Assembly (NCBI GenBank): GCA_018057825.1
Contig: JAGPCY010000006.1
Location: 186,001-250,000, forward strand
Length of the DNA: 64,000 nt
Source of the DNA: Kofleriaceae bacterium
GTDB lineage: Bacteria; Myxococcota_A; Polyangia; Haliangiales; Haliangiaceae
Direction of reading: 5' to 3'
Of this stretch, positions 1 to 64,000 are shown piece after piece (position 1 is the first letter of the stretch; every line of letters starts with the position of its first letter). Made by a program: the position numbers and the translations under genes. The notes under the pieces were generated by a model, which was not told the origin of the DNA, did no database searches, and worked only from the letters and a program-made list of their open reading frames with translations.

Positions 1-833
1 GCGAAGTCGATCGGGTACCACTGCCCGTCTTTGCGCAGCGCCTCGCACGAGTTGAAGTCCCAACCGAAGAACGCGTTGATCGTCAGCGTGGTGTCGCGCA
101 GGAGCTGGGCCTGGTCGTCGGGGACGAAGTCCTTGGCCTGGGTGTAGCGATCGTGGAGCGCGGCGTCGGGGTCGTACTTCACCAGGTAGGTCTGTGGGCC
201 CAGGCCGATGCAGCGGACGAAGCTGTCGAACGGGTGGACCGCGGCCTGCAGGTGCATGACGCTCTTGCCGCTCTCCTCGTAGCGGGCCTTGAGCGCGGCC
301 TCGTCGGCGCACCGGCTGACCGCGCGCCAGCCGCCGCCGTCGTAGGGCTTCATGAACAGCGGGTAGCCCAGGTCCTTGCCGATCGCCCGCAGGTCGAACA
401 GCTTGGCGTAGCGGCGCAGGGTCGGCTGCAGGTCGGGCAGCGGCTCGTAGTCCTTGGGCGGCACCATCCAGGTCGGCGGGATGGGCATGCCGAGCGCCAT
501 CATCGCGCAGTACGAGGTGTGCTTCTCGTTGGCCTGCACCGACCACGGGTTGTTGAGGACGTAGAGGCCGTCCATCAAGATGGCCTTTTTGATCCACTCG
601 CGGCTGGTGTGGTACCAGTGGGTCAGCCGGTCGAGGACGACGTCGTACTTGCACGGCTGGCGCAGATCGAACGGCTCGATCGTGACCCGCTCCGTGGCGA
701 CGGTGACGGTGTCGCCTTGCCAGGGGATCGCGAGGTCGAGCTTGGCGAGGATCTGCTCGTAGCAGATCGGCCAGCAGATGTCGGCGCCCAGAGACAATCC
801 GATCGTGCGGGTGACGGTGGCCATCTCGTCCAT
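1..833 (-). CDS. ATP-grasp ligase (RimK-like), 3' end cut by window edge
   Basis: My reading of the minus strand from the ATG at 833 gives 277 residues with no stop before the window edge, so the C-terminus is missing. Residues 100-200 hold the typical ATP-grasp nucleotide-binding stretch, with GYPLFMKPYDGGGWRAV as the lysine-bearing strand, and the last part (DFNSCEALRKDGQWYPIDF) looks like the metal-binding acidic strand. ATP-grasp enzymes join a carboxylate to an amine or thiol through an acyl phosphate; the substrate here is unknown. A second ATG nine bases downstream (824) could also be the start. It lies 7 bases behind the esterase gene and is the last visible member of the run that begins at glgA. 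The family call is firm, the substrate open. Confidence 0.8.
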   Translation of the reverse strand, partial: MDEMATVTRTIGLSLGADICWPICYEQILAKLDLAIPWQGDTVTVATERVTIEPFDLRQPCKYDVVLDRLTHWYHTSREWIKKAILMDGLYVLNNPWSVQANEKHTSYCAMMALGMPIPPTWMVPPKDYEPLPDLQPTLRRYAKLFDLRAIGKDLGYPLFMKPYDGGGWRAVSRCADEAALKARYEESGKSVMHLQAAVHPFDSFVRCIGLGPQTYLVKYDPDAALHDRYTQAKDFVPDDQAQLLRDTTLTINAFFGWDFNSCEALRKDGQWYPIDF

Positions 834-840
834 CCTATCG

Positions 841-1977
841 TTATTCGTAGACCAGCAAGAACGGCCCCGGCATGAGCCACGACAGGGCCTCGCGCAGACG
901 ATCGCGCCAGTTCTCCCAGTTGTGACCGTCGCGGGCCTCGACGTAGCGGACGTCCATGCCGGTGCCGAGGAGCATCGGCACCAGCGAGCGGTTCTCGTAG
1001 ATCAGCGACTCGTACATGCCGCAGCTCACGAACACCCGCTCGGCCACCGCGGTCGGCTCGGCCCGGAAGCGGTTCATGAAGGCCACCACCGGGTCGAACA
1101 GCGGGCCGCGGTGGTTGCGATCGCCGATGTCGGTGAAGGCGAAGCTGCCGGACTGCAGGAGCAGGCGACCGAAGAAGCCGGGGTAGCGGCAGGCGGTCGA
1201 CAGCGCCGCCACCGCGCCGAAGCTGGCGCCCATCAGGCATCGGCCCTGCGGCACCGCCTCGAGGGGGAAGGTCCGCTCGACGAACGGCACCAGCTCCTCG
1301 GTCAGGTAGCGGGCGTGACGCTCGTCGTCGGCGTATTCGCGCAGGCGATCGGGCGAGCTGGTGAACACCACGATCGCGTCGGCGACCTCGAGCCGATCGA
1401 TCAGGTTATCGAGGATCGTGCCCATCGCGGCGTAGCGCAGGTAGTCGTGGCCGTCGTGGACGACCAAGAGCGGATAGCGGCGGGTGCGCTTGAACCGGGC
1501 CGGGACGTAGAGCCCGAAGCTGCGCCGGCCGAAGACCCGCGAGTCGTGCCAGATCTCGTCGAACCGGCCGGGCGGCGCGGTCCGGTCGTGGTGGATCCAC
1601 GCCGGCACCTCGTAGCCCGTGCCGTGGGCCACCGAGTTGGCGCCGAACGGATCGCGGGCCAGGTTGGGATTGAGCGGATCCTGGAGCCACTCGCCGTGGC
1701 CGTGGCGGACGACCTCGAGCTTGTACTCGACCCGCGAGCCGAGCGGGAGCTGCATCGTCAGGTGCCAGACGTCGGTGTCGGGCACCCGGGCCAGCGACTG
1801 CGACGACGGCAGGCCGAACACCCAGTGCTTCAGGTGGACCGCCTCGGCGTCGCCGCGCCAGACGAAGGTGATCGAGGGGCCGATCACCACCGGGAACTTG
1901 TGGCGCGCCATCCAGGCGTCGACCGCCTCGCGGGTGCGCGGGCCGGCCTCGAGCTCGGCGATCACGCTGGCGCTCAT
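841..1977 (-). CDS. Esterase (enterochelin-esterase/esterase D-like) with N-terminal E-set/CBM48-like domain
   Basis: 378 residues. The N-terminal ~120 residues (ITFVWRGDAEAVHLKHWVFG, then WHLTMQLPLGSRVEYKLEVV) have the strand pattern of the E-set/CBM48-like domain found in Fes-type esterases and glycogen-branching enzymes. The C-terminal alpha/beta-hydrolase part has the nucleophile elbow GASFG and a late His in RDGHNWENW, as in enterochelin-type esterases. The expected chemistry is hydrolysis or transfer of an ester bond. The ATG overlaps the stop of the preceding S51-like gene (ATGA), so the two are probably translationally coupled. Its place in an operon with glycogen synthase and two ATP-grasp ligases suggests a substrate attached to a glucan or siderophore-like ester; this is inference. 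No signal peptide is evident, so it is probably cytoplasmic. Confidence 0.8.
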   Translation of the reverse strand: MSASVIAELEAGPRTREAVDAWMARHKFPVVIGPSITFVWRGDAEAVHLKHWVFGLPSSQSLARVPDTDVWHLTMQLPLGSRVEYKLEVVRHGHGEWLQDPLNPNLARDPFGANSVAHGTGYEVPAWIHHDRTAPPGRFDEIWHDSRVFGRRSFGLYVPARFKRTRRYPLLVVHDGHDYLRYAAMGTILDNLIDRLEVADAIVVFTSSPDRLREYADDERHARYLTEELVPFVERTFPLEAVPQGRCLMGASFGAVAALSTACRYPGFFGRLLLQSGSFAFTDIGDRNHRGPLFDPVVAFMNRFRAEPTAVAERVFVSCGMYESLIYENRSLVPMLLGTGMDVRYVEARDGHNWENWRDRLREALSWLMPGPFLLVYE

Positions 1978-2960
1978 CGCGGCAGCTCCTCGGCGCTGTC
2001 GCCCAGCGCCGCCAGGCCCGGGGCCAGCACGGCCGCGGTCCAGCTCGGATCGACCACGCCGTCCTGGCGCAGGTGGCGGCCGCGGCCAGCGACCAGCCGG
2101 CGGTCGCGGAACTCCAGGCGGGCGTCGGCGTCCATGCCCAGGCACAAGGCCGGCGCCATCCGCCGCGCGAACCGCGCGATCGCCGGGCCGGTGTCGGGGT
2201 TGAGGCGTCGGCTCGGATCGGGCAGGACCACGACGCCGGGCGCCAGGCCGAAGCCGGTGTCGAGCACCTGGGCGATGTCGGAGCCGTAGGGCGGGTAGTC
2301 GTGATAGAGCACGATCCGGTCGGACAGCACCATCGCGCCGGCGCCCCAGGCGATCACCAGCTTGTCGGCGACCAGGCCGAGCAGGTCGAACAGCTCGAGG
2401 CGATTGTGGAGCGACGCGACGTGGCCGCCGGCGATCACCACCGCCTCGGCCGGCGCCAGGAGCGCGGCCAGCTCGGCGCGGTGGCGGGCCACCGCCGGGC
2501 GCTCGGTCGGGTGCCACAGCGCGGCGAAGGCGGTCCGCACCTGCTCGCACCGGGCGACGTGGTTGGCGTCGAGGTGGCGGAGCTGCTCGACCGAGACCGC
2601 GTCCTCGCCGCCCAGGAGCTCGGGCTCGAAGTAGCGCAGCGCGATGGTGCGGGCCGCGTCCTCGGTCTTCTCGAGGCGGACCCGGTAGCAGCTCTGCATG
2701 TGGCGGAGCAGGGTCTGGCGATCGCGGTAGGCGGCGGCGAAGGTCGGGTCGTCGGCGAACACGGTCGCCGCCCGCGCGTGGAGCCCGAGGTTGACCGCCG
2801 GCACGCCCAGGGCCGCGACCAGCGCGCCGTCGTCGGCCTCGCGCTCCTGGTAGCCGGCGCGCACGATCGCCACCGGGCCGCGCAGTCCGCGCTCGCGGAT
2901 GACCGCGCCGACCTCGGGCGTCGCGTGCTGGGAGCCGAGCGCGATGATCGCCGCCGGCAT
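1974..2960 (-). CDS. Peptidase S51 / class I glutamine-amidotransferase-like protein, nucleophile apparently lost
   Basis: 328 residues starting MPAAIIALGSQ; the ATG shares one base with the upstream stop (TGATG). The N-terminal half has the S51 pattern (nucleotide-like Rossmann start, GYQEREADD, LLRHMQSCYRVRL) and the middle has IAGGHVASLHNRLE followed by WGAGAMVLSD. In cyanophycinase/peptidase E relatives this last site is usually S-A-G-A, with Ser as nucleophile; here Gly stands in the Ser position, so classical serine-peptidase chemistry looks impossible. The remaining C-terminal part (GLAPGVVVLPDPSRRL) fits the fold. It may be a binding or regulatory partner of the adjacent ATP-grasp enzymes. 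Long upstream extensions in the same frame overlap the neighbouring gene and were discarded. Confidence 0.75.
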   Translation of the reverse strand: MPAAIIALGSQHATPEVGAVIRERGLRGPVAIVRAGYQEREADDGALVAALGVPAVNLGLHARAATVFADDPTFAAAYRDRQTLLRHMQSCYRVRLEKTEDAARTIALRYFEPELLGGEDAVSVEQLRHLDANHVARCEQVRTAFAALWHPTERPAVARHRAELAALLAPAEAVVIAGGHVASLHNRLELFDLLGLVADKLVIAWGAGAMVLSDRIVLYHDYPPYGSDIAQVLDTGFGLAPGVVVLPDPSRRLNPDTGPAIARFARRMAPALCLGMDADARLEFRDRRLVAGRGRHLRQDGVVDPSWTAAVLAPGLAALGDSAEELPR

Positions 2961-4183
2961 CAGCGGGCGCGGACCTTCAGGGTGCGACCGACCGCGTCCA
3001 TGATCTGCCGCAGCCGATCGTAGTCCTCGTGCTTGAGGCGGACCCAGGCGTTGGCCATGTAGCCAGCCTCGACGCCTTGGGTCGGGGTACCGGGCGGCGG
3101 CAGGTGCCAGTCGATCAGGTTGTCGCCGAAGGCCTGGCGGACCGCGTCGACGCCGTCGTAGTGGCTGATGCGACCGTCGCGATCGGGGCGCAGCGCGATG
3201 ATGCCGGCGGACAGGCGGCGCGACGGCCGCTGGCTGGGGCGGCCGGCGGCGATCAACATCGCCCACTCGCGGTACAGGTCCATGTCGTTGCCGACGTTGT
3301 AGAGGTCCCAGGCGCGCACGCCGGGCGGCCGGCAGCCGATCTCGGAGAACTTGAGGCCCTTAGGGCCGAAGAACCACTCCATGTGGGTGGCCGAGGTCTC
3401 GATGCCGAGCAGCTCGATGACCTTGGCCGCCATCGCCTTGACCTCGCGGTAGCCGTCGGCGCGGTCGACCCGGTTGGTGGCGATGAACTGCGGCGAGATC
3501 CACCGCGTGCGCATCGCCTCGAGGACGTTGGGGTAGTAGTGGGTCGCGAACTCGTGGACCACCTGGCCGCGCAGGGTCAGGGTGTCGAAGAAGCCCTCGT
3601 GGCCCTCGATGAACTCCTCGACCGCGATCGATCGGCCGTGCTGCAGGTGCAGGGCGGCGGCCGCGGCCTCGAGCTCGGCGTCGCTGTCGACCCGGGCCGC
3701 GCCCGAGGCGCCGGCGCCGTCGCGCGGCTTGACCAGGATCGGGTAGCCGACCTGCTCGGCGAAGGCGCGGACCTCGGCCAGGGTGCTGGCGGCGGTCGAC
3801 TGGGCGCACGACACGCCACCGGCGCGCAGGACCTCCTTCATCGCCGGCTTGTCGCGGCACAGAAACGCGGTGCGCGCGGTCGTGCCGGGGATGCCGGCGG
3901 CCTCGCGGACGTGGGCGGTCGGCAGGATGTGGGCCTCGACCACCGCCTCGAGCCGATCGACCTGGGCGTGGCGCTGGATGAACCGCACCGCGCGCAGGAC
4001 CTGGGCCTCGTCGCAGACGTTGGTGACCTCCTCGTAGTGGGTCAGCCAGCGGCGGAGATCGTCGTCGAGCGAGGCCTTGCTGCCCTCGCCGATCGCGCTG
4101 ATCGTCGCGCCGACCTCGGCCAGGGCGCGGATGAAGTGCTTCTGGTTGGCGGGGAAGCGCGGCTCGATGAAGACGACGTGCAT
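2960..4183 (-). CDS. ATP-grasp domain ligase
   Basis: 407 residues, complete. The N-terminal domain starts MHVVFIEPRFPANQKHFIRAL, a Rossmann-type preATP-grasp domain. The central part has GYPILVKPRDGAGASGA (ATP-binding lysine strand) and VEEFIEG, and the metal site appears as HMEWFFGPKGLKFSEIGCRPPG. This is the biotin-carboxylase-like subclass of carboxylate-amine/thiol ligases. The gene follows glgA by 62 bases and is joined to the S51-like gene by a one-base overlap, so it belongs to the same transcription unit. Two different ATP-grasp enzymes in one operon suggest two successive ligations or two alternative substrates. The substrate cannot be read from the sequence. Confidence 0.85.
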   Translation of the reverse strand: MHVVFIEPRFPANQKHFIRALAEVGATISAIGEGSKASLDDDLRRWLTHYEEVTNVCDEAQVLRAVRFIQRHAQVDRLEAVVEAHILPTAHVREAAGIPGTTARTAFLCRDKPAMKEVLRAGGVSCAQSTAASTLAEVRAFAEQVGYPILVKPRDGAGASGAARVDSDAELEAAAAALHLQHGRSIAVEEFIEGHEGFFDTLTLRGQVVHEFATHYYPNVLEAMRTRWISPQFIATNRVDRADGYREVKAMAAKVIELLGIETSATHMEWFFGPKGLKFSEIGCRPPGVRAWDLYNVGNDMDLYREWAMLIAAGRPSQRPSRRLSAGIIALRPDRDGRISHYDGVDAVRQAFGDNLIDWHLPPPGTPTQGVEAGYMANAWVRLKHEDYDRLRQIMDAVGRTLKVRAR

Positions 4184-4245
4184 GGGGCCTGTCTCCGGCG
4201 GAGGCTAGCGGGGTCTCGCGTCTCGGCGGGCCGAGCGATCGGCCG

Positions 4246-5685
4246 TCATGGCGCCCGTCCCACGAGCTTGTCGTAGACGAACTCGTAGCGCCGGGTCTGG
4301 CGCTCCCACGAGAAGTCGACCGCCATGCCGTTGTCGACCAGCCGCGACCACGCCGGGGCGTCGCGGTAGGTGGCGAGCGCGGCCTGGAGCGCCCAGCGCA
4401 AGCCGGCGGCGTCGGGGTGCTCGAAGACGAAGCCGGTGCCGGTCCGGGTCTGGCTGTGCCAGGGCCGCACGGTGTCGGCCAGGCCGCCGGTCTTGTGGAC
4501 GATCGGCGGCGTGCCGTAGCGCAGGCTGTACATCTGGTTCAGGCCGCACGGCTCGTAGCGCGACGGCATGAGGAACAGATCGGCGCCGGCCTCGATGCGG
4601 TGGGCCAGGGGGTTGTGGAAGCCCTGGTAGAAGCAGACCTGGCGCGGGAACGCGCGCTGCAAGCGGGTGAACATCTCCTCGAGGCCGGGCTCGCCGCTGC
4701 CCAGCACGACGAGCTGGAAGCCGAGGCGGGTCAGGAGCGCCGGCGCGACCTGGCCGACCAGGTCGAAGCCCTTCTGCCCGACCAGCCGCGAGACGATGCC
4801 GACCACCGGCACGCCGGGCACGTAGGGCAGGCCGAGGGACTCGAGGAGCGCCTGCTTGCACAGCTCCTTGCCGCGGCGATCGCTGGCGCTGTAGCGCGCC
4901 GGCAGGTGGCGATCGCGCTCGGGCGACCACTCGTCGTAGTCGACGCCGTTCAAGATGCCGACCACCGTCGACGAGCGGGCGCGGAGGAACCCGTCGAGGC
5001 CGGCGCCGTGGGCCGGGGTCTGGATCTCCTGAGCGTAGGTCGGGCTGACCGTCGACACGCCGTCGGCGTAGAGGATGCCCTGGAGCAGGAAGTTGACCCG
5101 GCCGGCGCGCAGGAGCTCCTGATGGAACAGGTGGGCGACGTGGGTGAGGTTGGTGTCGGGCCCGATCGTGTCGGGGAAGCCGCCCTGGTAGTTGAGGTTG
5201 TGGATCGTGAGCAGCGAGCGGGCGCCGCCGACGTAGCGATCGCGGGCGTAGCTGGTCTTCAGCAGGAGCGGGATGAGCGCGGCCTGCCAGTCGTGGCAGT
5301 GGACCACGTCGGGGGCGAAGTCGAGGCGCGCGCACAGCTCGAGCGCGGCGTAGGACAGGAGCAGGAACCGGCGGTGCTCGTCGGCGTCGTTGGTGTAGAG
5401 CCGGCCGCGGGCGTACAGCGCCGGGCAGCGCAGGAAGTAGATCGTCGGGCCGCCGCCGACCGCGAGGACCTGGACCTGGTAGCGGTGGGGCCCGAGCGCG
5501 ATCGCCAGGTCGGCGACCGCGGTCAGGGTCAGCCCGTCGAGCTTGGCGGTGTCGTAGAGCGGCACGACGATCCGGACGTCGTGGCCGCGTCGGGCCAGGG
5601 CCTTGGGCAGCGCGGCGACGACGTCGCCCAGGCCACCGGTCTTGGCGAACGGCGCCAGCTCCGACGCGACGAACAAGAGCTTCAC
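4246..5685 (-). CDS. glgA: Glycogen synthase (GT5, ADP-glucose type)
   Basis: 479 residues, the normal bacterial GlgA length. The N-terminal KTGGLGDVV motif (residues ~15-23) is the ADP-glucose-binding hallmark of GT5 enzymes; FAPDVVHCHDWQAALIP and the C-terminal PSRYEPCGLNQMYSLRYGT with HKTGGLADTV are further family signatures. It transfers glucose from ADP-glucose to the non-reducing end of an alpha-1,4-glucan in the cytoplasm. It is the first gene of a minus-strand run with two ATP-grasp ligases, an S51-like protein and an esterase. No other glycogen genes (glgB, glgC, glgP, glgX) are visible nearby, which is unusual for a plain glycogen operon. A 94-base gap separates it from the next upstream gene. 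Confidence 0.97.
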   Translation of the reverse strand: MKLLFVASELAPFAKTGGLGDVVAALPKALARRGHDVRIVVPLYDTAKLDGLTLTAVADLAIALGPHRYQVQVLAVGGGPTIYFLRCPALYARGRLYTNDADEHRRFLLLSYAALELCARLDFAPDVVHCHDWQAALIPLLLKTSYARDRYVGGARSLLTIHNLNYQGGFPDTIGPDTNLTHVAHLFHQELLRAGRVNFLLQGILYADGVSTVSPTYAQEIQTPAHGAGLDGFLRARSSTVVGILNGVDYDEWSPERDRHLPARYSASDRRGKELCKQALLESLGLPYVPGVPVVGIVSRLVGQKGFDLVGQVAPALLTRLGFQLVVLGSGEPGLEEMFTRLQRAFPRQVCFYQGFHNPLAHRIEAGADLFLMPSRYEPCGLNQMYSLRYGTPPIVHKTGGLADTVRPWHSQTRTGTGFVFEHPDAAGLRWALQAALATYRDAPAWSRLVDNGMAVDFSWERQTRRYEFVYDKLVGRAP

Positions 5686-5779
5686 GAGCCCTGCACGATA
5701 TCAGACCACCGCGATCGACCGCGACCGCGGCGCGGCGGTTTGCGCCGATCGATCGCGCGGTCGGGGCGCCGACCGCGGC

Positions 5780-6718
5780 TCACCACCAGGCGGCGATCGC
5801 GGTCGCCAGCGGTCCGGCCAGGCGCGCGACCTGGGCCGGGCCGATCGCCATCTCGGCGAAGGGCGACCACGGCGCGGCCAGCAGATCGCGGCGGACCTCG
5901 AGGCACAGGGTCCGGCCGGGGAGGGCCAGGACGTGGGCGTGGGCCTGGGTCGACGGGTGCAGCGGGTAGGTCGCGCCGTCGGCGACCTCGAGGCCCAGGG
6001 CCGCGACCGCGCCGCGCAGGGTCGCGACCACCGCGGTCGGGGCGTGGTCGACGCCGTCGGGGGTGGTGGCGATGACGTCGAGGGCCGGGCGCAGCGGCCA
6101 GGTGTCGACGCGGTCTGGGGCGTAGGCGGCGCGCAGGTTGGCGACGATGTCGTGATCGACCTGGACGTCGACGGTGCGCGGCGCGTAGGTGTGGAGCATG
6201 ACCATCGCGCCGTCGGCCGCCAGGGCGGCGCGGGCGGCGGCGACGGTGGCGACGTAGCCGTCGAAGGCGGCGCGCAGGAGGGCGCGATCGTCGTCGGTCG
6301 CGATCCACGGCATCAGGCCGGGGCCGACCTTGCCGGCGCGGAAGTCCTCGGGCGACGCGTCGATCTGGCGATTGCAGTCGATGAAGGTGCGCGGCACCCG
6401 GCAGCGCACGATCGCGACCGCGCGGCGCGGATCGGCGGCGACCAGCGCCGCGGCGGTGGCGGTGGCCAGCTCGGGCGCGCCGGCGTCGGTGTTGACGTGA
6501 AAGAAGTCGACCAGGTCGGGCGGCAGCGGGCTTCCGAGCTGGGCCGCGTAGTGATCGTAGTCGGCGGTCCGGGTCGCGCCGTGGGGGATCTCGATCAAGA
6601 GGTCGAGGTCAGGGCCGGCGGCGGCGCCGCGGTGGATCGAGACCTCGACGACGTGGGGGATGGACGGCGGCAGGGGCACGGCGCGACCTTGCCATGATCG
6701 CGCCCCCCGCGCGCTCAC
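5780..6718 (-). CDS. N-formylglutamate amidohydrolase-like hydrolase
   Basis: Up to 312 residues. Motifs of the HutG/FGase family (PF05013-like) are visible: IEIPHGAT near the start, FHVNTDAGAPELA, the signature VPRTFIDCNRQID around residue 110, and a late AHAHVLALPGRTLCLEVRRD. Known members are zinc-dependent and hydrolyse N-formylglutamate or other N-acyl amino acids; related proteins of this size are often only annotated by fold. The longest start is a GTG at 6718 that overlaps the stop of the upstream lipoprotein gene (GTGA), which suggests coupling; a second GTG 13 codons later, closer to the conserved region, is equally possible. There are no histidine-utilisation genes nearby, so the substrate is open. 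Confidence 0.75.
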   Translation of the reverse strand: MSARGARSWQGRAVPLPPSIPHVVEVSIHRGAAAGPDLDLLIEIPHGATRTADYDHYAAQLGSPLPPDLVDFFHVNTDAGAPELATATAAALVAADPRRAVAIVRCRVPRTFIDCNRQIDASPEDFRAGKVGPGLMPWIATDDDRALLRAAFDGYVATVAAARAALAADGAMVMLHTYAPRTVDVQVDHDIVANLRAAYAPDRVDTWPLRPALDVIATTPDGVDHAPTAVVATLRGAVAALGLEVADGATYPLHPSTQAHAHVLALPGRTLCLEVRRDLLAAPWSPFAEMAIGPAQVARLAGPLATAIAAWW

Positions 6719-7575
6719 CGCGCGGTCGATCGCGTGACGTAGATCGGGCGCTGGCTGCCGACCAGGAGCTCGATCGGGCCGTGGGGGCCGAGGACGTTGG
6801 CGCGCGCGAACCGGGTCACCGTCGAGGTATGGGACTCGAGCCCGCTCGAGGCCTCGGGCAGCGCCGACACCAGGGCGCCCGGGATGATCAGCTCGCCGTC
6901 ATCGTCGGTCTCGCACAGGAGCATCGCCTCCCACGGCGCGCCGTGCCAGCCGACCAGGAGCGCGACCTGGATCTCCCCGCTGCCCGCCGCGGTCCAGGTG
7001 ATCGTCGCCGGCTCGCCGTCCCGCAGGGTCAGCGATTGGGTCGCGCCGAGCAGCGGCGCTGGGCCGGTGAAGGTCGCCGAGAAGCCGGGGATGGTGGCGC
7101 CGGGCGCGGCGATCGTGATGGTCGCGCCGGCGTCGAACAGATCCTGGGGCGGCGCCGGGGTCGGCTCGTAGCCGAACTCCCCGGGCACGAAGGCCAGCGG
7201 CTGGCGCAGCCCGGTGACGGTGATGCGGCCGACGTCGACGGTGCGTGGCCACGGGTGGCAGGTCCCGCTCTCGCACACGCCGTCGCAGCTCGGGGTGCAC
7301 AGCGCCGGCGCGGGCCGGCGGTAGACCGCGCAGTCGCCGGCGGTGGCGATCACGGTCGGGATCGGCCGCTCGGGTCCGTCGGCGATCGCCGCGAACACGC
7401 CGAGGAACACCCCGCCCTCGACGACGTTGACGTAGCCGGCGCGGTCGGCGTGGAAGTCGCCCGGGCCGGCGTCGAGGACCGGGCCGGCGTCGGGGCTACC
7501 GGCGCCGTCGTCGCCCCCGCAGCCGAGCGCGAAGGCGCCCGCGGCCAGCGCGAGCGAGCGTAGGATCGTGGCCAT
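6715..7575 (-). CDS. Secreted lipoprotein, unknown function
   Basis: 286 residues if started at the ATG at 7575 (MATILRSLALAAG), with an in-frame ATG six codons earlier at 7593. A short hydrophobic signal ends in a lipobox FALGCG, so the protein should be lipidated and exported. The mature N-terminus is Asp/Gly/Ala-rich (DDGAGSPDAGPVLDAG), a linker type seen in other lipoproteins of this window. The middle has a Cys cluster (CTPSCDGVCESGTC) likely to form disulfides, and the rest is beta-rich with Thr/Gly/Pro. I recognise no catalytic motif. It is transcribed away from, and nearly abuts, the plus-strand lipoprotein gene at 7748. Confidence 0.7.
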   Translation of the reverse strand: MATILRSLALAAGAFALGCGGDDGAGSPDAGPVLDAGPGDFHADRAGYVNVVEGGVFLGVFAAIADGPERPIPTVIATAGDCAVYRRPAPALCTPSCDGVCESGTCHPWPRTVDVGRITVTGLRQPLAFVPGEFGYEPTPAPPQDLFDAGATITIAAPGATIPGFSATFTGPAPLLGATQSLTLRDGEPATITWTAAGSGEIQVALLVGWHGAPWEAMLLCETDDDGELIIPGALVSALPEASSGLESHTSTVTRFARANVLGPHGPIELLVGSQRPIYVTRSTAR

Positions 7576-7747
7576 GGTCGACTCGCGTAGCATGGCGCGT
7601 GCCGCGGCGATCGTGGTCGGCCGCGGCCGCGTCGCGCCGACGTCTCAGAAATCCGCGAGATCGTCGACGGCGCGGCCCGGGAATGTGGCGATCGCCGCGG
7701 GGTCCCGCCGACTTGCGCCTGGCGCGCTGCTTGCTGACGCGGACGGG

Positions 7748-9241
7748 ATGCTTCACCTCGCCTCGCCTCGCCGAAGCGCGCCGCTGGCCGCCGTCGGGTT
7801 GATCGCCACCCTCGCCAGCTTCGCCTGCGGTGGCGGCGACGCCCCGGCCGTCGACGCCGGCGGTGACGCGGACGCCGGGCTGTGCGCCGGTCGGCCGTGC
7901 CGCACGCTCATCGCCGACGCCGCCGACTGGGCCGCGGTGTCGGCGCCCCACACCCGCGACGGGCGCTGCGACTTCCTCGAGGACGGCAAGTTCATCGCCC
8001 CGGCCACCGCCGGCGCGGCGCTGCAAGAGGTGGTGTTCCAGGACGTCAAGGTCCACCGCCTGCACCTCGGCTTCATGACCCAGGCCTTGCCCGAGTTCTT
8101 CGGTGGCCTGACGCCGCAGCAGTACCAGCAGGTCGTGCTGCGCCGCGCCGATCGCCAGTACTGGGCCGGGGCGCTGTTCCGCCTGGTCGACGACGGCGGC
8201 GAGACGATCGGCTACGGCTTCGACGTCGCGGTCGATCCGGCGTGGGACGAGCAGCTCACCGAGGCCGAGGTCGCCGCGGTCGCCGCGCTCCTGGCGCCGC
8301 GGTTCCGCCTGCCGCTGGTCTACGCGCCGGTCAGCGACACCGCGATCTACTTCGCGCAGCAGTTCACGTCGATCGAGCCGCACCTGCCGCGGCAGTGTCA
8401 GTTCGTGCGCTGTCCGACGGCCGGCACCGACTGCGTGGTGGTGCCGAGCGCGACCACGGTGTGTGGCCACTTCTGGGAGGGCCGCACGATCGAGGTCGAG
8501 CACGCGCGCAAGGCGCGGGTCGCGGTCGCGGCCGGCACCGTCGCGCTGCCGCGCGAGCTGGGCGAGCACACCGTGCCGGCGATCTTCGGCGCCGGCGAGC
8601 TAGGCCCGAGCCGGGTGCCGATCGCGCCCGCCAGCGCGACCGCGACGTATCAGGTGTCGCGACCGGCGCCGTCGGTGGTGTCGCGCAGCTACCGCCAGCG
8701 CTACACCACGCCGACCGGACCGATCGACCTGACCTGGGAGCTGTGGTTGCCCGAGACCGGCGGCGGCTTCCTGTTCGAGGAGCCGCACCTCGGCAACTTC
8801 GTCAACGTGCTGCTCGGCAGCGGCAGCTTCGAGGAGATGTCGACGCTCAGCACCTGCACGGGTGAGGCGTACGAGCGGTGGCGGGCCCGCGCCACCTTGG
8901 CCGACGGTGGCTCGATCGCGATCGAGTACCAGTACCAGCCGCCGTTCGCCGGCTCGGGGCCGCTGTTTCCGGTCCGCGCCGAGGTCACCTTGGGCGGGCA
9001 GACCGCGATCGTCGACGACTACTTCCGGCTGGTCTACGCCGGCGAGCACCACAACTGGAACAACCAGTTCTGGGTGCTGTTCGACGCGCCGCTGACCTAT
9101 CAGGGCCACGCGGTCCACGGCGTGTGGCTCGACGAGGCCGCCTTCACCAGCGAGCTCGACGGCGTGTATACGCTCGACGCCGCCCGCCGCCGCCTCGACA
9201 CCCTGACCGCGACCAGCTACGTGGTCGAGCGCGCGCCGTAG
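7748..9241 (+). CDS. Lipoprotein, unknown function
   Basis: 497 residues from the ATG at 7748 (MLHLASPRRSAPLAAVG); the in-frame extension back to 7568 lacks a signal-like N-terminus and overlaps the divergent gene. A hydrophobic core runs into the lipobox SFACGGG, followed by Asp/Ala/Gly linker residues. The first half contains PEFFGGLTPQQYQQVVLRR; paired Cys are scattered through residues 210-250 (CQFVRCPTAGTDC); the end has HHNWNNQFWVLFDAPL. I do not recognise a domain. The protein is probably anchored to the outer membrane and faces the periplasm or surface. The gene ends 7 bases from the convergent hrpA stop. Confidence 0.7.
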   Translation: MLHLASPRRSAPLAAVGLIATLASFACGGGDAPAVDAGGDADAGLCAGRPCRTLIADAADWAAVSAPHTRDGRCDFLEDGKFIAPATAGAALQEVVFQDVKVHRLHLGFMTQALPEFFGGLTPQQYQQVVLRRADRQYWAGALFRLVDDGGETIGYGFDVAVDPAWDEQLTEAEVAAVAALLAPRFRLPLVYAPVSDTAIYFAQQFTSIEPHLPRQCQFVRCPTAGTDCVVVPSATTVCGHFWEGRTIEVEHARKARVAVAAGTVALPRELGEHTVPAIFGAGELGPSRVPIAPASATATYQVSRPAPSVVSRSYRQRYTTPTGPIDLTWELWLPETGGGFLFEEPHLGNFVNVLLGSGSFEEMSTLSTCTGEAYERWRARATLADGGSIAIEYQYQPPFAGSGPLFPVRAEVTLGGQTAIVDDYFRLVYAGEHHNWNNQFWVLFDAPLTYQGHAVHGVWLDEAAFTSELDGVYTLDAARRRLDTLTATSYVVERAP

Positions 9242-9248
9242 CCCGGCC

Positions 9249-12200
9249 TCACCCAGCGAGCGTCGCCCACAGCTCGGTCAGGCGCTGCGTCGACACCGGC
9301 ACCGCGGCGCGCAGCTCGGGCGCGAACACCGCGACCCGCAGCTCCTCGACCAGCCAGCCGAACTCGTCGAGCTCGTCGTGGGCGCGGCCGCGGGCCCGCC
9401 GCGCCACCAGCTCGGCGTGGAAGCGCTGCCAAAGCGGCACCACCTGGGCCGCCTTGTTCTGATCCTTGATCGGGTCGAGGGCCAGGCGCTCGAGGCGGAT
9501 CTGGATCGCCCGCAGGTAGCGGACCAGGTGCTCGACCCGCGCCAGCGCCACGGTCCGCACCAGCTCGGGCGGGATCAGGTGGGCGAGCTGGCCGTCGATG
9601 TCGTCGAGCGCGGCCCGCCAGTGCCCGGGCTTGCCGTGGAGCGGCCGCTGCAGGCGCCGGATCTTCTCGACCTCGGCGTGGAGCGCCAGGGCCCGCTCGC
9701 CCAGCGCCCGCAGCGTGGGATCGAGGCGCGCCCGCCCCGCGGTCAGTCGCGCCGCGAACTCGGCGCGGGTCCGCGGCAGGGGATCGTCGTCGGTCAGCGC
9801 GAAGGCCTCGTCGAGGGCGCGCAGCACGACCTGGCGGCGCGGCGTGTGGGCGGCGCCGGCCACCACCAGCGGTCCCGCGGCCAGCGCGCCCGGCACCTGG
9901 GCCTCGAGCTTGGTCGGGGTGGTGCGCAGGTCGAGGAGGACCAGGCGGCGCAGGCCGGCCCGGGTCGCGGTCGCCGCCGCCGTCGGCGACTCGAGGAGGC
10001 ACAGGTCGACCGCGGTCTCGCGGTCGAGGAGGGCCGGGTACGCGGTGAGGCGATGGCCCCCGACGGTGAGGGTGACCTGGGCCGGCAGCTCGTCGAAGTC
10101 CCACCGGGTCAGGCCGGTGCGCTCGTGGCTGGCGCGCGGCGCCCGCGCCCACAGCTCGGCGGCCTTGGGCGCCAGCGTCCGCTGCAGCTCGGCCAGGTCG
10201 CGGCCGAAGGCCAGCGCCCGGCCGGCCTCGTCGACGATCCGGAAGCCCAGGGTCAGGTACGGCGGCAGGGCCCGACGGTCCCAGGCGTCCCGATGGACCT
10301 TGACGCCGGTGCGCTCGCGGAGCGCGCGCTCGAGGAGCGGGCGCTGCGGTCCCGAGAACGGGGTCAGCTCGGCGGCGAGCTGGGCGGCCAGCGGCGCCAG
10401 CGGCACCAGCTCGCGGCGGATCGCCTTGGGCAGGCTCTCGAGCAGGGCCTCGAGCTGCTCGGCGTGCCAGCCGGGGATGCTCCAGGCCAGGCGCTCGGGG
10501 TCGAGCTGCGGCAGGACCGCCAGCGGGATCAGCACGGTCGCGCCGTCGTCGTCCTCGGATGGCTCGAACCGGTAGGCCACCGGCAGGGTCACGCCGTCGA
10601 CGGTCAGCGCGTCGGGGTAGCGGTCGGGGGCCAGGGCCGCGGCGTCGTCGAGGAGCACGTCGTCGAGGTCGAGGTGGAGCACCGTCGGGTCGGCGGCCTC
10701 GGCGGTCTTGCGCCAGGCCTCGAAGGTCTTGCCGCTGTAGATCGCGGGCGGCAGCCGGCGATCGAAGAACTCGGCCAGCGCGTACTCGTCGGACAGCGCG
10801 TCGCCGCGCCGGGCCTTGGCGCGGAGCCGGGCGACCTCGTCGAGGACCGCGCGGTTGTTCGCCATGAACGCGCCCTTGGTCGCGTACTCGTGGCGGACCA
10901 GGGCGTGGAGGATGAACAGCTCGCGGGCCGCCGCCGGATCGATCGGCCCGTAGGCGACCCGGCGATCCTTGATGATCGGCAGGCCGTAGAGCGTGACGTG
11001 CTCGCGGGCCATGACCTGGCCTTGGCGCTCCTCCCAGTGCGGGTGGCCGTAGCTGCGTCGGCACAGCGGCCCGGCGGCCTGCTCGAGCCAGGTCGGATCG
11101 ATGCGCGCCACGGTGCGGGCGAAGAGCTGCGAGGTCTCGACCAGCTCGGCGGCCATGACCCACGGCGGCGGCTTCTTGGCCAGGCCCGACGACGGGTGGA
11201 TCATGAACCGGGTCTGGCGCGCGCCCAGGTACGACCGGCTCTCCTGGTGCCACATGCCGAGCTTCGACAGGAGCGCCGGGACCAGCGCGCGGTGGACCTG
11301 CTCGGCGGAGGCCGGCGGGGTGTCGAGGGGAAAGTCGAGCTCGCGCACGGTGCGGCGGAGCTGCTCGTGGAGATCGTCCCACTCGCGCATGCGCGGATAC
11401 GACAGGAACTGATCGCGGCACAGCCGGGCGAGCTGGTTGCGGCTGGTGCGCTTGCGGGCGTCCTGCCAGAAGGCCCACAGCTTCAGGTAGCTGGCGAAGT
11501 CGCTGGCCTCGTCGCGCCACTTGGCGTGGGCGGCGTCGGCGCGGTCGCGCGCCGCCATCGGGCGATCGCGGGGATCCTGCAAGCCGAGCACGGCCGCGAT
11601 CACCAGCACCTCGGGCAGCGCGCGCTGGTCGGCGCCGCCCAGGATCATCCGGCCCAGGCGGGGATCGACCGGCAGCCGGGCGAGCTGGTGCCCCAGCGCG
11701 GTCAGGTCGCCGCGCTCGTCGAGGGCGCCCAGCTCCTCGAGCACGCGGTAGCCCTCGTCGATCGCGCGCTTGCCGGGTGGATCGAGGAACGGGAAGTCCT
11801 CGATCGGGCCGAGGGCCAAGGACTTCATCCGCAGGATCACGCCGGCCAGGCCGACCCGCTTGAGCTCGGGGTCGGTGTAGGCCGGGCGCGACGCGAAGTC
11901 GGCCTCGTCGTAGAGGCGGAAGCACACGCCGTCGGCGGTGCGGCCGCACCGGCCCTTGCGCTGGTTGGCGCTGGCCTGGGAGATCGGCTCGATCTGGAGC
12001 TGGGTGACGCCGGTGCGGACCGCGTAGCGGTTGAGCCGGGCCAGGCCGGCGTCGACGACGTAGACGATGCCGGGGATCGTCAGCGAGGTCTCGGCGACGT
12101 TGGTCGCGAGGATGACGCGGCGCGGGCCGCCGGGCTGGAACACCCGGGCCTGCTCGGCCGCCGACAGCCGGGCGTAGAGCGGCAGGAGCGCGGTGTGAGG

Positions 12201-12995
12201 CAGGGCGCGCTCGGTCAGCGCGCCGATGGCCTCGCGGATCTCGCGCTCACCGGGCAGGAACACCAGCACGTCGCCGCGCGGATCGAGCTCGGTGATCTCG
12301 TTGACGGTGTTGGCCACGACCTCGATCAGGTCGGGCTCGTCGGGGCGCGGCGGCCGGTACAGCACCTCGACCGGATAGGTCCGCCCCGACACCTCGACCA
12401 CCGGCGCGTCGTCGAAGAACCGGGCGAACCGCTCGGTGGCCAGGGTCGCCGAGCTGATGATCACGCGCAGGTCGGGGCGGCGCGGCAAGATCCGCTTCAC
12501 GAAGCCCAGCAGGAAGTCGATGTTGAGGCTGCGCTCGTGGGCCTCGTCGATGATGATCGTGTCGTAGCGGCGCAGCAGCGGATCGCCGTGCAGCTCGGCC
12601 AGGAGGATGCCGTCGGTCATGAACTTGACCGCCGAGGTCGCGCGCAGCTTGTCCGAAAACCGGACCTGATAGCCGACCACGTCGCCCAGCTCGGTGTCGA
12701 GCTCGGCGGCGACCCGGGCGGCCACGCTCTGGGCGGCGATCCGCCGCGGCTGGGTGCAGCCGATGCGACCCCGGCGGCCGCGGCCCATCGCCAGGCATAG
12801 CTTGGGGAGCTGGGTGGTCTTGCCCGAGCCGGTCTCGCCGGCGACGATCACCACCGGGTGGGTGGCGATCGCGGTCGCGAGGGCGTCGAGGCTGGCGGTG
12901 ATCGGCAGCTCGGCCGGGAAGCGCACCGTCGGATCGAGGACCACCGGTCGACGCGCGCGCGGCGCGGTAGCGGGGGGATCCGGGGGCGACGACAC
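9249..12995 (-). CDS. hrpA: ATP-dependent RNA helicase HrpA (DEAH box)
   Basis: About 1248 residues from a GTG at 12995; the frame stays open for another 1 kb upstream but that part has no family features and overlaps other genes. Motif I GETGSGKTTQ (residues ~50), motif II DEAH in IIDEAHERSLN, motif III SAT in ISSATL, and motif VI QRKGRCGR are all present, followed by the helicase-associated HA2 and a long DUF3418-type C-terminal region. E. coli HrpA is ~1300 residues, so the length fits. The enzyme unwinds RNA and in E. coli rescues stalled ribosomes. It is convergent with the lipoprotein gene at 7748. The exact start is uncertain by some tens of codons. Confidence 0.93.
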   Translation of the reverse strand: MSSPPDPPATAPRARRPVVLDPTVRFPAELPITASLDALATAIATHPVVIVAGETGSGKTTQLPKLCLAMGRGRRGRIGCTQPRRIAAQSVAARVAAELDTELGDVVGYQVRFSDKLRATSAVKFMTDGILLAELHGDPLLRRYDTIIIDEAHERSLNIDFLLGFVKRILPRRPDLRVIISSATLATERFARFFDDAPVVEVSGRTYPVEVLYRPPRPDEPDLIEVVANTVNEITELDPRGDVLVFLPGEREIREAIGALTERALPHTALLPLYARLSAAEQARVFQPGGPRRVILATNVAETSLTIPGIVYVVDAGLARLNRYAVRTGVTQLQIEPISQASANQRKGRCGRTADGVCFRLYDEADFASRPAYTDPELKRVGLAGVILRMKSLALGPIEDFPFLDPPGKRAIDEGYRVLEELGALDERGDLTALGHQLARLPVDPRLGRMILGGADQRALPEVLVIAAVLGLQDPRDRPMAARDRADAAHAKWRDEASDFASYLKLWAFWQDARKRTSRNQLARLCRDQFLSYPRMREWDDLHEQLRRTVRELDFPLDTPPASAEQVHRALVPALLSKLGMWHQESRSYLGARQTRFMIHPSSGLAKKPPPWVMAAELVETSQLFARTVARIDPTWLEQAAGPLCRRSYGHPHWEERQGQVMAREHVTLYGLPIIKDRRVAYGPIDPAAARELFILHALVRHEYATKGAFMANNRAVLDEVARLRAKARRGDALSDEYALAEFFDRRLPPAIYSGKTFEAWRKTAEAADPTVLHLDLDDVLLDDAAALAPDRYPDALTVDGVTLPVAYRFEPSEDDDGATVLIPLAVLPQLDPERLAWSIPGWHAEQLEALLESLPKAIRRELVPLAPLAAQLAAELTPFSGPQRPLLERALRERTGVKVHRDAWDRRALPPYLTLGFRIVDEAGRALAFGRDLAELQRTLAPKAAELWARAPRASHERTGLTRWDFDELPAQVTLTVGGHRLTAYPALLDRETAVDLCLLESPTAAATATRAGLRRLVLLDLRTTPTKLEAQVPGALAAGPLVVAGAAHTPRRQVVLRALDEAFALTDDDPLPRTRAEFAARLTAGRARLDPTLRALGERALALHAEVEKIRRLQRPLHGKPGHWRAALDDIDGQLAHLIPPELVRTVALARVEHLVRYLRAIQIRLERLALDPIKDQNKAAQVVPLWQRFHAELVARRARGRAHDELDEFGWLVEELRVAVFAPELRAAVPVSTQRLTELWATLAG

Positions 12996-13075
12996 GGCGG
13001 CCCGGGGAGTACCACCTCGGCGGTCGGCCGGTGAAGGGCCTCGGGGGCGCGGCGCGCCGATCGGTCGGCCCGGGC

Positions 13076-13693
13076 TCAGTACACGAGGCCCATGCCGAGG
13101 CCGGCGCTGGGCTCGAGGTGGGGCGGCAGGCTGAAGCCGGCGTCGCGCACGACCAGGTCCTCGCCGAACGGCACCCCCGTCACCCCGGCGGCCGCCATCA
13201 CCACCAGTGGCCCCGAGTGCCACACCAGGGCGCCGATCAGATCGATCCCGAGGTTCAGGCGGGTGGCCTCGATCGGCGGCAGCGCATCGTCGAGGGGGCC
13301 GGTCGCGGTGTAGTGCAAGATCGCCGGGCCGATCGAGGTCACGACCCGCAGGCCCTTGGCCAGGACCACCGGCCGCGCCACCCGGATCGACGCCACCCAC
13401 TCGCTCCACCGCGCTTGATCGCCGTCGTCGTCGGTGATCCGGCTGTCGGGGCCGAGCTGACGATCGAGCTCGACGTTGAGCTCGAGGCCGCGCAGGCTGA
13501 AGCCGATGTTGAGGGCCAGGCGGAACCCGCCGCGCATGACCCCGCCCTGATCGCCGCGCATGCCGAAGCGAAACGCGGCGCGACCGCGGCGGCGTGGATC
13601 GGCGGGCTGGGCGCTGGCGTCGGCGACCACCGCGATCGGCGCCGCCGACGCGACCAGCGCAGCGACCAGGGGACCGAGGCGCGACCGAACCAC
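13076..13693 (-). CDS. Exported protein with signal peptide, unknown function
   Basis: 205 residues from a GTG at 13693 (VVRSRLGPLVAALVASAAPI). A typical Sec signal ends near ADASAQPADP. The mature protein is rich in alternating hydrophobic segments (GFRLALNIGFSLRGLELNVELD, RPVVLAKGLRVVTSIGPAIL, LIGALVWHSGPLVVMAAAGV) that look like amphipathic beta strands, so a small outer-membrane or periplasmic beta protein is likely. Upstream in-frame codons to 13861 were rejected because they overlap the divergent gene. Its start codon is only 41 bases from the divergent start at 13735, so the two genes must share a compact promoter region. Confidence 0.65.
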   Translation of the reverse strand: MVRSRLGPLVAALVASAAPIAVVADASAQPADPRRRGRAAFRFGMRGDQGGVMRGGFRLALNIGFSLRGLELNVELDRQLGPDSRITDDDGDQARWSEWVASIRVARPVVLAKGLRVVTSIGPAILHYTATGPLDDALPPIEATRLNLGIDLIGALVWHSGPLVVMAAAGVTGVPFGEDLVVRDAGFSLPPHLEPSAGLGMGLVY

Positions 13694-13734
13694 CCCCGCA
13701 CGGTAGCGCGCCAGGTGTGTATGCTCCAGCGGGC

Positions 13735-15357
13735 GTGCGCGGCAACGCCCTGACCTCGATCGCGTTGGCGACGGCGCTGACCGTCGGTGCCAGCCGTGCG
13801 CGCGCGCAGTCGGCGGCGCCGCCAGCCCCGGAGGCGACGCCGGCCCCGGCCGCGCCGCCACCCCCGGCCACGACGCCCGCGACGCCCGCCGACGAGCCCG
13901 TCGAGGCGGCCGCGGCGGCGCCGATGCTCGACTGGCTGTCCGACGGTCCGCGCGATCGCCACTGGGGCCGCATGCTGGCCGAGGTCGGCCTGTTCTTCGC
14001 CACCATGGAGGCCTTCTACTGGGCCGACCTCGAGCTCAACCGCATCGACTTCGAGTACGAGGCCGACTGGCGGAACGTGAAGGCGCGCTTCATCACCCTC
14101 GACGCCTGGCGCCTCGACGACAACGCCTTCGCCACCAACGGCTGGCGCCACCCGGCGCAGGGCGCGCTCAACTACCTGTTCGCGCGCAGCAACGGGTTCA
14201 CCGCCCTCGAGTCCTACGCGGTCGCGCTGGCGCAGTCCGAGGTGTGGGAGCTGCTCGGCGAGTACCGCGAGTCGGTCAGCGTCAACGACATCATCGTCAC
14301 GCCGCGGGCCGGCTCGGTGGCCGGCGAGGTGCTGTGGCAGCTCGGCTCGTTCTTCCTGCGCGGCGAGCGCCACTTCGGCTACCAGCTCGCCGGCAACCTC
14401 GGCACCGCCGGCAAGGGCCTGCTCGATCAGCTCGACGGCAAGCCGGCGCCGCGCCGCCCCGAGCTCGGCCCCCTTGGGCTGCCGGCCGACGTACCGCACC
14501 GCTTCACCACCACCGCGTCGGTCGGACGCCAGGTGATCGGCGACACCGCCCGCGGCGCGCTGCGGGTTGGGCTGACCACCGAGCTGGTGCTGATCCCGAA
14601 CTTCGCGCGACCGGGGCGGGCCCGCCGGCTGTACGCCGCCCCGGCCTACGGCGGCCTGACCGTCGAGGCCACCCGCGCCGGCGACGCCCTCGCCGACCTG
14701 ACGGTGTTCGCCCGCACCGGCATCACCTCGTGGCACCGCAAGCGCCTGACCCGCGACCGCGGCTACAACCTGCTCTACAGCCTGGGCAGCGCCTACGGCT
14801 ACGCGATCCACGCCACCCCGGGGCGCGACACCGCGTCGACCCGCGATCAGCTCGCGATCGGCCACATCGGCGGCGGCACCGTCGCGCTCACCGTGCGCCG
14901 CGGCCGCCTCGATCTCGAGGTCGAGGCCGAGGCCTACGGCGACTTCGCCCTGGTCCGCAGCTACGCGATCGACGCCCACCGCGCGCTCTACCCGGACGAG
15001 CCGGTCCGCTCGACGATCCTGCGCGACAACTACCACCACGCGCTGGGCGCGACCGGTCGCCTCGCGGTGCGCGCCCACTACCGCCGGCTGTATCTCGGCG
15101 CCACCTACCATCACGACTTCCTGCGCTCGATCCAGGGCCTCGATCGCCTGCAGGAAGACCTGACCGTCGATCCGTCGCTGCGCGATCACCGCGGCGAGGG
15201 CCGGGCCTGGCTCACCTACGAGCACCCGCTGCGCCCGGGCCTGGCCCTGGCCGGCGAGGTCAGCCTCGAGGTGCGCTACCGCAGCGGCACGATCCGCACC
15301 ACCACCCGCTCGGACACCGAGACCCGCCAGTTCGCGACGCTGGGCCTGGTGTTCTGA
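13735..15357 (+). CDS. DUF3943 domain outer-envelope protein
   Basis: 540 residues from a GTG at 13735 (VRGNALTSIALATALTVG), giving a signal peptide that ends around ASRARAQSA. A Pro/Ala-rich linker follows. Residues ~100-215 match the DUF3943 pattern: FATNGWRHPAQGALNYLFARSNG, then SYAVALAQSEVWELLGEYRE, then SVNDIIVTPRAGSVAGEVLWQ. The C-terminal ~300 residues show repeated short amphipathic strands (LDLEVEAEAYGDFALV, RLYLGATYHHDF) ending in LGLVF, a terminal aromatic typical of outer-membrane barrels. The function of DUF3943 is not established. The gene is divergent from 13076-13693. Confidence 0.8.
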   Translation: MRGNALTSIALATALTVGASRARAQSAAPPAPEATPAPAAPPPPATTPATPADEPVEAAAAAPMLDWLSDGPRDRHWGRMLAEVGLFFATMEAFYWADLELNRIDFEYEADWRNVKARFITLDAWRLDDNAFATNGWRHPAQGALNYLFARSNGFTALESYAVALAQSEVWELLGEYRESVSVNDIIVTPRAGSVAGEVLWQLGSFFLRGERHFGYQLAGNLGTAGKGLLDQLDGKPAPRRPELGPLGLPADVPHRFTTTASVGRQVIGDTARGALRVGLTTELVLIPNFARPGRARRLYAAPAYGGLTVEATRAGDALADLTVFARTGITSWHRKRLTRDRGYNLLYSLGSAYGYAIHATPGRDTASTRDQLAIGHIGGGTVALTVRRGRLDLEVEAEAYGDFALVRSYAIDAHRALYPDEPVRSTILRDNYHHALGATGRLAVRAHYRRLYLGATYHHDFLRSIQGLDRLQEDLTVDPSLRDHRGEGRAWLTYEHPLRPGLALAGEVSLEVRYRSGTIRTTTRSDTETRQFATLGLVF

Positions 15358-15409
15358 CGCGCCCGGCGCCGGCCCCACGGCGTGCTTGAAGATCGAGTAC
15401 CGTCGAGCG

Positions 15410-16273
15410 ATGCGGCACGTCAGCGCGGCGCTCGTGATCCTGGTCATGGGTGGATGCAGCCAGGGCTCGGAGCGGGCACAGCCGGCGCCGCCCGCGGGCG
15501 CCACCGCCGCGGGCCCGGCCGACCCCGCCGCGCCGCCGCGCCGACCCGACGTGCCGGCGGCGGTGCCCAGCGACGCCGCCGGTCAGCCGCAGATCCCCGA
15601 CGCCCCCCCGGCGCCCGGCGCCAATCCCGACGCCGCGGCCGCGCGCACCGATCGGTCCGCGGCGCTCGACGAGCCCGAGCTGGCGCGGCTCTCCGCCGCG
15701 CTGATCGCGCTGGAGGACGGGGACCGCGCCCCGGCGACCCGCCGCCCCGGGAGCGATCTCGCGACCCAGCTCGATGCGGTCCGCGAGGGCGGGCCGCTGG
15801 TCGCCCTCGGTGGTGGCACCCGTCAAGGCACCGCCGGCCGTGGCGACGGCGATCCGCGGGTCGGGGCCGGTCCCCTCGGGGCGGGCAGCGGCGACGGCGC
15901 GACGACGGCGGTCGTCGGTCCGGTGCCGACCATCGCGATCACCCGCAAGGCCCAGGTCAGCGACACCTCGCTCGGCGTCGACGAGGTGGCGCGCAAGCTG
16001 ACGGTGGCGTACCTGGGCGGGCTCAAGCGCTGCTATGGCGAGGCGCTGCGGCTCGACCCGGCGCTGCGCGGCGAGGTCACGCTCGGCCTCACGGTCGGCG
16101 AGACCGGGCGCGTCAGCGACGCCGAGGTCGGCGCGATGACGCCCGCGCTCGTCGCCTGCATCGACCAGGTGGCCGCGACCTGGCGCTTCCCGGTGCCGAC
16201 GGACGGGGACGGCGAGCCGACCCGGGCCCGGTTCACGCTGGGGCTCGAGCTGGCGCCGCGCGGAGCGCGCTGA
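15410..16273 (+). CDS. Lipoprotein with AgmX/PglI C-terminal domain
   Basis: 287 residues from the ATG at 15410 (MRHVSAALVILVMGGCS); an upstream TTG in frame at 15386 is less likely. The lipobox VMGGC is followed by a ~90-residue Pro/Ala/Asp linker. The last ~95 residues (AYLGGLKRCYGEALRLDP, GEVTLGLTVGETGRVSDAEV, VACIDQVAATWRFPVP) match the AgmX/PglI C-terminal domain of myxobacteria, which has a conserved Cys pair. AgmX and PglI are linked to gliding motility in Myxococcus xanthus; many paralogues carry only this tail and have no known role. The protein probably sits in the outer membrane. It follows the DUF3943 gene by 52 bases and may share its transcript. Confidence 0.8.
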   Translation: MRHVSAALVILVMGGCSQGSERAQPAPPAGATAAGPADPAAPPRRPDVPAAVPSDAAGQPQIPDAPPAPGANPDAAAARTDRSAALDEPELARLSAALIALEDGDRAPATRRPGSDLATQLDAVREGGPLVALGGGTRQGTAGRGDGDPRVGAGPLGAGSGDGATTAVVGPVPTIAITRKAQVSDTSLGVDEVARKLTVAYLGGLKRCYGEALRLDPALRGEVTLGLTVGETGRVSDAEVGAMTPALVACIDQVAATWRFPVPTDGDGEPTRARFTLGLELAPRGAR

Positions 16274-16317
16274 CCGCCGCGCTGGCGTCCGCGCCGGGTC
16301 GGCGTCACGCTGCGGTG

Positions 16318-16692
16318 ATGGGCTCCAACCACGACGGCGCGGTCGCGCTGGCCGACAAGTTCGCCACCTTCGACGCCGCGTTCGCGCCGCGGCGGGTGGC
16401 CCACGTCAACGACTTCGTCGTGAAGATCATCAAGGTGCGCGGCGCGTTCGTGTGGCACCGCCACGCCGACACCGACGAGCTGTTCCTGGTGCACCGCGGC
16501 GAGATGATCGTGCGCTACCGCGAGCGCGACGTCGTCCTGACCGCCGGCCAGCTCCACGTCGTGCCGCGCGGGGTCGAGCACATGACGCTGGCGAACGACA
16601 CCTGCGAGGTGCTGGTGTTCGAGCCCGATGACACCGTCAACACCGGCGACGCGGGCGGCGCCCTCACCGCCGACGCCGAGCCGTTCGTGTGA
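16318..16692 (+). CDS. Small cupin-fold protein
   Basis: 124 residues, a single-domain cupin. Motif 1 appears as WHRHADTDELFLVHRGEMIVRY (two His and a Glu that would bind a metal) and motif 2 as QLHVVPRGVEHMTLANDTCEVLVFEP with the second-motif His. Proteins of this size bind a divalent metal and serve as isomerases, dioxygenases or ligand sensors; nothing here decides which. The ATG at 16318 is preceded three bases upstream by a GTG in the same frame. It is convergent with leuS, 30 bases away. Confidence 0.85.
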   Translation: MGSNHDGAVALADKFATFDAAFAPRRVAHVNDFVVKIIKVRGAFVWHRHADTDELFLVHRGEMIVRYRERDVVLTAGQLHVVPRGVEHMTLANDTCEVLVFEPDDTVNTGDAGGALTADAEPFV

Positions 16693-16722
16693 TCGATCAG
16701 CCGCAGCGCCCCGCGCGCCGCC

Positions 16723-19257
<2,535 letters not shown>

Positions 19258-19333
19258 GGCGGATCCAGGCGCCGGCGGCGGCGCGGTCGAAGACGCGGGG
19301 GCGTCGAGGGGCGGCGGGAGCCGCGGAGGGGGC

Positions 19334-19373
19334 GATCAGGCCAGGTAGATCAGGCCAGGTGGATCAGGCCAGC
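19334..19373. repeat. 14-bp tandem repeat at the 3' end of adk
   Basis: Three copies of GATCAGGCCAGGTR follow one another at 19334, 19348 and 19362; the last is shortened and contains the adk stop. Each copy places a TGA on the minus strand. It looks like a local slippage duplication of the gene's end. Confidence 0.8.
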
Positions 19374-19990
19374 GCGGCCGCGACCCGGGCCGCGACCTCG
19401 TCGGGGCTGCCCACGCCATCGACCCGCTTGAGCAGGCCCTTGGCCTCGTAGAACGGCATGATCGGCGCCGTCCAGTCGTGGTAGTAGCGCAGCCGCTGGT
19501 TGATGGCCTCCTCGTGGTCGTCCTTGCGGTGGACCAGGCGCTCGGAGACCTCCTCGGGCGGCGGATCGAACTTGATGTGGTAGATGCGCCCGGTGATCGG
19601 GTCGTTGCGACGGCCGACGCCGCGCTCGACGATCAAGCTGTCGGGCACCTCGAACAGGAGGACGACGTCGACCGCGACCCCGGCGGCCGTCAGCGCGCCG
19701 TCGAGGGCCTCGGCCTGCGGGATCGTGCGGGGGAAACCGTCGAGCATGAAGCCGCGGGCGCAGTCGGGCGCGGCGATGCGCTCGAGGATCATGCCGATCA
19801 CGACCTCGTCGGGGACGAGCTGGCCGGCCTTCATGTAGCGATCGGCCTCGAGGCCCATCGCGGTGCCGGCCCGGACCGCGGCGCGCAGCATGTCGCCGCT
19901 CGAGATGTGCGGGATGCCGTAGGTGTCGACCAGCCGAGCGGCCTGCGTGCCTTTGCCCGCTCCTGGCGGGCCGACCAAGATCATGCGCAT
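19364..19990 (-). CDS. adk: Adenylate kinase
   Basis: 208 residues from the ATG at 19990, preceded by a GGAG stretch at a suitable distance. P-loop GPPGAGKGT (residues 7-15), the NMP-binding part SSGDMLRAAVRAGT, the DGFPRT motif and the LID segment GRRNDPITGRIYH are present. The LID lacks the four-Cys zinc site seen in many Gram-positive enzymes. It interconverts ATP+AMP and 2 ADP. The final codons of the gene form the third unit of a 14-bp tandem repeat that runs into the intergenic space toward leuS. Confidence 0.97.
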   Translation of the reverse strand: MRMILVGPPGAGKGTQAARLVDTYGIPHISSGDMLRAAVRAGTAMGLEADRYMKAGQLVPDEVVIGMILERIAAPDCARGFMLDGFPRTIPQAEALDGALTAAGVAVDVVLLFEVPDSLIVERGVGRRNDPITGRIYHIKFDPPPEEVSERLVHRKDDHEEAINQRLRYYHDWTAPIMPFYEAKGLLKRVDGVGSPDEVAARVAAALA

Positions 19991-20067
19991 AGGAGGCTCC
20001 TCGGCGGCACTCTTGCACGGCGTCGCCGGTGCGTGCAATCCGGCGGCGGTGATGCGAAGGTCGCGCC

Positions 20068-20442
20068 GTGCCCGCGTCGTCCAAGCTGGCCTCGAGCGCC
20101 ACCGCGCTGTTCGCGATCCTGTGTCTCGTCTCGGCGGGCCTGCAGTGGAACGATCCCGATCCGTGGTCCTGGGTGGCGATCTACCTGGCGGCCGCGGCGG
20201 CGACCGTGGCCGCCCTGGTCCGGCCGTCGCTCGCCTGGGCGCCGGCGGTGGTCGGCCTGGTGGCGGTAGGTTGGGGTGGCTGGTTGTGGTCGCGGGTCGC
20301 CGGGATCGTCGAGGTCACCGACCTGTGGCGCAAGATGTCGGAGAAGGGCGGGGCCGTCGAGGAGATGCGCGAGGCCGGCGGGCTGACGATCGTCGCGATC
20401 GCGTGTGGGCTGGCGGCGTGGCGGGCCCGTAGCTGGCGATAG
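20068..20442 (+). CDS. TMEM220-type small membrane protein
   Basis: 124 residues from a GTG. The segment LQWNDPDPWSWVAIYLAAAA matches the core of the TMEM220 family (Q-x-NDPDP-x-x-W). Four hydrophobic segments are visible (residues ~8-24, 33-50, 55-75 and near the C-terminus), so it is an integral inner-membrane protein. The function of the family is not known. It is transcribed divergently from adk. Confidence 0.75.
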   Translation: MPASSKLASSATALFAILCLVSAGLQWNDPDPWSWVAIYLAAAAATVAALVRPSLAWAPAVVGLVAVGWGGWLWSRVAGIVEVTDLWRKMSEKGGAVEEMREAGGLTIVAIACGLAAWRARSWR

Positions 20443-20496
20443 CTGGCGATCGCGGGCGATGGTGGCAGCGCGGCTCGCCGTGCTAGGGTGATCGCG

Positions 20497-21177
20497 ATGC
20501 GCGTCGCCTTGCCGATGCTCCTGCTCGCCGCCGCCTGCGGATTCGATCCGCGCGGGGCCGCGGTCAGCGACGATGGCGCCGTGGCCGACGGCGCCGAGCT
20601 CGACGGGGCGGTGATCGATGGGGCGGTGATCGACGGGGCGGTGATCGACGCCGCCGCGATCGACGCCGCCGTGATCGATGCCGCGGTGATCGATGCGCCG
20701 CCGCCGATCGACGCGCGGCCGATCGACGCACCTCCGCCGATCGACGCGCCGCCGCCGATCGATGCCCAGCCGATCGACGCGCCGCCGGCCTGCCCGGGCT
20801 ACGTCGCGGTTAGCGGCGCGCCGTCGCGCTACCGGCGGGTCCGACTCAACCAGACGTGGCCGACCGCGAAGGCCAACTGCGAGAGCGACGGCGGGTACCT
20901 GATGATCCCCGAGACGGCGGCCGAGGCGACCGCGATCGTCAACTTCGTCAACCCGACCTCCGGTTCGCCGTACATCTGGGTCGGGGTCTCCGACACCAAC
21001 GACGACGACGTCTGGACCACCGTCTTCGGCGCGACCTTCAACCCGACATGGGGCCCGGGCCAGCCGACCAACGGCGGCGGCGACGACTACTTGCTGGTGA
21101 CGGAGGACGTCCAGTACTTCGACTGGGGCGGGATCCAGTTCTACGCCTGCGAGTGCGACGGCCGCACCGTGCCTTAG
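20497..21177 (+). CDS. Lipoprotein with Ile-Asp-Ala/Pro linker and C-type-lectin-like domain
   Basis: 226 residues from the ATG at 20497 (MRVALPMLLLAAACGF), with lipobox AAAC. Residues ~25-100 are a low-complexity linker of repeated IDGAV, IDAAV and IDAPPP units, encoded by a GATCGAYG-rich repeat. The C-terminal ~125 residues resemble a C-type-lectin-like domain: TWPTAKANCESDGGYLM (start of the WPTAKANC helix), then YIWVGVSDTNDDDVW in the WIGL position, then WGPGQPTNGGGDDYLLV in the carbohydrate-loop position, and a closing CECDG. In such domains this loop can bind Ca and sugar. It is probably a surface-displayed binding protein. The TAG stop overlaps the first base of a dispersed repeat element. 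Confidence 0.75.
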   Translation: MRVALPMLLLAAACGFDPRGAAVSDDGAVADGAELDGAVIDGAVIDGAVIDAAAIDAAVIDAAVIDAPPPIDARPIDAPPPIDAPPPIDAQPIDAPPACPGYVAVSGAPSRYRRVRLNQTWPTAKANCESDGGYLMIPETAAEATAIVNFVNPTSGSPYIWVGVSDTNDDDVWTTVFGATFNPTWGPGQPTNGGGDDYLLVTEDVQYFDWGGIQFYACECDGRTVP

Positions 21178-21303
21178 AGCACTGAACGGTTTGAGATACC
21201 TGCTGCGACGCGGCCGTGCGGGCACCGCGCGTACGTCCGATGCTCTCTCGTCGTGTAGTCACACGTCCGCGTCTCGCGACGGCATTCAAACAGTTCGGTG
21301 CTC
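21177..21303. repeat. Dispersed palindromic repeat, copy 1 (127 bp)
   Basis: The left end starts GAGCACTGAACGGTTTGA and the right end finishes CAAACAGTTCGGTGCTC; they are inverted copies of each other with few mismatches. The interior contains GCTGCGACGCGGCCG. The same ends occur at 23409-23464 and 52060-52234. This copy starts at the last base of the lectin-lipoprotein stop codon and shows no coding signal. It accounts for the first part of the gene-free stretch 21178-21578. Confidence 0.8.
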
Positions 21304-21334
21304 TAGCGGTGCGGTCACGTAGCGCCCTTCTCCT

Positions 21335-21546
21335 CGATCGGGAACGGGAACGGGATCGGGATCGGGAACGGGAACGGGAACGGGAACGGGAACGGGGGAT
21401 CGGGATCGGGATCGGGATCGGGCGGGATCGGACTCGGACTCGGACTCGGACTCGGACTCGGACTCGGACTCGGTCTCGGACTCAGTCTCGGACTCGGACT
21501 CGGACTCGGACTCGGACTCGGACTCGGACTCGGTCTCGGTCTCGGG
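21335..21546. repeat. Hexanucleotide repeat array 1
   Basis: First a block of GGGAAC/GGGATC hexamers (about 21340-21420), then a block of CTCGGA with a few CTCGGT/CTCAGT variants (about 21426-21546). The period is six, so any reading frame gives a dipeptide repeat, which explains the spurious Arg/Ser-rich open frames here. It lies between the convergent genes ending at 21177 and 21579. Three more arrays of the CTCGGT/CTCGGC kind occur in this window, all right after gene ends. Confidence 0.9.
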
Positions 21547-21578
21547 GGGCGGCCTCCGCCTCCGCCCTCGTCCTCAGC

Positions 21579-23366
21579 TCACCAGCTCACGATGATGACG
21601 CCGTTGCCGTCCTGAAAGCCCTGCGTGTGGGTGACGCCGGTCGCCGAGCTGATCGCGAAGCTGCTGCCGCCGCCGCCGCCCGAGCCGTCGTGGGCGCCGC
21701 CGCCGTAGTAGCCCCCGCCGCCGGCCGACGCGGCCTGGGTGCCGCCGACGATCGAGCCGCCCAGCCCGAGGGCGCCGTTGCTCACGCCGCCGGCGGTCTG
21801 GGTGCCGCCGGTGCCGACGCTGGTCACGCACTGCTGTCCCGAGCCGCCGGTGAGACCGCCGCCCACGCCGCCGTTGCCGAGCCCCGCGGTACACCAGCCG
21901 CTGCCGGAGCCGCCGCCCCCGGCCACGACCAGGCGGCCGGACAGCGCGGTGCCGCGGCGCAGATCGCTGGCGCCGCCACCGCCGCCGCCGGAGTAGCCGA
22001 ACGGCGACGGGCCACCGTTGCCGCCGCCGCCGAAGCCACCCGCCGCGCCGCCGGCCGCGGTGGCGTTGCCGCCCGCGCCGCCGACGTAGACGCCGAGGAC
22101 CTCGCCGGGGGTGACCGGGATCGTCGCCTGGACCCGTCCGCCGTTGCCGCCGATCCCCTTGACGCTGCCGCCGCTGTCGACGTTCCAGCCGTCGCCGCCC
22201 GATCCACCGCGCACGTCGACGGTGAGGCTGGTGACGCACGGCGGCACCGTGAAGCTCTGGGCCGCGCCGACGAACATGAACGTCCGCGAGCCCGACGCGC
22301 ACAACGTGGTGAAGGTCGCGGTGACCAGGGTCGGCGCGTTCACCACCACGGTGCACGGACCGGTGCCGGCACAGCCACCGCCTGACCAGCCGGCGAAGGT
22401 CGAGTTGGGGTCGGCGACCGCGCCCAGCGTCACCATCGTGCCGGGCGGGTAGCCCTCGGTGCAGTCGGCGCCGCAGGTGATGCCCACTGGCGTCGAGGTC
22501 ACGGTGCCGGTGCCCGTACCGGAGCGCTGCACCTCGAGCACCGGGTTGCGATTGAACGTCGCTGCGATCGCGGTGGTCGCGGTGATCGTCGTCGTGCAGG
22601 CGCCGGTGCCGGTGCAGCCGCCGCCCGACCAGCCGGCGAACGACGAGTCGGCGTCGGCGGTCGCCCGCAGTGTCACCGCGGTCCCGGTCGGGTACCGTTC
22701 CGTGCAGTCGGTGCCGCAGGCGATGCCGTCGGGCGTCGAGGCCACGGTGCCGCCGCCGGTCCCGGCCAGCACCACGCTGAGCTCGAACTGTTCGCGCGCG
22801 AAGGTGGCCGTGACCGCGATCGCGGCGCCGGTCGCGACCACGCAGGTGCCGGTCCCCGCGCACGCCCCCGACCAGCCGGTGAACGTCGAGCCCGCCATCG
22901 GCGTGGCGGTCAAGGTCACCGACATGCCGGCCGGGTAGATCTCGCTGCAATCGGTCGGGCAGGCGATCCCGGCCGGGTTCGATGCCACGGCGCCCGCGCC
23001 GTCGCCGGCGAGGGTCACCATCAGCTCGCCGTTGGCGACGAAGGTGGCGGTCACGGTGGTGTCGGCGGTGAGCGTGACCACGCACGGCCCGGTGCCGGCG
23101 CAGCCGCCTCCGCTCCAGCCCATGAACGACGAGCCCGCCGTGGCGGCCGCGGTCAGCGTGATCGCCGTGCCGACGGCGAAGTCGTCGCTGCACGCGGTGC
23201 CGCAGTCGATGCCGGCTGGCGCCGAGGTGACCCGGCCGGCGCCGACCGTGGTCACGGTGAGCGTGACCGGCGCCGGCGCGGCGTCAGGACTGGTAGTGGA
23301 GACGTCGCCGCACGCGGCGAGCGCGCACGACAGGATGGCCGCAGCGGCCATGGTGATGCGTTGCAT
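21579..23366 (-). CDS. Lipoprotein with four InlB-like B-repeats and a Gly-rich C-terminal domain
   Basis: 595 residues. The signal ends in the lipobox ALAACG. Residues ~35-345 hold four repeats of about 75 residues, each with a conserved Cys pair (IDCGTACSDDF, IACPTDCSEIYP, IACGTDCTERYP, ITCGADCTEGYP), a GWSGGGCxGTGxC turn and a closing V-TATF; this is the divergent InlB B-repeat pattern. After CASGSRTFMFVGAAQSFTVPP comes a Gly-rich domain (GGSGGDG, GGYYGGGAHDGSGGGGGSS) ending NGVIIVSW, which matches the Gly-rich domain often found at the end of myxobacterial surface proteins. It is probably a cell-surface adhesin or structural protein. It is convergent with the lectin lipoprotein across the repeat region. 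Confidence 0.85.
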   Translation of the reverse strand: MQRITMAAAAILSCALAACGDVSTTSPDAAPAPVTLTVTTVGAGRVTSAPAGIDCGTACSDDFAVGTAITLTAAATAGSSFMGWSGGGCAGTGPCVVTLTADTTVTATFVANGELMVTLAGDGAGAVASNPAGIACPTDCSEIYPAGMSVTLTATPMAGSTFTGWSGACAGTGTCVVATGAAIAVTATFAREQFELSVVLAGTGGGTVASTPDGIACGTDCTERYPTGTAVTLRATADADSSFAGWSGGGCTGTGACTTTITATTAIAATFNRNPVLEVQRSGTGTGTVTSTPVGITCGADCTEGYPPGTMVTLGAVADPNSTFAGWSGGGCAGTGPCTVVVNAPTLVTATFTTLCASGSRTFMFVGAAQSFTVPPCVTSLTVDVRGGSGGDGWNVDSGGSVKGIGGNGGRVQATIPVTPGEVLGVYVGGAGGNATAAGGAAGGFGGGGNGGPSPFGYSGGGGGGASDLRRGTALSGRLVVAGGGGSGSGWCTAGLGNGGVGGGLTGGSGQQCVTSVGTGGTQTAGGVSNGALGLGGSIVGGTQAASAGGGGYYGGGAHDGSGGGGGSSFAISSATGVTHTQGFQDGNGVIIVSW

Positions 23367-23408
23367 GGATCCCCCTTCCCACCACTGTAACAGCTCGCCC
23401 AGTACCTA

Positions 23409-23464
23409 GAGCACCGAACGGTTTGAATGCCGTCGCAGCAGGCATCTCAAACCGTTCGGTGCTC
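23409..23464. repeat. Dispersed palindromic repeat, copy 2 (compact hairpin)
   Basis: A near-perfect palindrome: the left arm GAGCACCGAACGGTTTGA is repeated exactly in inverse at the right end, and the match continues through ATGCC/GGCAT with one extra base. The loop is GTCGCAGCA. It is the minimal form of the family that also has 127- and 175-bp copies. It lies 42 bases upstream of the lipoprotein start and 22 bases past the dehydrogenase stop. As RNA it would form a strong hairpin and could act as a terminator. Confidence 0.85.
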
Positions 23465-23486
23465 TGGACAACACGGGAGCGCGCGC

Positions 23487-24302
23487 TCACCGCGGCGGCA
23501 AGGCGTCAGGACGCGGCGGGCCCAGGACGCGGGCGGCGCTGCGCGAGGCCAGGCCGCGGGGCAGGAGACCGGTGAAGAAGCAGGACAGCCGGTTGAGCAC
23601 GCCGGGGACCACGGTCTTCTTGCCGGCCAGCATCGCGCGCACGCCGAGCTCCGCGACCGGGGCGGCGTCGAGCATCGCGGCCCGGGCCAGGCGGCCGTAG
23701 TCGCCGGCCCCGGCCAGGGCGTGGAACTCGGTGCGGGTCCCACCCGGGCACAGGCAGGTCACGCCGATGTCGCGGTCGCGCAGCTCGTAGTAGAGCGACT
23801 CGGAGAAGTTGCGGACGAACACCTTCGACGCGCCGTAGCTCGCAAAGTGGGGGATCGCCTGCCACGCCACCATCGAGCCGACGTTCAGGATGTAGCGGCG
23901 GCCGGTCGTCGGCGCCGCGACCAACGCGTGGCACAGCGCGACCGGCGCGGCGACGTTGAGCGCGATCAGCTCGCGGTCGCGGGCCGCCGTGGTGTCGGCG
24001 AAGGCCCGGTAGTGACCGAAGCCGGCGTTGTTGATGAGGATCGTCACCGGGCCGCTCGCCGTCGCCGCCGCCCACACTCGATCGGGACCGTCGGCCGCCG
24101 CCAGATCGGCCGCGACCACCTCGACCTCGATCCCGTGGGCGGCCCGCAGGTCGGCGGCCAGGGCCTCGAGCTGTGGGGCGCGACGCGCGGTCAGGACCAG
24201 CGCTGCGCCGCGGGCGGCGAGGGCCCGCGCCAGCGCCGCGCCGATCCCACTCGACGCGCCAGTCACGAGCGCGCGATGGCCGCGCAGCGAGGACGAAGAC
24301 AT
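23487..24302 (-). CDS. Short-chain dehydrogenase/reductase (SDR)
   Basis: 271 residues from the ATG at 24302 (MSSSSLRGHRALVTG). Classical SDR marks are present: cofactor motif TGASSGIG (residues ~15-22) with a following TARR that favours NADP, the NNAG strand (ILINNAGFGHY), Ser in NVGSMVA and the catalytic YGASK. The C-terminal PGGTRTEFHALAG is the usual PG motif. The tail ~50 residues (SCFFTGLLPRGLASRSAARVLG) is basic and hydrophobic and may touch the membrane, as in SDRs acting on lipids. The substrate is unknown. Confidence 0.9.
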   Translation of the reverse strand: MSSSSLRGHRALVTGASSGIGAALARALAARGAALVLTARRAPQLEALAADLRAAHGIEVEVVAADLAAADGPDRVWAAATASGPVTILINNAGFGHYRAFADTTAARDRELIALNVAAPVALCHALVAAPTTGRRYILNVGSMVAWQAIPHFASYGASKVFVRNFSESLYYELRDRDIGVTCLCPGGTRTEFHALAGAGDYGRLARAAMLDAAPVAELGVRAMLAGKKTVVPGVLNRLSCFFTGLLPRGLASRSAARVLGPPRPDALPPR

Positions 24303-24364
24303 CGGGAGAAGGTACTCCAACCGCGTCGCGGTCGTGGGCCGCCGCGCCGCCGGGGCACCGGACG

Positions 24365-24959
24365 TCAGGCCCCTCGCTTGCTCTTTCCCTTGCCGCTGCG
24401 ACGCTTCACACGCTTGTTCCCCTGGTCCTTCTTCGGTGGGCGCGCCTTCGTTCCCCCTGAGGGCAGGTTCTTCTGGCGCGACCCGTTGTCCGCGCCGTCG
24501 GGAAGGCGATCCTCAGCGGTCCCGTCGTCGTCGTTTCCGCTGCGGGCCCTCTGATTCCTGTACGTTGAAATGACTGCGCCAACGATGGCGGTCCCGATGG
24601 TGACGAAGCCTGTCACCAGGTGCCCCGTCATCGCGAGCGCTGTGCCCGCCGACAGCAGGGCCAGGAGCAAGAGCGCCCCGATCATCTGTCCGCGCTTCAG
24701 CAGCGTGAAGGCTTCTTGCTGTCCAGTTCGCTCAAGGGCATGGCGGTGGACCTGCTCCTCCTCCGCCATCTTCACGATCCGTCCGGCGAGACCCGCCTCG
24801 ACCCCGATTATATCCGCCGAGCACCGTTGGCGATGGTAGCGGTCCCACGTGAAGGCTTGCGCTGACTTGACTGCGCTTCGTGATGGTGCCGGAAACCTCC
24901 CCGTCCGTTGAGGCCACCTCCTCATGGACCACCGCCGTACCCGCCTCAAGTGTGTTCAT
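24365..24959 (-). pseudogene. DUF2335-family membrane protein gene with a +1 frameshift
   Basis: The ATG at 24959 opens a frame whose start (MNTLEAGTAVVHEEVA ... HVGPLPSPTVLGGYN) carries the DUF2335 N-terminal signature G-P-L-P-x-P-x-x-L-x-x-Y. The family's next part (EAGLAGRIVKMAEEEQVHRH) is found in a different frame that stays open to the stop at 24365. Removing one G from the GGGG run at 24802-24805 would join them as YNRVEAGLAGRIVKM, exactly as expected for the family. Two hydrophobic segments (IGALLLLALLSAGTALAM and GFVTIGTAIVGAVIS) and a Lys/Arg-rich tail follow. Either the gene is broken, the base is a sequencing error, or it is recoded. The ATG overlaps the stop of the 80-residue gene upstream (ATGA). 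Confidence 0.75.
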
Positions 24960-25198
24960 GGTTGCTTCGTCTGCTCGTACTTCTGGATCGCGGCCTTCAG
25001 GTCTTTGCCTACCCGTACCCAGTCCTGTCGTAGCGACTCCGAGTCGTTGCGCCTCGGTTCCAGCCGTTGGGTTCCCGCCACCATGGTCACGTCCATCCCC
25101 ATGGCCATGCCTTGGAGCACGATCTTGACCTTCCGCATACGCTTCATGATGAGTTCCAGAGCTCGCGCGGTCCAGGTTCGCCTCGAATCGTCCGCCAT
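24956..25198 (-). CDS. Small protein upstream of the DUF2335 gene
   Basis: 80 residues, MADDSRRTWTARALELIMKR to a Lys/Gln-rich end (IQKYEQTKQP). It is strongly basic in the first half (MKRMRKVKIVLQGMAMGMDVTMVAG) and helical by composition; no motif is recognised. Its stop overlaps the start of the DUF2335 gene, so they form a two-gene unit. Base composition is visibly lower in G/C than recA or the dehydrogenase on either side, which fits a transferred segment. Other readings of this stretch in the neighbouring frames are longer but lack its codon pattern. Confidence 0.5.
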   Translation of the reverse strand: MADDSRRTWTARALELIMKRMRKVKIVLQGMAMGMDVTMVAGTQRLEPRRNDSESLRQDWVRVGKDLKAAIQKYEQTKQP

Positions 25199-25345
25199 GT
25201 GTTCTCGTCCCTCCCACCGGGGGTGACGAATTCTGGATCGAAGCGCTTCGGAGGAGAAGCTGTCCGTTTTGGTGATGGGACGGCAGGGCAGCCAGGACGT
25301 TCCCTGTGCCCGCTCACGATCCGGCCCGCCCCGGCTGCCGCGCTC

Positions 25346-25562
25346 CTACCGGGCCCACCAGCTCGGCGGCGGGTTGCGGCCGTCGTCGGAGAACAGGCCC
25401 TGGCGGCGCAGCTCCTGGAAGTCCGCCAGGTCGAGGGCGAGGTGGGGCTCGCGGGCCAGGACCGACACCGGGCGACCCCGCGGCCGGGGCGCCGGCACGC
25501 GCTTGCGACTGCGTCGCCACACCGCCAGGGGCCCCAGCCGATGGTCGATCACGCCGTCGACC

Positions 25563-25576
<14 letters not shown>
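25346..25576 (-). CDS. Small hypothetical protein overlapping the end of recA
   Basis: 76 residues from an ATG at 25576, 14 bases before the recA stop, in another frame. Codon third positions are almost all G or C, as in real genes of this window. The sequence has a basic middle ([17 protein letters not shown]) and a C-terminal part [27 protein letters not shown] recognise no family. The overlap with recA suggests co-translation. It could still be a chance frame in GC-rich DNA. Confidence 0.5.
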
Positions 25577-26588
<1,012 letters not shown>

Positions 26589-26657
26589 GCCTACCTCCGG
26601 GCGTTCCCCAGATCACGAGTCGTGCCAGCGCCAAGTCCGCGATCGCCCGCGCCACGC

Positions 26658-26717
26658 TGTCCGAATCCCGGACGCTGTGTCCGAACCTCGGCCGATCTGG
26701 CCGAACCCCGGACGGCG
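26658..26717. promoter_or_regulatory. Operator-like array: three 20-bp direct repeats between recA and the divergent transporter gene
   Basis: Units start at 26658, 26678 and 26698: TGTCCGAATCCCGGACGCTG, TGTCCGAACCTCGGCCGATC and TGGCCGAACCCCGGACGGCG. Each has the core CCGAAYCYCGG, which is itself a partial palindrome (CCG-N5-CGG). The spacing of about two helical turns puts all sites on one face of the DNA. The array ends 61 bases before the transporter ATG and starts 69 bases upstream of the recA ATG. LexA-type control of recA is common, but this core matches none of the LexA boxes I know, so the binder is open. Confidence 0.6.
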
Positions 26718-26778
26718 CCGGCCGCCGGCCGCTGTCCGGGCCCGGCCACCGCCGGTCGTGCGATAGTCGCCGCCCGCC

Positions 26779-27522
26779 ATGAAGCTCGACCGCCGCATGT
26801 CCCTGTTCGTGACGCTGGTCGGGGTGTTCATCACCTGCCTCCTGGTCGGCAACCTGATCGGCGGCAAGCTGACCTACGTCCACCTGTTCGGCCGCGACTG
26901 GATCATCTCGGTCGGCGAGATCCCGTTCCCGCTGACCTTCATCATCACCGACCTCCTGAACGAGTTCTACGGCCGCAAGACCGCGCGCAAGGTGACGCTG
27001 CTCGGCTTCGCGATGATCGGCCTGACCGTGCTGATCATCCAGCTCGCCAACCAGGCGGCATGGTTCCCGCCGGCCTACACCGACCCCAACTGGGGCGCGT
27101 CGAACATGACCCCGGCGGCCTTCGACAACGTCTTCATGAACGCGGTGACGATCCAGATCGCGTCGATGTTCGCGTTCCTGACCGCGCAGTACGTCGACAT
27201 CGGCGTGTTCTTCCTGATCAAGACCATGACCGGCAACCGGTTCCTGTGGCTGCGCGCCACCGGCTCGACCGCGATCTCCCAGCTCATCGACACCTTCGTG
27301 ATCGTGTGGATCGCGTTTGGCTTCGACTACGGCGGCGACAGCCTGATCGCCCGCAGCAACATGCCGGTCGACGTGATCTTCACGATCATCCTGACCTCCT
27401 ACCTGGTGAAGGTCACGGTGGCGGTGGCGATCACGCCGGTCCTCTACGGCCTCCACGAGCTGCTCGAGCGGGTCTGGAAGCTGGCGCCGCTGCCGCCCGA
27501 GGTCGCCGCCGGCGATCTCTAG
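26779..27522 (+). CDS. Queuosine-precursor transporter (YhhQ/QPTR family)
   Basis: 247 residues with about six hydrophobic segments. Family marks include LLVGNLIGGKL near the start, FPLTFIITDLLNEFYGRKTARK (the conserved TD-x-x-NE-x-YG motif) and the later LWLRATGSTAISQLIDTFV. Members import queuine or preQ0/preQ1 across the inner membrane for tRNA modification. No queuosine synthesis gene is visible in the window. It diverges from recA. Directly at its TAG stop a hexanucleotide repeat array begins. Confidence 0.9.
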   Translation: MKLDRRMSLFVTLVGVFITCLLVGNLIGGKLTYVHLFGRDWIISVGEIPFPLTFIITDLLNEFYGRKTARKVTLLGFAMIGLTVLIIQLANQAAWFPPAYTDPNWGASNMTPAAFDNVFMNAVTIQIASMFAFLTAQYVDIGVFFLIKTMTGNRFLWLRATGSTAISQLIDTFVIVWIAFGFDYGGDSLIARSNMPVDVIFTIILTSYLVKVTVAVAITPVLYGLHELLERVWKLAPLPPEVAAGDL

Positions 27523-27600
27523 GTCTCGGCCTCCGCCTCGGCCTCGGTCTCGGCCTCGGTCTCGGCCTCGGTCTCGGCCTCGGTCTCGGTCTCGGCCTCG
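27522..27600. repeat. Hexanucleotide repeat array 2
   Basis: An array of CTCGGC and CTCGGT hexamers begins at the last base of the transporter stop codon and ends 25 bases before the next start at 27626. It has the same unit as arrays 3 and 4. Here the flanking genes run in the same direction. Confidence 0.9.
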
Positions 27601-27625
27601 CGTCGCCGCCGTGGTACCGTCACCC

Positions 27626-27904
27626 ATGCGCCGCGCGCTGGTCGCTGCCCTCGCCCTGACCCTCGGGTGGTCGGCCTGCGCCCTCGAGGCCCGGTGCCCG
27701 TGCGGCCAGTCCTTCGACCGCGACCCCTTGGACCCCGAGGCCACCCTGTCGGTGCCGGCCGATCACAGCCCCGGCGACCACTGCTGGTGCCGGTGCGGCG
27801 ACGACGGCGAGCCCGAGCGGATGTCGCCGGCCAACGACTGCCGGGGCTTCGAGCGGGAGTGCGCCCGGCCCGACGGCGAGCCCGACCGCTACGTCTGCGA
27901 GTGA
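27626..27904 (+). CDS. Small Cys-rich exported protein
   Basis: 92 residues from the ATG at 27626 (MRRALVAALALTLGWSACAL). A signal peptide is clear; the WSAC could be a weak lipobox. The mature part has nine further Cys in a short span (RCPCGQ, CWCRCGDD, NDCRGFERECARPD, CE at the end) and many acidic residues, so a disulfide-stabilised or metal-binding secreted peptide is likely. I recognise no family. It follows hexamer array 2 and ends 24 bases from the convergent lipoprotein gene. Confidence 0.6.
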   Translation: MRRALVAALALTLGWSACALEARCPCGQSFDRDPLDPEATLSVPADHSPGDHCWCRCGDDGEPERMSPANDCRGFERECARPDGEPDRYVCE

Positions 27905-27928
27905 CCGCCGGCGCGTGGCGCGGCCGGC

Positions 27929-28453
27929 TCAGCGCGTCGTCGGCTTGGGGATCGAGGCCGCGGTCAGGAACCCGGCCAGGGCGAACATCATCGGCCGGCG
28001 GCTGGCCACCGGGCCCTGGTAGGTGACGGTGGCGCCCTCGCCCTGGAACTTCGGGTGGTCGAGCTCGCGCCACAGGTCGCCCTCGATCGCCCCGGCGGCG
28101 TCGACGGTCAGGACCGCGACCTGGTTCTCGACGAAGCCGTCGCTGGCGTCGAGGGCGATGTTGGTCGGCTGGCCCTGGGACAGGATCGCGCCGTCCTTGC
28201 GCAGCTCGAGGGACGTCGCCCCGACCACCTCGAGGCGGCCGTGCTTGCGCAGGGTGGCGAACTCGACCCCGTCGAACGTGACCTTGCCGGCGGCGGTCAT
28301 CGCCAGCTCGTGGCGCACGCCGTCAGCCTGGACGATGAGGATCTTGGCGTCGGCCAGGGTCAGCTTGACCACGGTCGGATCGGCGCCGCAGCCGGCGGCG
28401 GGCGCCGCGGCCGCCAGGGCCGCGACCAGGAACCAGCGAGGCAGGGACCGCAT
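27929..28453 (-). CDS. Lipoprotein, unknown function
   Basis: 174 residues with signal peptide and lipobox PAAGCG. The mature part is beta-rich with alternating patterns ([53 protein letters not shown]) and ends with a hydrophobic segment [11 protein letters not shown] that might be a membrane anchor. No known domain is recognised. It lies 6 bases downstream of another lipoprotein gene, so the two are probably co-expressed. Confidence 0.7.
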
Positions 28454-28459
28454 CCCCTG

Positions 28460-28819
28460 TTATTGCCACATCGCGGCCAGGGGGCAATCGGCCAGGCCAT
28501 GGGTCTTGGCCAGGCGCTCGAGGGCGGTGCGCCGGGCCGCCTTGTCCTGGCCGAGCCGGGCGAAGTCAGCCATCCAGGCTCGCCCGGTCTCGGAGACGAT
28601 CTGCTTGCCCAGCCAGTCGGCGATCAGGTAGTTGCGGTTGGCGGCGACATCGGCGGCGGCCCCCGAGCGGTCGACCGCGAAGCACAGGTCCTCGGCCTCG
28701 GACCGGGTCAGGGTGGCGACCAGCGACGGGCCGGCCCCGCCGGCGCTCCCGCGGGGTGGGGGCGGGTCAGAGCTCCGCTGACAGGCGGCGACGGCCAGGA
28801 CGACGAGGAGCGCGCGCAT
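28460..28819 (-). CDS. Small lipoprotein
   Basis: 119 residues from the ATG at 28819 ([16 protein letters not shown]). The lipobox is LAVAAC and is followed by a Pro/Gly/Ala linker. The C-terminal ~80 residues are helical ([43 protein letters not shown]) and contain two Cys, one in LCFAVD and one in [10 protein letters not shown], that could pair. The function is not recognised. It shares a transcript with the gene at 27929. Confidence 0.65.
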
Positions 28820-28948
28820 CGGCGGCAGCATGCCGCACCGCCGCGGCGGCGTCCACGCGCGCGTCCAGGCCCGCAGACGTGTTGGGCGCGCGGCAGATCT
28901 GGTATGACTCCGGCTGGCGACCCGCGTCGCCGCCAAGGAGATCCGTTC

Positions 28949-29356
28949 ATGGCCTACGTCGTCGCTGACCCGTGCGTGAAGTGCAAGTACACCGACTGCG
29001 TCGCGGTGTGTCCCGTCGACTGCTTCTACGAGGGCAAGAACTCGCTCGCGATCAACCCCGACGAGTGCATCGACTGCGGCGCGTGTGAGCCGGAGTGCCC
29101 GACCACCGCGATCTTCGAGGAGTCGGAGCTGCCCTCGAAGTGGGCCGCGTACAAGGACATCAACGCGGTCGTGACCGGCGCCAAGCGGGCGGACGAGATC
29201 AACACGAGCCAGCTCCCGAGCGCCCTGGCCAGCGCCATCGGCAACGCCGCGACCTGGCCCAACATCACCGAGCAGAAGAAGCCGATGGCCGGCGCCGATG
29301 ACGCCGCCAAGGAAGAGAACAAGCTCGGCCAGCTCTCGCTCGACGGCGGCGAGTAG
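28949..29356 (+). CDS. fdxA: 7Fe ferredoxin (FdxA / Azotobacter ferredoxin I type)
   Basis: 135 residues with an AAGGAG ribosome-binding site at 28935-28940. The N-terminal part follows the FdI pattern closely: [21 protein letters not shown] for one cluster and [12 protein letters not shown] for the other, which together hold a 3Fe-4S and a 4Fe-4S cluster. The tail keeps [10 protein letters not shown] as in FdI. About 20 residues are inserted between the clusters and this tail ([20 protein letters not shown]), and a charged C-terminal extension is present. It is a cytoplasmic low-potential electron carrier. Confidence 0.93.
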
Positions 29357-29470
29357 CAGCCGCAGCCGGCGGCGGCGGGTGACGGTCTCCCGGACGGGCG
29401 CCGCAAGCGCCCTCGAGGCCGCGGTGTACGCGCCGGTCGGGGGCGTGACCTCGCTCGTATCAGGTCGGGC

Positions 29471-29645
29471 TCATCCGCGGAAGCGGGTGGGATCGATCGC
29501 GAAGCGGCGCAGGCGGCGGTGGACCTGCTCGCGATGGACGCCCAGCTCGCGCGCCAGCGCGGCGACGTTGCCGCGGTGCTGGGTCAGGCCGGCGACCAAG
29601 GCGTCGCGCTCGCGTTGATCGTGATCGCCGGGGATCGCCGGCGCG
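29471..29645 (-). pseudogene. Orphan Fis-type helix-turn-helix tail of a sigma-54-type activator
   Basis: Reading the minus strand down to a TGA at 29471 gives RERDALVAGLTQHRGNVAAL followed by ARELGVHREQVHRRLRRFAI. This is the HTH_8 DNA-binding end typical of sigma-54-dependent regulators (hydrophobic-x-x-GN-hydrophobic-x-x-A-A-x-x-LG). No AAA+ domain is found upstream in the same frame, only a polar stretch running into a different coding remnant, so I read it as the leftover end of a deleted gene. A free-standing small Fis-like protein is less likely. It occupies part of the gene-poor stretch 29357-29946. Confidence 0.55.
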
Positions 29646-29689
29646 ATCGAGGTCGGATCGCTGCGCTGATCGCGGTCAGGTGGGTCGCG

Positions 29690-29899
29690 AGATCGGTGGT
29701 GGCGCGGGTCGAGCTCGCCGGTGCGCGTGCCGGCGCGACCGTGGTCCTCACCCGATCCGACGCTGCCTCGTTCAGCGCACCCCGGGTCAGCCCCGACGGG
29801 AAGTACGTCGCCGTCGTCAAGGTCGAGCGTCCTCTCGAGTACCTCCTGGTGACGCCGCCGGGCCGGGTTCGTGACGGCGGGGCGACGAGCGTGCCCTGA
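29690..29899 (+). pseudogene. Beta-propeller (PD40/WD40-like) remnant
   Basis: The plus frame ending at 29899 reads SFSAPRVSPDGKYVAVVKVE near its end. The P-x-x-SPDG-x-x-[IVL]-A motif is the hallmark of TolB/PD40 propeller blades. Only one blade is present and the upstream part of the frame looks random, so this is probably a fragment. With the Fis tail it suggests a past deletion between two genes. I see no other content in 29357-29470 or 29900-29946. Confidence 0.4.
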
Positions 29900-29946
29900 G
29901 GTCGGTTCGGGTTGGCGTCGCGGCGATCCTGGGCGAAGGTGTCGGC

Positions 29947-30678
29947 ATGCACTTCGACGCCGACTACCGCGAGCAGGTGACGCTGCGCGATGGCCGCGTG
30001 GTGGTGCTGCGCCTGGTGCGCCCCGAGGACAAGGAGCTATTGCGCAGCGGCTTCGAGCGGTGGTCGCCGGAGAGCCGCTACCGGCGATTCTTCTCGGTGA
30101 AGACCGAGCTGTCCGACGACGAGCTGCGCTACCTGACCGAGCTCGACGGCGTCCGTCACTTCGCGCTGGGCGCGGTGACCGCGGCTGGCGACGACGGCCT
30201 CGGCATCGCGCGCTACATCTGCCTCGCCGACGAGCCGGGGGTGGCCGAGGCGGCGATCGCGGTGGCCGACCACGCCCAGGGCGTCGGCCTGGGCTCGCTC
30301 TTGTTCCAGCGTCTGGTGGCGGCCGCGGCCGAGCGCGGCGTCGAGCGCTTCCGCTGCGAGATGCTCGCGGCCAACGCCAGCATGGCGGAGCTCGTGCGCT
30401 CGCTGGCGCCGACGGTGTCGATCGAGATCGCCAGCGGCGTGATGCGGATGGAGTTCACGCTGCCCAACGTCGGGCCGACCCACCCCCACGACGCGCCGCC
30501 GCGCGACAACGGCCTGTACCGGCTCCTGGCGCTGGCCGCGAAGGGCGCGATCGAGCTGGTCGCGCGCTGGCAGGCCTTGGGCGCGCGCCTGACCCTGGGG
30601 CTCCTCGACCGCGAGGTCCCGACGCCGCCCCAGCCCGAGGTGGTCGAGACCGCGGCCGCCGCCAGCGACGACGAGTGA
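29947..30678 (+). CDS. GNAT acetyltransferase (Pat-like)
   Basis: 243 residues. The N-terminal pattern LRDGRVVVLRLVRPEDKELLRSGFERWSPESRYRRFF is that of GNAT enzymes related to protein acetyltransferase Pat, and HAQGVGLGSLLFQRLVAAAAERGV is the acetyl-CoA pyrophosphate-binding motif A (Q-x-x-G-x-G). The last ~60 residues are a linker with no known domain. No cyclic-nucleotide domain is fused, unlike mycobacterial Pat. The gene ends 30 bases from the convergent universal-stress-protein gene. Lysine acetylation of metabolic enzymes is a possible role. Confidence 0.85.
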   Translation: MHFDADYREQVTLRDGRVVVLRLVRPEDKELLRSGFERWSPESRYRRFFSVKTELSDDELRYLTELDGVRHFALGAVTAAGDDGLGIARYICLADEPGVAEAAIAVADHAQGVGLGSLLFQRLVAAAAERGVERFRCEMLAANASMAELVRSLAPTVSIEIASGVMRMEFTLPNVGPTHPHDAPPRDNGLYRLLALAAKGAIELVARWQALGARLTLGLLDREVPTPPQPEVVETAAAASDDE

Positions 30679-30708
30679 CGGCGCGGCCGCGGCCGCGGCG
30701 CGGCGCGG

Positions 30709-31593
30709 CTACGCGTGCACGATCAGCACCGAGCACGGCGCGTGGCGCATGACCTGGGTCGAGACCGAGCCGAGTAGTAGCCGACGGACGCCGCCGGCGC
30801 GGTGACTGCCGACCGCGATCAGATCGGCGCCGCGATCGGTGGCGGCGTCGACCACGACCTCGTGGGCCGGGCCGTGGCGCAGCGCGAACCCGAGCGAGCG
30901 TCCGGCGGCGGCCTCGGCGGCGACCAGGGCGGCGCCGCGGTGCTCGGGCCCCTGGGTCAAGGCCTCGCGCAGCGCCGCGGTGGCGTTGGTGCGCTCGCCC
31001 AAGGCGGCGAGGCCGAGGCTGCCGGCCGGGTAGTGCCAGGCGTAGATCGCCTCGACCTCGGCGTCGGGCGCGGCCACCTCGCGGGCCGCCGCCAGGGCGG
31101 CCAGCGATGGCGGGCCGAAGTCGGTCGCGACGACCACCCGGGTGAACCTGCCGCCGCCGGCGCCGCGGGCGATCAAGACCGGGCGGCGCGCGCGGTGGAC
31201 GATCGACTCGGCGACCGAGCCCAGGACCAGGCGCTTGAGGCCGGTGCGGCCGGCGCTGCCGACGACGATCAGGTCGACGTCATGGGCCTCGGCGGCCTCG
31301 GCGATCGCGTCGTCGGGGCGGCCGTCGAGCCGCACCGCGGCGGCGGTGAGCCCGGCGGCCTGGGCCCGCGCGACCCGGCTGGCCAGCTCGCGGTCGACGT
31401 AGCTCGACCACGACTGCTCGAACTCGCCGACGGTCGCCAGCGACAGATCGGGCGACACCACCGCCAGGTCGTGGGGCTGGTCGACCGAGGCGATCGTCAA
31501 CCGCGCGCCGGTGGCGGCGGCCAGGCCGATCGCGCGATCGAGGGCGAGATCGGCGAGCGCCGACAGGTCGGTGGCGGCGAGCACGTGGCGCAT
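30709..31593 (-). CDS. Universal stress protein with two tandem Usp domains
   Basis: 294 residues. Each half begins with a short hydrophobic strand and an Asp (HVLAATDLSALAD; RVVVATDFGPPSL) and ends with the ATP-binding loop GSAGRTGLKRLVLGSVAESIVHRA or GSHRAGGVRRLLLGSVSTQVMRHA followed by PVLI/SVLI. The G-2x-G-9x-G(S/T) pattern is kept in both, so both may bind ATP. Such proteins act in stress and dormancy responses in the cytoplasm. It is convergent with the GNAT gene. Confidence 0.92.
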   Translation of the reverse strand: MRHVLAATDLSALADLALDRAIGLAAATGARLTIASVDQPHDLAVVSPDLSLATVGEFEQSWSSYVDRELASRVARAQAAGLTAAAVRLDGRPDDAIAEAAEAHDVDLIVVGSAGRTGLKRLVLGSVAESIVHRARRPVLIARGAGGGRFTRVVVATDFGPPSLAALAAAREVAAPDAEVEAIYAWHYPAGSLGLAALGERTNATAALREALTQGPEHRGAALVAAEAAAGRSLGFALRHGPAHEVVVDAATDRGADLIAVGSHRAGGVRRLLLGSVSTQVMRHAPCSVLIVHA

Positions 31594-31655
31594 ACCTGAC
31601 GGTTCGTCATCGCCCGGGCGCTTGTCAATCGCCGCGGGTGGTACCCTCGAGGTGG

Positions 31656-32963
31656 GTGCGCTTCCCCGGCCGACGCAAGCACAAGCACTACTTCCCGGTC
31701 CACGCCCGCGATCCGCTGTTTCAGCACGCCGGGCTCGAGGGGCCGGCGGCCCGGACCCACGTGGTCGGGATCGATCAGACCCTGGTCGACATCGACGCCC
31801 GGGTCCCCGACGAGCTCCTGGCGCGCTACCAGCTCCCGCGGGGCGCGTCGACGGTGATCGACAACCCGCGCGCGATCGCGCTCTACGACGAGCTCCTGTC
31901 CGGCGGCCTCATCTCCTACGAGTTCGCCGGCGGCACGGTCGGCAACACCTTGCACAACTACTCGCTCCTGGCCGACGACGCGTCGATCTTGCTCGGAGTG
32001 ATGAGCGAGACGATCCGGGTCGGGACCTCGGGCTATCGCTACCTGTCGAACACCTCGAGCCGAGTCAACCTCGATCACCTGCAGCCGGTCGACGGCCCGA
32101 TCGGGCGGTGCTTCGCGCTGGTCACCCCCGACGGCGAGCGGACCTTCGCGATCAGCGAGGGCAAGATGAACGCGCTGGCGCCGGCCAGCATCCCGCCGGC
32201 GGTGTTCGTCGACGCGTCAGCGCTGGTGATCTCGGCCTACCTGTTGCGCTGCCAGCCGAGCGACCCGATGCCCGACGCCACCCGGCGCGCGATCGAGCTG
32301 GCCCGCGCGCGCGAGGTGCCGGTGGTGCTGACCCTCGGCACGCGCTTCGTGATCGCCGAGCGGCCCGAGTTCTGGCGCGACTTCATCCGCGAGCACGTCG
32401 ACGTCGTGGCCATGAACGAGGAGGAGGGCGCGGCCCTGACCGGCGCCGACGATCCGCTCCTGGCCTGCGATCGCGCCCTCGAGCTGGCCGACCTGGTGCT
32501 GTGCACCGCCGGGCCGACCGGCCTGTACCTGGCTGGGCACACCGACGACGAGGTCAAGCGCGAGACCCGCTATCCGCTCCTGCCCGGCGCGATCCCCGAG
32601 TTCAACCGCTACGAGTTCAGCCGGCCGATGCGGCGGGCCGACTGCGCGCAGCCGATCAAGGTCTACGCCCACATCGCGCCGTATCACGGCGGGCCCGAGC
32701 GCATCACCAGCACCAACGGCGCCGGCGACGCGGCGCTGGCGGCGCTGCTCCACGACATGGCGGCCAACCGCTACCACGCGACCCGGGTGCCTAACTCGTC
32801 CAAGCACGTCCGCCGGTTCCTGACCTACTCGTCGATGAGCCAGGTGTGTCGCTACGCCAACCGGGTCAGCTACCAGGTGCTGGTGCAGTCGGCGCCGCGC
32901 CTGACCCGCGGCCTGCCGGAGCGCGAGGACGGCCTCGACGAAGAGGCCTACTGGGCGCGGTGA
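31656..32963 (+). CDS. gsk: Inosine/guanosine kinase (PfkB family)
   Basis: 435 residues from a GTG at 31656 with GAGGTG just before it. From the first residues (VRFPGRRKHKHYFPVHARDP) to the end (LTRGLPEREDGLDEEAYWAR) it follows enterobacterial Gsk almost without gaps: VVGIDQTLVDID, FAGGTVGNTLHNYS, DGPIGRCFALV, VVLTLGTRFVIAE, and the PfkB catalytic motif TNGAGDAALAALLHD. The enzyme phosphorylates inosine and guanosine in purine salvage. Its tail overlaps the convergent membrane-protein gene by 16 bases. An in-frame GTG at 31638 is a weaker start. Confidence 0.95.
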   Translation: MRFPGRRKHKHYFPVHARDPLFQHAGLEGPAARTHVVGIDQTLVDIDARVPDELLARYQLPRGASTVIDNPRAIALYDELLSGGLISYEFAGGTVGNTLHNYSLLADDASILLGVMSETIRVGTSGYRYLSNTSSRVNLDHLQPVDGPIGRCFALVTPDGERTFAISEGKMNALAPASIPPAVFVDASALVISAYLLRCQPSDPMPDATRRAIELARAREVPVVLTLGTRFVIAERPEFWRDFIREHVDVVAMNEEEGAALTGADDPLLACDRALELADLVLCTAGPTGLYLAGHTDDEVKRETRYPLLPGAIPEFNRYEFSRPMRRADCAQPIKVYAHIAPYHGGPERITSTNGAGDAALAALLHDMAANRYHATRVPNSSKHVRRFLTYSSMSQVCRYANRVSYQVLVQSAPRLTRGLPEREDGLDEEAYWAR

Positions 32964-33622
32964 CACCACAGGCGGCGAAGCGCGATCAGGTGGCCGGCCA
33001 GGGCCACGCCGACGAACAGCGGCCCGATCAGCGCGTACGGTAGGTACGCGATGAGCAGGAGCGGGCGCTCGAGCGGCCAGGCGAAGGGCAGCGGCGAGGA
33101 CATCACCACCACGCGCAGCACGTTGAGCAAGAGCGCCAGGCCGATCGCGGTGGTGGCCCAGCCGATCGCGCGGCGGCGCTCGACCCACGGCGCGGCGATC
33201 AGCGCGAGCGCGCCAGCCACGATGTCGAGGTTGGCGCCGGTCCAGGTCATGGTCGGCGGCACCGTGCCGCGCGCGGCCCAGTGGTGGAGCAGGAGCTCTA
33301 GCGGCAGCCGAAAGGCCTGGAGGCCGATCAACACGGTCAGCGACGTTCCGGCCGCCAGCCGACCGCCGACCGGCGAGGCGGCCAGCGCGATCGCTGCGGC
33401 GAGCACGCTGGCGAACAGGAGCGGCACCCCGGGTAACGGGCGAGAGGCGAGGGGCGCGACCGCGACCACCGCGACGAAGCCGGCGAGGTAGCCGCCGAGC
33501 GCGAGGTAGTAGGTCGGCGTGGCGCGGGCGCGGCGCAGGGCCAGGACCACGACGCCGAGCATCCCGGCGGCGAACGCGACGAACAGGACGAGGCTCGGCC
33601 GATCGGCCGGGACGAAGGTCAT
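32948..33622 (-). CDS. Integral membrane protein, unknown function
   Basis: 224 residues from the ATG at 33622 (MTFVPADRPSLVLFVAF). About six or seven hydrophobic segments can be counted, with few charged residues between them (ALRRARATPTYYLALGGYLAGFVAVV, LPGVPLLFASVLAAAIALA). The central stretch QAFRLPLELLLHHWAARGTVPPTMTW with AGANLDI-type residues looks conserved. I do not assign a family. The protein is in the inner membrane. It overlaps the gsk tail end to end. Confidence 0.7.
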   Translation of the reverse strand: MTFVPADRPSLVLFVAFAAGMLGVVVLALRRARATPTYYLALGGYLAGFVAVVAVAPLASRPLPGVPLLFASVLAAAIALAASPVGGRLAAGTSLTVLIGLQAFRLPLELLLHHWAARGTVPPTMTWTGANLDIVAGALALIAAPWVERRRAIGWATTAIGLALLLNVLRVVVMSSPLPFAWPLERPLLLIAYLPYALIGPLFVGVALAGHLIALRRLWCHRAQ

Positions 33623-33701
33623 GGGCCGTCGGATGCTCGGACGGCGTGGCGGCGCGCGCGGCATGGCGTCGCAGCGCGTGGTCGCGGCAGCGCGCCGCGC
33701 G

Positions 33702-34745
33702 TCAGTCGTAGCGGCGATCCCAGGCCACGAACTGCTTGAGCGCGGCGAACATCGGCGCGTCGCGACCCCCGGCGAAGAACGCGGCGCTCTCGGCTTCGAT
33801 GCGCAGGTCGGGGTGCTGCGTGCGAGCGTGGCTGACCAGGCGTCGCCAGTTGTCCTTGGTCGCGGCGGCCTGGCCCTCGGGCAGCGCGGTGAAGTCGATC
33901 CGCGAGGTCGGCACCAGCCGCAGCGGTGGCCCGTCGGCGACGACCAGATCGACGAACGTGGTCTTCTCGAACGGCGGGTCGGGCGGCAGTCGGCGCGCCA
34001 CCACCTCGACCAGCGTCGACCACGGCACGGCGCGTGGGCCGCCGCGCTCCAGCACGACCTCGAGACCGTCGGCGGTGACCCGGCCGTCGCGGACCACGAA
34101 CCGCACGGCGTCGCGGGTGGCGTCGGCCGCGACCGGTCCGGTCGGATTCGGGCGCGCGATCCGGCTCGGGCCCGCGGGCGCTGGCGCCGCGCGAGGCGCC
34201 GGCGCGCGGTCGAAGGTCGCGGACGCCGGGGCGGGACGCGTCGCGCCGGTGGCCTCGGCCCGGGCGCTCGACGCCGCGGCGCGAATCGGGCGCGCCGAGG
34301 CCCCGCCGCCGAACGCTCCGTCCTCGCCGACCGGGCGGATCGCGCCCAGGCCGAGGAGCGCGCCGACGAGCGCGACCGGGAACCCGGCCGCCAGCTCGCC
34401 GCGCTCGGGCCACATGGCCGCTAGCCCGGCGACCAGGGCCGCCACCGCCACCGCCGCCAGGAGCGCGGCCGGCTTGCCGAACGGTCCGTCGACTCGCAGG
34501 GCGCGGAGCGCCGCGATCCCGACCTGGGCGACGGCGGCGGCCAGCCCGATCCACAGGGCCAGCGCGCCCAGGACACCACCGCGGGCCGGCACGTCGACGC
34601 AGGCCGAGACGCACAGCTCGGCTCGCCGCGGGCCGAGGTGCAGTGAGGCGCCTTCGGCGGCGATCACCGCCCAATCGAGGACCAGGAGCCCGATCGCCAG
34701 CAGGACGGCCGCCAGACCGGGGACCACCCACGACGGGATTCGCAT
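33702..34745 (-). CDS. Membrane protein with a soluble C-terminal domain
   Basis: 347 residues. Four hydrophobic segments fill residues ~8-135 (VVPGLAAVLLAIGLLVLDWAVI, GALALWIGLAAAVAQVGIAAL, ALLAAVAVAALVAGLAAM, FPVALVGALLGLGAI), a Pro/Ala linker follows to ~residue 210, and the C-terminal ~135 residues are a mixed alpha/beta soluble domain (DAVRFVVRDGRVTADGLEVVLERG ... TTFVDLVVADGPPLRLVPTSRIDFTAL). Between the first two segments lies a Cys pair (ELCVSACVDVPARG). No family is recognised. It is divergent from the diguanylate-cyclase gene, 51 bases away. Confidence 0.65.
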   Translation of the reverse strand: MRIPSWVVPGLAAVLLAIGLLVLDWAVIAAEGASLHLGPRRAELCVSACVDVPARGGVLGALALWIGLAAAVAQVGIAALRALRVDGPFGKPAALLAAVAVAALVAGLAAMWPERGELAAGFPVALVGALLGLGAIRPVGEDGAFGGGASARPIRAAASSARAEATGATRPAPASATFDRAPAPRAAPAPAGPSRIARPNPTGPVAADATRDAVRFVVRDGRVTADGLEVVLERGGPRAVPWSTLVEVVARRLPPDPPFEKTTFVDLVVADGPPLRLVPTSRIDFTALPEGQAAATKDNWRRLVSHARTQHPDLRIEAESAAFFAGGRDAPMFAALKQFVAWDRRYD

Positions 34746-34796
34746 CGCCCGATCTTATCGACACGCAGTCGCGGCGGGCGTGGTATCTGGCGCCCC

Positions 34797-35765
34797 ATGG
34801 CCGCCGCGGCCCCCGACCCGATCGACACCTTGACCGCCCTGGCGGAGCAGATGTCGACCCGCCACTCCCTCGAGGAGCTCTTGCGGCTGGTCGCGGACGG
34901 CGCGGCGCGGGTGCTCGGCGTCGAGCGGGTCAGCGTGCGCCTGCTCGATCCGACCCACACCCAGCTCCTGGCGATGGCGCGCTCTGGCGAGCCGCTCCAT
35001 ACCCAGCCGCCCGAGTTCAAGATCGGCGAGGGGCTGATCGGCTGGATCGCCGAGCACGGCGCGCCGCTGTGCCTGGCCAGCGCCGAGGACGATCCGCGGT
35101 TCGCGCCGCGCCCGGGGATGGCGCCGATGGGCGCGTTCGTCGGCGTGCCGCTGCGCGCCGGGGCGCAGGTGGTCGGGGTGATCAGCGCCCTCGACGGCAC
35201 GGGCCGCTTCGACGAGCGCGATCAGCGGTTGTTGACCCTGGTGGCCGCGATGTGTGGGCCACACATCGAGCTGGCCCGCCTGGCCCGCCTGGTGCAGATC
35301 GATCCGCTGACCGGCTCGCTCAACCGCCGCGGCCTCGATCAGCGCTACCAGGCTGACGCCCCGGGGCCAGCGCCGCTGACCGTGGCGATGCTCGACCTCG
35401 ATCACTTCAAGCTGGTGAACGATCGCTACGGTCACGCGGTCGGCGATCTGGTCTTGCGTCACGTCACGGCGGTCATCGGCCAGGTGCTGCGCGCCGATGA
35501 CGCGCTGGTCCGCTACGGCGGCGAGGAGTTCCTCTTGCTCCTGCCGGGGATCGAGCGCGAGCGCGGCGCGCGGATCGCCGAGCGGGTCCGGGCCGCGGTC
35601 GCGGCGGCGCCGGTCGCAGTGCCCGGCGGGCAGCTCACGGCGACGGTGTCGATCGGGGTCGCCGAGCTGCGCCCGGGCGAGGCCCGCGACGAGGTGATCG
35701 CCCGGGCCGACGCCGCGCTCTATCGGGCCAAGGCCGGCGGCCGCGATCGCGTCGCGGTCGACTGA
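34797..35765 (+). CDS. GAF-GGDEF diguanylate cyclase
   Basis: 322 residues. Residues ~20-155 form a GAF domain (LLRLVADGAARVLGVERVSVRLL, IGEGLIGWIAEHGAPL, VPLRAGAQVVGVISAL). Residues ~160-322 form a GGDEF domain with DPLTGSLNRRGLD, the substrate site DLDHFKLVNDRYGH and the active-site loop RYGGEEF, so it should make c-di-GMP. An RxxD (RADD) five residues before GGEEF is the usual product-inhibition site, so feedback control is likely. The protein is cytoplasmic and the GAF ligand is unknown. Confidence 0.93.
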   Translation: MAAAAPDPIDTLTALAEQMSTRHSLEELLRLVADGAARVLGVERVSVRLLDPTHTQLLAMARSGEPLHTQPPEFKIGEGLIGWIAEHGAPLCLASAEDDPRFAPRPGMAPMGAFVGVPLRAGAQVVGVISALDGTGRFDERDQRLLTLVAAMCGPHIELARLARLVQIDPLTGSLNRRGLDQRYQADAPGPAPLTVAMLDLDHFKLVNDRYGHAVGDLVLRHVTAVIGQVLRADDALVRYGGEEFLLLLPGIERERGARIAERVRAAVAAAPVAVPGGQLTATVSIGVAELRPGEARDEVIARADAALYRAKAGGRDRVAVD

Positions 35766-35801
35766 GCACGACGGAGTTCGACTGAGCTCGCGCCGGCGCG
35801 G

Positions 35802-36923
35802 TCAGCGCGGCGTGAACTGCACCACCGCGACCCGACCGCGATCGTCGGGCAGCGCGCCGATCGTCTGCCACGCGCGCCCGTCAGGGGAGGCCAACACGTC
35901 GACGTGGCCGCCGATCACCAGGAGTCGCCCGTCGAAGCTCACGAGCGCCGGGCCCTCGCGAGGCGCCGGTAGTGGATCGAGGTAGGTCCAGGTGGCGAGG
36001 TCGGCCGAGCGTTCGACCGCGACCGAATAGCCGCCGCCGCGGTAGGCGTAGCCGTCGTGCCAGCCCGCGCCGGTGAAGTCGGTCGCGATGTTGACCTGGC
36101 CGGTCACCGTGGTCCAGGAGGCGCCGTCGTCGGAGCGCAGCACGTCGACCGGGTAGGCGGCGCCCTGGTGACCGCCGAAGACGTAGAGCGCGCCGTCGTG
36201 GCTCTGCAGGTCGGCCTCATGGCGGCCGATGGGCAGCGCGCCGGCCGTGGTCCAGGTCGCGCCGTCGACGGAGCGGTAGACCTCGCGCAGATCGGCGGAG
36301 TGCCAGCCGCCGGCCAGCCACAGCGCGTCGTCGTGGATGCCGTCGGCGGCGCTCGCCACCGGGGCCGGCAGCGCGCCGACGGTCGACCAGGTCACACCGT
36401 CCGACGAGGCCCACACCTCGGTCCGCGACGCCAGCCCAGCGTCGACGCCGCCGAGGTAGAAGAGCCGATCGTCCCACACGAAGGCGCTGCCGCTGTCGCG
36501 GGCGGCGGGCAACTGGCCGACCTGGGTCCAGGTGGCGCCGTCGGTCGAGGCGAAGACCGCGTCCTGCGGCACGCCGCCGAGCTGGCCGCCGAGCAGAAAC
36601 AGCGTCGAGCCGCGATGCGCGATCGCGGCGGTGGCCAGCGCGCCGGCGGCGTCGGCGACCGCGACCATGGTCTGGCCCGGGCGATCGGGAGCGCGGAACC
36701 GCCCGGTCACGGCGTCGATCGTGCCGTCGCCGGCGATCACCGCGAAGCTGTAGGGCGGGGCGCCGCCGGTGGCGACGACGGTCGCGGCCGAGCCGAGGTT
36801 GAGGGGCGCGGTCGGTGCGGTGAGGCGCAGGTCGCTGGCAGCGTCGGCGGTGGCGTCGTAGCCGACCCGGCCGCAGGCGCTGAGCAGCGCGGCCGTGATC
36901 ATCGCCGACGTGAGCGAACGCAC
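35802..36923 (-). CDS. Kelch-repeat lipoprotein
   Basis: 373 residues from a GTG at 36923 with GGAAGG directly before it. The signal ends in the lipobox LLSACG. After an Ig-like first part (APLNLGSAATVVATGGAPPYSFAV), six or so kelch-like blades follow, each with a YLGG/FLLGG/VFGG strand and a W about 20 residues later (STDGATWTQVG, SSDGVTWSTVG, SVDGATWTTAG, SDDGASWTTVTG). The blades would make one beta-propeller exposed outside the cytoplasm, for protein or sugar binding. It diverges from the gene at 37034. Confidence 0.8.
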   Translation of the reverse strand: MRSLTSAMITAALLSACGRVGYDATADAASDLRLTAPTAPLNLGSAATVVATGGAPPYSFAVIAGDGTIDAVTGRFRAPDRPGQTMVAVADAAGALATAAIAHRGSTLFLLGGQLGGVPQDAVFASTDGATWTQVGQLPAARDSGSAFVWDDRLFYLGGVDAGLASRTEVWASSDGVTWSTVGALPAPVASAADGIHDDALWLAGGWHSADLREVYRSVDGATWTTAGALPIGRHEADLQSHDGALYVFGGHQGAAYPVDVLRSDDGASWTTVTGQVNIATDFTGAGWHDGYAYRGGGYSVAVERSADLATWTYLDPLPAPREGPALVSFDGRLLVIGGHVDVLASPDGRAWQTIGALPDDRGRVAVVQFTPR

Positions 36924-37033
36924 CCTTCCAGCATACCAGGGCCGAAACGGCGCGGTGGACGTCGAAGAGCTGTCACGCTGGCGAGGGTCGGGCGTGACCG
37001 TGGCAGCACGGCGGCGCAGGATCGCGCGCTTGC

Positions 37034-37759
37034 GTGGTGGTCTCGACCTTGCAGAACCGACTGTCGATGTCGGTTCCCCAGCTCGCCGCCCAGCTCGCCG
37101 CTCTCCTCGCCAAGGCCGACGCCACCGCCTGGTCGCCGCGCACCGATCTCGACTGGTGGGGGGCCGCGCCAACGGTGCCCGAGGGCCTGGCGCCCGAGGT
37201 GTATGTCGACGCGGTCAGTCAGCTCTTCCACGTCGCGAAGGCGACCCTGGCGATCGCCAGCGCCCTCGAGCCCACCGTCGCTGAGCCGACGCTCCGCGCG
37301 CTGATCGGCCACCTCGCCGCCGACGCCGAGCGCCACGCCCAGGCCTATCGCGGCTACCTCGAGCGACTCGGTGACGTCGCGCCCTTCGATCCCTCGCTGG
37401 CCGGCGCGCTGTCCGCGACCCGGTCGTGGACCGGGCCGGCCTGGGTCCAGCTCGCGGCGCTGGCGGTCGTCCTCGAGCGCGAGCACGCGCCGGCGCTGCG
37501 TCGGGCCGCGCCGGTCGCCGATCGCTTGCGCCGCCAGATCGACGTGCGCGTCGCCGCCGATCAGGCTCGCCACGCCGAGCTCGGCCAGCTCTGCGCCGAT
37601 CACGGCGGCGCCGCGGCGGGGCGCGACGAGCGGCGGGCGGCCGCCGCGTACCTCCAGATCGTGCGCGCCCGCTGGACCGACGCCGTCGCGCACCGCACAG
37701 CGGCTCGCCGGGGCGCGCCGATGCCCGCGCCGCGGTTCCTCAGGCTCGGGGTGGCCTAG
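37034..37759 (+). CDS. All-helical, possibly ferritin-like protein
   Basis: 241 residues from a GTG at 37034; an ATG at 37067 is also possible. The sequence is helical throughout. Two stretches, LAADAERHAQAYRGYLERLG and VAADQARHAELGQL, resemble the D-E-x-R-H motifs of ferritin-like diiron oxygenases, with VLEREHAPALRR between them, but the usual second Glu is replaced by Ala or Gln. It may be a metal-free or altered relative. This is a weak assignment. A hexanucleotide array starts at its stop codon. Confidence 0.55.
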   Translation: MVVSTLQNRLSMSVPQLAAQLAALLAKADATAWSPRTDLDWWGAAPTVPEGLAPEVYVDAVSQLFHVAKATLAIASALEPTVAEPTLRALIGHLAADAERHAQAYRGYLERLGDVAPFDPSLAGALSATRSWTGPAWVQLAALAVVLEREHAPALRRAAPVADRLRRQIDVRVAADQARHAELGQLCADHGGAAAGRDERRAAAAYLQIVRARWTDAVAHRTAARRGAPMPAPRFLRLGVA

Positions 37760-37887
<128 letters not shown>

Positions 37888-37894
37888 CGCGCGG

Positions 37895-40156
37895 TCAGCG
37901 GGTCGCGCGCCGCCGCCGACGCGCCAGGCCCGCCGCCACGGCCGCGATCGCCAGGGCGCTGCCGTCGACGCCGGTGCCGGTCTGGCAACAACCGCCGGTG
38001 TCGTCGCCGTCGTCGCCGCCGGCATCCGGGCCGACCGGAGTCGCGTCCAGGTTCGGCACCGCGCCGTCGCCGCTGGCGTCGACCGGCGGCGCAGGCGCGT
38101 CGATCGCGGCGTCGATCACCGGCGCGGGCGCGTCGATCGCGGCGTCGATCACCGGCGCGGGCGCGTCGACCCCGGCGTCGACCACCACCGCGGGGGCGTC
38201 GACCGCGGCGTCGGTCGGCTGCGTCCCGCCCATCACGTCGACCCGATCGATGCGGTAGCCGGTGCGCTGGCCGCTCCGGTTGGTGACCAGGCGGACCCGG
38301 ATCGTGTCGCCCGGGATCTGGACGCTGGTGGTGTCGGGGCGGTTGCCCGACAAGATCTGGTAGAGGTCGCCGGCGCCGTCGAACAGGTAGACGTTGTCGC
38401 AGCCGCCGTCGAGGCAGCTCGCCGCGGTCTCGGTGTCGAGGGTGGCGAAGTGGACGCGCAGCGCGGCCGCGCCCGGCACGGTCACGGTCTTCACGTCGTC
38501 GAGGTTGTTGGCGTAGGAGCCGGTGGTCGGCACCCGCACGTCGAGCGGCATGGTCGACGCCACCGTCGAGAACGTCGCCGGCGGCTGCACCGTGCGCAGC
38601 ATGCCGGTGTGGTAGAGCGCGCGGCGCACCGGGGCCTGGTTGGCGCCGCCCAGCACCATGCGATCGGCGGCCAGGATCGCGTTGGCCGCCTGATCGAAGC
38701 TCGCGCTGGTGCCGAGCAAGAAGTGGCTCTCGATCACCAGGCGATCCATCACGTCGCCGCCGACCGCGCCGCGCCCGCGCCACAGCGCCGCCGACCACAG
38801 CTCGCCATCGGCGTGGACGCCGCCGGTGCCGTCCTCGGGCCAGTGCTTGGGCTCGTCGAGGCGGCGCAGACAGCGCGGGGTCCGGCTGTCGTAGGAGATC
38901 GCGTCCCAGTCGCCGACGCAGGCCTGATCGGCCGGCCCCGGGCGGAAGGTCGCGGCGAACGACGCCGCCAGGTAGTCGCCGAAGCCCTCGCCCATCGCGC
39001 CCTGGTTGCCGCCGCCCCAGCCTGGCACCTGGTTGTCGTGGATCGAGTGGCCGTACTCGTGCAGGACGATCTCGCCGTCCTCGGCGTCGTCGACGCCGCC
39101 GGCGCCGAACGAGAGCTGCTTGGTGCCCGGGCTGTAGAACGAGTTGTCCTGATTGCCGTCGTTCACGACCGCGACCTGGACCCGGTGATTCACGTCGGTG
39201 AAGCCGAGGGCCTGGATCCGAGTCTGGGCGCGATCGAGGTGGAAGTACGTCACCACCTCCTCGAAGCGGTTGTCCGCGCGATCGTAGTTGAAGGTCAGCC
39301 CGACGCTGGTCGCGCGCTGGGCGATGGTCGGCGGCCGGACATCGGCCCACAGCCCGCGCAGGACGCCGCTGCCGTCGAGGTTGCGCAGGGTCACCGACAG
39401 GCGCGCGGCGTCGAGGGCCGGCGAGGTCGCGTCGTTGTTGTCGACCAGCGAGGTGTCGCCGGTCGACTGGATCGGGTTGGGATCGAAGACCAGGCCGGTC
39501 CCGTCGGCCGACACGTTGCGATCGCGGCTCCACCGGATCGCGCCGGTGGCGCCGTCGACGCCGACGTCCCAGGTCGCGCGCGCGGTCACGACCTCGACCC
39601 GGTAGGCCAGGCGCGGCGTCAGATCGCTGGCGTCGAGGCCGCGCACCACGGTCGGCCGCCGCACCTCGCTCGGTCCACCCAGGTGGGTCCGGGCCGCGGC
39701 CAGGGCGGCAGCGGCGCCCAGATCGGTCGCCAGGTCCGGTGCCCCGGCGAGCGCTCGCTGGTTGAGCGACACCGCGCGCACGCGGTCGGCGCCGGGGGAC
39801 ATCGCGACCACCACCTGGCCGTCGAACACCGGCAGGCCGGCGACGGTCTGCTGGAACCGCAGGTACGAGCCGGCCAGGCCCCGCCGGGTCGCGATCAGCT
39901 CGAGGCCGTCGGGGTCGAGGGCGAAGAGCGCGGCGTGGTCGGCGAGGAACCCGCGGGCCGCGGCCTCGGGCCCGCCGGCGGCCGCGAACTCGCCGGTGAC
40001 GAGCGACGGTCGCCCGCTGGGATCCCAGGTCGCCACCACCGGGGCCGCGCTGGTCCGCTCGAGGGTCGCCAGGTCGGTGGGCGCCGGGGCGCGGGCGGCG
40101 TCGTCGCCGGCGCACGCGGGCAGGAGGAGGGCGGAGAGCCAGGCGAGCCGCTTCAT
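37895..40156 (-). CDS. M36-type zinc metalloprotease lipoprotein with MYXO-CTERM-like tail
   Basis: 753 residues from the ATG at 40156 (MKRLAWLSALLLPACAGDD), with a probable lipobox LPAC. An FTP-type propeptide region (SYLRFQQTVAGLPVFDGQVVV) precedes the peptidase domain, which has HEYGHSIHD (zinc His pair and Glu, near residue 366) and the third-ligand helix GEGFGDYLAASF. Next come beta domains (NNLDDVKTVTVPGAAALRVHF) and a linker of IDAPAPV repeats. The end GCCQTGTGVDGSALAIAAVAAGLARRRRR has the Cys pair, hydrophobic helix and Arg run of MYXO-CTERM sorting signals. It is probably a surface or secreted protease. Confidence 0.87.
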   Translation of the reverse strand: MKRLAWLSALLLPACAGDDAARAPAPTDLATLERTSAAPVVATWDPSGRPSLVTGEFAAAGGPEAAARGFLADHAALFALDPDGLELIATRRGLAGSYLRFQQTVAGLPVFDGQVVVAMSPGADRVRAVSLNQRALAGAPDLATDLGAAAALAAARTHLGGPSEVRRPTVVRGLDASDLTPRLAYRVEVVTARATWDVGVDGATGAIRWSRDRNVSADGTGLVFDPNPIQSTGDTSLVDNNDATSPALDAARLSVTLRNLDGSGVLRGLWADVRPPTIAQRATSVGLTFNYDRADNRFEEVVTYFHLDRAQTRIQALGFTDVNHRVQVAVVNDGNQDNSFYSPGTKQLSFGAGGVDDAEDGEIVLHEYGHSIHDNQVPGWGGGNQGAMGEGFGDYLAASFAATFRPGPADQACVGDWDAISYDSRTPRCLRRLDEPKHWPEDGTGGVHADGELWSAALWRGRGAVGGDVMDRLVIESHFLLGTSASFDQAANAILAADRMVLGGANQAPVRRALYHTGMLRTVQPPATFSTVASTMPLDVRVPTTGSYANNLDDVKTVTVPGAAALRVHFATLDTETAASCLDGGCDNVYLFDGAGDLYQILSGNRPDTTSVQIPGDTIRVRLVTNRSGQRTGYRIDRVDVMGGTQPTDAAVDAPAVVVDAGVDAPAPVIDAAIDAPAPVIDAAIDAPAPPVDASGDGAVPNLDATPVGPDAGGDDGDDTGGCCQTGTGVDGSALAIAAVAAGLARRRRRATR

Positions 40157-40376
40157 CGACGCATGGTAGTCAGGTGCCCACGACCGGTTGCAGGGGCGTG
40201 GCCTGACTTTCGCTGTGCTGGGATGCTGCGCCGCGTGGTCAGGGCAGCGGCCACCCAGGCGCGCCGCCACTAGCCGGTGGATGATCGAGTAGCCCCCTGG
40301 GTTGGCTCCAAGTGCCAGGAATTACACGGGTGAACTCCTCCTGGGCGCTGGCACGAGGGTTGATGTAGGTGCCGCC

Positions 40377-41828
40377 ATGCGCTTCCTGCCGCTGGTCCTG
40401 TTCGCCGCCGCCGCCGCCGCCTGCACCGACGACGCCGCGGTCGAGATCGAGATGCCGGACTTCGAGGAGTTCGCCGACGGCAAGACCGACACCGCATATA
40501 TCGGTAGCCGCGCCGCCGAGCTCAACGCCACCTTCAAGGGCAAGGTCCGGGTCATGGTCCCGGGCAAGACCGCGACCCAGCTCACCGCGATCGCCACCGC
40601 GATCCGGACCAACCCGACGAGCTTCGAGCACCGCGCGATCACCAGCCAGGTCACCGAGCAGCTCAAGTACGCGCGCAACGCGCTCAAGGCGCAGAAGCTC
40701 AACCTGAATCTCGAGGGCGGCGAGCCGACCTTCACCGCGGTCACCGCGATCGCCGGCGGGCTCGAGCTCGAGTACGAGGTCGCGGTCGAGTCGCTCATCA
40801 AGTGGAAGGAGCTCGAGGCCCAGGGCCTGCGTCCGGCCGACCTGGTCGGGCGGATCGTCGAGTCGAAGCTGCCGCTCACCCCGGCCGGCCTCCTCGACCG
40901 GGTCAGCAACAAGTGCGCGACCGACCCCGACGACCCGGCCGCCGCGGTCCCGGTCGCCGACCTCGGCGCTCACAACCTGTTCTACTACTGGAACCCCGAC
41001 AAGGCCGGCTGCCCGCTGCGCGCCGCCGACCTGGCCACCGCGCGCTACGAGATCAAGAGCTCGCTGGACGCGCCCACCGCGTACCCGGAGTACGACCGCC
41101 TGGTCGCCGACGGCAAGATCACGATGGGCGTGATCTTCGGCCAGATCGAGCACGGCGAGCTGCAGAGCAACGACTGGGGCTACATCTCCTTCGACGAGAT
41201 GACCTACCGCCTGCAGCAGAAGGGCTTCCGCGTGTCGTCGCGGATGACCGGCAAGCAGGGCCACAAGTTGACCAAGACCTACACCGGTGGGCTCAAGGTC
41301 GAGATCGAGATGTACACGCCGGTCCGCTTCGCCGACACCGTGCCGCGCGAGCAGTCGAACCAGCTCTTCCGCGACGTCATGAAGCGCAACGAGGTCGTCT
41401 ACTACAACGGCCACGCCTTCTACGGCTCGCTGACCGTCCTCGACGAGGCGACCGCGTACCCGGCCGACACCTACCAGATCATCTTCATGGACGCGTGCTG
41501 GTCGTACGCCTACTACACCAAGCAGATCTTCCGCCACAAGGCGACCGCCGCCGACCCCACCGGCTACGCGCTGGTCGATGTCGTCAACAACACCGAGCCC
41601 GGCATCACCGGCTCGGAGACCACCGCGGTCGTGCTCTACGACAAGCTCTTCACCGGCGCCGCCAAGGTCTACGCCGGCCAGTCGGCCTCGCGCTACTCGT
41701 GGAACGCGATCGCCAAGTACATGGCCGAGCACGCCGAGCGCCGGGCCGCCGCCCGCGGCGACGACCACCCGAACCCGGAGATCTACGGCATCTCCGGCGC
41801 CCGCGACAACCGCTACGGCCGTCGCTGA
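40377..41828 (+). CDS. Lipoprotein with a clan-CD-like (caspase/legumain-type) His/Cys pair
   Basis: 483 residues from the ATG at 40377 (MRFLPLVLFAAAAAACTDD), with lipid Cys at residue 16. Residues ~330-380 contain VVYYNGHAFYGSLTVLDE and, about 25 residues on, YQIIFMDACWSYAYYTKQIF. The pattern hydrophobic-x-NGH-x-x-x-G ... hydrophobic-D-A-C after a beta strand is how clan CD cysteine peptidases place their catalytic His (here H346) and Cys (C374). I cannot assign a named family. The protein would act outside the inner membrane. It diverges from the M36 protease gene by 220 bases and ends with a clear terminator hairpin. Confidence 0.65.
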   Translation: MRFLPLVLFAAAAAACTDDAAVEIEMPDFEEFADGKTDTAYIGSRAAELNATFKGKVRVMVPGKTATQLTAIATAIRTNPTSFEHRAITSQVTEQLKYARNALKAQKLNLNLEGGEPTFTAVTAIAGGLELEYEVAVESLIKWKELEAQGLRPADLVGRIVESKLPLTPAGLLDRVSNKCATDPDDPAAAVPVADLGAHNLFYYWNPDKAGCPLRAADLATARYEIKSSLDAPTAYPEYDRLVADGKITMGVIFGQIEHGELQSNDWGYISFDEMTYRLQQKGFRVSSRMTGKQGHKLTKTYTGGLKVEIEMYTPVRFADTVPREQSNQLFRDVMKRNEVVYYNGHAFYGSLTVLDEATAYPADTYQIIFMDACWSYAYYTKQIFRHKATAADPTGYALVDVVNNTEPGITGSETTAVVLYDKLFTGAAKVYAGQSASRYSWNAIAKYMAEHAERRAAARGDDHPNPEIYGISGARDNRYGRR

Positions 41829-41854
41829 GCCCGTCGCCGTCCTCGCGTGATCGA

Positions 41855-41877
41855 CCGGCCGCCCGCGAGGCGGCCGG
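41855..41877 (+). terminator. Rho-independent-type terminator after the clan-CD-like lipoprotein gene
   Basis: CCGGCCGCC and GGCGGCCGG form a perfect 9-bp stem with the loop CGCGA, followed by GGTGCTTTC with a short T run. It lies 27 bases after the TGA at 41828 and before hexamer array 4. Confidence 0.6.
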
Positions 41878-41909
41878 GGTGCTTTCGGCGGTCGCCCGCT
41901 AGTCGCGTC

Positions 41910-42096
<187 letters not shown>

Positions 42097-42107
42097 TCCG
42101 CCTCCCG

Positions 42108-43301
42108 CTACCCCGCCGCCGCCGCCGCGGCCGCCCCAGCCCGACGCATCGCGACCGCGCCGATCGCTCCAACCGCGCCCGCCAAAAGCGCCCACTGCGC
42201 CCCCCAGTCGTGGTCGATCAGAAACCCGGCGAACGGCGGCGCGACGATCGCCGCGATCGCCGACAGCGACTGCGTGATCCCGAGCGCCAAGCCCTGCTCG
42301 TGGGGCGCGGCGTGCTTGGTCACCAGCGCGGTCAGGGTCGGCCGCAGGAGCGAGTTGCCGATCGACGAGAACAGCGTCGCCGCGGCCAGCACGCCGAGCG
42401 CGGTGTCGACCGCCATGAGGGCGTAGCCGAGCGCCAGCGTCGCGAAGCCGAAGCGCGCCAGCTTGGCCTCGCCGAAGCGCGGCACCAGCCGGCGGATCAG
42501 GCCGCCCTGGATCACCAGGCCGACGAAGGCCGAGCCGGCGAAGGCGAAGCCGATCTCGCGCGGCGTGAAGTAGTGCCCGTTCCACACGTAGTGGCGCTCG
42601 GCGAACAGCGCGAACCCGCCGATGAACAGCGAGAACGAGAACATGTAGACGAAGAACACCGCCAGGAGCCGGCCGAGCTCGGGGCGTCGGAAGTACTCGA
42701 CGTAGAGCCCAGGGTCGAAGACCTTGAGCCGGTTGGCGTCGGCGACCCGGGCCCGGCCCGCCTCGCGCGGCAGGATGAAGTAGGTGCCGAGGATCGCGCA
42801 GCCCGACAGCGACGCCGCCAGCCAGAACGGCGCGGCCAGCGAGTGGTGCGACAGCCAGCCCGAGATCACCGGCCCGAAGGCGAAGCCCAGGCCAAACGCG
42901 ATCCCGATCAGCGCGAAGGACTGCGCCCGCTTCTCCGGCGGCGTGTGATCGGCGATGTAGGCCTGGGCGATGGTCAGGTTGCCGGCGGTGGCACCGTCGA
43001 GGATGCGGCCGGCGAACACCATCCACAGCGCGTCGGCCCGGGCCAGCATGATGAACCCGGCCATCGTGCCGAGCTGCGACAGGAGCAGGATCGGCCGGCG
43101 GCCGTAGCGATCCGACAGGACGCCGAGGATCGGCCCCGAGATGAGCTGGCAGATCGCGAACGACGACATGAGCAGCGTCGCGACCAAGGGCGACGCGCCG
43201 AACCGCTCCGAGTAGATCGCCAGGAGCGGGATGACGATCGTCAGGCCGAGGACGTCGACCAGGACGATCAAGAAGATCGGCAGGAGCGGGGAGCGGCGCA
43301 T
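42108..43301 (-). CDS. MFS drug-type exporter (TetA-like)
   Basis: 397 residues with 12 hydrophobic segments. The MFS motif A between helices 2 and 3 reads GVLSDRYGRRPILLLSQLG, and helix 1 carries FLIVLVDVLGLTIVIPLLAIYSERF, both typical of the TetA/DHA1 branch. RILDGATAGNLTIAQAYIAD is the motif near helix 5. It likely exports a drug or metabolite by proton antiport in the inner membrane. The C-terminus ends in an Ala run just before the hexamer array. It precedes nothing obvious in an operon; a MATE exporter gene lies just upstream on the same strand. Confidence 0.9.
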   Translation of the reverse strand: MRRSPLLPIFLIVLVDVLGLTIVIPLLAIYSERFGASPLVATLLMSSFAICQLISGPILGVLSDRYGRRPILLLSQLGTMAGFIMLARADALWMVFAGRILDGATAGNLTIAQAYIADHTPPEKRAQSFALIGIAFGLGFAFGPVISGWLSHHSLAAPFWLAASLSGCAILGTYFILPREAGRARVADANRLKVFDPGLYVEYFRRPELGRLLAVFFVYMFSFSLFIGGFALFAERHYVWNGHYFTPREIGFAFAGSAFVGLVIQGGLIRRLVPRFGEAKLARFGFATLALGYALMAVDTALGVLAAATLFSSIGNSLLRPTLTALVTKHAAPHEQGLALGITQSLSAIAAIVAPPFAGFLIDHDWGAQWALLAGAVGAIGAVAMRRAGAAAAAAAG

Positions 43302-43353
43302 GCCAGGGGGGCGTGTATAGCGCGGCGGGGCTCCGCCGGGTCGGCCCGCGGGG

Positions 43354-44733
43354 TCAGACCAGCTCGGGCTCGCGCCCGGTCAGGTCGATGTCGCGCCAGC
43401 GGCCCGAGCGGAACCGCCAGGCCATGGCGCCCGCCAGGCTCGCCAGATACGCGACGAGGCAGATCATGATCGCCACGGTGCCGCCGTCGAAGAGGTAGAC
43501 CGTGGCCAGGGAGGTCGGCAGGAACACGACCCACGCCAGGACCACCCGCGCGGCCAGGGTCCAGGCGGTGTCGCCGGCGGCGCGCAGGGTCTCCGACAGG
43601 GTCATGGCGGCGGCGTCGAAGAGCTGCCAGGCCGAGCTGATCGCCAGCATCGGCGCGCCGACCGCGACCAGGTCGGCGGCCGCGACCCCGAGGTCGGCGT
43701 CGTCGCGCGCGAACAGGCCCATGACCGCGCTCGGCATCGCCAGGTAGATGAGGCCGATCGCGCCCATCCACGCCGCGGTCACGCCCAGCGTCAGCCGGAC
43801 GATACGCCCGACCAGGTCGTGGGCGCCGGCGCCGATCGACTGGCCGGCGAGGATCGCTCCGGCGGTGGCGACGCCGAAGGCCGGCATGAAGGCGACGCCG
43901 TTGACCTGGATGATCACGTTCAGCGCCGCGAACGGCAGCTTGCCGAGCTCGGCGACCGCGACGTTCAGGAACAGCGCGAAGGCCCCGAACTCGAGGAACC
44001 AGTTGAAGCCGCTCGGCAGCCCGAACCGCAACATCGAGCGCACCTCGGCCCACCGCCAGCGCACGCGCGCGGCGCCGCCGCGGGCGCGCCAGAACTCGAC
44101 GAACAGGTAGGCCAGGCCGAGCCACGACGCCAGCGCCGACGCCAGGGCCGCGCCCTCGACGCCCATGGCCGGCGCCCCGGCGTGGCCCTCGATCAGGAGC
44201 CAGTTGCCGACGATGTTGGCGACCATCGTCAGCAGGCCGGCCCGCATCTGCATCGCGGTGTTGCCGAAGCCGCCGAACCAGTTACCCAGGGCCTCGGTGC
44301 CGACGATCGCCGCCACCGACGACAGCCGGATGACCATGTAGTCGGTCATGAGGGCGTGGACCGCGGGCTCGTGAGGGAACCAGCCGAGCACCGGACCGAT
44401 CAGCGGCAGGAGCGCGAGGGCCAAGAGGCCAGCGGCGAAGGCGATCGCCAGCGCGTACCAGCCGTAGCGGCGCGCGTCCTCGGCTCGGCCCTTGCCGACG
44501 AGCTGAGCGACGAAGCTCTGGACGATGAAGACAGTGCCCATCGGCAAGATCACCGCCGAGAAGCTGTTGATCGCGCCGCCGGTGGTGGCGGTCAACGCGT
44601 CGTCGCCGAGCGGCGCGACCATGAGCGCGTCGGTGAAGCCGACCACCGCCTGGGTCGCGCGCGCCAGGACCACCGGCGCCGCCAGGATCAACAGCGCGCG
44701 CAGGGTGACGGTCGGGGCGGTCGGCGTCGACAC
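43354..44733 (-). CDS. MATE-family multidrug efflux protein
   Basis: 459 residues from a GTG at 44733 (VSTPTAPTVTLRALLILAAP). Twelve hydrophobic segments are visible. The sequence ARATQAVVGFTDALMVAPLGDDAL is the MATE/NorM helix 1-2 pattern, and the second half repeats it (FALFLNVAVAELGKLPFAALNVIIQVNGVAFMPAFGVATAGAILAGQSIGAG). These pumps export cationic compounds by Na or proton antiport. The next gene downstream on the same strand is the MFS exporter, 52 bases away, so two efflux pumps may be co-transcribed. Confidence 0.92.
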   Translation of the reverse strand: MSTPTAPTVTLRALLILAAPVVLARATQAVVGFTDALMVAPLGDDALTATTGGAINSFSAVILPMGTVFIVQSFVAQLVGKGRAEDARRYGWYALAIAFAAGLLALALLPLIGPVLGWFPHEPAVHALMTDYMVIRLSSVAAIVGTEALGNWFGGFGNTAMQMRAGLLTMVANIVGNWLLIEGHAGAPAMGVEGAALASALASWLGLAYLFVEFWRARGGAARVRWRWAEVRSMLRFGLPSGFNWFLEFGAFALFLNVAVAELGKLPFAALNVIIQVNGVAFMPAFGVATAGAILAGQSIGAGAHDLVGRIVRLTLGVTAAWMGAIGLIYLAMPSAVMGLFARDDADLGVAAADLVAVGAPMLAISSAWQLFDAAAMTLSETLRAAGDTAWTLAARVVLAWVVFLPTSLATVYLFDGGTVAIMICLVAYLASLAGAMAWRFRSGRWRDIDLTGREPELV

Positions 44734-44813
44734 GGCCGGCCAGGCTACCCGCGACCGGCGGGTGGCGCCAGGGCCGGCGCGTACGCGTGGTAGCGTCCGC
44801 GCAGGAGGCACCC

Positions 44814-45602
44814 ATGAGCGCGACCGCTGCGGCCGGCACGATCGGCTGGTACGACCTGATGACCAACGGCCCCGAGGCCGCCTATTCGTTCTACGGGCGG
44901 CTGTTCGTGTGGAGCCTCGAGGCCGGCCCGCCGGAGAGCGGCGGCTACGTGATGTGCATGAGCGCGGGGCGGCCCGCGGCCGGCATCGGCGTGATCCCGT
45001 CGGGGGCGCCGCAGCCACCGGCCTGGACCGTGTACTTCCTGTCCGACGACGTCGACGCCACCGCCGCGCGCATCGTGGAGGCCGGCGGCAAGGTGATGGT
45101 CGGGCCGATGGACGTGATGCAGGAGGGCCGCATGGTGATCGCCAGCGATGTCGCCGGGGCGGTGTTCGGCGTGTGGCAGGCCAAGCGTCACCGCGGCGCC
45201 GAGGCCCGCAATGAACACGGCGGCATGTGCTGGAGCGAGGTCAACACCCGCGACGCCGCGGCCGCCTGCGCGTTCTACGGCAAGGTCTTCGACCTCGAGG
45301 CCAAGCCTCTCGGCGCGCCCGGCATGACCTACTTCACGCTCCACCGCGGCGCGACCACCGTCGGTGGGGTCCTGCAGATGGACGCGCACTGGCCGGCGGA
45401 CGTCCCGGCCCACTGGATGCCGTACTTCCAGGTCTCCGACGTCGATCAGTCCTGCGGCGACATCCCCGACCTGGGCGGCAAGGTGTGCGTGCCGCCGTTC
45501 GACACGCCGTACGGGCGGATCGCCGTGATCAACGATCCGGCCGGCGCGGCGTTCTCGATCATGACCCCGCCGCCGCCGCCGCCGGAGGCTGGCAAGAAGT
45601 AG
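44814..45602 (+). CDS. VOC-superfamily protein with two glyoxalase-like domains
   Basis: 262 residues from the ATG at 44814, preceded by GGAGG. Each half begins with the VOC pattern (GTIGWYDLMTNGPEAAYSFYGRLF; GMCWSEVNTRDAAAACAFYGKVF) and ends with a strand plus Gly/Pro (GAVFGVWQ; GAAFSIMTPP). This two-domain type is the one found in actinobacterial and myxobacterial 'glyoxalase/bleomycin-resistance' proteins. The reaction is unknown. The tail is a Pro run and Lys. Confidence 0.88.
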   Translation: MSATAAAGTIGWYDLMTNGPEAAYSFYGRLFVWSLEAGPPESGGYVMCMSAGRPAAGIGVIPSGAPQPPAWTVYFLSDDVDATAARIVEAGGKVMVGPMDVMQEGRMVIASDVAGAVFGVWQAKRHRGAEARNEHGGMCWSEVNTRDAAAACAFYGKVFDLEAKPLGAPGMTYFTLHRGATTVGGVLQMDAHWPADVPAHWMPYFQVSDVDQSCGDIPDLGGKVCVPPFDTPYGRIAVINDPAGAAFSIMTPPPPPPEAGKK

Positions 45603-45625
45603 ACGCGTCCGGCCTCGGTCGACGC

Positions 45626-45655
45626 GCCCGTGCTCCGCACGCTTCGTGCGCGGGC
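45626..45655 (+). terminator. Possible hairpin downstream of the VOC gene
   Basis: CGCAC-GCTTC-GTGCG forms an inner stem and GCCCG/CGGGC can extend it after a small bulge. No T run follows, so termination by it alone is uncertain. It lies 24 bases after the VOC stop and 26 bases before the next start. Confidence 0.35.
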
Positions 45656-45680
45656 CGGCGTGTGGCAGGATGCGAAGGTC

Positions 45681-46352
45681 ATGATCGAGGCGCGCTGCAT
45701 CGCGGTCGCTATCGTCTTGGTCGCCCTGGCCTCCGCATGCCGTCGGTCGACCGTGCCTGTGGCCCCGCCGAGCGAGGCCCAGGTGGACAGTGAAGCCTCG
45801 GGTCCGCCGAGGCCGCGGGAGGTCGAGGTGGATCGTCCAGCCGAGCTGGAAGGGCCGGCGGACGCACCGCGCGTACCCAGCGCGCCGGGCGAGGTGGGTG
45901 AGCCGAGCGAGGCGAGCGAGGCGAGCGAGCCGGTCGCGTCGGCCGCGCGGGTGGTCACCCCGCGCGCCGTCGTGGTCAAGGTGCCCGGTGCTCGGCAACC
46001 GCTGGAGTACGAGCACATCCGCGATGGACGGCGGGTGGTCGGCTGGCTAGGCACCGACGTCCGGTCGTGTGACGGCATCGAAGCCGTGCTCCGCGACCGG
46101 ATCTACCCGATGGAGCGTTGCCTGACGACCACTGACGCCCGCGAGTTCAAGCTCGGCGTGGCGGTGATCGATCGAGAGCTCGCGATCGCGACGTGCTCGC
46201 ACTGCGCGACCCAGCCGGCTCATCCCTGCTGCCAGCTCTCCGAGGCTACCTACGCGTGCCTGTCCGCGGTCGCGCCGGTGGTCGAGCGAACCGCGAGCCG
46301 CTGCTGGCAGGACTTCACGCTGACCACCCTGGTGGCGCCCGCGGGCGACTGA
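45681..46352 (+). CDS. Lipoprotein, Cys-rich C-terminal part
   Basis: 223 residues from the ATG at 45681 (MIEARCIAVAIVLVALASAC), with lipobox LASAC. An acidic Pro/Glu/Ser linker fills residues ~25-85. The C-terminal part has eight or so Cys (DVRSCDGIEAVL, YPMERCLTT, ATCSHCATQPAHPCCQLSEATYACLS, SRCWQDF), which probably pair outside the cytoplasm. No family is recognised. Its stop is 10 bases from the convergent TPR lipoprotein gene. Confidence 0.65.
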   Translation: MIEARCIAVAIVLVALASACRRSTVPVAPPSEAQVDSEASGPPRPREVEVDRPAELEGPADAPRVPSAPGEVGEPSEASEASEPVASAARVVTPRAVVVKVPGARQPLEYEHIRDGRRVVGWLGTDVRSCDGIEAVLRDRIYPMERCLTTTDAREFKLGVAVIDRELAIATCSHCATQPAHPCCQLSEATYACLSAVAPVVERTASRCWQDFTLTTLVAPAGD

Positions 46353-46362
46353 CGCCCGTCGG

Positions 46363-47730
46363 TCACGGGCTGCGCGGCAGGCGGGCGAGGGCGGCGGTGG
46401 CGCGGACCTCGAGCGACGGGTCGCGGGCCACGGCCTGGCGCCAGGCGTCGATCGCCGCGGCCGCGGAGCCGGCGGCGCCGGCGCTGACCGCGGCGGCGTG
46501 GGCCTCGGCGGCGTCGGCCCAGGCCGCGCCGGTGTCGATCGCGGTCGCGTGCTCGGCGGCGAGGCGCGCCACGGCCAGGGCGGCCGAGCGTCGGTCCGGC
46601 CCAGGCGCGGCCAGCGTGCGAGCCACGCTCCAGGCGGCGATCGCCGCCGGTCGCCCGCCGGGCACGAACCGGGCGTCGTGCTCGACCGCCTCGGCGACGC
46701 GGGTCGCCAGCGCGCCGGCCTCGTCGGGGCACGCCGGATCGGGGCCGCGATCCTCGAGCTCCCCGAGGGTCGCCGTGGCGGCCGCGCGATCGCCGAGCCA
46801 CCAGTGGGCGTCGGCGGTGCCGACCAGCGCCGCGCAGGTGTGGGCCGCGCCGAGCGACGGCGCCGCCGCCGCGTACACCGTCAGCGCGTCGCGGTACTTG
46901 CCGACCTGTCGGTACTGATCTCCCAGGGTGATCAACATCGCCGGCGCGGCGGCGCGATCGAGCTGCCCGAAAAGCTGCGCGGCGTCGGCCGCTGCGCCGG
47001 CGGTGGCGTAGACCCGCAGGAGATCCGTGCGCGCCGCGGCGCGGATGGGCGGCGGCCCGTGGCGGGCCAGCTCGAGGAAAGCGGTCAGGGCCGCGGCCTC
47101 GTCGCCGAGGTTCCAGGTCGTCCAGGCGTGCTTGTAGCGAGCGTAGGCGCCGACCTGGGGATCCGCGGCGGCGAGCGTGTACTGCGCGCGCGCCGCGATC
47201 AGCTCGCCGTCATCGAACGCCAGATCGCCCAGCCCCACCGCGGCCGCCGCGACGAGCCGCGAGTCGGGACGCTCGGTCACCAGCCGAGTCCAAGTGCGGC
47301 GGGCCTCGTCGCGTCGCCGCGCCGCGACCAGCGCGCCGCCCAGGGCGTGCAGCACCTGATCCCCCGTCGTGAGCTGCGGGAAGTCGGAGCGCGCCACCAG
47401 GCGCAGGCCCAGCGCCAGCGCCTCGGCCCGCTCGGCGACCTCCCCGGACTCGTCGAGCAGGTGGAACAGCCGGGCCTCAGCCTCCAGCTCCTCGAGGCCC
47501 GTCGATCGCGCCGCCAGCTCGCGCAGGAGCGCCACCGATCGCGCGCGCGCCGCCGGTGACGTGCGCCAGGCCGTCCCCACCCCATCGTCCGTCGGCTCCG
47601 CGACCAGGCCGTCGTCGCCGGCGTCGCTCGCCTCGCCGTCCCCCCTCGACGCAGCGCCGCTTCGCTCCTGCGCCCGCGGCCGGACACAGCCCAGCGCGCA
47701 CGCGCAGACGACGAGCGGGAGGAGCCTCAT
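46363..47730 (-). CDS. TPR-repeat lipoprotein
   Basis: 455 residues; signal with lipobox CALGCV. After an acidic linker the protein is entirely helical with TPR-like pairs (LHALGGALVAARRRDEARRTWTRLVTERPDS, GLGDLAFDDGELIAARAQYTLAAADP, LGDQYRQVGKYRDALTVYAAAAPSLG). Such proteins bind partners in the periplasm or at the outer membrane, often in assembly machines. No enzyme motif is present. It is convergent with the gene at 45681. Confidence 0.8.
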   Translation of the reverse strand: MRLLPLVVCACALGCVRPRAQERSGAASRGDGEASDAGDDGLVAEPTDDGVGTAWRTSPAARARSVALLRELAARSTGLEELEAEARLFHLLDESGEVAERAEALALGLRLVARSDFPQLTTGDQVLHALGGALVAARRRDEARRTWTRLVTERPDSRLVAAAAVGLGDLAFDDGELIAARAQYTLAAADPQVGAYARYKHAWTTWNLGDEAAALTAFLELARHGPPPIRAAARTDLLRVYATAGAAADAAQLFGQLDRAAAPAMLITLGDQYRQVGKYRDALTVYAAAAPSLGAAHTCAALVGTADAHWWLGDRAAATATLGELEDRGPDPACPDEAGALATRVAEAVEHDARFVPGGRPAAIAAWSVARTLAAPGPDRRSAALAVARLAAEHATAIDTGAAWADAAEAHAAAVSAGAAGSAAAAIDAWRQAVARDPSLEVRATAALARLPRSP

Positions 47731-47783
47731 GGGCCCATCGACACGCCGCGCGGCCCTCGGTTCCGGAATTCGCGCGCGGCCGC

Positions 47784-47949
47784 CGAGGGCCCGCGAATGA
47801 ACAAGTCGGTCGAAGATCGCGGTCGAGGCGCCCGGATGGCAAGGCGCGAGGAGCGGCGCACACTCTCGGTGTGAAACCGACGAGCAACGCCGCCAGCCGG
47901 GATGGATCGGCCGCGAGATCGGCTGAGTTGTTCTTTCGCGGGCCCCAAG
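47784..47949. repeat. MITE-like palindromic element (~166 bp)
   Basis: The left arm GAGGGCCCGCGAATGAACAA and the right arm TTGTTCTTTCGCGGGCCCC are inverted copies, and the match continues less perfectly through GTCGGTCGAAGATCGCGG and CCGCGAGATCGGCTGAG. In the centre, CACAC-TCTCG-GTGTG makes a small hairpin. There is no coding signal. It lies between the divergent-in-layout TPR lipoprotein start and the small gene stop at 47992. Confidence 0.65.
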
Positions 47950-47991
47950 GGGCGACGTGACGGGCGGCGCGTGCGCGTGGCGCGAGATGGG

Positions 47992-48492
47992 CTAGCCCAT
48001 CGCGGGCTCGGCACGCAGCGCTTCTTCGCGAATCCATCGACCGAGGGGGCCGTCGTACGCTCGCCACCGCGCCTCGGTCTCGTCGTAGCGCACGGTCAGC
48101 ACGTCGCGCGGTGCGTTTGGCGATGGAGCGATCTGCGTGCCGACCAGGAACCCGAGCAACATGCCAGGCAATTGCTTGGTGCTGCCCAGCGCTGCGCCGA
48201 GCAAGCCGAGCGCGAGCTGATCATCGGTCAGGCCGAGCGGGCCACCGGGTTGCCGCGTCAGGCGCGCGATGCCGCCATGCACCTTGATCTGATAGCTGCG
48301 CCCGTCCCGAACGAAGCCGAACCACGGCCGCTTCGGGTCGAGGCGTTGCAGCTCGCCAAGGTGTCCGTGGTCGACGGCGTCGCGGAGTTCCTTGACGCTC
48401 GTCGCGAACACGTCGAGCGCCTGGTAGCGACCCTTTTGTCGCTCGAGGCCGCCGACGAGGTCCGTCAGCGTAAGCAGGCCTGGCGCGGTCAT
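47992..48492 (-). CDS. Small protein paired with the RelA/SpoT gene, candidate antitoxin
   Basis: 166 residues. The middle has a hydrophobic Gly-rich stretch (LALGLLGAALGSTKQLPGMLLGFLVGTQI) that could be a membrane hairpin or buried core; the first third is polar and helical (LTLTDLVGGLERQKGRYQALDVFATSVKEL). No known family is recognised. Its ATG overlaps the stop of the RelA/SpoT gene by four bases (ATGA), so the two are made together. In known toxSAS systems the antitoxin is a small neighbour in this arrangement; that role is inferred from position only. Confidence 0.6.
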   Translation of the reverse strand: MTAPGLLTLTDLVGGLERQKGRYQALDVFATSVKELRDAVDHGHLGELQRLDPKRPWFGFVRDGRSYQIKVHGGIARLTRQPGGPLGLTDDQLALGLLGAALGSTKQLPGMLLGFLVGTQIAPSPNAPRDVLTVRYDETEARWRAYDGPLGRWIREEALRAEPAMG

Positions 48493-49481
48493 GGTGATGC
48501 CTCGAGGATAGCGCGCTTGAGCGCGGTTGAGGGGCCCCGCCAGAGCGATGCAAGCTCGCGAAATGTCTCGCCATGGCGGCTCATCAAGCCGAGCGCGATG
48601 CAGATGACGTCATCGCGCTCGTCGGCAGGCCGGGCCGCCGCCGCCTGCTCCCCGCCGCGGATGGCGCCCGGCACGTCGATCGACGCGATGGAGTGCGCCG
48701 TCAGGGGCGTCAGCACGGCCGCGAGCAACCGGTAGAGCTTCCCGACCTCACCGCGCACCGGGCGATTCAGCAAGCGCTCGAGCACGAACCGCAGGTCCTC
48801 GGACGTGTCGATCACACGCTGGCTGCTCTCGAGTTCGTGCGCGCGCGCGCCGGCTAGACGCTCGACCATCGTGTCGAGACGCTGCGTGGCGTTGAGGACG
48901 TCGCGCAGGTGTTGCTGGACCGCGCCGCCTGGCGTCACTCCTCGGTGCTTGTAGTCGATGTCGTGAGACAGTTCGTTGAACACGTGCCTCGCGATCGACG
49001 TGAGCTGGACCTCGCAGATCGCGCCCTGCAGCGAGACGTCAACATCGGCGCTGTCGAGCACGACGAGGATGTGCGTGGCCTTGTAGCCCGAGTCCTTGTC
49101 GAGGACCTCGTCGGCCCTGCCGGGAGGACGGCCGGGTAGCGCCGTGCGAACGACATCGGCGGCGACTGACTCCTGGCGAGGGTCGTACACGATGACCCGG
49201 CAGCCGGCGAGGTCCGTCATGGTCCGGTTCAGGTGTGTAAGGAGCGCGTCCACGACGTAGCGCTCATCCTCGCGGCGGGCTCGGAGTTTTCCGCGGACAT
49301 CCTCAGGATGCTTGGCGCGTGACGACAACAAGACGGGGATCGCGGCTTCGCGCAGCTCGCGACGGAGGCGTTGCTCGACAAACCGCGCCGCCGCTTCGTA
49401 CCGCGCCATCTCTAAGCGATAGCGCTGCACGATGCGCTCGATATCTCCTTCGTCCAATCCCCTCCGCGCGGGCTCCTGCAT
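48489..49481 (-). CDS. RelA/SpoT-domain nucleotide pyrophosphokinase (toxSAS-like)
   Basis: 330 residues from the ATG at 49481. The synthetase domain is complete: SSRAKHPEDVRGK (residues 53-65, the R-x-K ... K ATP site), TDLAGCRVIVYD (89-100, D and R), DKDSGYKATHILVV (129-141, the G-Y-x-x-x-H pyrophosphate-acceptor motif), and CEVQLTSIARHVFNELSHDIDYK (156-178, Glu-x-Gln and the late His/Tyr). There is no hydrolase domain and no TGS/ACT region, so it is a small alarmone synthetase-type protein. Such single-domain enzymes either make (p)ppGpp-like alarmones or act as toxins that pyrophosphorylate tRNA or make (pp)pApp. A ~130-residue helical extension follows the domain. It sits in a defence-rich region. 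Confidence 0.85.
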   Translation of the reverse strand: MQEPARRGLDEGDIERIVQRYRLEMARYEAAARFVEQRLRRELREAAIPVLLSSRAKHPEDVRGKLRARREDERYVVDALLTHLNRTMTDLAGCRVIVYDPRQESVAADVVRTALPGRPPGRADEVLDKDSGYKATHILVVLDSADVDVSLQGAICEVQLTSIARHVFNELSHDIDYKHRGVTPGGAVQQHLRDVLNATQRLDTMVERLAGARAHELESSQRVIDTSEDLRFVLERLLNRPVRGEVGKLYRLLAAVLTPLTAHSIASIDVPGAIRGGEQAAAARPADERDDVICIALGLMSRHGETFRELASLWRGPSTALKRAILEASP

Positions 49482-49562
49482 CACCGGCGCACCGTAGCGG
49501 AGCGGTCTGACAGCCACGCCTCATGATGGAGCGTGCCTCGACGCGCGCGGGCTCGCGGCGTC

Positions 49563-49579
49563 GTTACCCGCTGGGTAAC
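49563..49579. promoter_or_regulatory. Palindromic operator candidate upstream of the RelA/SpoT gene
   Basis: GTTACCC-GCT-GGGTAAC is a perfect 7+7 palindrome 82 bases upstream of the RelA/SpoT ATG and 30 bases past the nuclease-like stop. No T run follows on either strand, so an operator is more likely than a terminator. Confidence 0.45.
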
Positions 49580-49608
49580 ATCTTCGCTCGGGTGTGTGTG
49601 CGCGGCGA

Positions 49609-50793
49609 TCACGAGCGAGGAAGGGCCACGTCGCCGAGGATGGCGCGCATGGACTTGTCGAACCAGAGGACCTTCACGCCGACGTAGCCGAGGAAGTCGC
49701 GGGCCGTTTGCGACGGCACCTCCGGGAACAGCACGGCGAGATCCACGGCCGCGCGCTCTTGGTGCATGCGTCGGTAGTCCAAGAGCTGGCCGACGGCCAG
49801 CCGGCACGTGGACATCGAGGCGTCCGTCTTCAACTCGACCAGAAGATGTCGGCCGGAGCCTTGGTAGTCGCGGATCAGGGCGTCGAAGAGGCTGGCCTTG
49901 TCGCTCCCCTCGTCGATCTTCAGCGAGGCACGCTTCCCGATGTCAAGGAGCGCGTTGGTCATCTTGTGGTGGCGTCGCCGCATCTTCGTCGTGGCGGCGG
50001 CGCGTAGTACCGCGACATCTCCGTCGTTGCGGCTGGCGAGCGGCTTGCCGCGCCCGGGCCGCGGCGCTCGCCGTGGCGTGGCGAGCTTGGCTCTCAGACC
50101 CTCGTCTGCGCTGGCGACATCCAGCGCGAACGCGTCGTCGATCCCCGCCTGGCCGATGAGGCCAACGAGGTGGTCGTGTTGCGCGGCGGTCGATGCCGAC
50201 GCGAGGTGGAGGAGCCTCAGGAGCTCTTTGGTGTAGCCGTTGATGATCGGCGCGCGGCGCCGCGGATCCAGGCAGGCGAGCAACGGCGTCAGAAGATTCG
50301 CGGGGTGCCCAGCGCTAGCGCCATGTCGAGGAACCCCGGCGAGCGACCCCAGCCCCGCGTAGGCGTCGCTGACGACGTGATCGCTGCTCGCGGTCGCGAT
50401 CGCTTGAACGATCCTCCAGACGGGCCGCGCGTTCTTGGCCATCCAGGCGCGCGCGTGATTTCGATAGGCGGCGTAGTAGTTCGTGATCCCGATCGGCTGC
50501 GAGGCCAGGGCGACAATTTCCTCAGCCACGCTGTGGTCTCGGAGTTGCTCGACGAGCTCCCTCGTGGAGCCGGACGTCAGCTCGACGCCGAGGATGATGG
50601 AGAACGCCGGCCCAGCGACAGCGCGCGTGCTGTCATCGCTGGTCACGCCACGCCTCACGGTGATCCAGGTCAGCTTGCAGAGCGCGTAGAGCAGGTCTGC
50701 CGACGGCACGTCGCCCTTCGGGCGATAGGTGTCGTAGACGGTCCGCACTAGGCGCGCGGTGCGCCGTTCTCGCTCCAACCAGCGCATGTTCAT
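49609..50793 (-). CDS. Possible PD-(D/E)XK nuclease-fold protein
   Basis: 394 residues; ATG at 50793 or 50786. The first ~280 residues are mostly helical with no family seen. The C-terminal ~100 residues have the spacing of a restriction-endonuclease-like core: SLFDALIRDY (D304), then GRHLLVELKTDAS (E320, K322), then LAVGQLLDYRR, then DLAVLFPEV as a late strand. This D ... E-x-K ... Q pattern suggests a metal-dependent nuclease. GC content is lower than in the housekeeping genes. It lies upstream of the RelA/SpoT pair on the same strand and could be part of the same defence locus. Confidence 0.6.
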   Translation of the reverse strand: MNMRWLERERRTARLVRTVYDTYRPKGDVPSADLLYALCKLTWITVRRGVTSDDSTRAVAGPAFSIILGVELTSGSTRELVEQLRDHSVAEEIVALASQPIGITNYYAAYRNHARAWMAKNARPVWRIVQAIATASSDHVVSDAYAGLGSLAGVPRHGASAGHPANLLTPLLACLDPRRRAPIINGYTKELLRLLHLASASTAAQHDHLVGLIGQAGIDDAFALDVASADEGLRAKLATPRRAPRPGRGKPLASRNDGDVAVLRAAATTKMRRRHHKMTNALLDIGKRASLKIDEGSDKASLFDALIRDYQGSGRHLLVELKTDASMSTCRLAVGQLLDYRRMHQERAAVDLAVLFPEVPSQTARDFLGYVGVKVLWFDKSMRAILGDVALPRS

Positions 50794-50926
50794 GAGCTGA
50801 AAGCTATCAGATCGCGGTGAGGCGATCGGCTACGACCGCTTGATGAAGGCGAACACGGTGAAGACAAGGACTCACTCGCTTTTCCGGCAGGGGTCGTATT
50901 GGTTCTCGCGCATCCCCAACATGTCG

Positions 50927-50952
50927 TACCCGTTCACGGTACCCGTTCACGG
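50927..50952. repeat. 13-bp direct duplication
   Basis: TACCCGTTCACGG occurs twice head to tail at 50927 and 50940, at the edge of the transposase relic and the repeat copy at 50976. It could be a slippage product or a trace of an insertion. Confidence 0.7.
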
Positions 50953-51345
50953 GGTGGGCCGGATCACCCCGGCGGCTCGCGACGGCCTGCGCGGCCTTCG
51001 AGCGACTCGGTGTGCTCGCGGTGCGCGGCGCCCGGCGGCGGCGCGCCCGGCGGCCAGGGTGGCGACGCGATCGGAGACCATGGCGGCGACGGTGGCGCGG
51101 ACGGCGGCGGCCTCGCCGAGTTCCTCGGGCAGCGAGACCTGGCGCGTGACCTTCTCGGGCAGATGACCGTCCTCGCGGAAGGACCTGGACGTCCGCGCGA
51201 CCTCGAGCGGCTGCCCCGACAAGAACGCCTGCCAGGTCGAAACGCCGGGCCAGGCCTCGGCCTCCTCGACCAGCCCGACCAGCCCCGCGGCGACCGGACT
51301 GGTCGCGACGTACACGATCGTGGCGATCGCGTCCTGGGGATGGGG
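50947..51345 (-). pseudogene. Truncated RAYT/IS200-like (Y1) transposase, C-terminal relic
   Basis: The minus frame ending at 50947 reads DAIATIVYVATSPVAAGLVG then EAWPGVSTWQAFLSG and [24 protein letters not shown]. This is the C-terminal region of REP-associated tyrosine transposases (Y-V-x-x-N/S-P-V-x-A-G-L-V ... WPGxS). The N-terminal part with the HUH motif and catalytic Tyr is absent: upstream of ~51345 the frame runs into antisense of the NUDIX gene. The relic ends inside repeat copy B. It fills most of the gene-free stretch 50794-51413; I see nothing else there. Confidence 0.75.
50976..51028. repeat. Dispersed repeat, variant copy B
   Basis: The 53-bp stretch beginning CTCGCGACGGCCTGCGCGGC and ending GTGCTCGCGGTGCGCGG is nearly identical to 52315-52367 (three differences). 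It is related to the right end of copies 1 and 3, which read CTCGCGACGGCATTCAA ... TTCGGTGCTC. It overlaps the end of the transposase relic. Confidence 0.75.
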
Positions 51346-51413
51346 CGGCTGTGGGTGAAGGAGACGGGCCTGGAGCGGCCGCGGCGGGCGGCGGCTCGAT
51401 GGGGCGGGGGCGG

Positions 51414-51974
51414 TCAGAGGGGCTGGTAGGCGGCGGGGCCGGGGGTGCCGCGACCGGCGAACCAGCGGCGGGCGAGGGTGAGGTGGGCGCTGAAGGCGAA
51501 GGTGTGGTCGAGGTCGTCGGCGCCGAAGATGACGCCGCGCTCGAGGGCCTCGGGGCTCGGGACGAAGGGGGGCCAGGTGGTGGGATCGACGGGCGGGCAG
51601 GTGGCGAACAGGAGGATGCGATTGGGACGCGGGGAGCTGGAGACGGCGTCGAGGAGGGTGACGGTGGTGGGATCGATCGCGACCTGCACCTCCTCCTGCA
51701 CCTCGCGGGCGGCGGCGTCTTGCCAGCGCTCGTGGGCCTCGATGAACCCGCCGACGAGGGCGAGCTTGCCGCGGCCGGGCTCGAGGCCACGGCGCACGAC
51801 CAGGAGGCCGAGGCGATCGCCGACGACGACGGGGACCAGGGTGACGGCGACGGGCAGCGGATTGGCCCACACGACGGTGCGGCACTCGGGCTGGACGCAC
51901 TGGCGCGGGTAGGCGTCGGTCGACGGGAACGCGGTGCCGCAGGCGTGGCAGAAGCGATCGATCGTCGCGGTCAT
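51414..51974 (-). CDS. NUDIX hydrolase with N-terminal zinc ribbon
   Basis: 186 residues from the ATG at 51974. The N-terminus has a four-Cys zinc ribbon (FCHACGTAF ... QCVQPECRTVVW) and the NUDIX box is GGFIEAHERWQDAAAREVQEEV (G-x5-E-x7-R-E-V-x-E-E), with all metal-binding Glu kept. The arrangement resembles NudC-type NADH pyrophosphatases but the protein is shorter, lacking their large N-terminal domain. It hydrolyses a nucleoside diphosphate linked to some group. It is flanked on both sides by copies of the dispersed repeat. Extensions of the frame upstream run into those repeats and were discarded. Confidence 0.87.
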   Translation of the reverse strand: MTATIDRFCHACGTAFPSTDAYPRQCVQPECRTVVWANPLPVAVTLVPVVVGDRLGLLVVRRGLEPGRGKLALVGGFIEAHERWQDAAAREVQEEVQVAIDPTTVTLLDAVSSSPRPNRILLFATCPPVDPTTWPPFVPSPEALERGVIFGADDLDHTFAFSAHLTLARRWFAGRGTPGPAAYQPL

Positions 51975-52059
51975 CGACCCGAGGATATCACCGCCGCATC
52001 GGACGACTCGGAGGCCCGCTGCGACGCGGCCGGGCGGGCTCGTCCACGCGCGGGTCCTG

Positions 52060-52234
52060 GAGCACCGAACGGTTTGAGAGGCCTGCTGCGACGCGGCCGT
52101 AGGGGCACCTCCGGGCGTACGTCTGATGCTCGCTCGTCGTGTCGTCGACGACACTCCTCGCTGCGCTTCGGGCGTGCGCCGGAGCTGCCTCACACCTCCG
52201 CGTCTCGCGACGGCATTCAAGCCGTTCGGTGCTC
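52060..52234. repeat. Dispersed palindromic repeat, copy 3 (175 bp)
   Basis: Left end GAGCACCGAACGGTTTGAGAG, right end CATTCAAGCCGTTCGGTGCTC, inverted copies of each other. The interior shares CTGCTGCGACGCGGCCG and CGTACGTCYGATGCTC with copy 1. With the variant copy C it fills the gene-free stretch 51975-52386. Confidence 0.8.
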
Positions 52235-52314
52235 GAGGCGCGCTCGCCGGATCGTGGACGGCCATGGTCGCTGGGCCTCGGGCGTGGGCCGGGAGCTGCC
52301 GCGCACGTCCACGG

Positions 52315-52367
52315 CCCGCGACGGCCTGCGCGGCCTTCGAGCGACTCGGTGCGCTCGCAGTGCGCGG
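52315..52367. repeat. Dispersed repeat, variant copy C
   Basis: A 53-bp stretch nearly identical to copy B at 50976. It ends 19 bases from the hsdS stop codon. The open frames that read through it ([18 protein letters not shown] and similar) resemble those through copies 1-3 (ATAFKPFGALAVR), which shows that the families share an origin and are not coding. Confidence 0.75.
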
Positions 52368-52386
52368 AGCGCGGCGGCGGCGAGGC

Positions 52387-54162
52387 TCAGCCGGCCCAGG
52401 TGTAGGTGGTGCCGCGGGCCTTGCCGTGGGTGTGGACCTGGCCGGCGGCGATGAGGTCCTGGAGGGCGGCGCGGACGGCGGCGGGGGCGAGGCCGGTGGT
52501 CTGGGCGATGGCGGCGGCGGTGAGGCGGCCGTCGGATTGCTGGAGGGCGGCGACGACGAGGTCCTGGGCGGCGGGCTCGGGGGCGGCGCGCTCGCGACGC
52601 TCGAGGGCGTGCTGAAACAGCGGGCCGCTCTCGGCGGCCTGGGCCAGGGTGATGGGCGGCGCGGCGTAGGTCGGCGCGGGGGCGGCGGCGCGCGACCGAC
52701 GCGCGACCGGAGCCTCCTCGGCCTTGGCGGCGCGGAGGCGTGCGAGCAAGACCTCCGCGGGCTCGTCCGCCGGATCTTGCGGGACGAGCTCGCCGCGGAA
52801 GGCCTTGGCGAGGGCGGCGCGTTCGGCGAGTTCAAAGGCGTCTCGGGCCGCCTTCGTGTGCCCTGCAAGTCCACTGGCGGCCTCGAGCAGTGCGCGGGTG
52901 AGGCCGACGAGCACATCTTGCTCTTCCCTCGGCGGCACAGGGAACGGAAGAGGTCGGAGGCGCTCGGACGTAAGGTGCGCGATATTCACGGTCTGGGAAG
53001 ATGCGCGCTGGAACAGGCCAGTGAGCAGGTGGTGCATGAACACGAGCTGCGCGTACGCGGGCGACACAAGGGCGTCATGTGCGCGGAACCGATGAACCGT
53101 TGCCTGGATGCACAGGTCGTCTATTCCGCCGTGATAGATGGCGCTTTGGCCGACCTTCTCGGGGCTCTGTCCCTCGCTGAGGATGATGTCTCCGGGCTCA
53201 AGCCGGTACAGAGAGAGTTCCTTCGCATCGAACGGCATCTCCTTGAGATCATCCAAGTCGAGGCGATCGAGCTTCACGTTGGCGACTCGGATGTACTTCT
53301 TCAGCGCACGGCCTTCTTCGCCCGCGATGTATTCGCTATCGGCGCGGCGTCGGCCCAGTAGGACGTCGCCGACCGACTCGATGGTTGACCAGTGCCAACC
53401 GGCGGGTAGCGACGTTGGCGGCAGCGGGCTGCTGCCGCTCCTCGGCGAGGCTCGTCGTGTACTTCCGTTGTTGCGAGTTCGTGCGAAGTAGCGCTCAAGC
53501 AACGCGCTGGCCGGCTCGACGTCGGGGTTGGCGGCGCGCCAGTCGGCGGTGAGGTCGCCGCGGAAGGCGGCGGCGAGGATGGAGCGCTTGAGCTTGTCGA
53601 TGAGCGCGGGGAGGCGTTCGAGGCGGGCCTTGGCGGCGCGGGTCTGCGCGAAGACCTCATCGAGCTTCGCGACGATGCGGCGCTGCTCATTGAGAGGCGC
53701 CACGCGAACTTCGACCCGCCGGATGTCATCCAGGCTGAGCCCCGCCTTCGTGGCGCCCTTGCGAAGTGCGACTAGCTTGCTGCGTCCAGGACCAGCGAGT
53801 TGCCAAGCGAGGAACTCGTTGCAGAGTCCGTTCTGCGGACGCGCCAGTGCGATGTGCTGGTTGACGTACGCCTCGCCGAGGTCGGGCGGGACGATCGCGA
53901 CGCGTCCGATCTCCGCCGTGATCGATATCAGAATGTCGCCAGGCCGCAGTGCGGTGCGCGCTCCTTCCGCCCCACTTGGGGGCTGGACGCGCTGCACGTT
54001 GGCAAGACTGAGATCGATCGCCTGGTCCCGCATGTTGCCGATGCGAACGAACAGGGGGCCGACGTCCGAGTAGTGTTCGGCCCAGCCGCGCGACCCGCTA
54101 GTAACGACTCCGAAGAGGCGCCCTGCTTCGGCCTTGCTCCAGCCGTTCGGTAGCGCAGTCAC
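52387..54162 (-). CDS. hsdS: Type I restriction-modification specificity subunit HsdS with extra winged-helix-like tail
   Basis: 591 residues from a GTG at 54162 that overlaps the hsdM stop (GTGA). Two target-recognition domains are seen, residues ~1-150 (LPNGWSKAEAGRLFGVVTSG ... LNEQRRIVAKLDEVFAQ) and ~250-440 (LPAGWHWSTIESVGDVLLG ... PPREEQDVLVGLTRALL), each followed by a conserved helix ending in AAAFRGDLT or AKAFRGELV. Together they read a split DNA target and hold the HsdM dimer. The last ~90 residues (AAQDLVVAALQQSDGRLTAA and GLAPAAVRAALQDLIAAGQVHTHGKARGTTY) form a winged-helix-like domain not usual in HsdS. GC drops in the second recognition domain. Confidence 0.92.
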   Translation of the reverse strand: MTALPNGWSKAEAGRLFGVVTSGSRGWAEHYSDVGPLFVRIGNMRDQAIDLSLANVQRVQPPSGAEGARTALRPGDILISITAEIGRVAIVPPDLGEAYVNQHIALARPQNGLCNEFLAWQLAGPGRSKLVALRKGATKAGLSLDDIRRVEVRVAPLNEQRRIVAKLDEVFAQTRAAKARLERLPALIDKLKRSILAAAFRGDLTADWRAANPDVEPASALLERYFARTRNNGSTRRASPRSGSSPLPPTSLPAGWHWSTIESVGDVLLGRRRADSEYIAGEEGRALKKYIRVANVKLDRLDLDDLKEMPFDAKELSLYRLEPGDIILSEGQSPEKVGQSAIYHGGIDDLCIQATVHRFRAHDALVSPAYAQLVFMHHLLTGLFQRASSQTVNIAHLTSERLRPLPFPVPPREEQDVLVGLTRALLEAASGLAGHTKAARDAFELAERAALAKAFRGELVPQDPADEPAEVLLARLRAAKAEEAPVARRSRAAAPAPTYAAPPITLAQAAESGPLFQHALERRERAAPEPAAQDLVVAALQQSDGRLTAAAIAQTTGLAPAAVRAALQDLIAAGQVHTHGKARGTTYTWAG

Positions 54163-55622
54163 ACGCCCTCTGACGGCGCGCCTTGGGAGTCATTGCCCAG
54201 CAGCTCCTCCAGCGCGGCCAGATCCGCCAGCGCGCCCTCGAGCTCGCCGCGGATCTCCGCAGCGATCTCGGCCGGATCGCCCAGCGCGCTCTCGTCGTGG
54301 GCGTCGTCGTCTTTCAGCCAGGTCAGGTCGAGGTTGTCGTTGCGCTTGGCGATCTCGTCGCGGGTGAACGCGCGCCAGCGGCCCTCGGGCCCCTCGTCTT
54401 TGCGCTTGCTCTTGCCGCTCGGGTCCGCGCCGTAGGCGGCCACGAAGGGCCGCAGGTAGTCGGCGGTGAAGAGCGTGCGCTTGCCGAAGGCGGGAGCGTT
54501 GGTCCGCAGGTCGTGGACCCAGACCTTCTTGGTGTTGCCCTTCTCGGTCTGGCCGCGGGTGAAGAAGAGCACGTTGGTCTTCACGCCCTGGGCGTAGAAG
54601 ATGCCCGTCGGCAACCGGAGGATCGTGTGCAGGTCGCACTTGTCCATCAGGTCGGCGCGGATCTCGCGGCCCTTGCCCTCCTCGAAGAGCACGTTGTCGG
54701 GCAGCACCACCGCGGCGCGGCCGCCGGGCACCAGGCCGCGGTAGATGTGCTGGAGGAACATGAGCTGCTTGTTCGACGTCTGGTAGGTGAGGTCGGTGCG
54801 GCTGCCGCCGCCGGCGCCCTTCTTGGTGCCAAAGGGCGGGTTGGTCAGGATCACGTGGGCCTTGGGCAGCTTCTCGCCGTCGGCGGACAGCGCGTCGCCG
54901 ATGCGCACGGCGCCCTCGCCCACGCCCTCGATGTCGTGGAGCATGCAGTTCATGAGCGCCAGGCGTCGGGTCTCCGGCACCAGCTCGATGCCCACGAAGG
55001 CCTTGGTCTTCTGGAACTCCTGCGCGGTCACGCCCAGCGTGAAGTGGTCGTCGGTGTGCCGCTTCACGTAGGTGTCGGCCGCGATCAGGAAGCCCGCCGT
55101 CCCGGCCGCCGGGTCCTGCACGATCTCGCCGGCCTGCGGCTTCATCACCTCGACCATCGCCTCGATCAGCGGGCGCGGCGTGAAGTACTGGCCGGCCCCG
55201 CTCTTGGTCTCGCTGGCGTTCTTCTCGAGGAGCCCCTCGTACATCGCGCCCAGGCCGTCGGTCTTGGCCGAGAACCAGTTGAGGTCGTCGATCGCGCCGA
55301 CGAGCTGGGTCACGAAGCGCGGCTCGCGCAGCGCGGTCTGGGCGCCGGTGTAGATGGCCTTGACCAGCGGGTCCTTGGCCCGACCCAGTTTGAGCAGCAT
55401 CGCCTTGTAGGCGTCGAGCTGATCGCCGCCGGGCGGCAGCGCCTTCAGATCGTCCCAGTGACAGCCGGCGGGCAGGCGACCGTCCTTCTCGGTCTCCTTG
55501 GCCATCTTCAGGAACAAGAGCAGCGTCAGCTCGGTGACGTACTGGTGATACGAGATGCCGCCGTCGCGGAGGAGGTGGCAGAGGTTCCAGAGCTTGGTGA
55601 CGATGTCGCCGGTCGAGGTCAC
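54159..55622 (-). CDS. hsdM: Type I restriction-modification methyltransferase HsdM
   Basis: 487 residues from a GTG at 55622. The N-terminal helical domain (LWNLCHLLRDGGISYHQYVTELTLLLFLKMAKE) is followed by the SAM-binding motif DPAAGTAGFL (motif I) and the catalytic NPPF (motif IV, near residue 260). GQYFTPRPLIEAMVEV is the typical 'YTPR' region before it. It transfers a methyl group to adenine N6 within the site set by HsdS. It lies 3 bases after hsdR and overlaps hsdS by four bases, so all three form one operon. Confidence 0.96.
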   Translation of the reverse strand: MTSTGDIVTKLWNLCHLLRDGGISYHQYVTELTLLLFLKMAKETEKDGRLPAGCHWDDLKALPPGGDQLDAYKAMLLKLGRAKDPLVKAIYTGAQTALREPRFVTQLVGAIDDLNWFSAKTDGLGAMYEGLLEKNASETKSGAGQYFTPRPLIEAMVEVMKPQAGEIVQDPAAGTAGFLIAADTYVKRHTDDHFTLGVTAQEFQKTKAFVGIELVPETRRLALMNCMLHDIEGVGEGAVRIGDALSADGEKLPKAHVILTNPPFGTKKGAGGGSRTDLTYQTSNKQLMFLQHIYRGLVPGGRAAVVLPDNVLFEEGKGREIRADLMDKCDLHTILRLPTGIFYAQGVKTNVLFFTRGQTEKGNTKKVWVHDLRTNAPAFGKRTLFTADYLRPFVAAYGADPSGKSKRKDEGPEGRWRAFTRDEIAKRNDNLDLTWLKDDDAHDESALGDPAEIAAEIRGELEGALADLAALEELLGNDSQGAPSEGV

Positions 55623-55625
55623 GTA

Positions 55626-58600
55626 CTACGCTGCCCTTTCGTCGTTCCAGACCTCGTCGCCGAGGTCGTCCATCACTTGCTTGAGCCGGCCGCCGAGGGC
55701 CTGATCGACGCCCTTCCAGCCGCCGGCGTTGGCGAAGGCGCCCTTGCGGAAGGCGTCCTCGTCGACCACGGTCTCGAGCTTCATCTGCTCGGCGATGCGC
55801 TCGAGCCACCGCCTCTGCGGGTTGGTCCAGGTGCCGGTGGCCAGCACCTTGGCGACCGCGCGGTCGACGCGCTGGGCGTAGGGCACGAGCGGCGAGCCCA
55901 GCGCGCGCTGGCGGATGAACCCGATGATCGTCGCGGCGATGTCCTGGTTCTTCCAGTCCTTCCACGCCCGCTTGACGCTGGTCGGGGAGAAGCCGGCGGC
56001 GGTGAGCTTGGCCGAGAGCTCGGCGAGCTGGGCCCGGGTCAGGTCGCGCGGGCGGGTGCACACCACGCGCAGCGCGTCGAGCTGGTTGCGGTGGTCCTCG
56101 ACGAAGCGGGTGAAGGCCTCGAGGTAGTCCTCGGGGCGGGTCTTGCCGTGGCCGTAGTCGTGCTCGACGGCGATCACCTCGTCGGCGTGGGGCGCGATGA
56201 TCGCGGTCTTGCCGGTGCCGGGCGGCGCCGACAGGCGGTCGAGGAGCGGCACCAGCTCGGGCTTGGCGGTGAAGAGCGCGATCGCGCCGGCGGTGCCGGC
56301 GGTGTGCAGCACCTGGGGCAGCTCGGCGAGGGGCGCGCCGAGGGTGGCCTCGAGGGACTCGATGGTGGCGGCCAGGTCCTCGCTCGGCGTGGCCTTGGCG
56401 ATGCGGCGGACCACGCGGCGCAGGCGCTCGACCACGTCGCGCAGGACCTCGTCGGCGTGGCTGCGGCCGGCGTCGTGGCCGGCGGCGGTGAGGGCGCGCG
56501 GATCGAGGAGCTCGGTCACCAGCTCGCGGGTGGTGCGGCTGACGTTCTTGACCAGCGGCTTCATCTCCGAGACCGGCGCCAGCACGTCGTACAGGCCGAC
56601 CGCGTCGTAGATGTGGAAGGCCTCCTTGCCGATCTCGGGGCACAGCCGGGTGGCGCGGCCCAGCATCTGGTCGTAGAGGATGCGGCTCCGGATCCGGCGC
56701 AGGAAGACGATGTTCGAGACCCGCGGCACGTCGACGCCGGTCGACAGCAGGTCGACGGTGACCGCGATCTTCGGCAGCGCCTCGTTCTTGAAGCGCGCGA
56801 TGGCGTCGTCGACGCGATCGGTGGCGCCGGTGATCTTCTGGACCACGGCGTCGTCGATCGGACCCCAGGCCGCGGTCAGCGCGGCCTTGAGGATGGGGAC
56901 CAGGCGCTCGGCGTGGTCGTCGTCGACGCAGAACACGATGGTCTTGGCCTCGCCGTGGGGGTCGAGGTGCTGGGCCAGCTCCTCGGCGACGGCGCGGTTG
57001 AAGCCATCGGTGATGACGGTGCGGTTGAAGCTCGCGACGTCGAACGCGAGCTCGTCGGGCAAGAGCGCGAGCTGGGTCTCGCCGCGGCCAAGGTAGGTCT
57101 CGACCTCGGCGCCCTTCTCGAACGTGATGCCGTACTTCGCCAGCCGGGTCGTGATGCGCACCGGCGGCTCATGATCGACCAGCCAGCCATCGGCGACCGC
57201 CTGGGGGTAGCTGTAGACGAAGACCGGCGCGCCGAAGATCTCCAGGGTGTGCTGGGCCGGAGTCGCGGTGAGGCCGATCTTCACGGCGTCGAAGTGATCG
57301 AGCACGCGGCGGTAGGTCGAGACGTAGTCCTCGAAGCCGCGCAGCTCTTGCTCGCCCTCGGTCATCTCGCGATCGAGGGTGTAGCCGCGGTGGCTCTCGT
57401 CGATGATGACGCAGTCGTAGCGATCGATCGGGACCGGGGGCTCGTCGGGCGACGACCACAGGATGCGCTTGACCATGCCCTGCACGGTGGCGACGTGGAC
57501 CATGGTCTCCTTGGCCGGGGTGGCGCCGGCCAGGCCCATGACGTCGTAGTTCTGGGCGAAGGTCTGCAGGTTCTCGAGGCGCACCTCGTGGAAGGCATCG
57601 TAGGCCTGCTTGCCGAGGGTGCCGCGATCGACGAGGAACAAGACGCGGCGGAACCGCTGGCTCTTGAGCAGGCGATGGATGAGGCCGATGACCGTGCGGG
57701 TCTTGCCGGTGCCGGTGGCCATCGCGACCAGGAGCGCGCGCTGGCCGCGGCCGAGGGCGGCCTCGACGGCGGTGATGGCGCGGACCTGGTAGGACCGCAG
57801 GTCGAGGGCCTGCTGGAGGGCGTCGGTCGGCTCGGCGGCGAGCTTGGCCTGGGCGGCGGCGGGATCGTGGGCGCGCAGGTGGAGCAGCGCCTCGGGGGTG
57901 TGCCAGCCGGTCAGCGCGCGCGGGTGGTTGGTCGGGTGACGCGCGTCGAGGAACCACACGCCGCTCTCGGTCTCGAGCTGGCGCAGGTACGGGCGGCCGT
58001 TGGTCGCGTACAGGAACGGCACGTGGTAGCGGTCGGCGGTGGCGCTGCCGGTGGCGGCCAGCGTGGTCGACCAGCTCATCGGGCCTTCGGCGGCGTGGTC
58101 GGCGAGCGGCGGTGACAGGGTCGCGGCGAGGCCACGGGCGTAGCGCTTGGACTGCTCGAGCGTCGACGGGACCTTCTTGCCCTGCTTCTTGGCCTCGACG
58201 ACGGCGTAGGGGACCAGGCCGATGAACAAGACGTAGTCGGCGCTGCCCTTGCCGTCGGCCTTGGTCCAGGTCGGCACCTCGGCGATCGCGCGGTGCTTGC
58301 CCTTCTCGGGGCGGGCGCCTGCGGCCCAGCGCAGCGCGCGGCTGTCGACCTCCCAGCCGGCGTCGCGGAGCTGGGCGTCGATGAGCACGCGGGTCTCGGC
58401 CTCGTCGAGCTCGGTGGCCTTGGCGGCGGCGGCGGACTGCTCGACGATGCGCTCGGTGGTCCCGGTGGGGGCCCGGGCGGCCTCGGCGGCGGCGGCCTCG
58501 ACGAGCGCGGCCTGCGCGGCGGCGGCCTGCGTGAGGTCCTGCTCGTAGGCGTGGGCCAGCGTCTCCCATTCGCGGCGCTCGGCCTCGGCGGCGGCGCGCA

Positions 58601-59177
58601 GCGCGGCCTCCTCGTCGCGGCGCGCGGCCTCGGCCTCGAGGAGGAGCCGGGCCTTGTCGGCGTCGGCCTTGTGGGCGTCGGCCTCGGCCCGCGCCTTGGC
58701 CGCTTCGTCCCGGAGCGCGCGCAGGGTCGCGGTCGGGTCGGGCGGCGGCTGGTAGACCGGTGGCTTCCACGCGGTGCGGGCGTGGCTGTCGCCGAACGTG
58801 CGGTGGAACCAGCAGGCGAGCTTGAAGCCGACCTGCAGGCCGTTCAGGGCGTCCTGGTGATTGCCGACGAAGTCGTGGTTCGCCTTGTTCCCGGCCTTGC
58901 GCAGCACGTGGAAGATCTCGGCGATCTGATCGCGGACGATGCCGCGCTGCTCGAGGAGCCGCAGCAGATCGATCTGGTTGACCGCGCCGTCGCGCCCGTC
59001 GGGCATGAGGTTGGCGCGCGCCGCGGCGTAGCGCGCGAAGGCCTCGGCGAGCTGGCGCAGCGACACCAGGGTCAAGCTCGGATCGATCGCCAGCGTGCGC
59101 TCGGCCGCGGTGGCGAGGCGCAGGTACAGCGGCCCGTAGGGCGCGAGGAAGGCGAAGCTGGAGGCGGGGCTGTCCAT
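55626..59177 (-). CDS. hsdR: Type I restriction enzyme HsdR (endonuclease/translocase)
   Basis: 1183 residues, complete. An N-terminal DUF4145-like region (AFARYAAARANLMPDGRDGA ... ADEVHKIR-type helices) and a long Ala/Glu-rich coiled coil (residues ~150-260) precede the nuclease core DYVLFIGLVPYAVVEAKKQGK (D ... E-x-K). The SF2 motor follows with Walker A MATGTGKTRTV (near residue 488), DESH in IIDESHRGY (DEAD-box II) and GLTATPAQ (motif III); VDLLSTGVDVPRVSNIVFLR and QMLGRATRL are motifs V and VI. It translocates DNA and cuts unmethylated targets. It is the first gene of the operon. Confidence 0.96.
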   Translation of the reverse strand: MDSPASSFAFLAPYGPLYLRLATAAERTLAIDPSLTLVSLRQLAEAFARYAAARANLMPDGRDGAVNQIDLLRLLEQRGIVRDQIAEIFHVLRKAGNKANHDFVGNHQDALNGLQVGFKLACWFHRTFGDSHARTAWKPPVYQPPPDPTATLRALRDEAAKARAEADAHKADADKARLLLEAEAARRDEEAALRAAAEAERREWETLAHAYEQDLTQAAAAQAALVEAAAAEAARAPTGTTERIVEQSAAAAKATELDEAETRVLIDAQLRDAGWEVDSRALRWAAGARPEKGKHRAIAEVPTWTKADGKGSADYVLFIGLVPYAVVEAKKQGKKVPSTLEQSKRYARGLAATLSPPLADHAAEGPMSWSTTLAATGSATADRYHVPFLYATNGRPYLRQLETESGVWFLDARHPTNHPRALTGWHTPEALLHLRAHDPAAAQAKLAAEPTDALQQALDLRSYQVRAITAVEAALGRGQRALLVAMATGTGKTRTVIGLIHRLLKSQRFRRVLFLVDRGTLGKQAYDAFHEVRLENLQTFAQNYDVMGLAGATPAKETMVHVATVQGMVKRILWSSPDEPPVPIDRYDCVIIDESHRGYTLDREMTEGEQELRGFEDYVSTYRRVLDHFDAVKIGLTATPAQHTLEIFGAPVFVYSYPQAVADGWLVDHEPPVRITTRLAKYGITFEKGAEVETYLGRGETQLALLPDELAFDVASFNRTVITDGFNRAVAEELAQHLDPHGEAKTIVFCVDDDHAERLVPILKAALTAAWGPIDDAVVQKITGATDRVDDAIARFKNEALPKIAVTVDLLSTGVDVPRVSNIVFLRRIRSRILYDQMLGRATRLCPEIGKEAFHIYDAVGLYDVLAPVSEMKPLVKNVSRTTRELVTELLDPRALTAAGHDAGRSHADEVLRDVVERLRRVVRRIAKATPSEDLAATIESLEATLGAPLAELPQVLHTAGTAGAIALFTAKPELVPLLDRLSAPPGTGKTAIIAPHADEVIAVEHDYGHGKTRPEDYLEAFTRFVEDHRNQLDALRVVCTRPRDLTRAQLAELSAKLTAAGFSPTSVKRAWKDWKNQDIAATIIGFIRQRALGSPLVPYAQRVDRAVAKVLATGTWTNPQRRWLERIAEQMKLETVVDEDAFRKGAFANAGGWKGVDQALGGRLKQVMDDLGDEVWNDERAA

Positions 59178-59325
59178 GGCCGACGCGAGGCGGCAGTGTA
59201 TCGCGGCGGCGCCGGCCCGGGCGGTCGGGCGCGGCGCCGGAGGGTCACCCCGGGCCGGCGAGGCGCGAGGAGCGCGACCGCGGGGCGGCTTGTCGAGGGC
59301 GCGCCTCGAAGGGCATGTTCGGCGG

Positions 59326-60378
59326 ATGGCACCGCCGACGCCGGCCGAGCTCGACGCCCACCGCCCGGCGTTGACCGGGCACGGCTATCGCATGTTGGGT
59401 TCGGCGAGCGACGCCGAGGACGCGGTCCAGGAGACCTTGCTGCGCGCGTGGCGCGCGGCCGAGCGGTTCGAGGGGCGCGCGGCGCTGCGCACGTGGCTCT
59501 ATCGGATCGCCACCAACGTCTGCCTCGACCTGCTGGGCGCCGACGCGCGGCGGGTGCGGCCCTACGAGCTGGGCGCGGCGATGGCCCTCGACGCCCCGGA
59601 CCTGACCCAGCTCCCGGCCGAGCGCTGGGTCGAGCCGATCGCCGACGCGCGGGTGATCGACGCCGACGCCGGCCCCGGTGAGCGAGCGCTGGCGCGCGAG
59701 CGCGTCCGCCTGGCGTTCGTGGCGGCGCTCCAGCACCTGCCGCCGCGCCAGCGCGCCGCGCTCCTGTTGATGGAGGCCGGCGGGCTGTCGGTCGAGGAGG
59801 TCGCGGCGACGCTCGACACGACGGTGGCGGCGGTGAACAGCGCGCTACAGCGCGCGCGGGCGACCCTGGCGTCGCGCGCCGCCGAGGCCGACGCCGCGTC
59901 GACGCCGGCCGACGCTGGGCTCGTGGATCGCTTCGTCTTGGCGTTCGAGCGCTACGACCTCGACGCGCTGGCTCGGCTCCTGTGCGAGGACGCCAGGCAG
60001 AACATGCCGCCGTACCGCATGTGGCTGCAGGGGCGCGCGACGATCGCGGCCTGGATGGCCGGGCCCGGCGCGGGTTGCCGCGGGTCGCGGCTGGTGGTCG
60101 GGCACGCCTGCGGTGGCCTGGCCCTGGCCCAGTATCGGCGCGCGGCCGAGGTGCCGCGCGGCGGGCCCGAGGGTGGTCACGCGGCCTGGGCGTTGATCGT
60201 GCTGGAGGCCCGGGGCGGGGAGGCGAGGGGTGGCGAGGCCCGGGGTGGAGAGATCGCCGGGTTGACGTATTTCCTCGACGTCGAGCGCGCGTTCCCGCAG
60301 CTCGGGCTGCCGCTGGGCCTCGCCCCGGGGGCGCCGGCCCCCGCCGACGGTCCGTTCTTTTTGCCGCCGGACCGATGA
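59326..60378 (+). CDS. ECF sigma factor of the SigG/TIGR02960 type with SnoaL-like C-terminal domain
   Basis: 350 residues from the ATG at 59326; the frame extends upstream but overlaps the hsdR start. Region 2 (GHGYRMLGSASDAEDAVQETLLRAWRA) and region 4 (ALQHLPPRQRAALLLMEAGGLSVEEVAATLDTTVAAVNSALQRARATL) are standard. Between them, WVEPIADARVIDADAGPGERALARERVRLAFVAALQ is the linker seen in the SigG/TIGR02960 group. The C-terminal ~150 residues resemble a SnoaL/NTF2-like domain that regulates these sigma factors in place of an anti-sigma factor. A short EARGGEARGGE repeat is inserted in it. A VOC protein gene follows. Confidence 0.9.
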   Translation: MAPPTPAELDAHRPALTGHGYRMLGSASDAEDAVQETLLRAWRAAERFEGRAALRTWLYRIATNVCLDLLGADARRVRPYELGAAMALDAPDLTQLPAERWVEPIADARVIDADAGPGERALARERVRLAFVAALQHLPPRQRAALLLMEAGGLSVEEVAATLDTTVAAVNSALQRARATLASRAAEADAASTPADAGLVDRFVLAFERYDLDALARLLCEDARQNMPPYRMWLQGRATIAAWMAGPGAGCRGSRLVVGHACGGLALAQYRRAAEVPRGGPEGGHAAWALIVLEARGGEARGGEARGGEIAGLTYFLDVERAFPQLGLPLGLAPGAPAPADGPFFLPPDR

Positions 60379-60432
60379 GTTTCGGCGCGGCGACCGGTCG
60401 AACGGACAGAACCTCATTTTTGGAGCCACTCG

Positions 60433-60852
60433 ATGTCCCTGACCCGCCCTCGCAAGGTCTTCGTCAACCTCCCGGTCGATGACCTGCCCCGCGCCAAGGC
60501 GTTCTTCGCCCACCTCGGCTTCGCGTTCAACGCCCAGTTCACCGATGACAACGCCGCCTGCATGATCCTCAGCGACGAGGGGTACGTGATGCTCCTGCGG
60601 CGCGAGTTCTTCCGCGGCTTCACCCAGCGAGCGGTGGCCGACGCGTCGTCGCCGACCGAGGTCTTGATCGCGCTGTCGTGCGACAGCCGAGCCGAGGTCG
60701 ATCAGCTCGTCGAGCTCGCGCTGGCCCACGGGGGCACGGCGGCGATGCTAGCGATGGACCACGGCTTCATGTACGCGCGCTCGTTCTACGATCCGGACGG
60801 CCACCACTGGGAGGTCCTGTGGATGGACCCGGCCCACGTGCAGCCGACCTGA
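60433..60852 (+). CDS. VOC-superfamily (glyoxalase/lactoylglutathione-lyase-like) protein
   Basis: 139 residues. The pattern KVFVNLPVDDLPRAKAFFAHLGFAFN at the start and FYDPDGHHWEVLWMDP at the end are the two arms of a VOC fold; H and E in HHWEV would be metal ligands. Proteins of this subgroup are common neighbours of SnoaL-type ECF sigma factors, and here the gene starts 54 bases after the sigma-factor stop, so joint transcription and perhaps control by that sigma factor are likely. The substrate is unknown. Confidence 0.88.
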   Translation: MSLTRPRKVFVNLPVDDLPRAKAFFAHLGFAFNAQFTDDNAACMILSDEGYVMLLRREFFRGFTQRAVADASSPTEVLIALSCDSRAEVDQLVELALAHGGTAAMLAMDHGFMYARSFYDPDGHHWEVLWMDPAHVQPT

Positions 60853-60877
60853 CGCGAACGGCGCCCGCCGGCGCCGG

Positions 60878-61972
60878 TCAGAACAGCCGAGCCAGGACGT
60901 CGCCGGCGCGCACCGCCTCGGGGCCCGCGCCGCCGACGGCGTCGAGGACGGCGCGCAGGTCACCGCCGGTGGCGATGGCGGCGTCGAGGGCCTCGCGGCG
61001 ATGGTGGGCGACGGCGACGAGCTCGCACCGGGCGTGACCCTGAGCGACGCACCGGACCTCGCGCATGGCCAGCGGGCGGCCCGAGGCGTGGGCGAGGAGC
61101 GCGCGCACGACGCCGCCGAGGAGCTGACAGCGCGGCTCGGCGCTGGCGCCGGCGGCCTCGGCCAGGGCCGAGCGCTCGAGGGTGATCACGGCGACGCCGC
61201 GCGCGACCGCGGCGGCCGAGGACACGTCGATGCGGACCTGGCCCCAGCCGTCTTGCTCGAGGTACGCGCTCACGAGCGCCATGGCCTCGTCGAGGGGCAG
61301 GTCGGCGAGCCGGCGATCGCGGCGCTCGAGGAGCTCGGCGTCGAGATCGATCGCGGCCAGGCGGCCCCAGCGCAGGCCCCACTCGGCGGCGAACAGGCTC
61401 CAGCCCTGGGGCGCGATCTTGTCCCAGGTCAGGCGCAGCGCGCGCAGCGCCGCGACCGGCAACACGACCACGCGCTGCTCGCCGTCGTCGCGGCGGATGC
61501 CCAGCGCGTCCTCGCCCGGGACCAGCTCGGCCTGGCGCGGCGCCGCGACGGGCGCGAAGGCCGGCCGCGGCGGGCGGAAGCGCAGGCGGTTGATGCACAG
61601 GTAGAAGCGGCCCGGGGTCGGCGCGCGCACCAGCTCGACGTCGACCTCCTGGGCGCCGAACTTGAAGTCGAAGACGTAGGGGAACGACAGGCGCGGCTCG
61701 CCGCCGCGGACGAAGGCCGTGAACCGCCCGAGGAACTCCGGGGTCGCGGTGCACGGCGCGATCTCCTTGAAGAACCCGCGGCCGAGGACCTTGCTGCGGT
61801 CGAGGCGGGCCAGCCGCGCCTCGGCCAGGTTGTAGCGGAGGATCGTGCCGCTGGCGTCGAGGCACACGACGCCGAAGGGCACCTCGTCGAGCTGCGCGTC
61901 GTCGTAGCGGTCGAGGGCCAGGAGATCGATGCCGGCCTCGGTCAGGCCGGCGATGGGCGGCGCGATGGTCAC
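60878..61972 (-). CDS. Photoactive-yellow-protein-like PAS domain fused to a V4R domain
   Basis: 364 residues from a GTG at 61972. Residues ~24-130 align without gaps to photoactive yellow protein at a constant offset of five: DEVPFGVVCLDASGTILRYN, GRGFFKEIAPCTATPEFLGRF, FPYVFDFKFG. Tyr47, Glu51 and Cys74 correspond to PYP Tyr42, Glu46 and Cys69, the last being the residue that carries p-coumaric acid; the equivalents of Thr50 and Arg52 are Ala55 and Leu57. Residues ~220-345 are a V4R (4-vinyl-reductase-type) domain (LSAYLEQDGWGQVRID-like start, CQLLGGVVRALLAHASG, VRCVAQGHARCELV), a small-molecule-binding fold. It looks like a light or redox sensor linked to ligand binding. Start could be some codons off. 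Confidence 0.82.
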   Translation of the reverse strand: MTIAPPIAGLTEAGIDLLALDRYDDAQLDEVPFGVVCLDASGTILRYNLAEARLARLDRSKVLGRGFFKEIAPCTATPEFLGRFTAFVRGGEPRLSFPYVFDFKFGAQEVDVELVRAPTPGRFYLCINRLRFRPPRPAFAPVAAPRQAELVPGEDALGIRRDDGEQRVVVLPVAALRALRLTWDKIAPQGWSLFAAEWGLRWGRLAAIDLDAELLERRDRRLADLPLDEAMALVSAYLEQDGWGQVRIDVSSAAAVARGVAVITLERSALAEAAGASAEPRCQLLGGVVRALLAHASGRPLAMREVRCVAQGHARCELVAVAHHRREALDAAIATGGDLRAVLDAVGGAGPEAVRAGDVLARLF

Positions 61973-62025
61973 GCAGCTGAGACGCCGCCGGGCGCGCCCG
62001 GTTACTGCGAGGCGGGTTGGCTGGC

Positions 62026-62076
62026 CGGGGGCGGGATCGAGGTCGGGGGCGGGATCGAGGTCGGGGGCGGGGTCGG
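62026..62076. repeat. 18-bp tandem repeat in a divergent promoter region
   Basis: CGGGGGCGGGATCGAGGT at 62026 and 62044, then a partial third copy from 62062. It lies between the PYP-V4R start (61972) and the protease start (62216). Confidence 0.8.
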
Positions 62077-62080
62077 GGCG

Positions 62081-62144
62081 TTGCGCGATCTGGACGCGTT
62101 GCGCGATCTGGCTGCCGAGCTGCCGACCGGGTTGCGCGATCCGG
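62081..62144. promoter_or_regulatory. Iterated site TTGCGCGATCYGG (three copies)
   Basis: The 13-mer TTGCGCGATCTGG occurs at 62081 and 62099, with TTGCGCGATCCGG at 62132. Within the motif, GCGC and GATC give partial symmetry. The copies sit 72-135 bases upstream of the protease ATG. They look like binding sites for one regulator, but a simple local duplication is also possible. Confidence 0.4.
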
Positions 62145-62215
62145 ACCGAGGGCGGCCGCGGCGCGCGATCGCCGGGGGAGCGCGCGCGGCACGGCGATGG
62201 CAAGGCGCGGCCGGT

Positions 62216-64000
62216 ATGCGAAGGACCTCTGCGATCTTGGCCGCGCTGGCCGCGCTGGCGCTCGCCGCGTGTGGTGTCGAAGCACCCGCGCCGGCCACGC
62301 CCGACGCCGCCGGCTTGACCTCTGTCGATCCGCCGGGGGCCGCGGCGCCCGAGCTGGTTCCGGGCGAGCTCCTCGTCGAACTCACCGCCGCGCCACCGCT
62401 CGGACAGCCGCTGGTCCTCGGCGGCGTCGAGGTCACCCCGGTGTATCGCTTCGTCGGCGGCGCGTACCTGGTGCGGCTGACCGCGCTCGACCGCGCGCGG
62501 GTGGCGCTCGATCCGCACAGCGCGGTGGCGACCACCGAGGCGGCGCGGGCCGCGGTCGCGGTCGATCCGTCGGTGCGGCGGGTGTCGGTCGGCGCCGCGG
62601 TCGCGCTGTCGGCCGAGGTGTCGGATCCGGTCGCGCCGTTTCAGAGCTGGCACTACGGCCAGGTGCATGTCCCGCTGGCGTGGGACGTGACGATGGGCTC
62701 GCCATCGGTGCGCCTGGCGGCGATCGACACCGGCCAGACCGCCCACCCCGACCTGACGTGGTCGCCGGGCTGGGACGCGGTCGACGACGACGCCGATCCG
62801 ACCAACCCGTTCACGTACCACCACGGCACGATGGTCGCGGGGTTGATGGCGGCGCGGGCCAACAACGGGCGCGGCGGCGCCGGCGTGTGCAATGGCTGCT
62901 CGATCCGCGCGCTGCGCGCCGGGATCTGGACGACGTTGGGCCCCCGGGTCTCGCTTCCGGCCGCGGCCGTGGCCCTCGAGCGCGCGGCCGGGACCATCGA
63001 CGGCGTTGCCGGCCCGCGCACCGTCGACGTGGTCAACCTCAGCTTCAACACCATGACGTTCCGCTGCACCGATACCGATCTCGACGTCGAGGCGTTCCGC
63101 GACGCCGTGGCGCTCGCGCGGACCCGGGGCGTCGTGGTCGTGGTGTCGGCGGGCAACTTCGGGCCGGGCGTCACCGGCGCGATCTTCCCGGCCGACTGCC
63201 CCGACGTGATCGCGGTCGCGGCCTCGGCCGAGCAGAATCAGATCCCTGGCTATACCAGCCGCGGTCCGGGCGTCGATCTGGTGGCGCCCGGTGGCGGCTT
63301 CGCCGACGGCGTGTCGAGCATGTTCGGCGCCGACGTGACCACGGAGACGACCGCGCCGTGCCCGCGGATCCCGGGGGACAGTGACCCCTACGTCGGCGAG
63401 CAGGGCATCGTGTCGAGCTGGTCGGTGGCGCGGAGCGGGCCGACGCTGGTCGCGGGCGATCACTGCTACCGCCGCTCGGCCGGCACGTCCTACGCGGCGC
63501 CCCACGTCGCTGGCGTGGCCGGGCTGATGCTGAGCGTACGTCCGAGCCTGACGCCGGTCCAGGTCGAGGCGCTCCTCAAGCTGACCGCCGGCGCGCCGGA
63601 TCCGTGGTGGGGGCTGCAGTGCCCGAACGACGCCGAGTGCGGCGCCGGCCAGCTCCACGCCCAGAGCGCGGTCCTCGCCGCGAGCACCAGCGGCCCGATC
63701 GCCGCCGCCAGCCCGGGGCATCTGCAGTTCGGGACGGTGACCGCGCCGACGACGCTCGACCTGAGCATCCAAAACGTCGGCTTCGCGACCTTGGCGCGCA
63801 CGACCGCGGCGATGGAGCTGCGGGGCGACGCCGCGTTCTCCTTCGGCTACGCCAGCGGCGCGTGTACCAGCGGCACGAGCTGCGGGCGGACGTTCTCGGT
63901 GCCGGTCGGCGGCGCCGCCACGGTGTCGATCCGCTGCGCGCCGGGGGGCGGCGGGGGACTGCGGTCAGCGATGTTGATCGTGCCGACGACCTCGGTCGGG
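62216..64000 (+). CDS. Subtilisin-family (S8) serine protease lipoprotein, 3' end cut by window edge
   Basis: I read 595 residues from the ATG at 62216 (MRRTSAILAALAALALAACG) with no stop before the window end. The lipobox is LAAC (Cys19). A short propeptide-like strand VPGELLVEL precedes the catalytic domain. The triad is D171 in AAIDTGQTAHPD, H203 in YHHGTMVAGL and S425 in SAGTSYAAPHVAG; N314 in SAGN is the oxyanion residue. Cys are frequent (VCNGCS, FRCTD, DCPD) and probably form disulfides. After residue ~500 a beta domain with QNVGFATLART begins, like ASPM/HYDIN-type Ig repeats in myxobacterial surface proteins. It is divergent from the PYP-V4R gene. Confidence 0.92.
   Translation, partial: MRRTSAILAALAALALAACGVEAPAPATPDAAGLTSVDPPGAAAPELVPGELLVELTAAPPLGQPLVLGGVEVTPVYRFVGGAYLVRLTALDRARVALDPHSAVATTEAARAAVAVDPSVRRVSVGAAVALSAEVSDPVAPFQSWHYGQVHVPLAWDVTMGSPSVRLAAIDTGQTAHPDLTWSPGWDAVDDDADPTNPFTYHHGTMVAGLMAARANNGRGGAGVCNGCSIRALRAGIWTTLGPRVSLPAAAVALERAAGTIDGVAGPRTVDVVNLSFNTMTFRCTDTDLDVEAFRDAVALARTRGVVVVVSAGNFGPGVTGAIFPADCPDVIAVAASAEQNQIPGYTSRGPGVDLVAPGGGFADGVSSMFGADVTTETTAPCPRIPGDSDPYVGEQGIVSSWSVARSGPTLVAGDHCYRRSAGTSYAAPHVAGVAGLMLSVRPSLTPVQVEALLKLTAGAPDPWWGLQCPNDAECGAGQLHAQSAVLAASTSGPIAAASPGHLQFGTVTAPTTLDLSIQNVGFATLARTTAAMELRGDAAFSFGYASGACTSGTSCGRTFSVPVGGAATVSIRCAPGGGGGLRSAMLIVPTTSVG

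Follow-up and report, generated by a model that had tools for sequence, protein, structure and literature searches.

A photoactive yellow protein domain fused to a V4R domain in a Kofleriaceae bacterium, and a candidate Ser/Thr kinase partner in its relatives

Is the protein encoded at this locus a true photoactive yellow protein (PYP) that could sense light, and if so, to which protein would it signal? The window, i.e. the whole stretch of 64,000 nucleotides that was analysed, carries near its end a gene for a PYP-like domain joined to a V4R domain. Fusions of this type are already known, with 20 published cases (Dohmen et al. 2025, J Bacteriol, PMC12826048), and the abstract of that paper states the downstream partner of PYP as an open gap. 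The reading that is modestly favoured here is that of a soluble two-module photosensor signalling by protein contact, in relatives with a Ser/Thr kinase.

Domains of the PYP-V4R protein and its relatives

The gene lies on the minus strand, which corrects the initial annotation on this point. Its features are as follows.

60878..61972, minus strand: PYP-V4R gene encoding 364 aa, from a GTG start codon at 61972 to a stop codon that ends at 60878
61583..61951, minus strand: PYP domain (aa 8-130) with an N-terminal cap as in H. halophila PYP; model, alignment and fold match
61832-61834, minus strand: Tyr47 codon, equivalent to PYP Tyr42; ungapped alignment
61820-61822, minus strand: Glu51 codon, equivalent to PYP Glu46; ungapped alignment
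61751..61753, minus strand: Cys74 codon, equivalent to PYP Cys69, the expected chromophore thioester site; ungapped alignment
60977..61513, minus strand: V4R domain (aa ~154-332) with the fold of the MopR/DmpR/PoxR sensor domains; PF02830 and structure match
61025..61129, minus strand: zinc-site signature C282-x22-E305-x2-C308-x7-C316, equivalent to MopR C155/E178/C181/C189; alignment, ligands according to PMC7264223 and PMC10715001

Residues 8-130 of the window protein are a true PYP domain by family and fold. As the initial annotation had described, residues 15-124 of H. halophila PYP align with residues 20-129 of the window protein at a constant offset of five and without any gap (phmmer, E ~2e-22). 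Tyr42, Glu46 and Cys69 are indeed kept as residues 47, 51 and 74, and the characteristic F-F-K-x-[IV]-A-P-C-T stretch is present as FFKEIAPCT. The same annotation had made its reading depend on a comparison of PYP and generic PAS models and had called for a structure prediction. The PYP model TIGR02373 scores 104.5 bits (E 4e-30), against 29.8 bits for PAS_4 and 24.6 bits for PAS, so that the refuting outcome named there, a PYP model no better than generic PAS models, did not occur. In the AlphaFold2 model of the protein (25 homologues, mean pLDDT 87.8, pTM 0.81), predicted residues 8-130 match solved PYP structures with a Z score of 18.4 and an rmsd of 2.0 Å over 121 residues, N-terminal cap included. 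Because 104.5 bits is below the TIGR02373 equivalog cut-off of 143.05 bits, the window protein is left out of this narrow equivalog, which stands for the classical PYP. With its 4 seeds, this model retrieves only about 20% of PYP homologues; the family itself is defined by similarity together with Cys69 (Xing et al. 2022, PMC9664959). By this definition the window protein belongs to the PYP family, with a similarity beyond that of generic PAS domains, Cys69 accompanied by Tyr42 and Glu46, and the PYP fold.

The V4R domain that had been proposed as fusion partner was also found, with 41.8 bits for PF02830 (cut-off 31). Predicted residues ~154-332 match the sensor domains of MopR, PoxR and DmpR with Z scores of 16-17 (16.9 for MopR). 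The PYP domain stands N-terminal to V4R in a single chain, which is the definition of a PYP-V4R fusion (Dohmen et al. 2025).

Relatives were found with an alignment query, which returned 30 loci; a single-protein query of the same genome collection returned none. Genome contigs and class-wide genome searches provided 26 further homologous fusions, about 41-50% identical, that form with the window protein an alignment set of 27. Their hosts are Polyangia, Kofleriaceae, Archangium, Corallococcus, other Myxococcota and two MAGs labelled Acidobacteriota. The same fusion is borne by G012 and L098 (Kofleriaceae MAG in the family group of the window genome). One contig (locus L020, G033:C382) has two PYP-domain matches, separated by about 600 bp.

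Chromophore pocket, chromophore supply and the V4R ligand site

The chromophore pocket of PYP is lined by Ile31, Tyr42, Glu46, Phe62, Val66, Ala67, Pro68, Cys69 and Phe96 (Dohmen et al. 2025, PMC12826048). The corresponding nine residues of the window protein are Val, Tyr, Glu, Phe, Ile, Ala, Pro, Cys and Phe. Thr50 and Arg52 of the classical protein are replaced by A55 and L57. This substitution had been noticed in the initial annotation and stands, whereas its supposed oddity does not, Ala50 and Leu52 being the published family consensus; the Ala50 PYPs measured to date absorb at 435-465 nm (Dohmen et al. 2025, PMC12826048).

Among the 27 fusions, Tyr42, Glu46, Cys69, Phe62, Phe63, Ala67 and Phe96 are invariant. 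In unfused PYP-like domains of the same bacterial family (loci L008-L013, from other genomes), the Cys69 position is occupied by Gly or Ile where it could be aligned. Since the Tyr, Glu and Cys are invariant in the fusions and the Cys is lost in these unfused domains, the chromophore pocket of the fusions appears to be under maintaining selection. The suggestion of a light-gated regulator in the initial annotation is retained as the leading hypothesis, whereas that of a pigment-linked one is without support. Position 100 is also Phe in all 27 fusions; it is Met in classical PYP and His in many other myxobacterial PYPs. A catalytic role in re-isomerisation has been proposed for Met100 (Xing et al. 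2022, PMC9664959), and the Phe100 fusions may accordingly recover slowly in the dark.

The source of the chromophore is less straightforward. The sole PF00221 match in the window genome (G000, 8.9 Mb) is HutH (680 bits, cut-off 539), encoded beside hutU. It is the only aromatic ammonia-lyase there and no tyrosine ammonia-lyase (TAL) was found in this genome, nor any match at 1e-30 to TIGR02372, the p-coumarate:CoA ligase (pCL) of the PYP-activation type. The genome search proposed in the initial annotation thus returned only HutH. With neither gene found, an in-house supply of the chromophore is unsupported, the search covering TAL and, among CoA ligases, the PYP-type pCL. These two genes commonly accompany a functional PYP but do not define it. 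The chromophore might be made from imported p-coumarate or with the help of a moonlighting HutH, or the thioester ligand might be a different one.

The last of these belongs to an alternative that we consider unlikely, in which the PYP-type pocket would carry another acyl or aryl thioester, or serve as a thiol or redox sensor with a V4R role similar to that in MsvR, instead of acting as a p-coumarate photoreceptor. The missing TAL and pCL agree with it, as does the single MIO lyase in 16 of 17 fusion-bearing genomes. However, PYP genes commonly lack a linked TAL: it is present in no more than about 5% of pyp operons, and environmental uptake has been proposed in the literature. In the pocket itself, Pro68, adjacent to the chromophore Cys, is replaced by Arg or Lys in 10 of the 27 fusions (L098, L106, L101, L096, L109, L066, L102, L103, L095 and L108), a change compatible with another ligand or a redox function, but none of the 27 fusions departs from Tyr42 and Glu46, jointly known to hold the phenolate. 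MsvR is an archaeal redox regulator with a V4R domain. The V4R domain of the fusions is Cys-rich and matches MsvR weakly (E 2e-4), yet the NCBIfam MsvR model, whose cut-off is 220 bits, gives 21 and the four V4R zinc ligands fit a structural zinc site. The p-coumarate photoreceptor is kept as the preferred reading of the pocket.

The zinc signature C-x22-E-x2-C-x7-C was whole in the nine fusions first examined, and its ligands, counted per position, are kept in 25-26 of the 27. C282, E305, C308 and C316 coincide exactly, with identical spacing, with MopR C155, E178, C181 and C189. In MopR-type sensors the matching site, made of three Cys and one Glu, is structural (PMC7264223, PMC10715001). 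Of the two marks of an XylR/DmpR-type sensor, the Cys3-Glu zinc site is therefore present and the phenol-anchoring His/Trp pair is missing. An alignment with PoxR, uncertain by about two residues in the Trp region, places Ser235 and Ile263 at the anchor positions of the window protein; the fusions have Ser, Ala or Gly in place of the His and, with the same uncertainty, mostly aliphatic residues in place of the Trp. The fusion V4R has the build of a phenol sensor and its zinc site, but without the anchor it was not placed in that class. Binding of aromatic ligands, which the initial annotation had mentioned for V4R in other proteins, is without support here. A role as 4-vinyl reductase, an enzyme to which the same annotation had related V4R, was also considered and not retained: the model of BchJ (bacteriochlorophyll 4-vinyl reductase) is missing from the NCBIfam matches up to E 1.

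The same anchor positions bear on the idea of a two-input sensor, in which V4R would bind a phenolic compound as in MopR/DmpR, possibly p-coumarate or a lignin-derived phenol, and integrate it with light. The nearest V4R structures are indeed those of the phenol sensors, the zinc site is exactly kept, and with no TAL the cell might depend on a phenolic taken up from outside to make the chromophore. The absence of the residues that anchor the phenol hydroxyl makes this idea improbable in our view, and the photosensor signalling by protein contact is preferred to it.

A Ser/Thr kinase gene next to the fusion in relatives

Of 29 fusion loci, 17 carry a gene for a Ser/Thr kinase (Pkinase, PF00069) immediately upstream of the fusion and in the same orientation. 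Spacing was measured in 16 of these pairs. In nine, the fusion could start at a codon that overlaps the kinase stop by 4 bp; nearly all the others have a start within 10 bp of this stop, and one lies 50 bp away. In the Kofleriaceae locus L098, for example, the kinase gene occupies 5019-5957 and the fusion 5968-7053. In most of the relatives, the kinase and PYP-V4R genes form a conserved and apparently translationally coupled pair. Any kinase was found near only 3 of 48 unfused PYP loci, none of them scoring like the paired subfamily (fusion versus unfused, Fisher p 6e-7, uncorrected for relatedness). The unfused, Cys69-less PYP-like loci L010 and L012 adjoin generic Ser/Thr kinases. On the tree of the fusions, kinase adjacency changes three times and is clustered, which indicates few independent events, so that the locus counts overstate independence.

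Sixteen of the 17 paired kinases are short, soluble enzymes of a single subfamily and have HRD/HGD and DFG motifs; the kinase of L105 is a different and longer enzyme outside it. Leave-one-out scores of fifteen paired kinases range from 318 to 408 bits, and that of L066 scores 404 bits. A clean gap between these scores and those of all other kinases was expected and is absent: in a search of 144 genomes, scores of up to 339 bits were obtained for generic kinases from other families, and the catalytic domain by itself therefore cannot delimit the paired subfamily. At the C-terminus, 13 of 15 paired kinases and none of 47 control kinases show the motif hydrophobic-D-x-L-I-R-x-K-L, which was derived from the same paired set in which it was counted. 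This tail is a predicted helix that follows a variable linker of low confidence.

The window locus itself differs from these pairs. Its surroundings are the following.

52387-59177, minus strand: type I restriction-modification genes HsdR (1183 aa), HsdM (N6_Mtase) and HsdS (Methylase_S)
59320-60378, plus strand: ECF-type sigma factor with a C-terminal SnoaL-like domain
ending at 60852, convergent with PYP-V4R: glyoxalase-family gene
62216-64000, plus strand, divergent from PYP-V4R: subtilase (S8 peptidase) with a lipoprotein-like signal

The restriction-modification genes stand past the sigma-factor and glyoxalase neighbours, and a G-rich tandem repeat is seen near 62030-62080, between the PYP-V4R and subtilase genes. 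No kinase gene adjoins PYP-V4R at this locus. The window genome has at least 153 Ser/Thr kinase matches, of which the best reaches 273 bits on the paired-kinase profile; none of them extends into the tail motif, and an unlinked partner was thus not found among them.

It might then be asked whether the window copy is an orphan relic that, deprived of its kinase and of its supply of chromophore, no longer works as a photosensor. The lack of an adjacent kinase, of a close kinase relative and of TAL and pCL in the genome would fit, as would the fact that the fusion was not found in other genomes of the same genus. Yet the reading frame is open, the invariant residues of both domains are intact, and kinase-less fusions persist in Archangium and Corallococcus as well. 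Of all the readings weighed here this is considered the least probable. No common alternative partner was seen beside the kinase-less loci, whose neighbours are a PLP enzyme, an outer-membrane efflux protein, a cyclase-domain protein and unmatched open reading frames.

For the favoured contact-signalling photosensor, we infer chromophore identity, photocycle, dimerisation and kinase regulation as follows. The chromophore would be a thioester of p-coumarate or a closely related hydroxycinnamate on Cys74, with hydrogen bonds to Tyr47 and Glu51. Blue light would isomerise the chromophore and lead, as in other PYPs, to proton transfer from Glu51 and partial unfolding of the PYP domain. This change would be relayed to the zinc-bearing V4R domain at the C-terminus; this domain is expected to be dimeric and may bind a hydrophobic ligand. 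Since PYP-V4R has no catalytic output domain, it would signal through contact with another protein. In most relatives, the candidate downstream partner, proposed from gene neighbourhood, is the short Ser/Thr kinase of the overlapping or abutting upstream gene, whose conserved C-terminal tail could dock PYP-V4R. As the adjacent kinase is missing in the window genome, the window protein would act in trans on another Ser/Thr kinase or on a different target. A more specific version, plausible if tentative, is a light- and ligand-gated Ser/Thr kinase complex in which the zinc V4R of PYP-V4R docks the kinase tail, the window copy being an unlinked descendant.

The pair provides a concrete and testable partner in most fusion loci examined, and the kinase tail and the zinc V4R show experimenters which pieces to cut. 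If true, such a light- and ligand-gated kinase complex would be a route of PYP signalling not found in the literature searched. The window copy adds to the Kofleriaceae-type group a member without an adjacent kinase; its missing TAL and pCL sharpen the question of the chromophore source.

Comparison with known light and phenol sensors

The closest known proteins are the PYP-V4R fusions of Dohmen et al. (2025), which share with the window protein the N-terminal PYP and C-terminal V4R order and for which the same proposal was made, i.e. light and small-molecule input without an output domain (PMC12826048). Their main text describes neither a Ser/Thr kinase neighbour nor a zinc site. A Ser/Thr kinase neighbour of PYP was likewise not found in the main texts of both PYP surveys or in full-text searches. 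What is added here to the knowledge of PYP-V4R comprises the kinase neighbour, the zinc site, Phe100 as an invariant residue and the sub-variant with Arg/Lys68.

With H. halophila PYP (1NWZ/2PHY and others), the window protein has in common the fold with its N-terminal cap, Tyr42, Glu46 and Cys69, and the ungapped pocket. It differs by Ala50, Leu52 and Phe100 in place of Thr, Arg and Met, by its fusion to V4R and by the lack of TAL and pCL partner genes. With the XylR-type sensors MopR, DmpR and PoxR, it shares the V4R fold and the Cys/Glu/Cys/Cys set and spacing, whereas the His106/Trp134-type anchor and the AAA+ and DNA-binding domains are missing. In Ppr and Ppd (PYP-phytochrome-histidine kinase or GGDEF/EAL proteins), PYP is also the N-terminal input module of a larger protein. 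In contrast with these, PYP-V4R has no phytochrome, histidine kinase or c-di-GMP domains, and its likely output in relatives is a separate Ser/Thr kinase.
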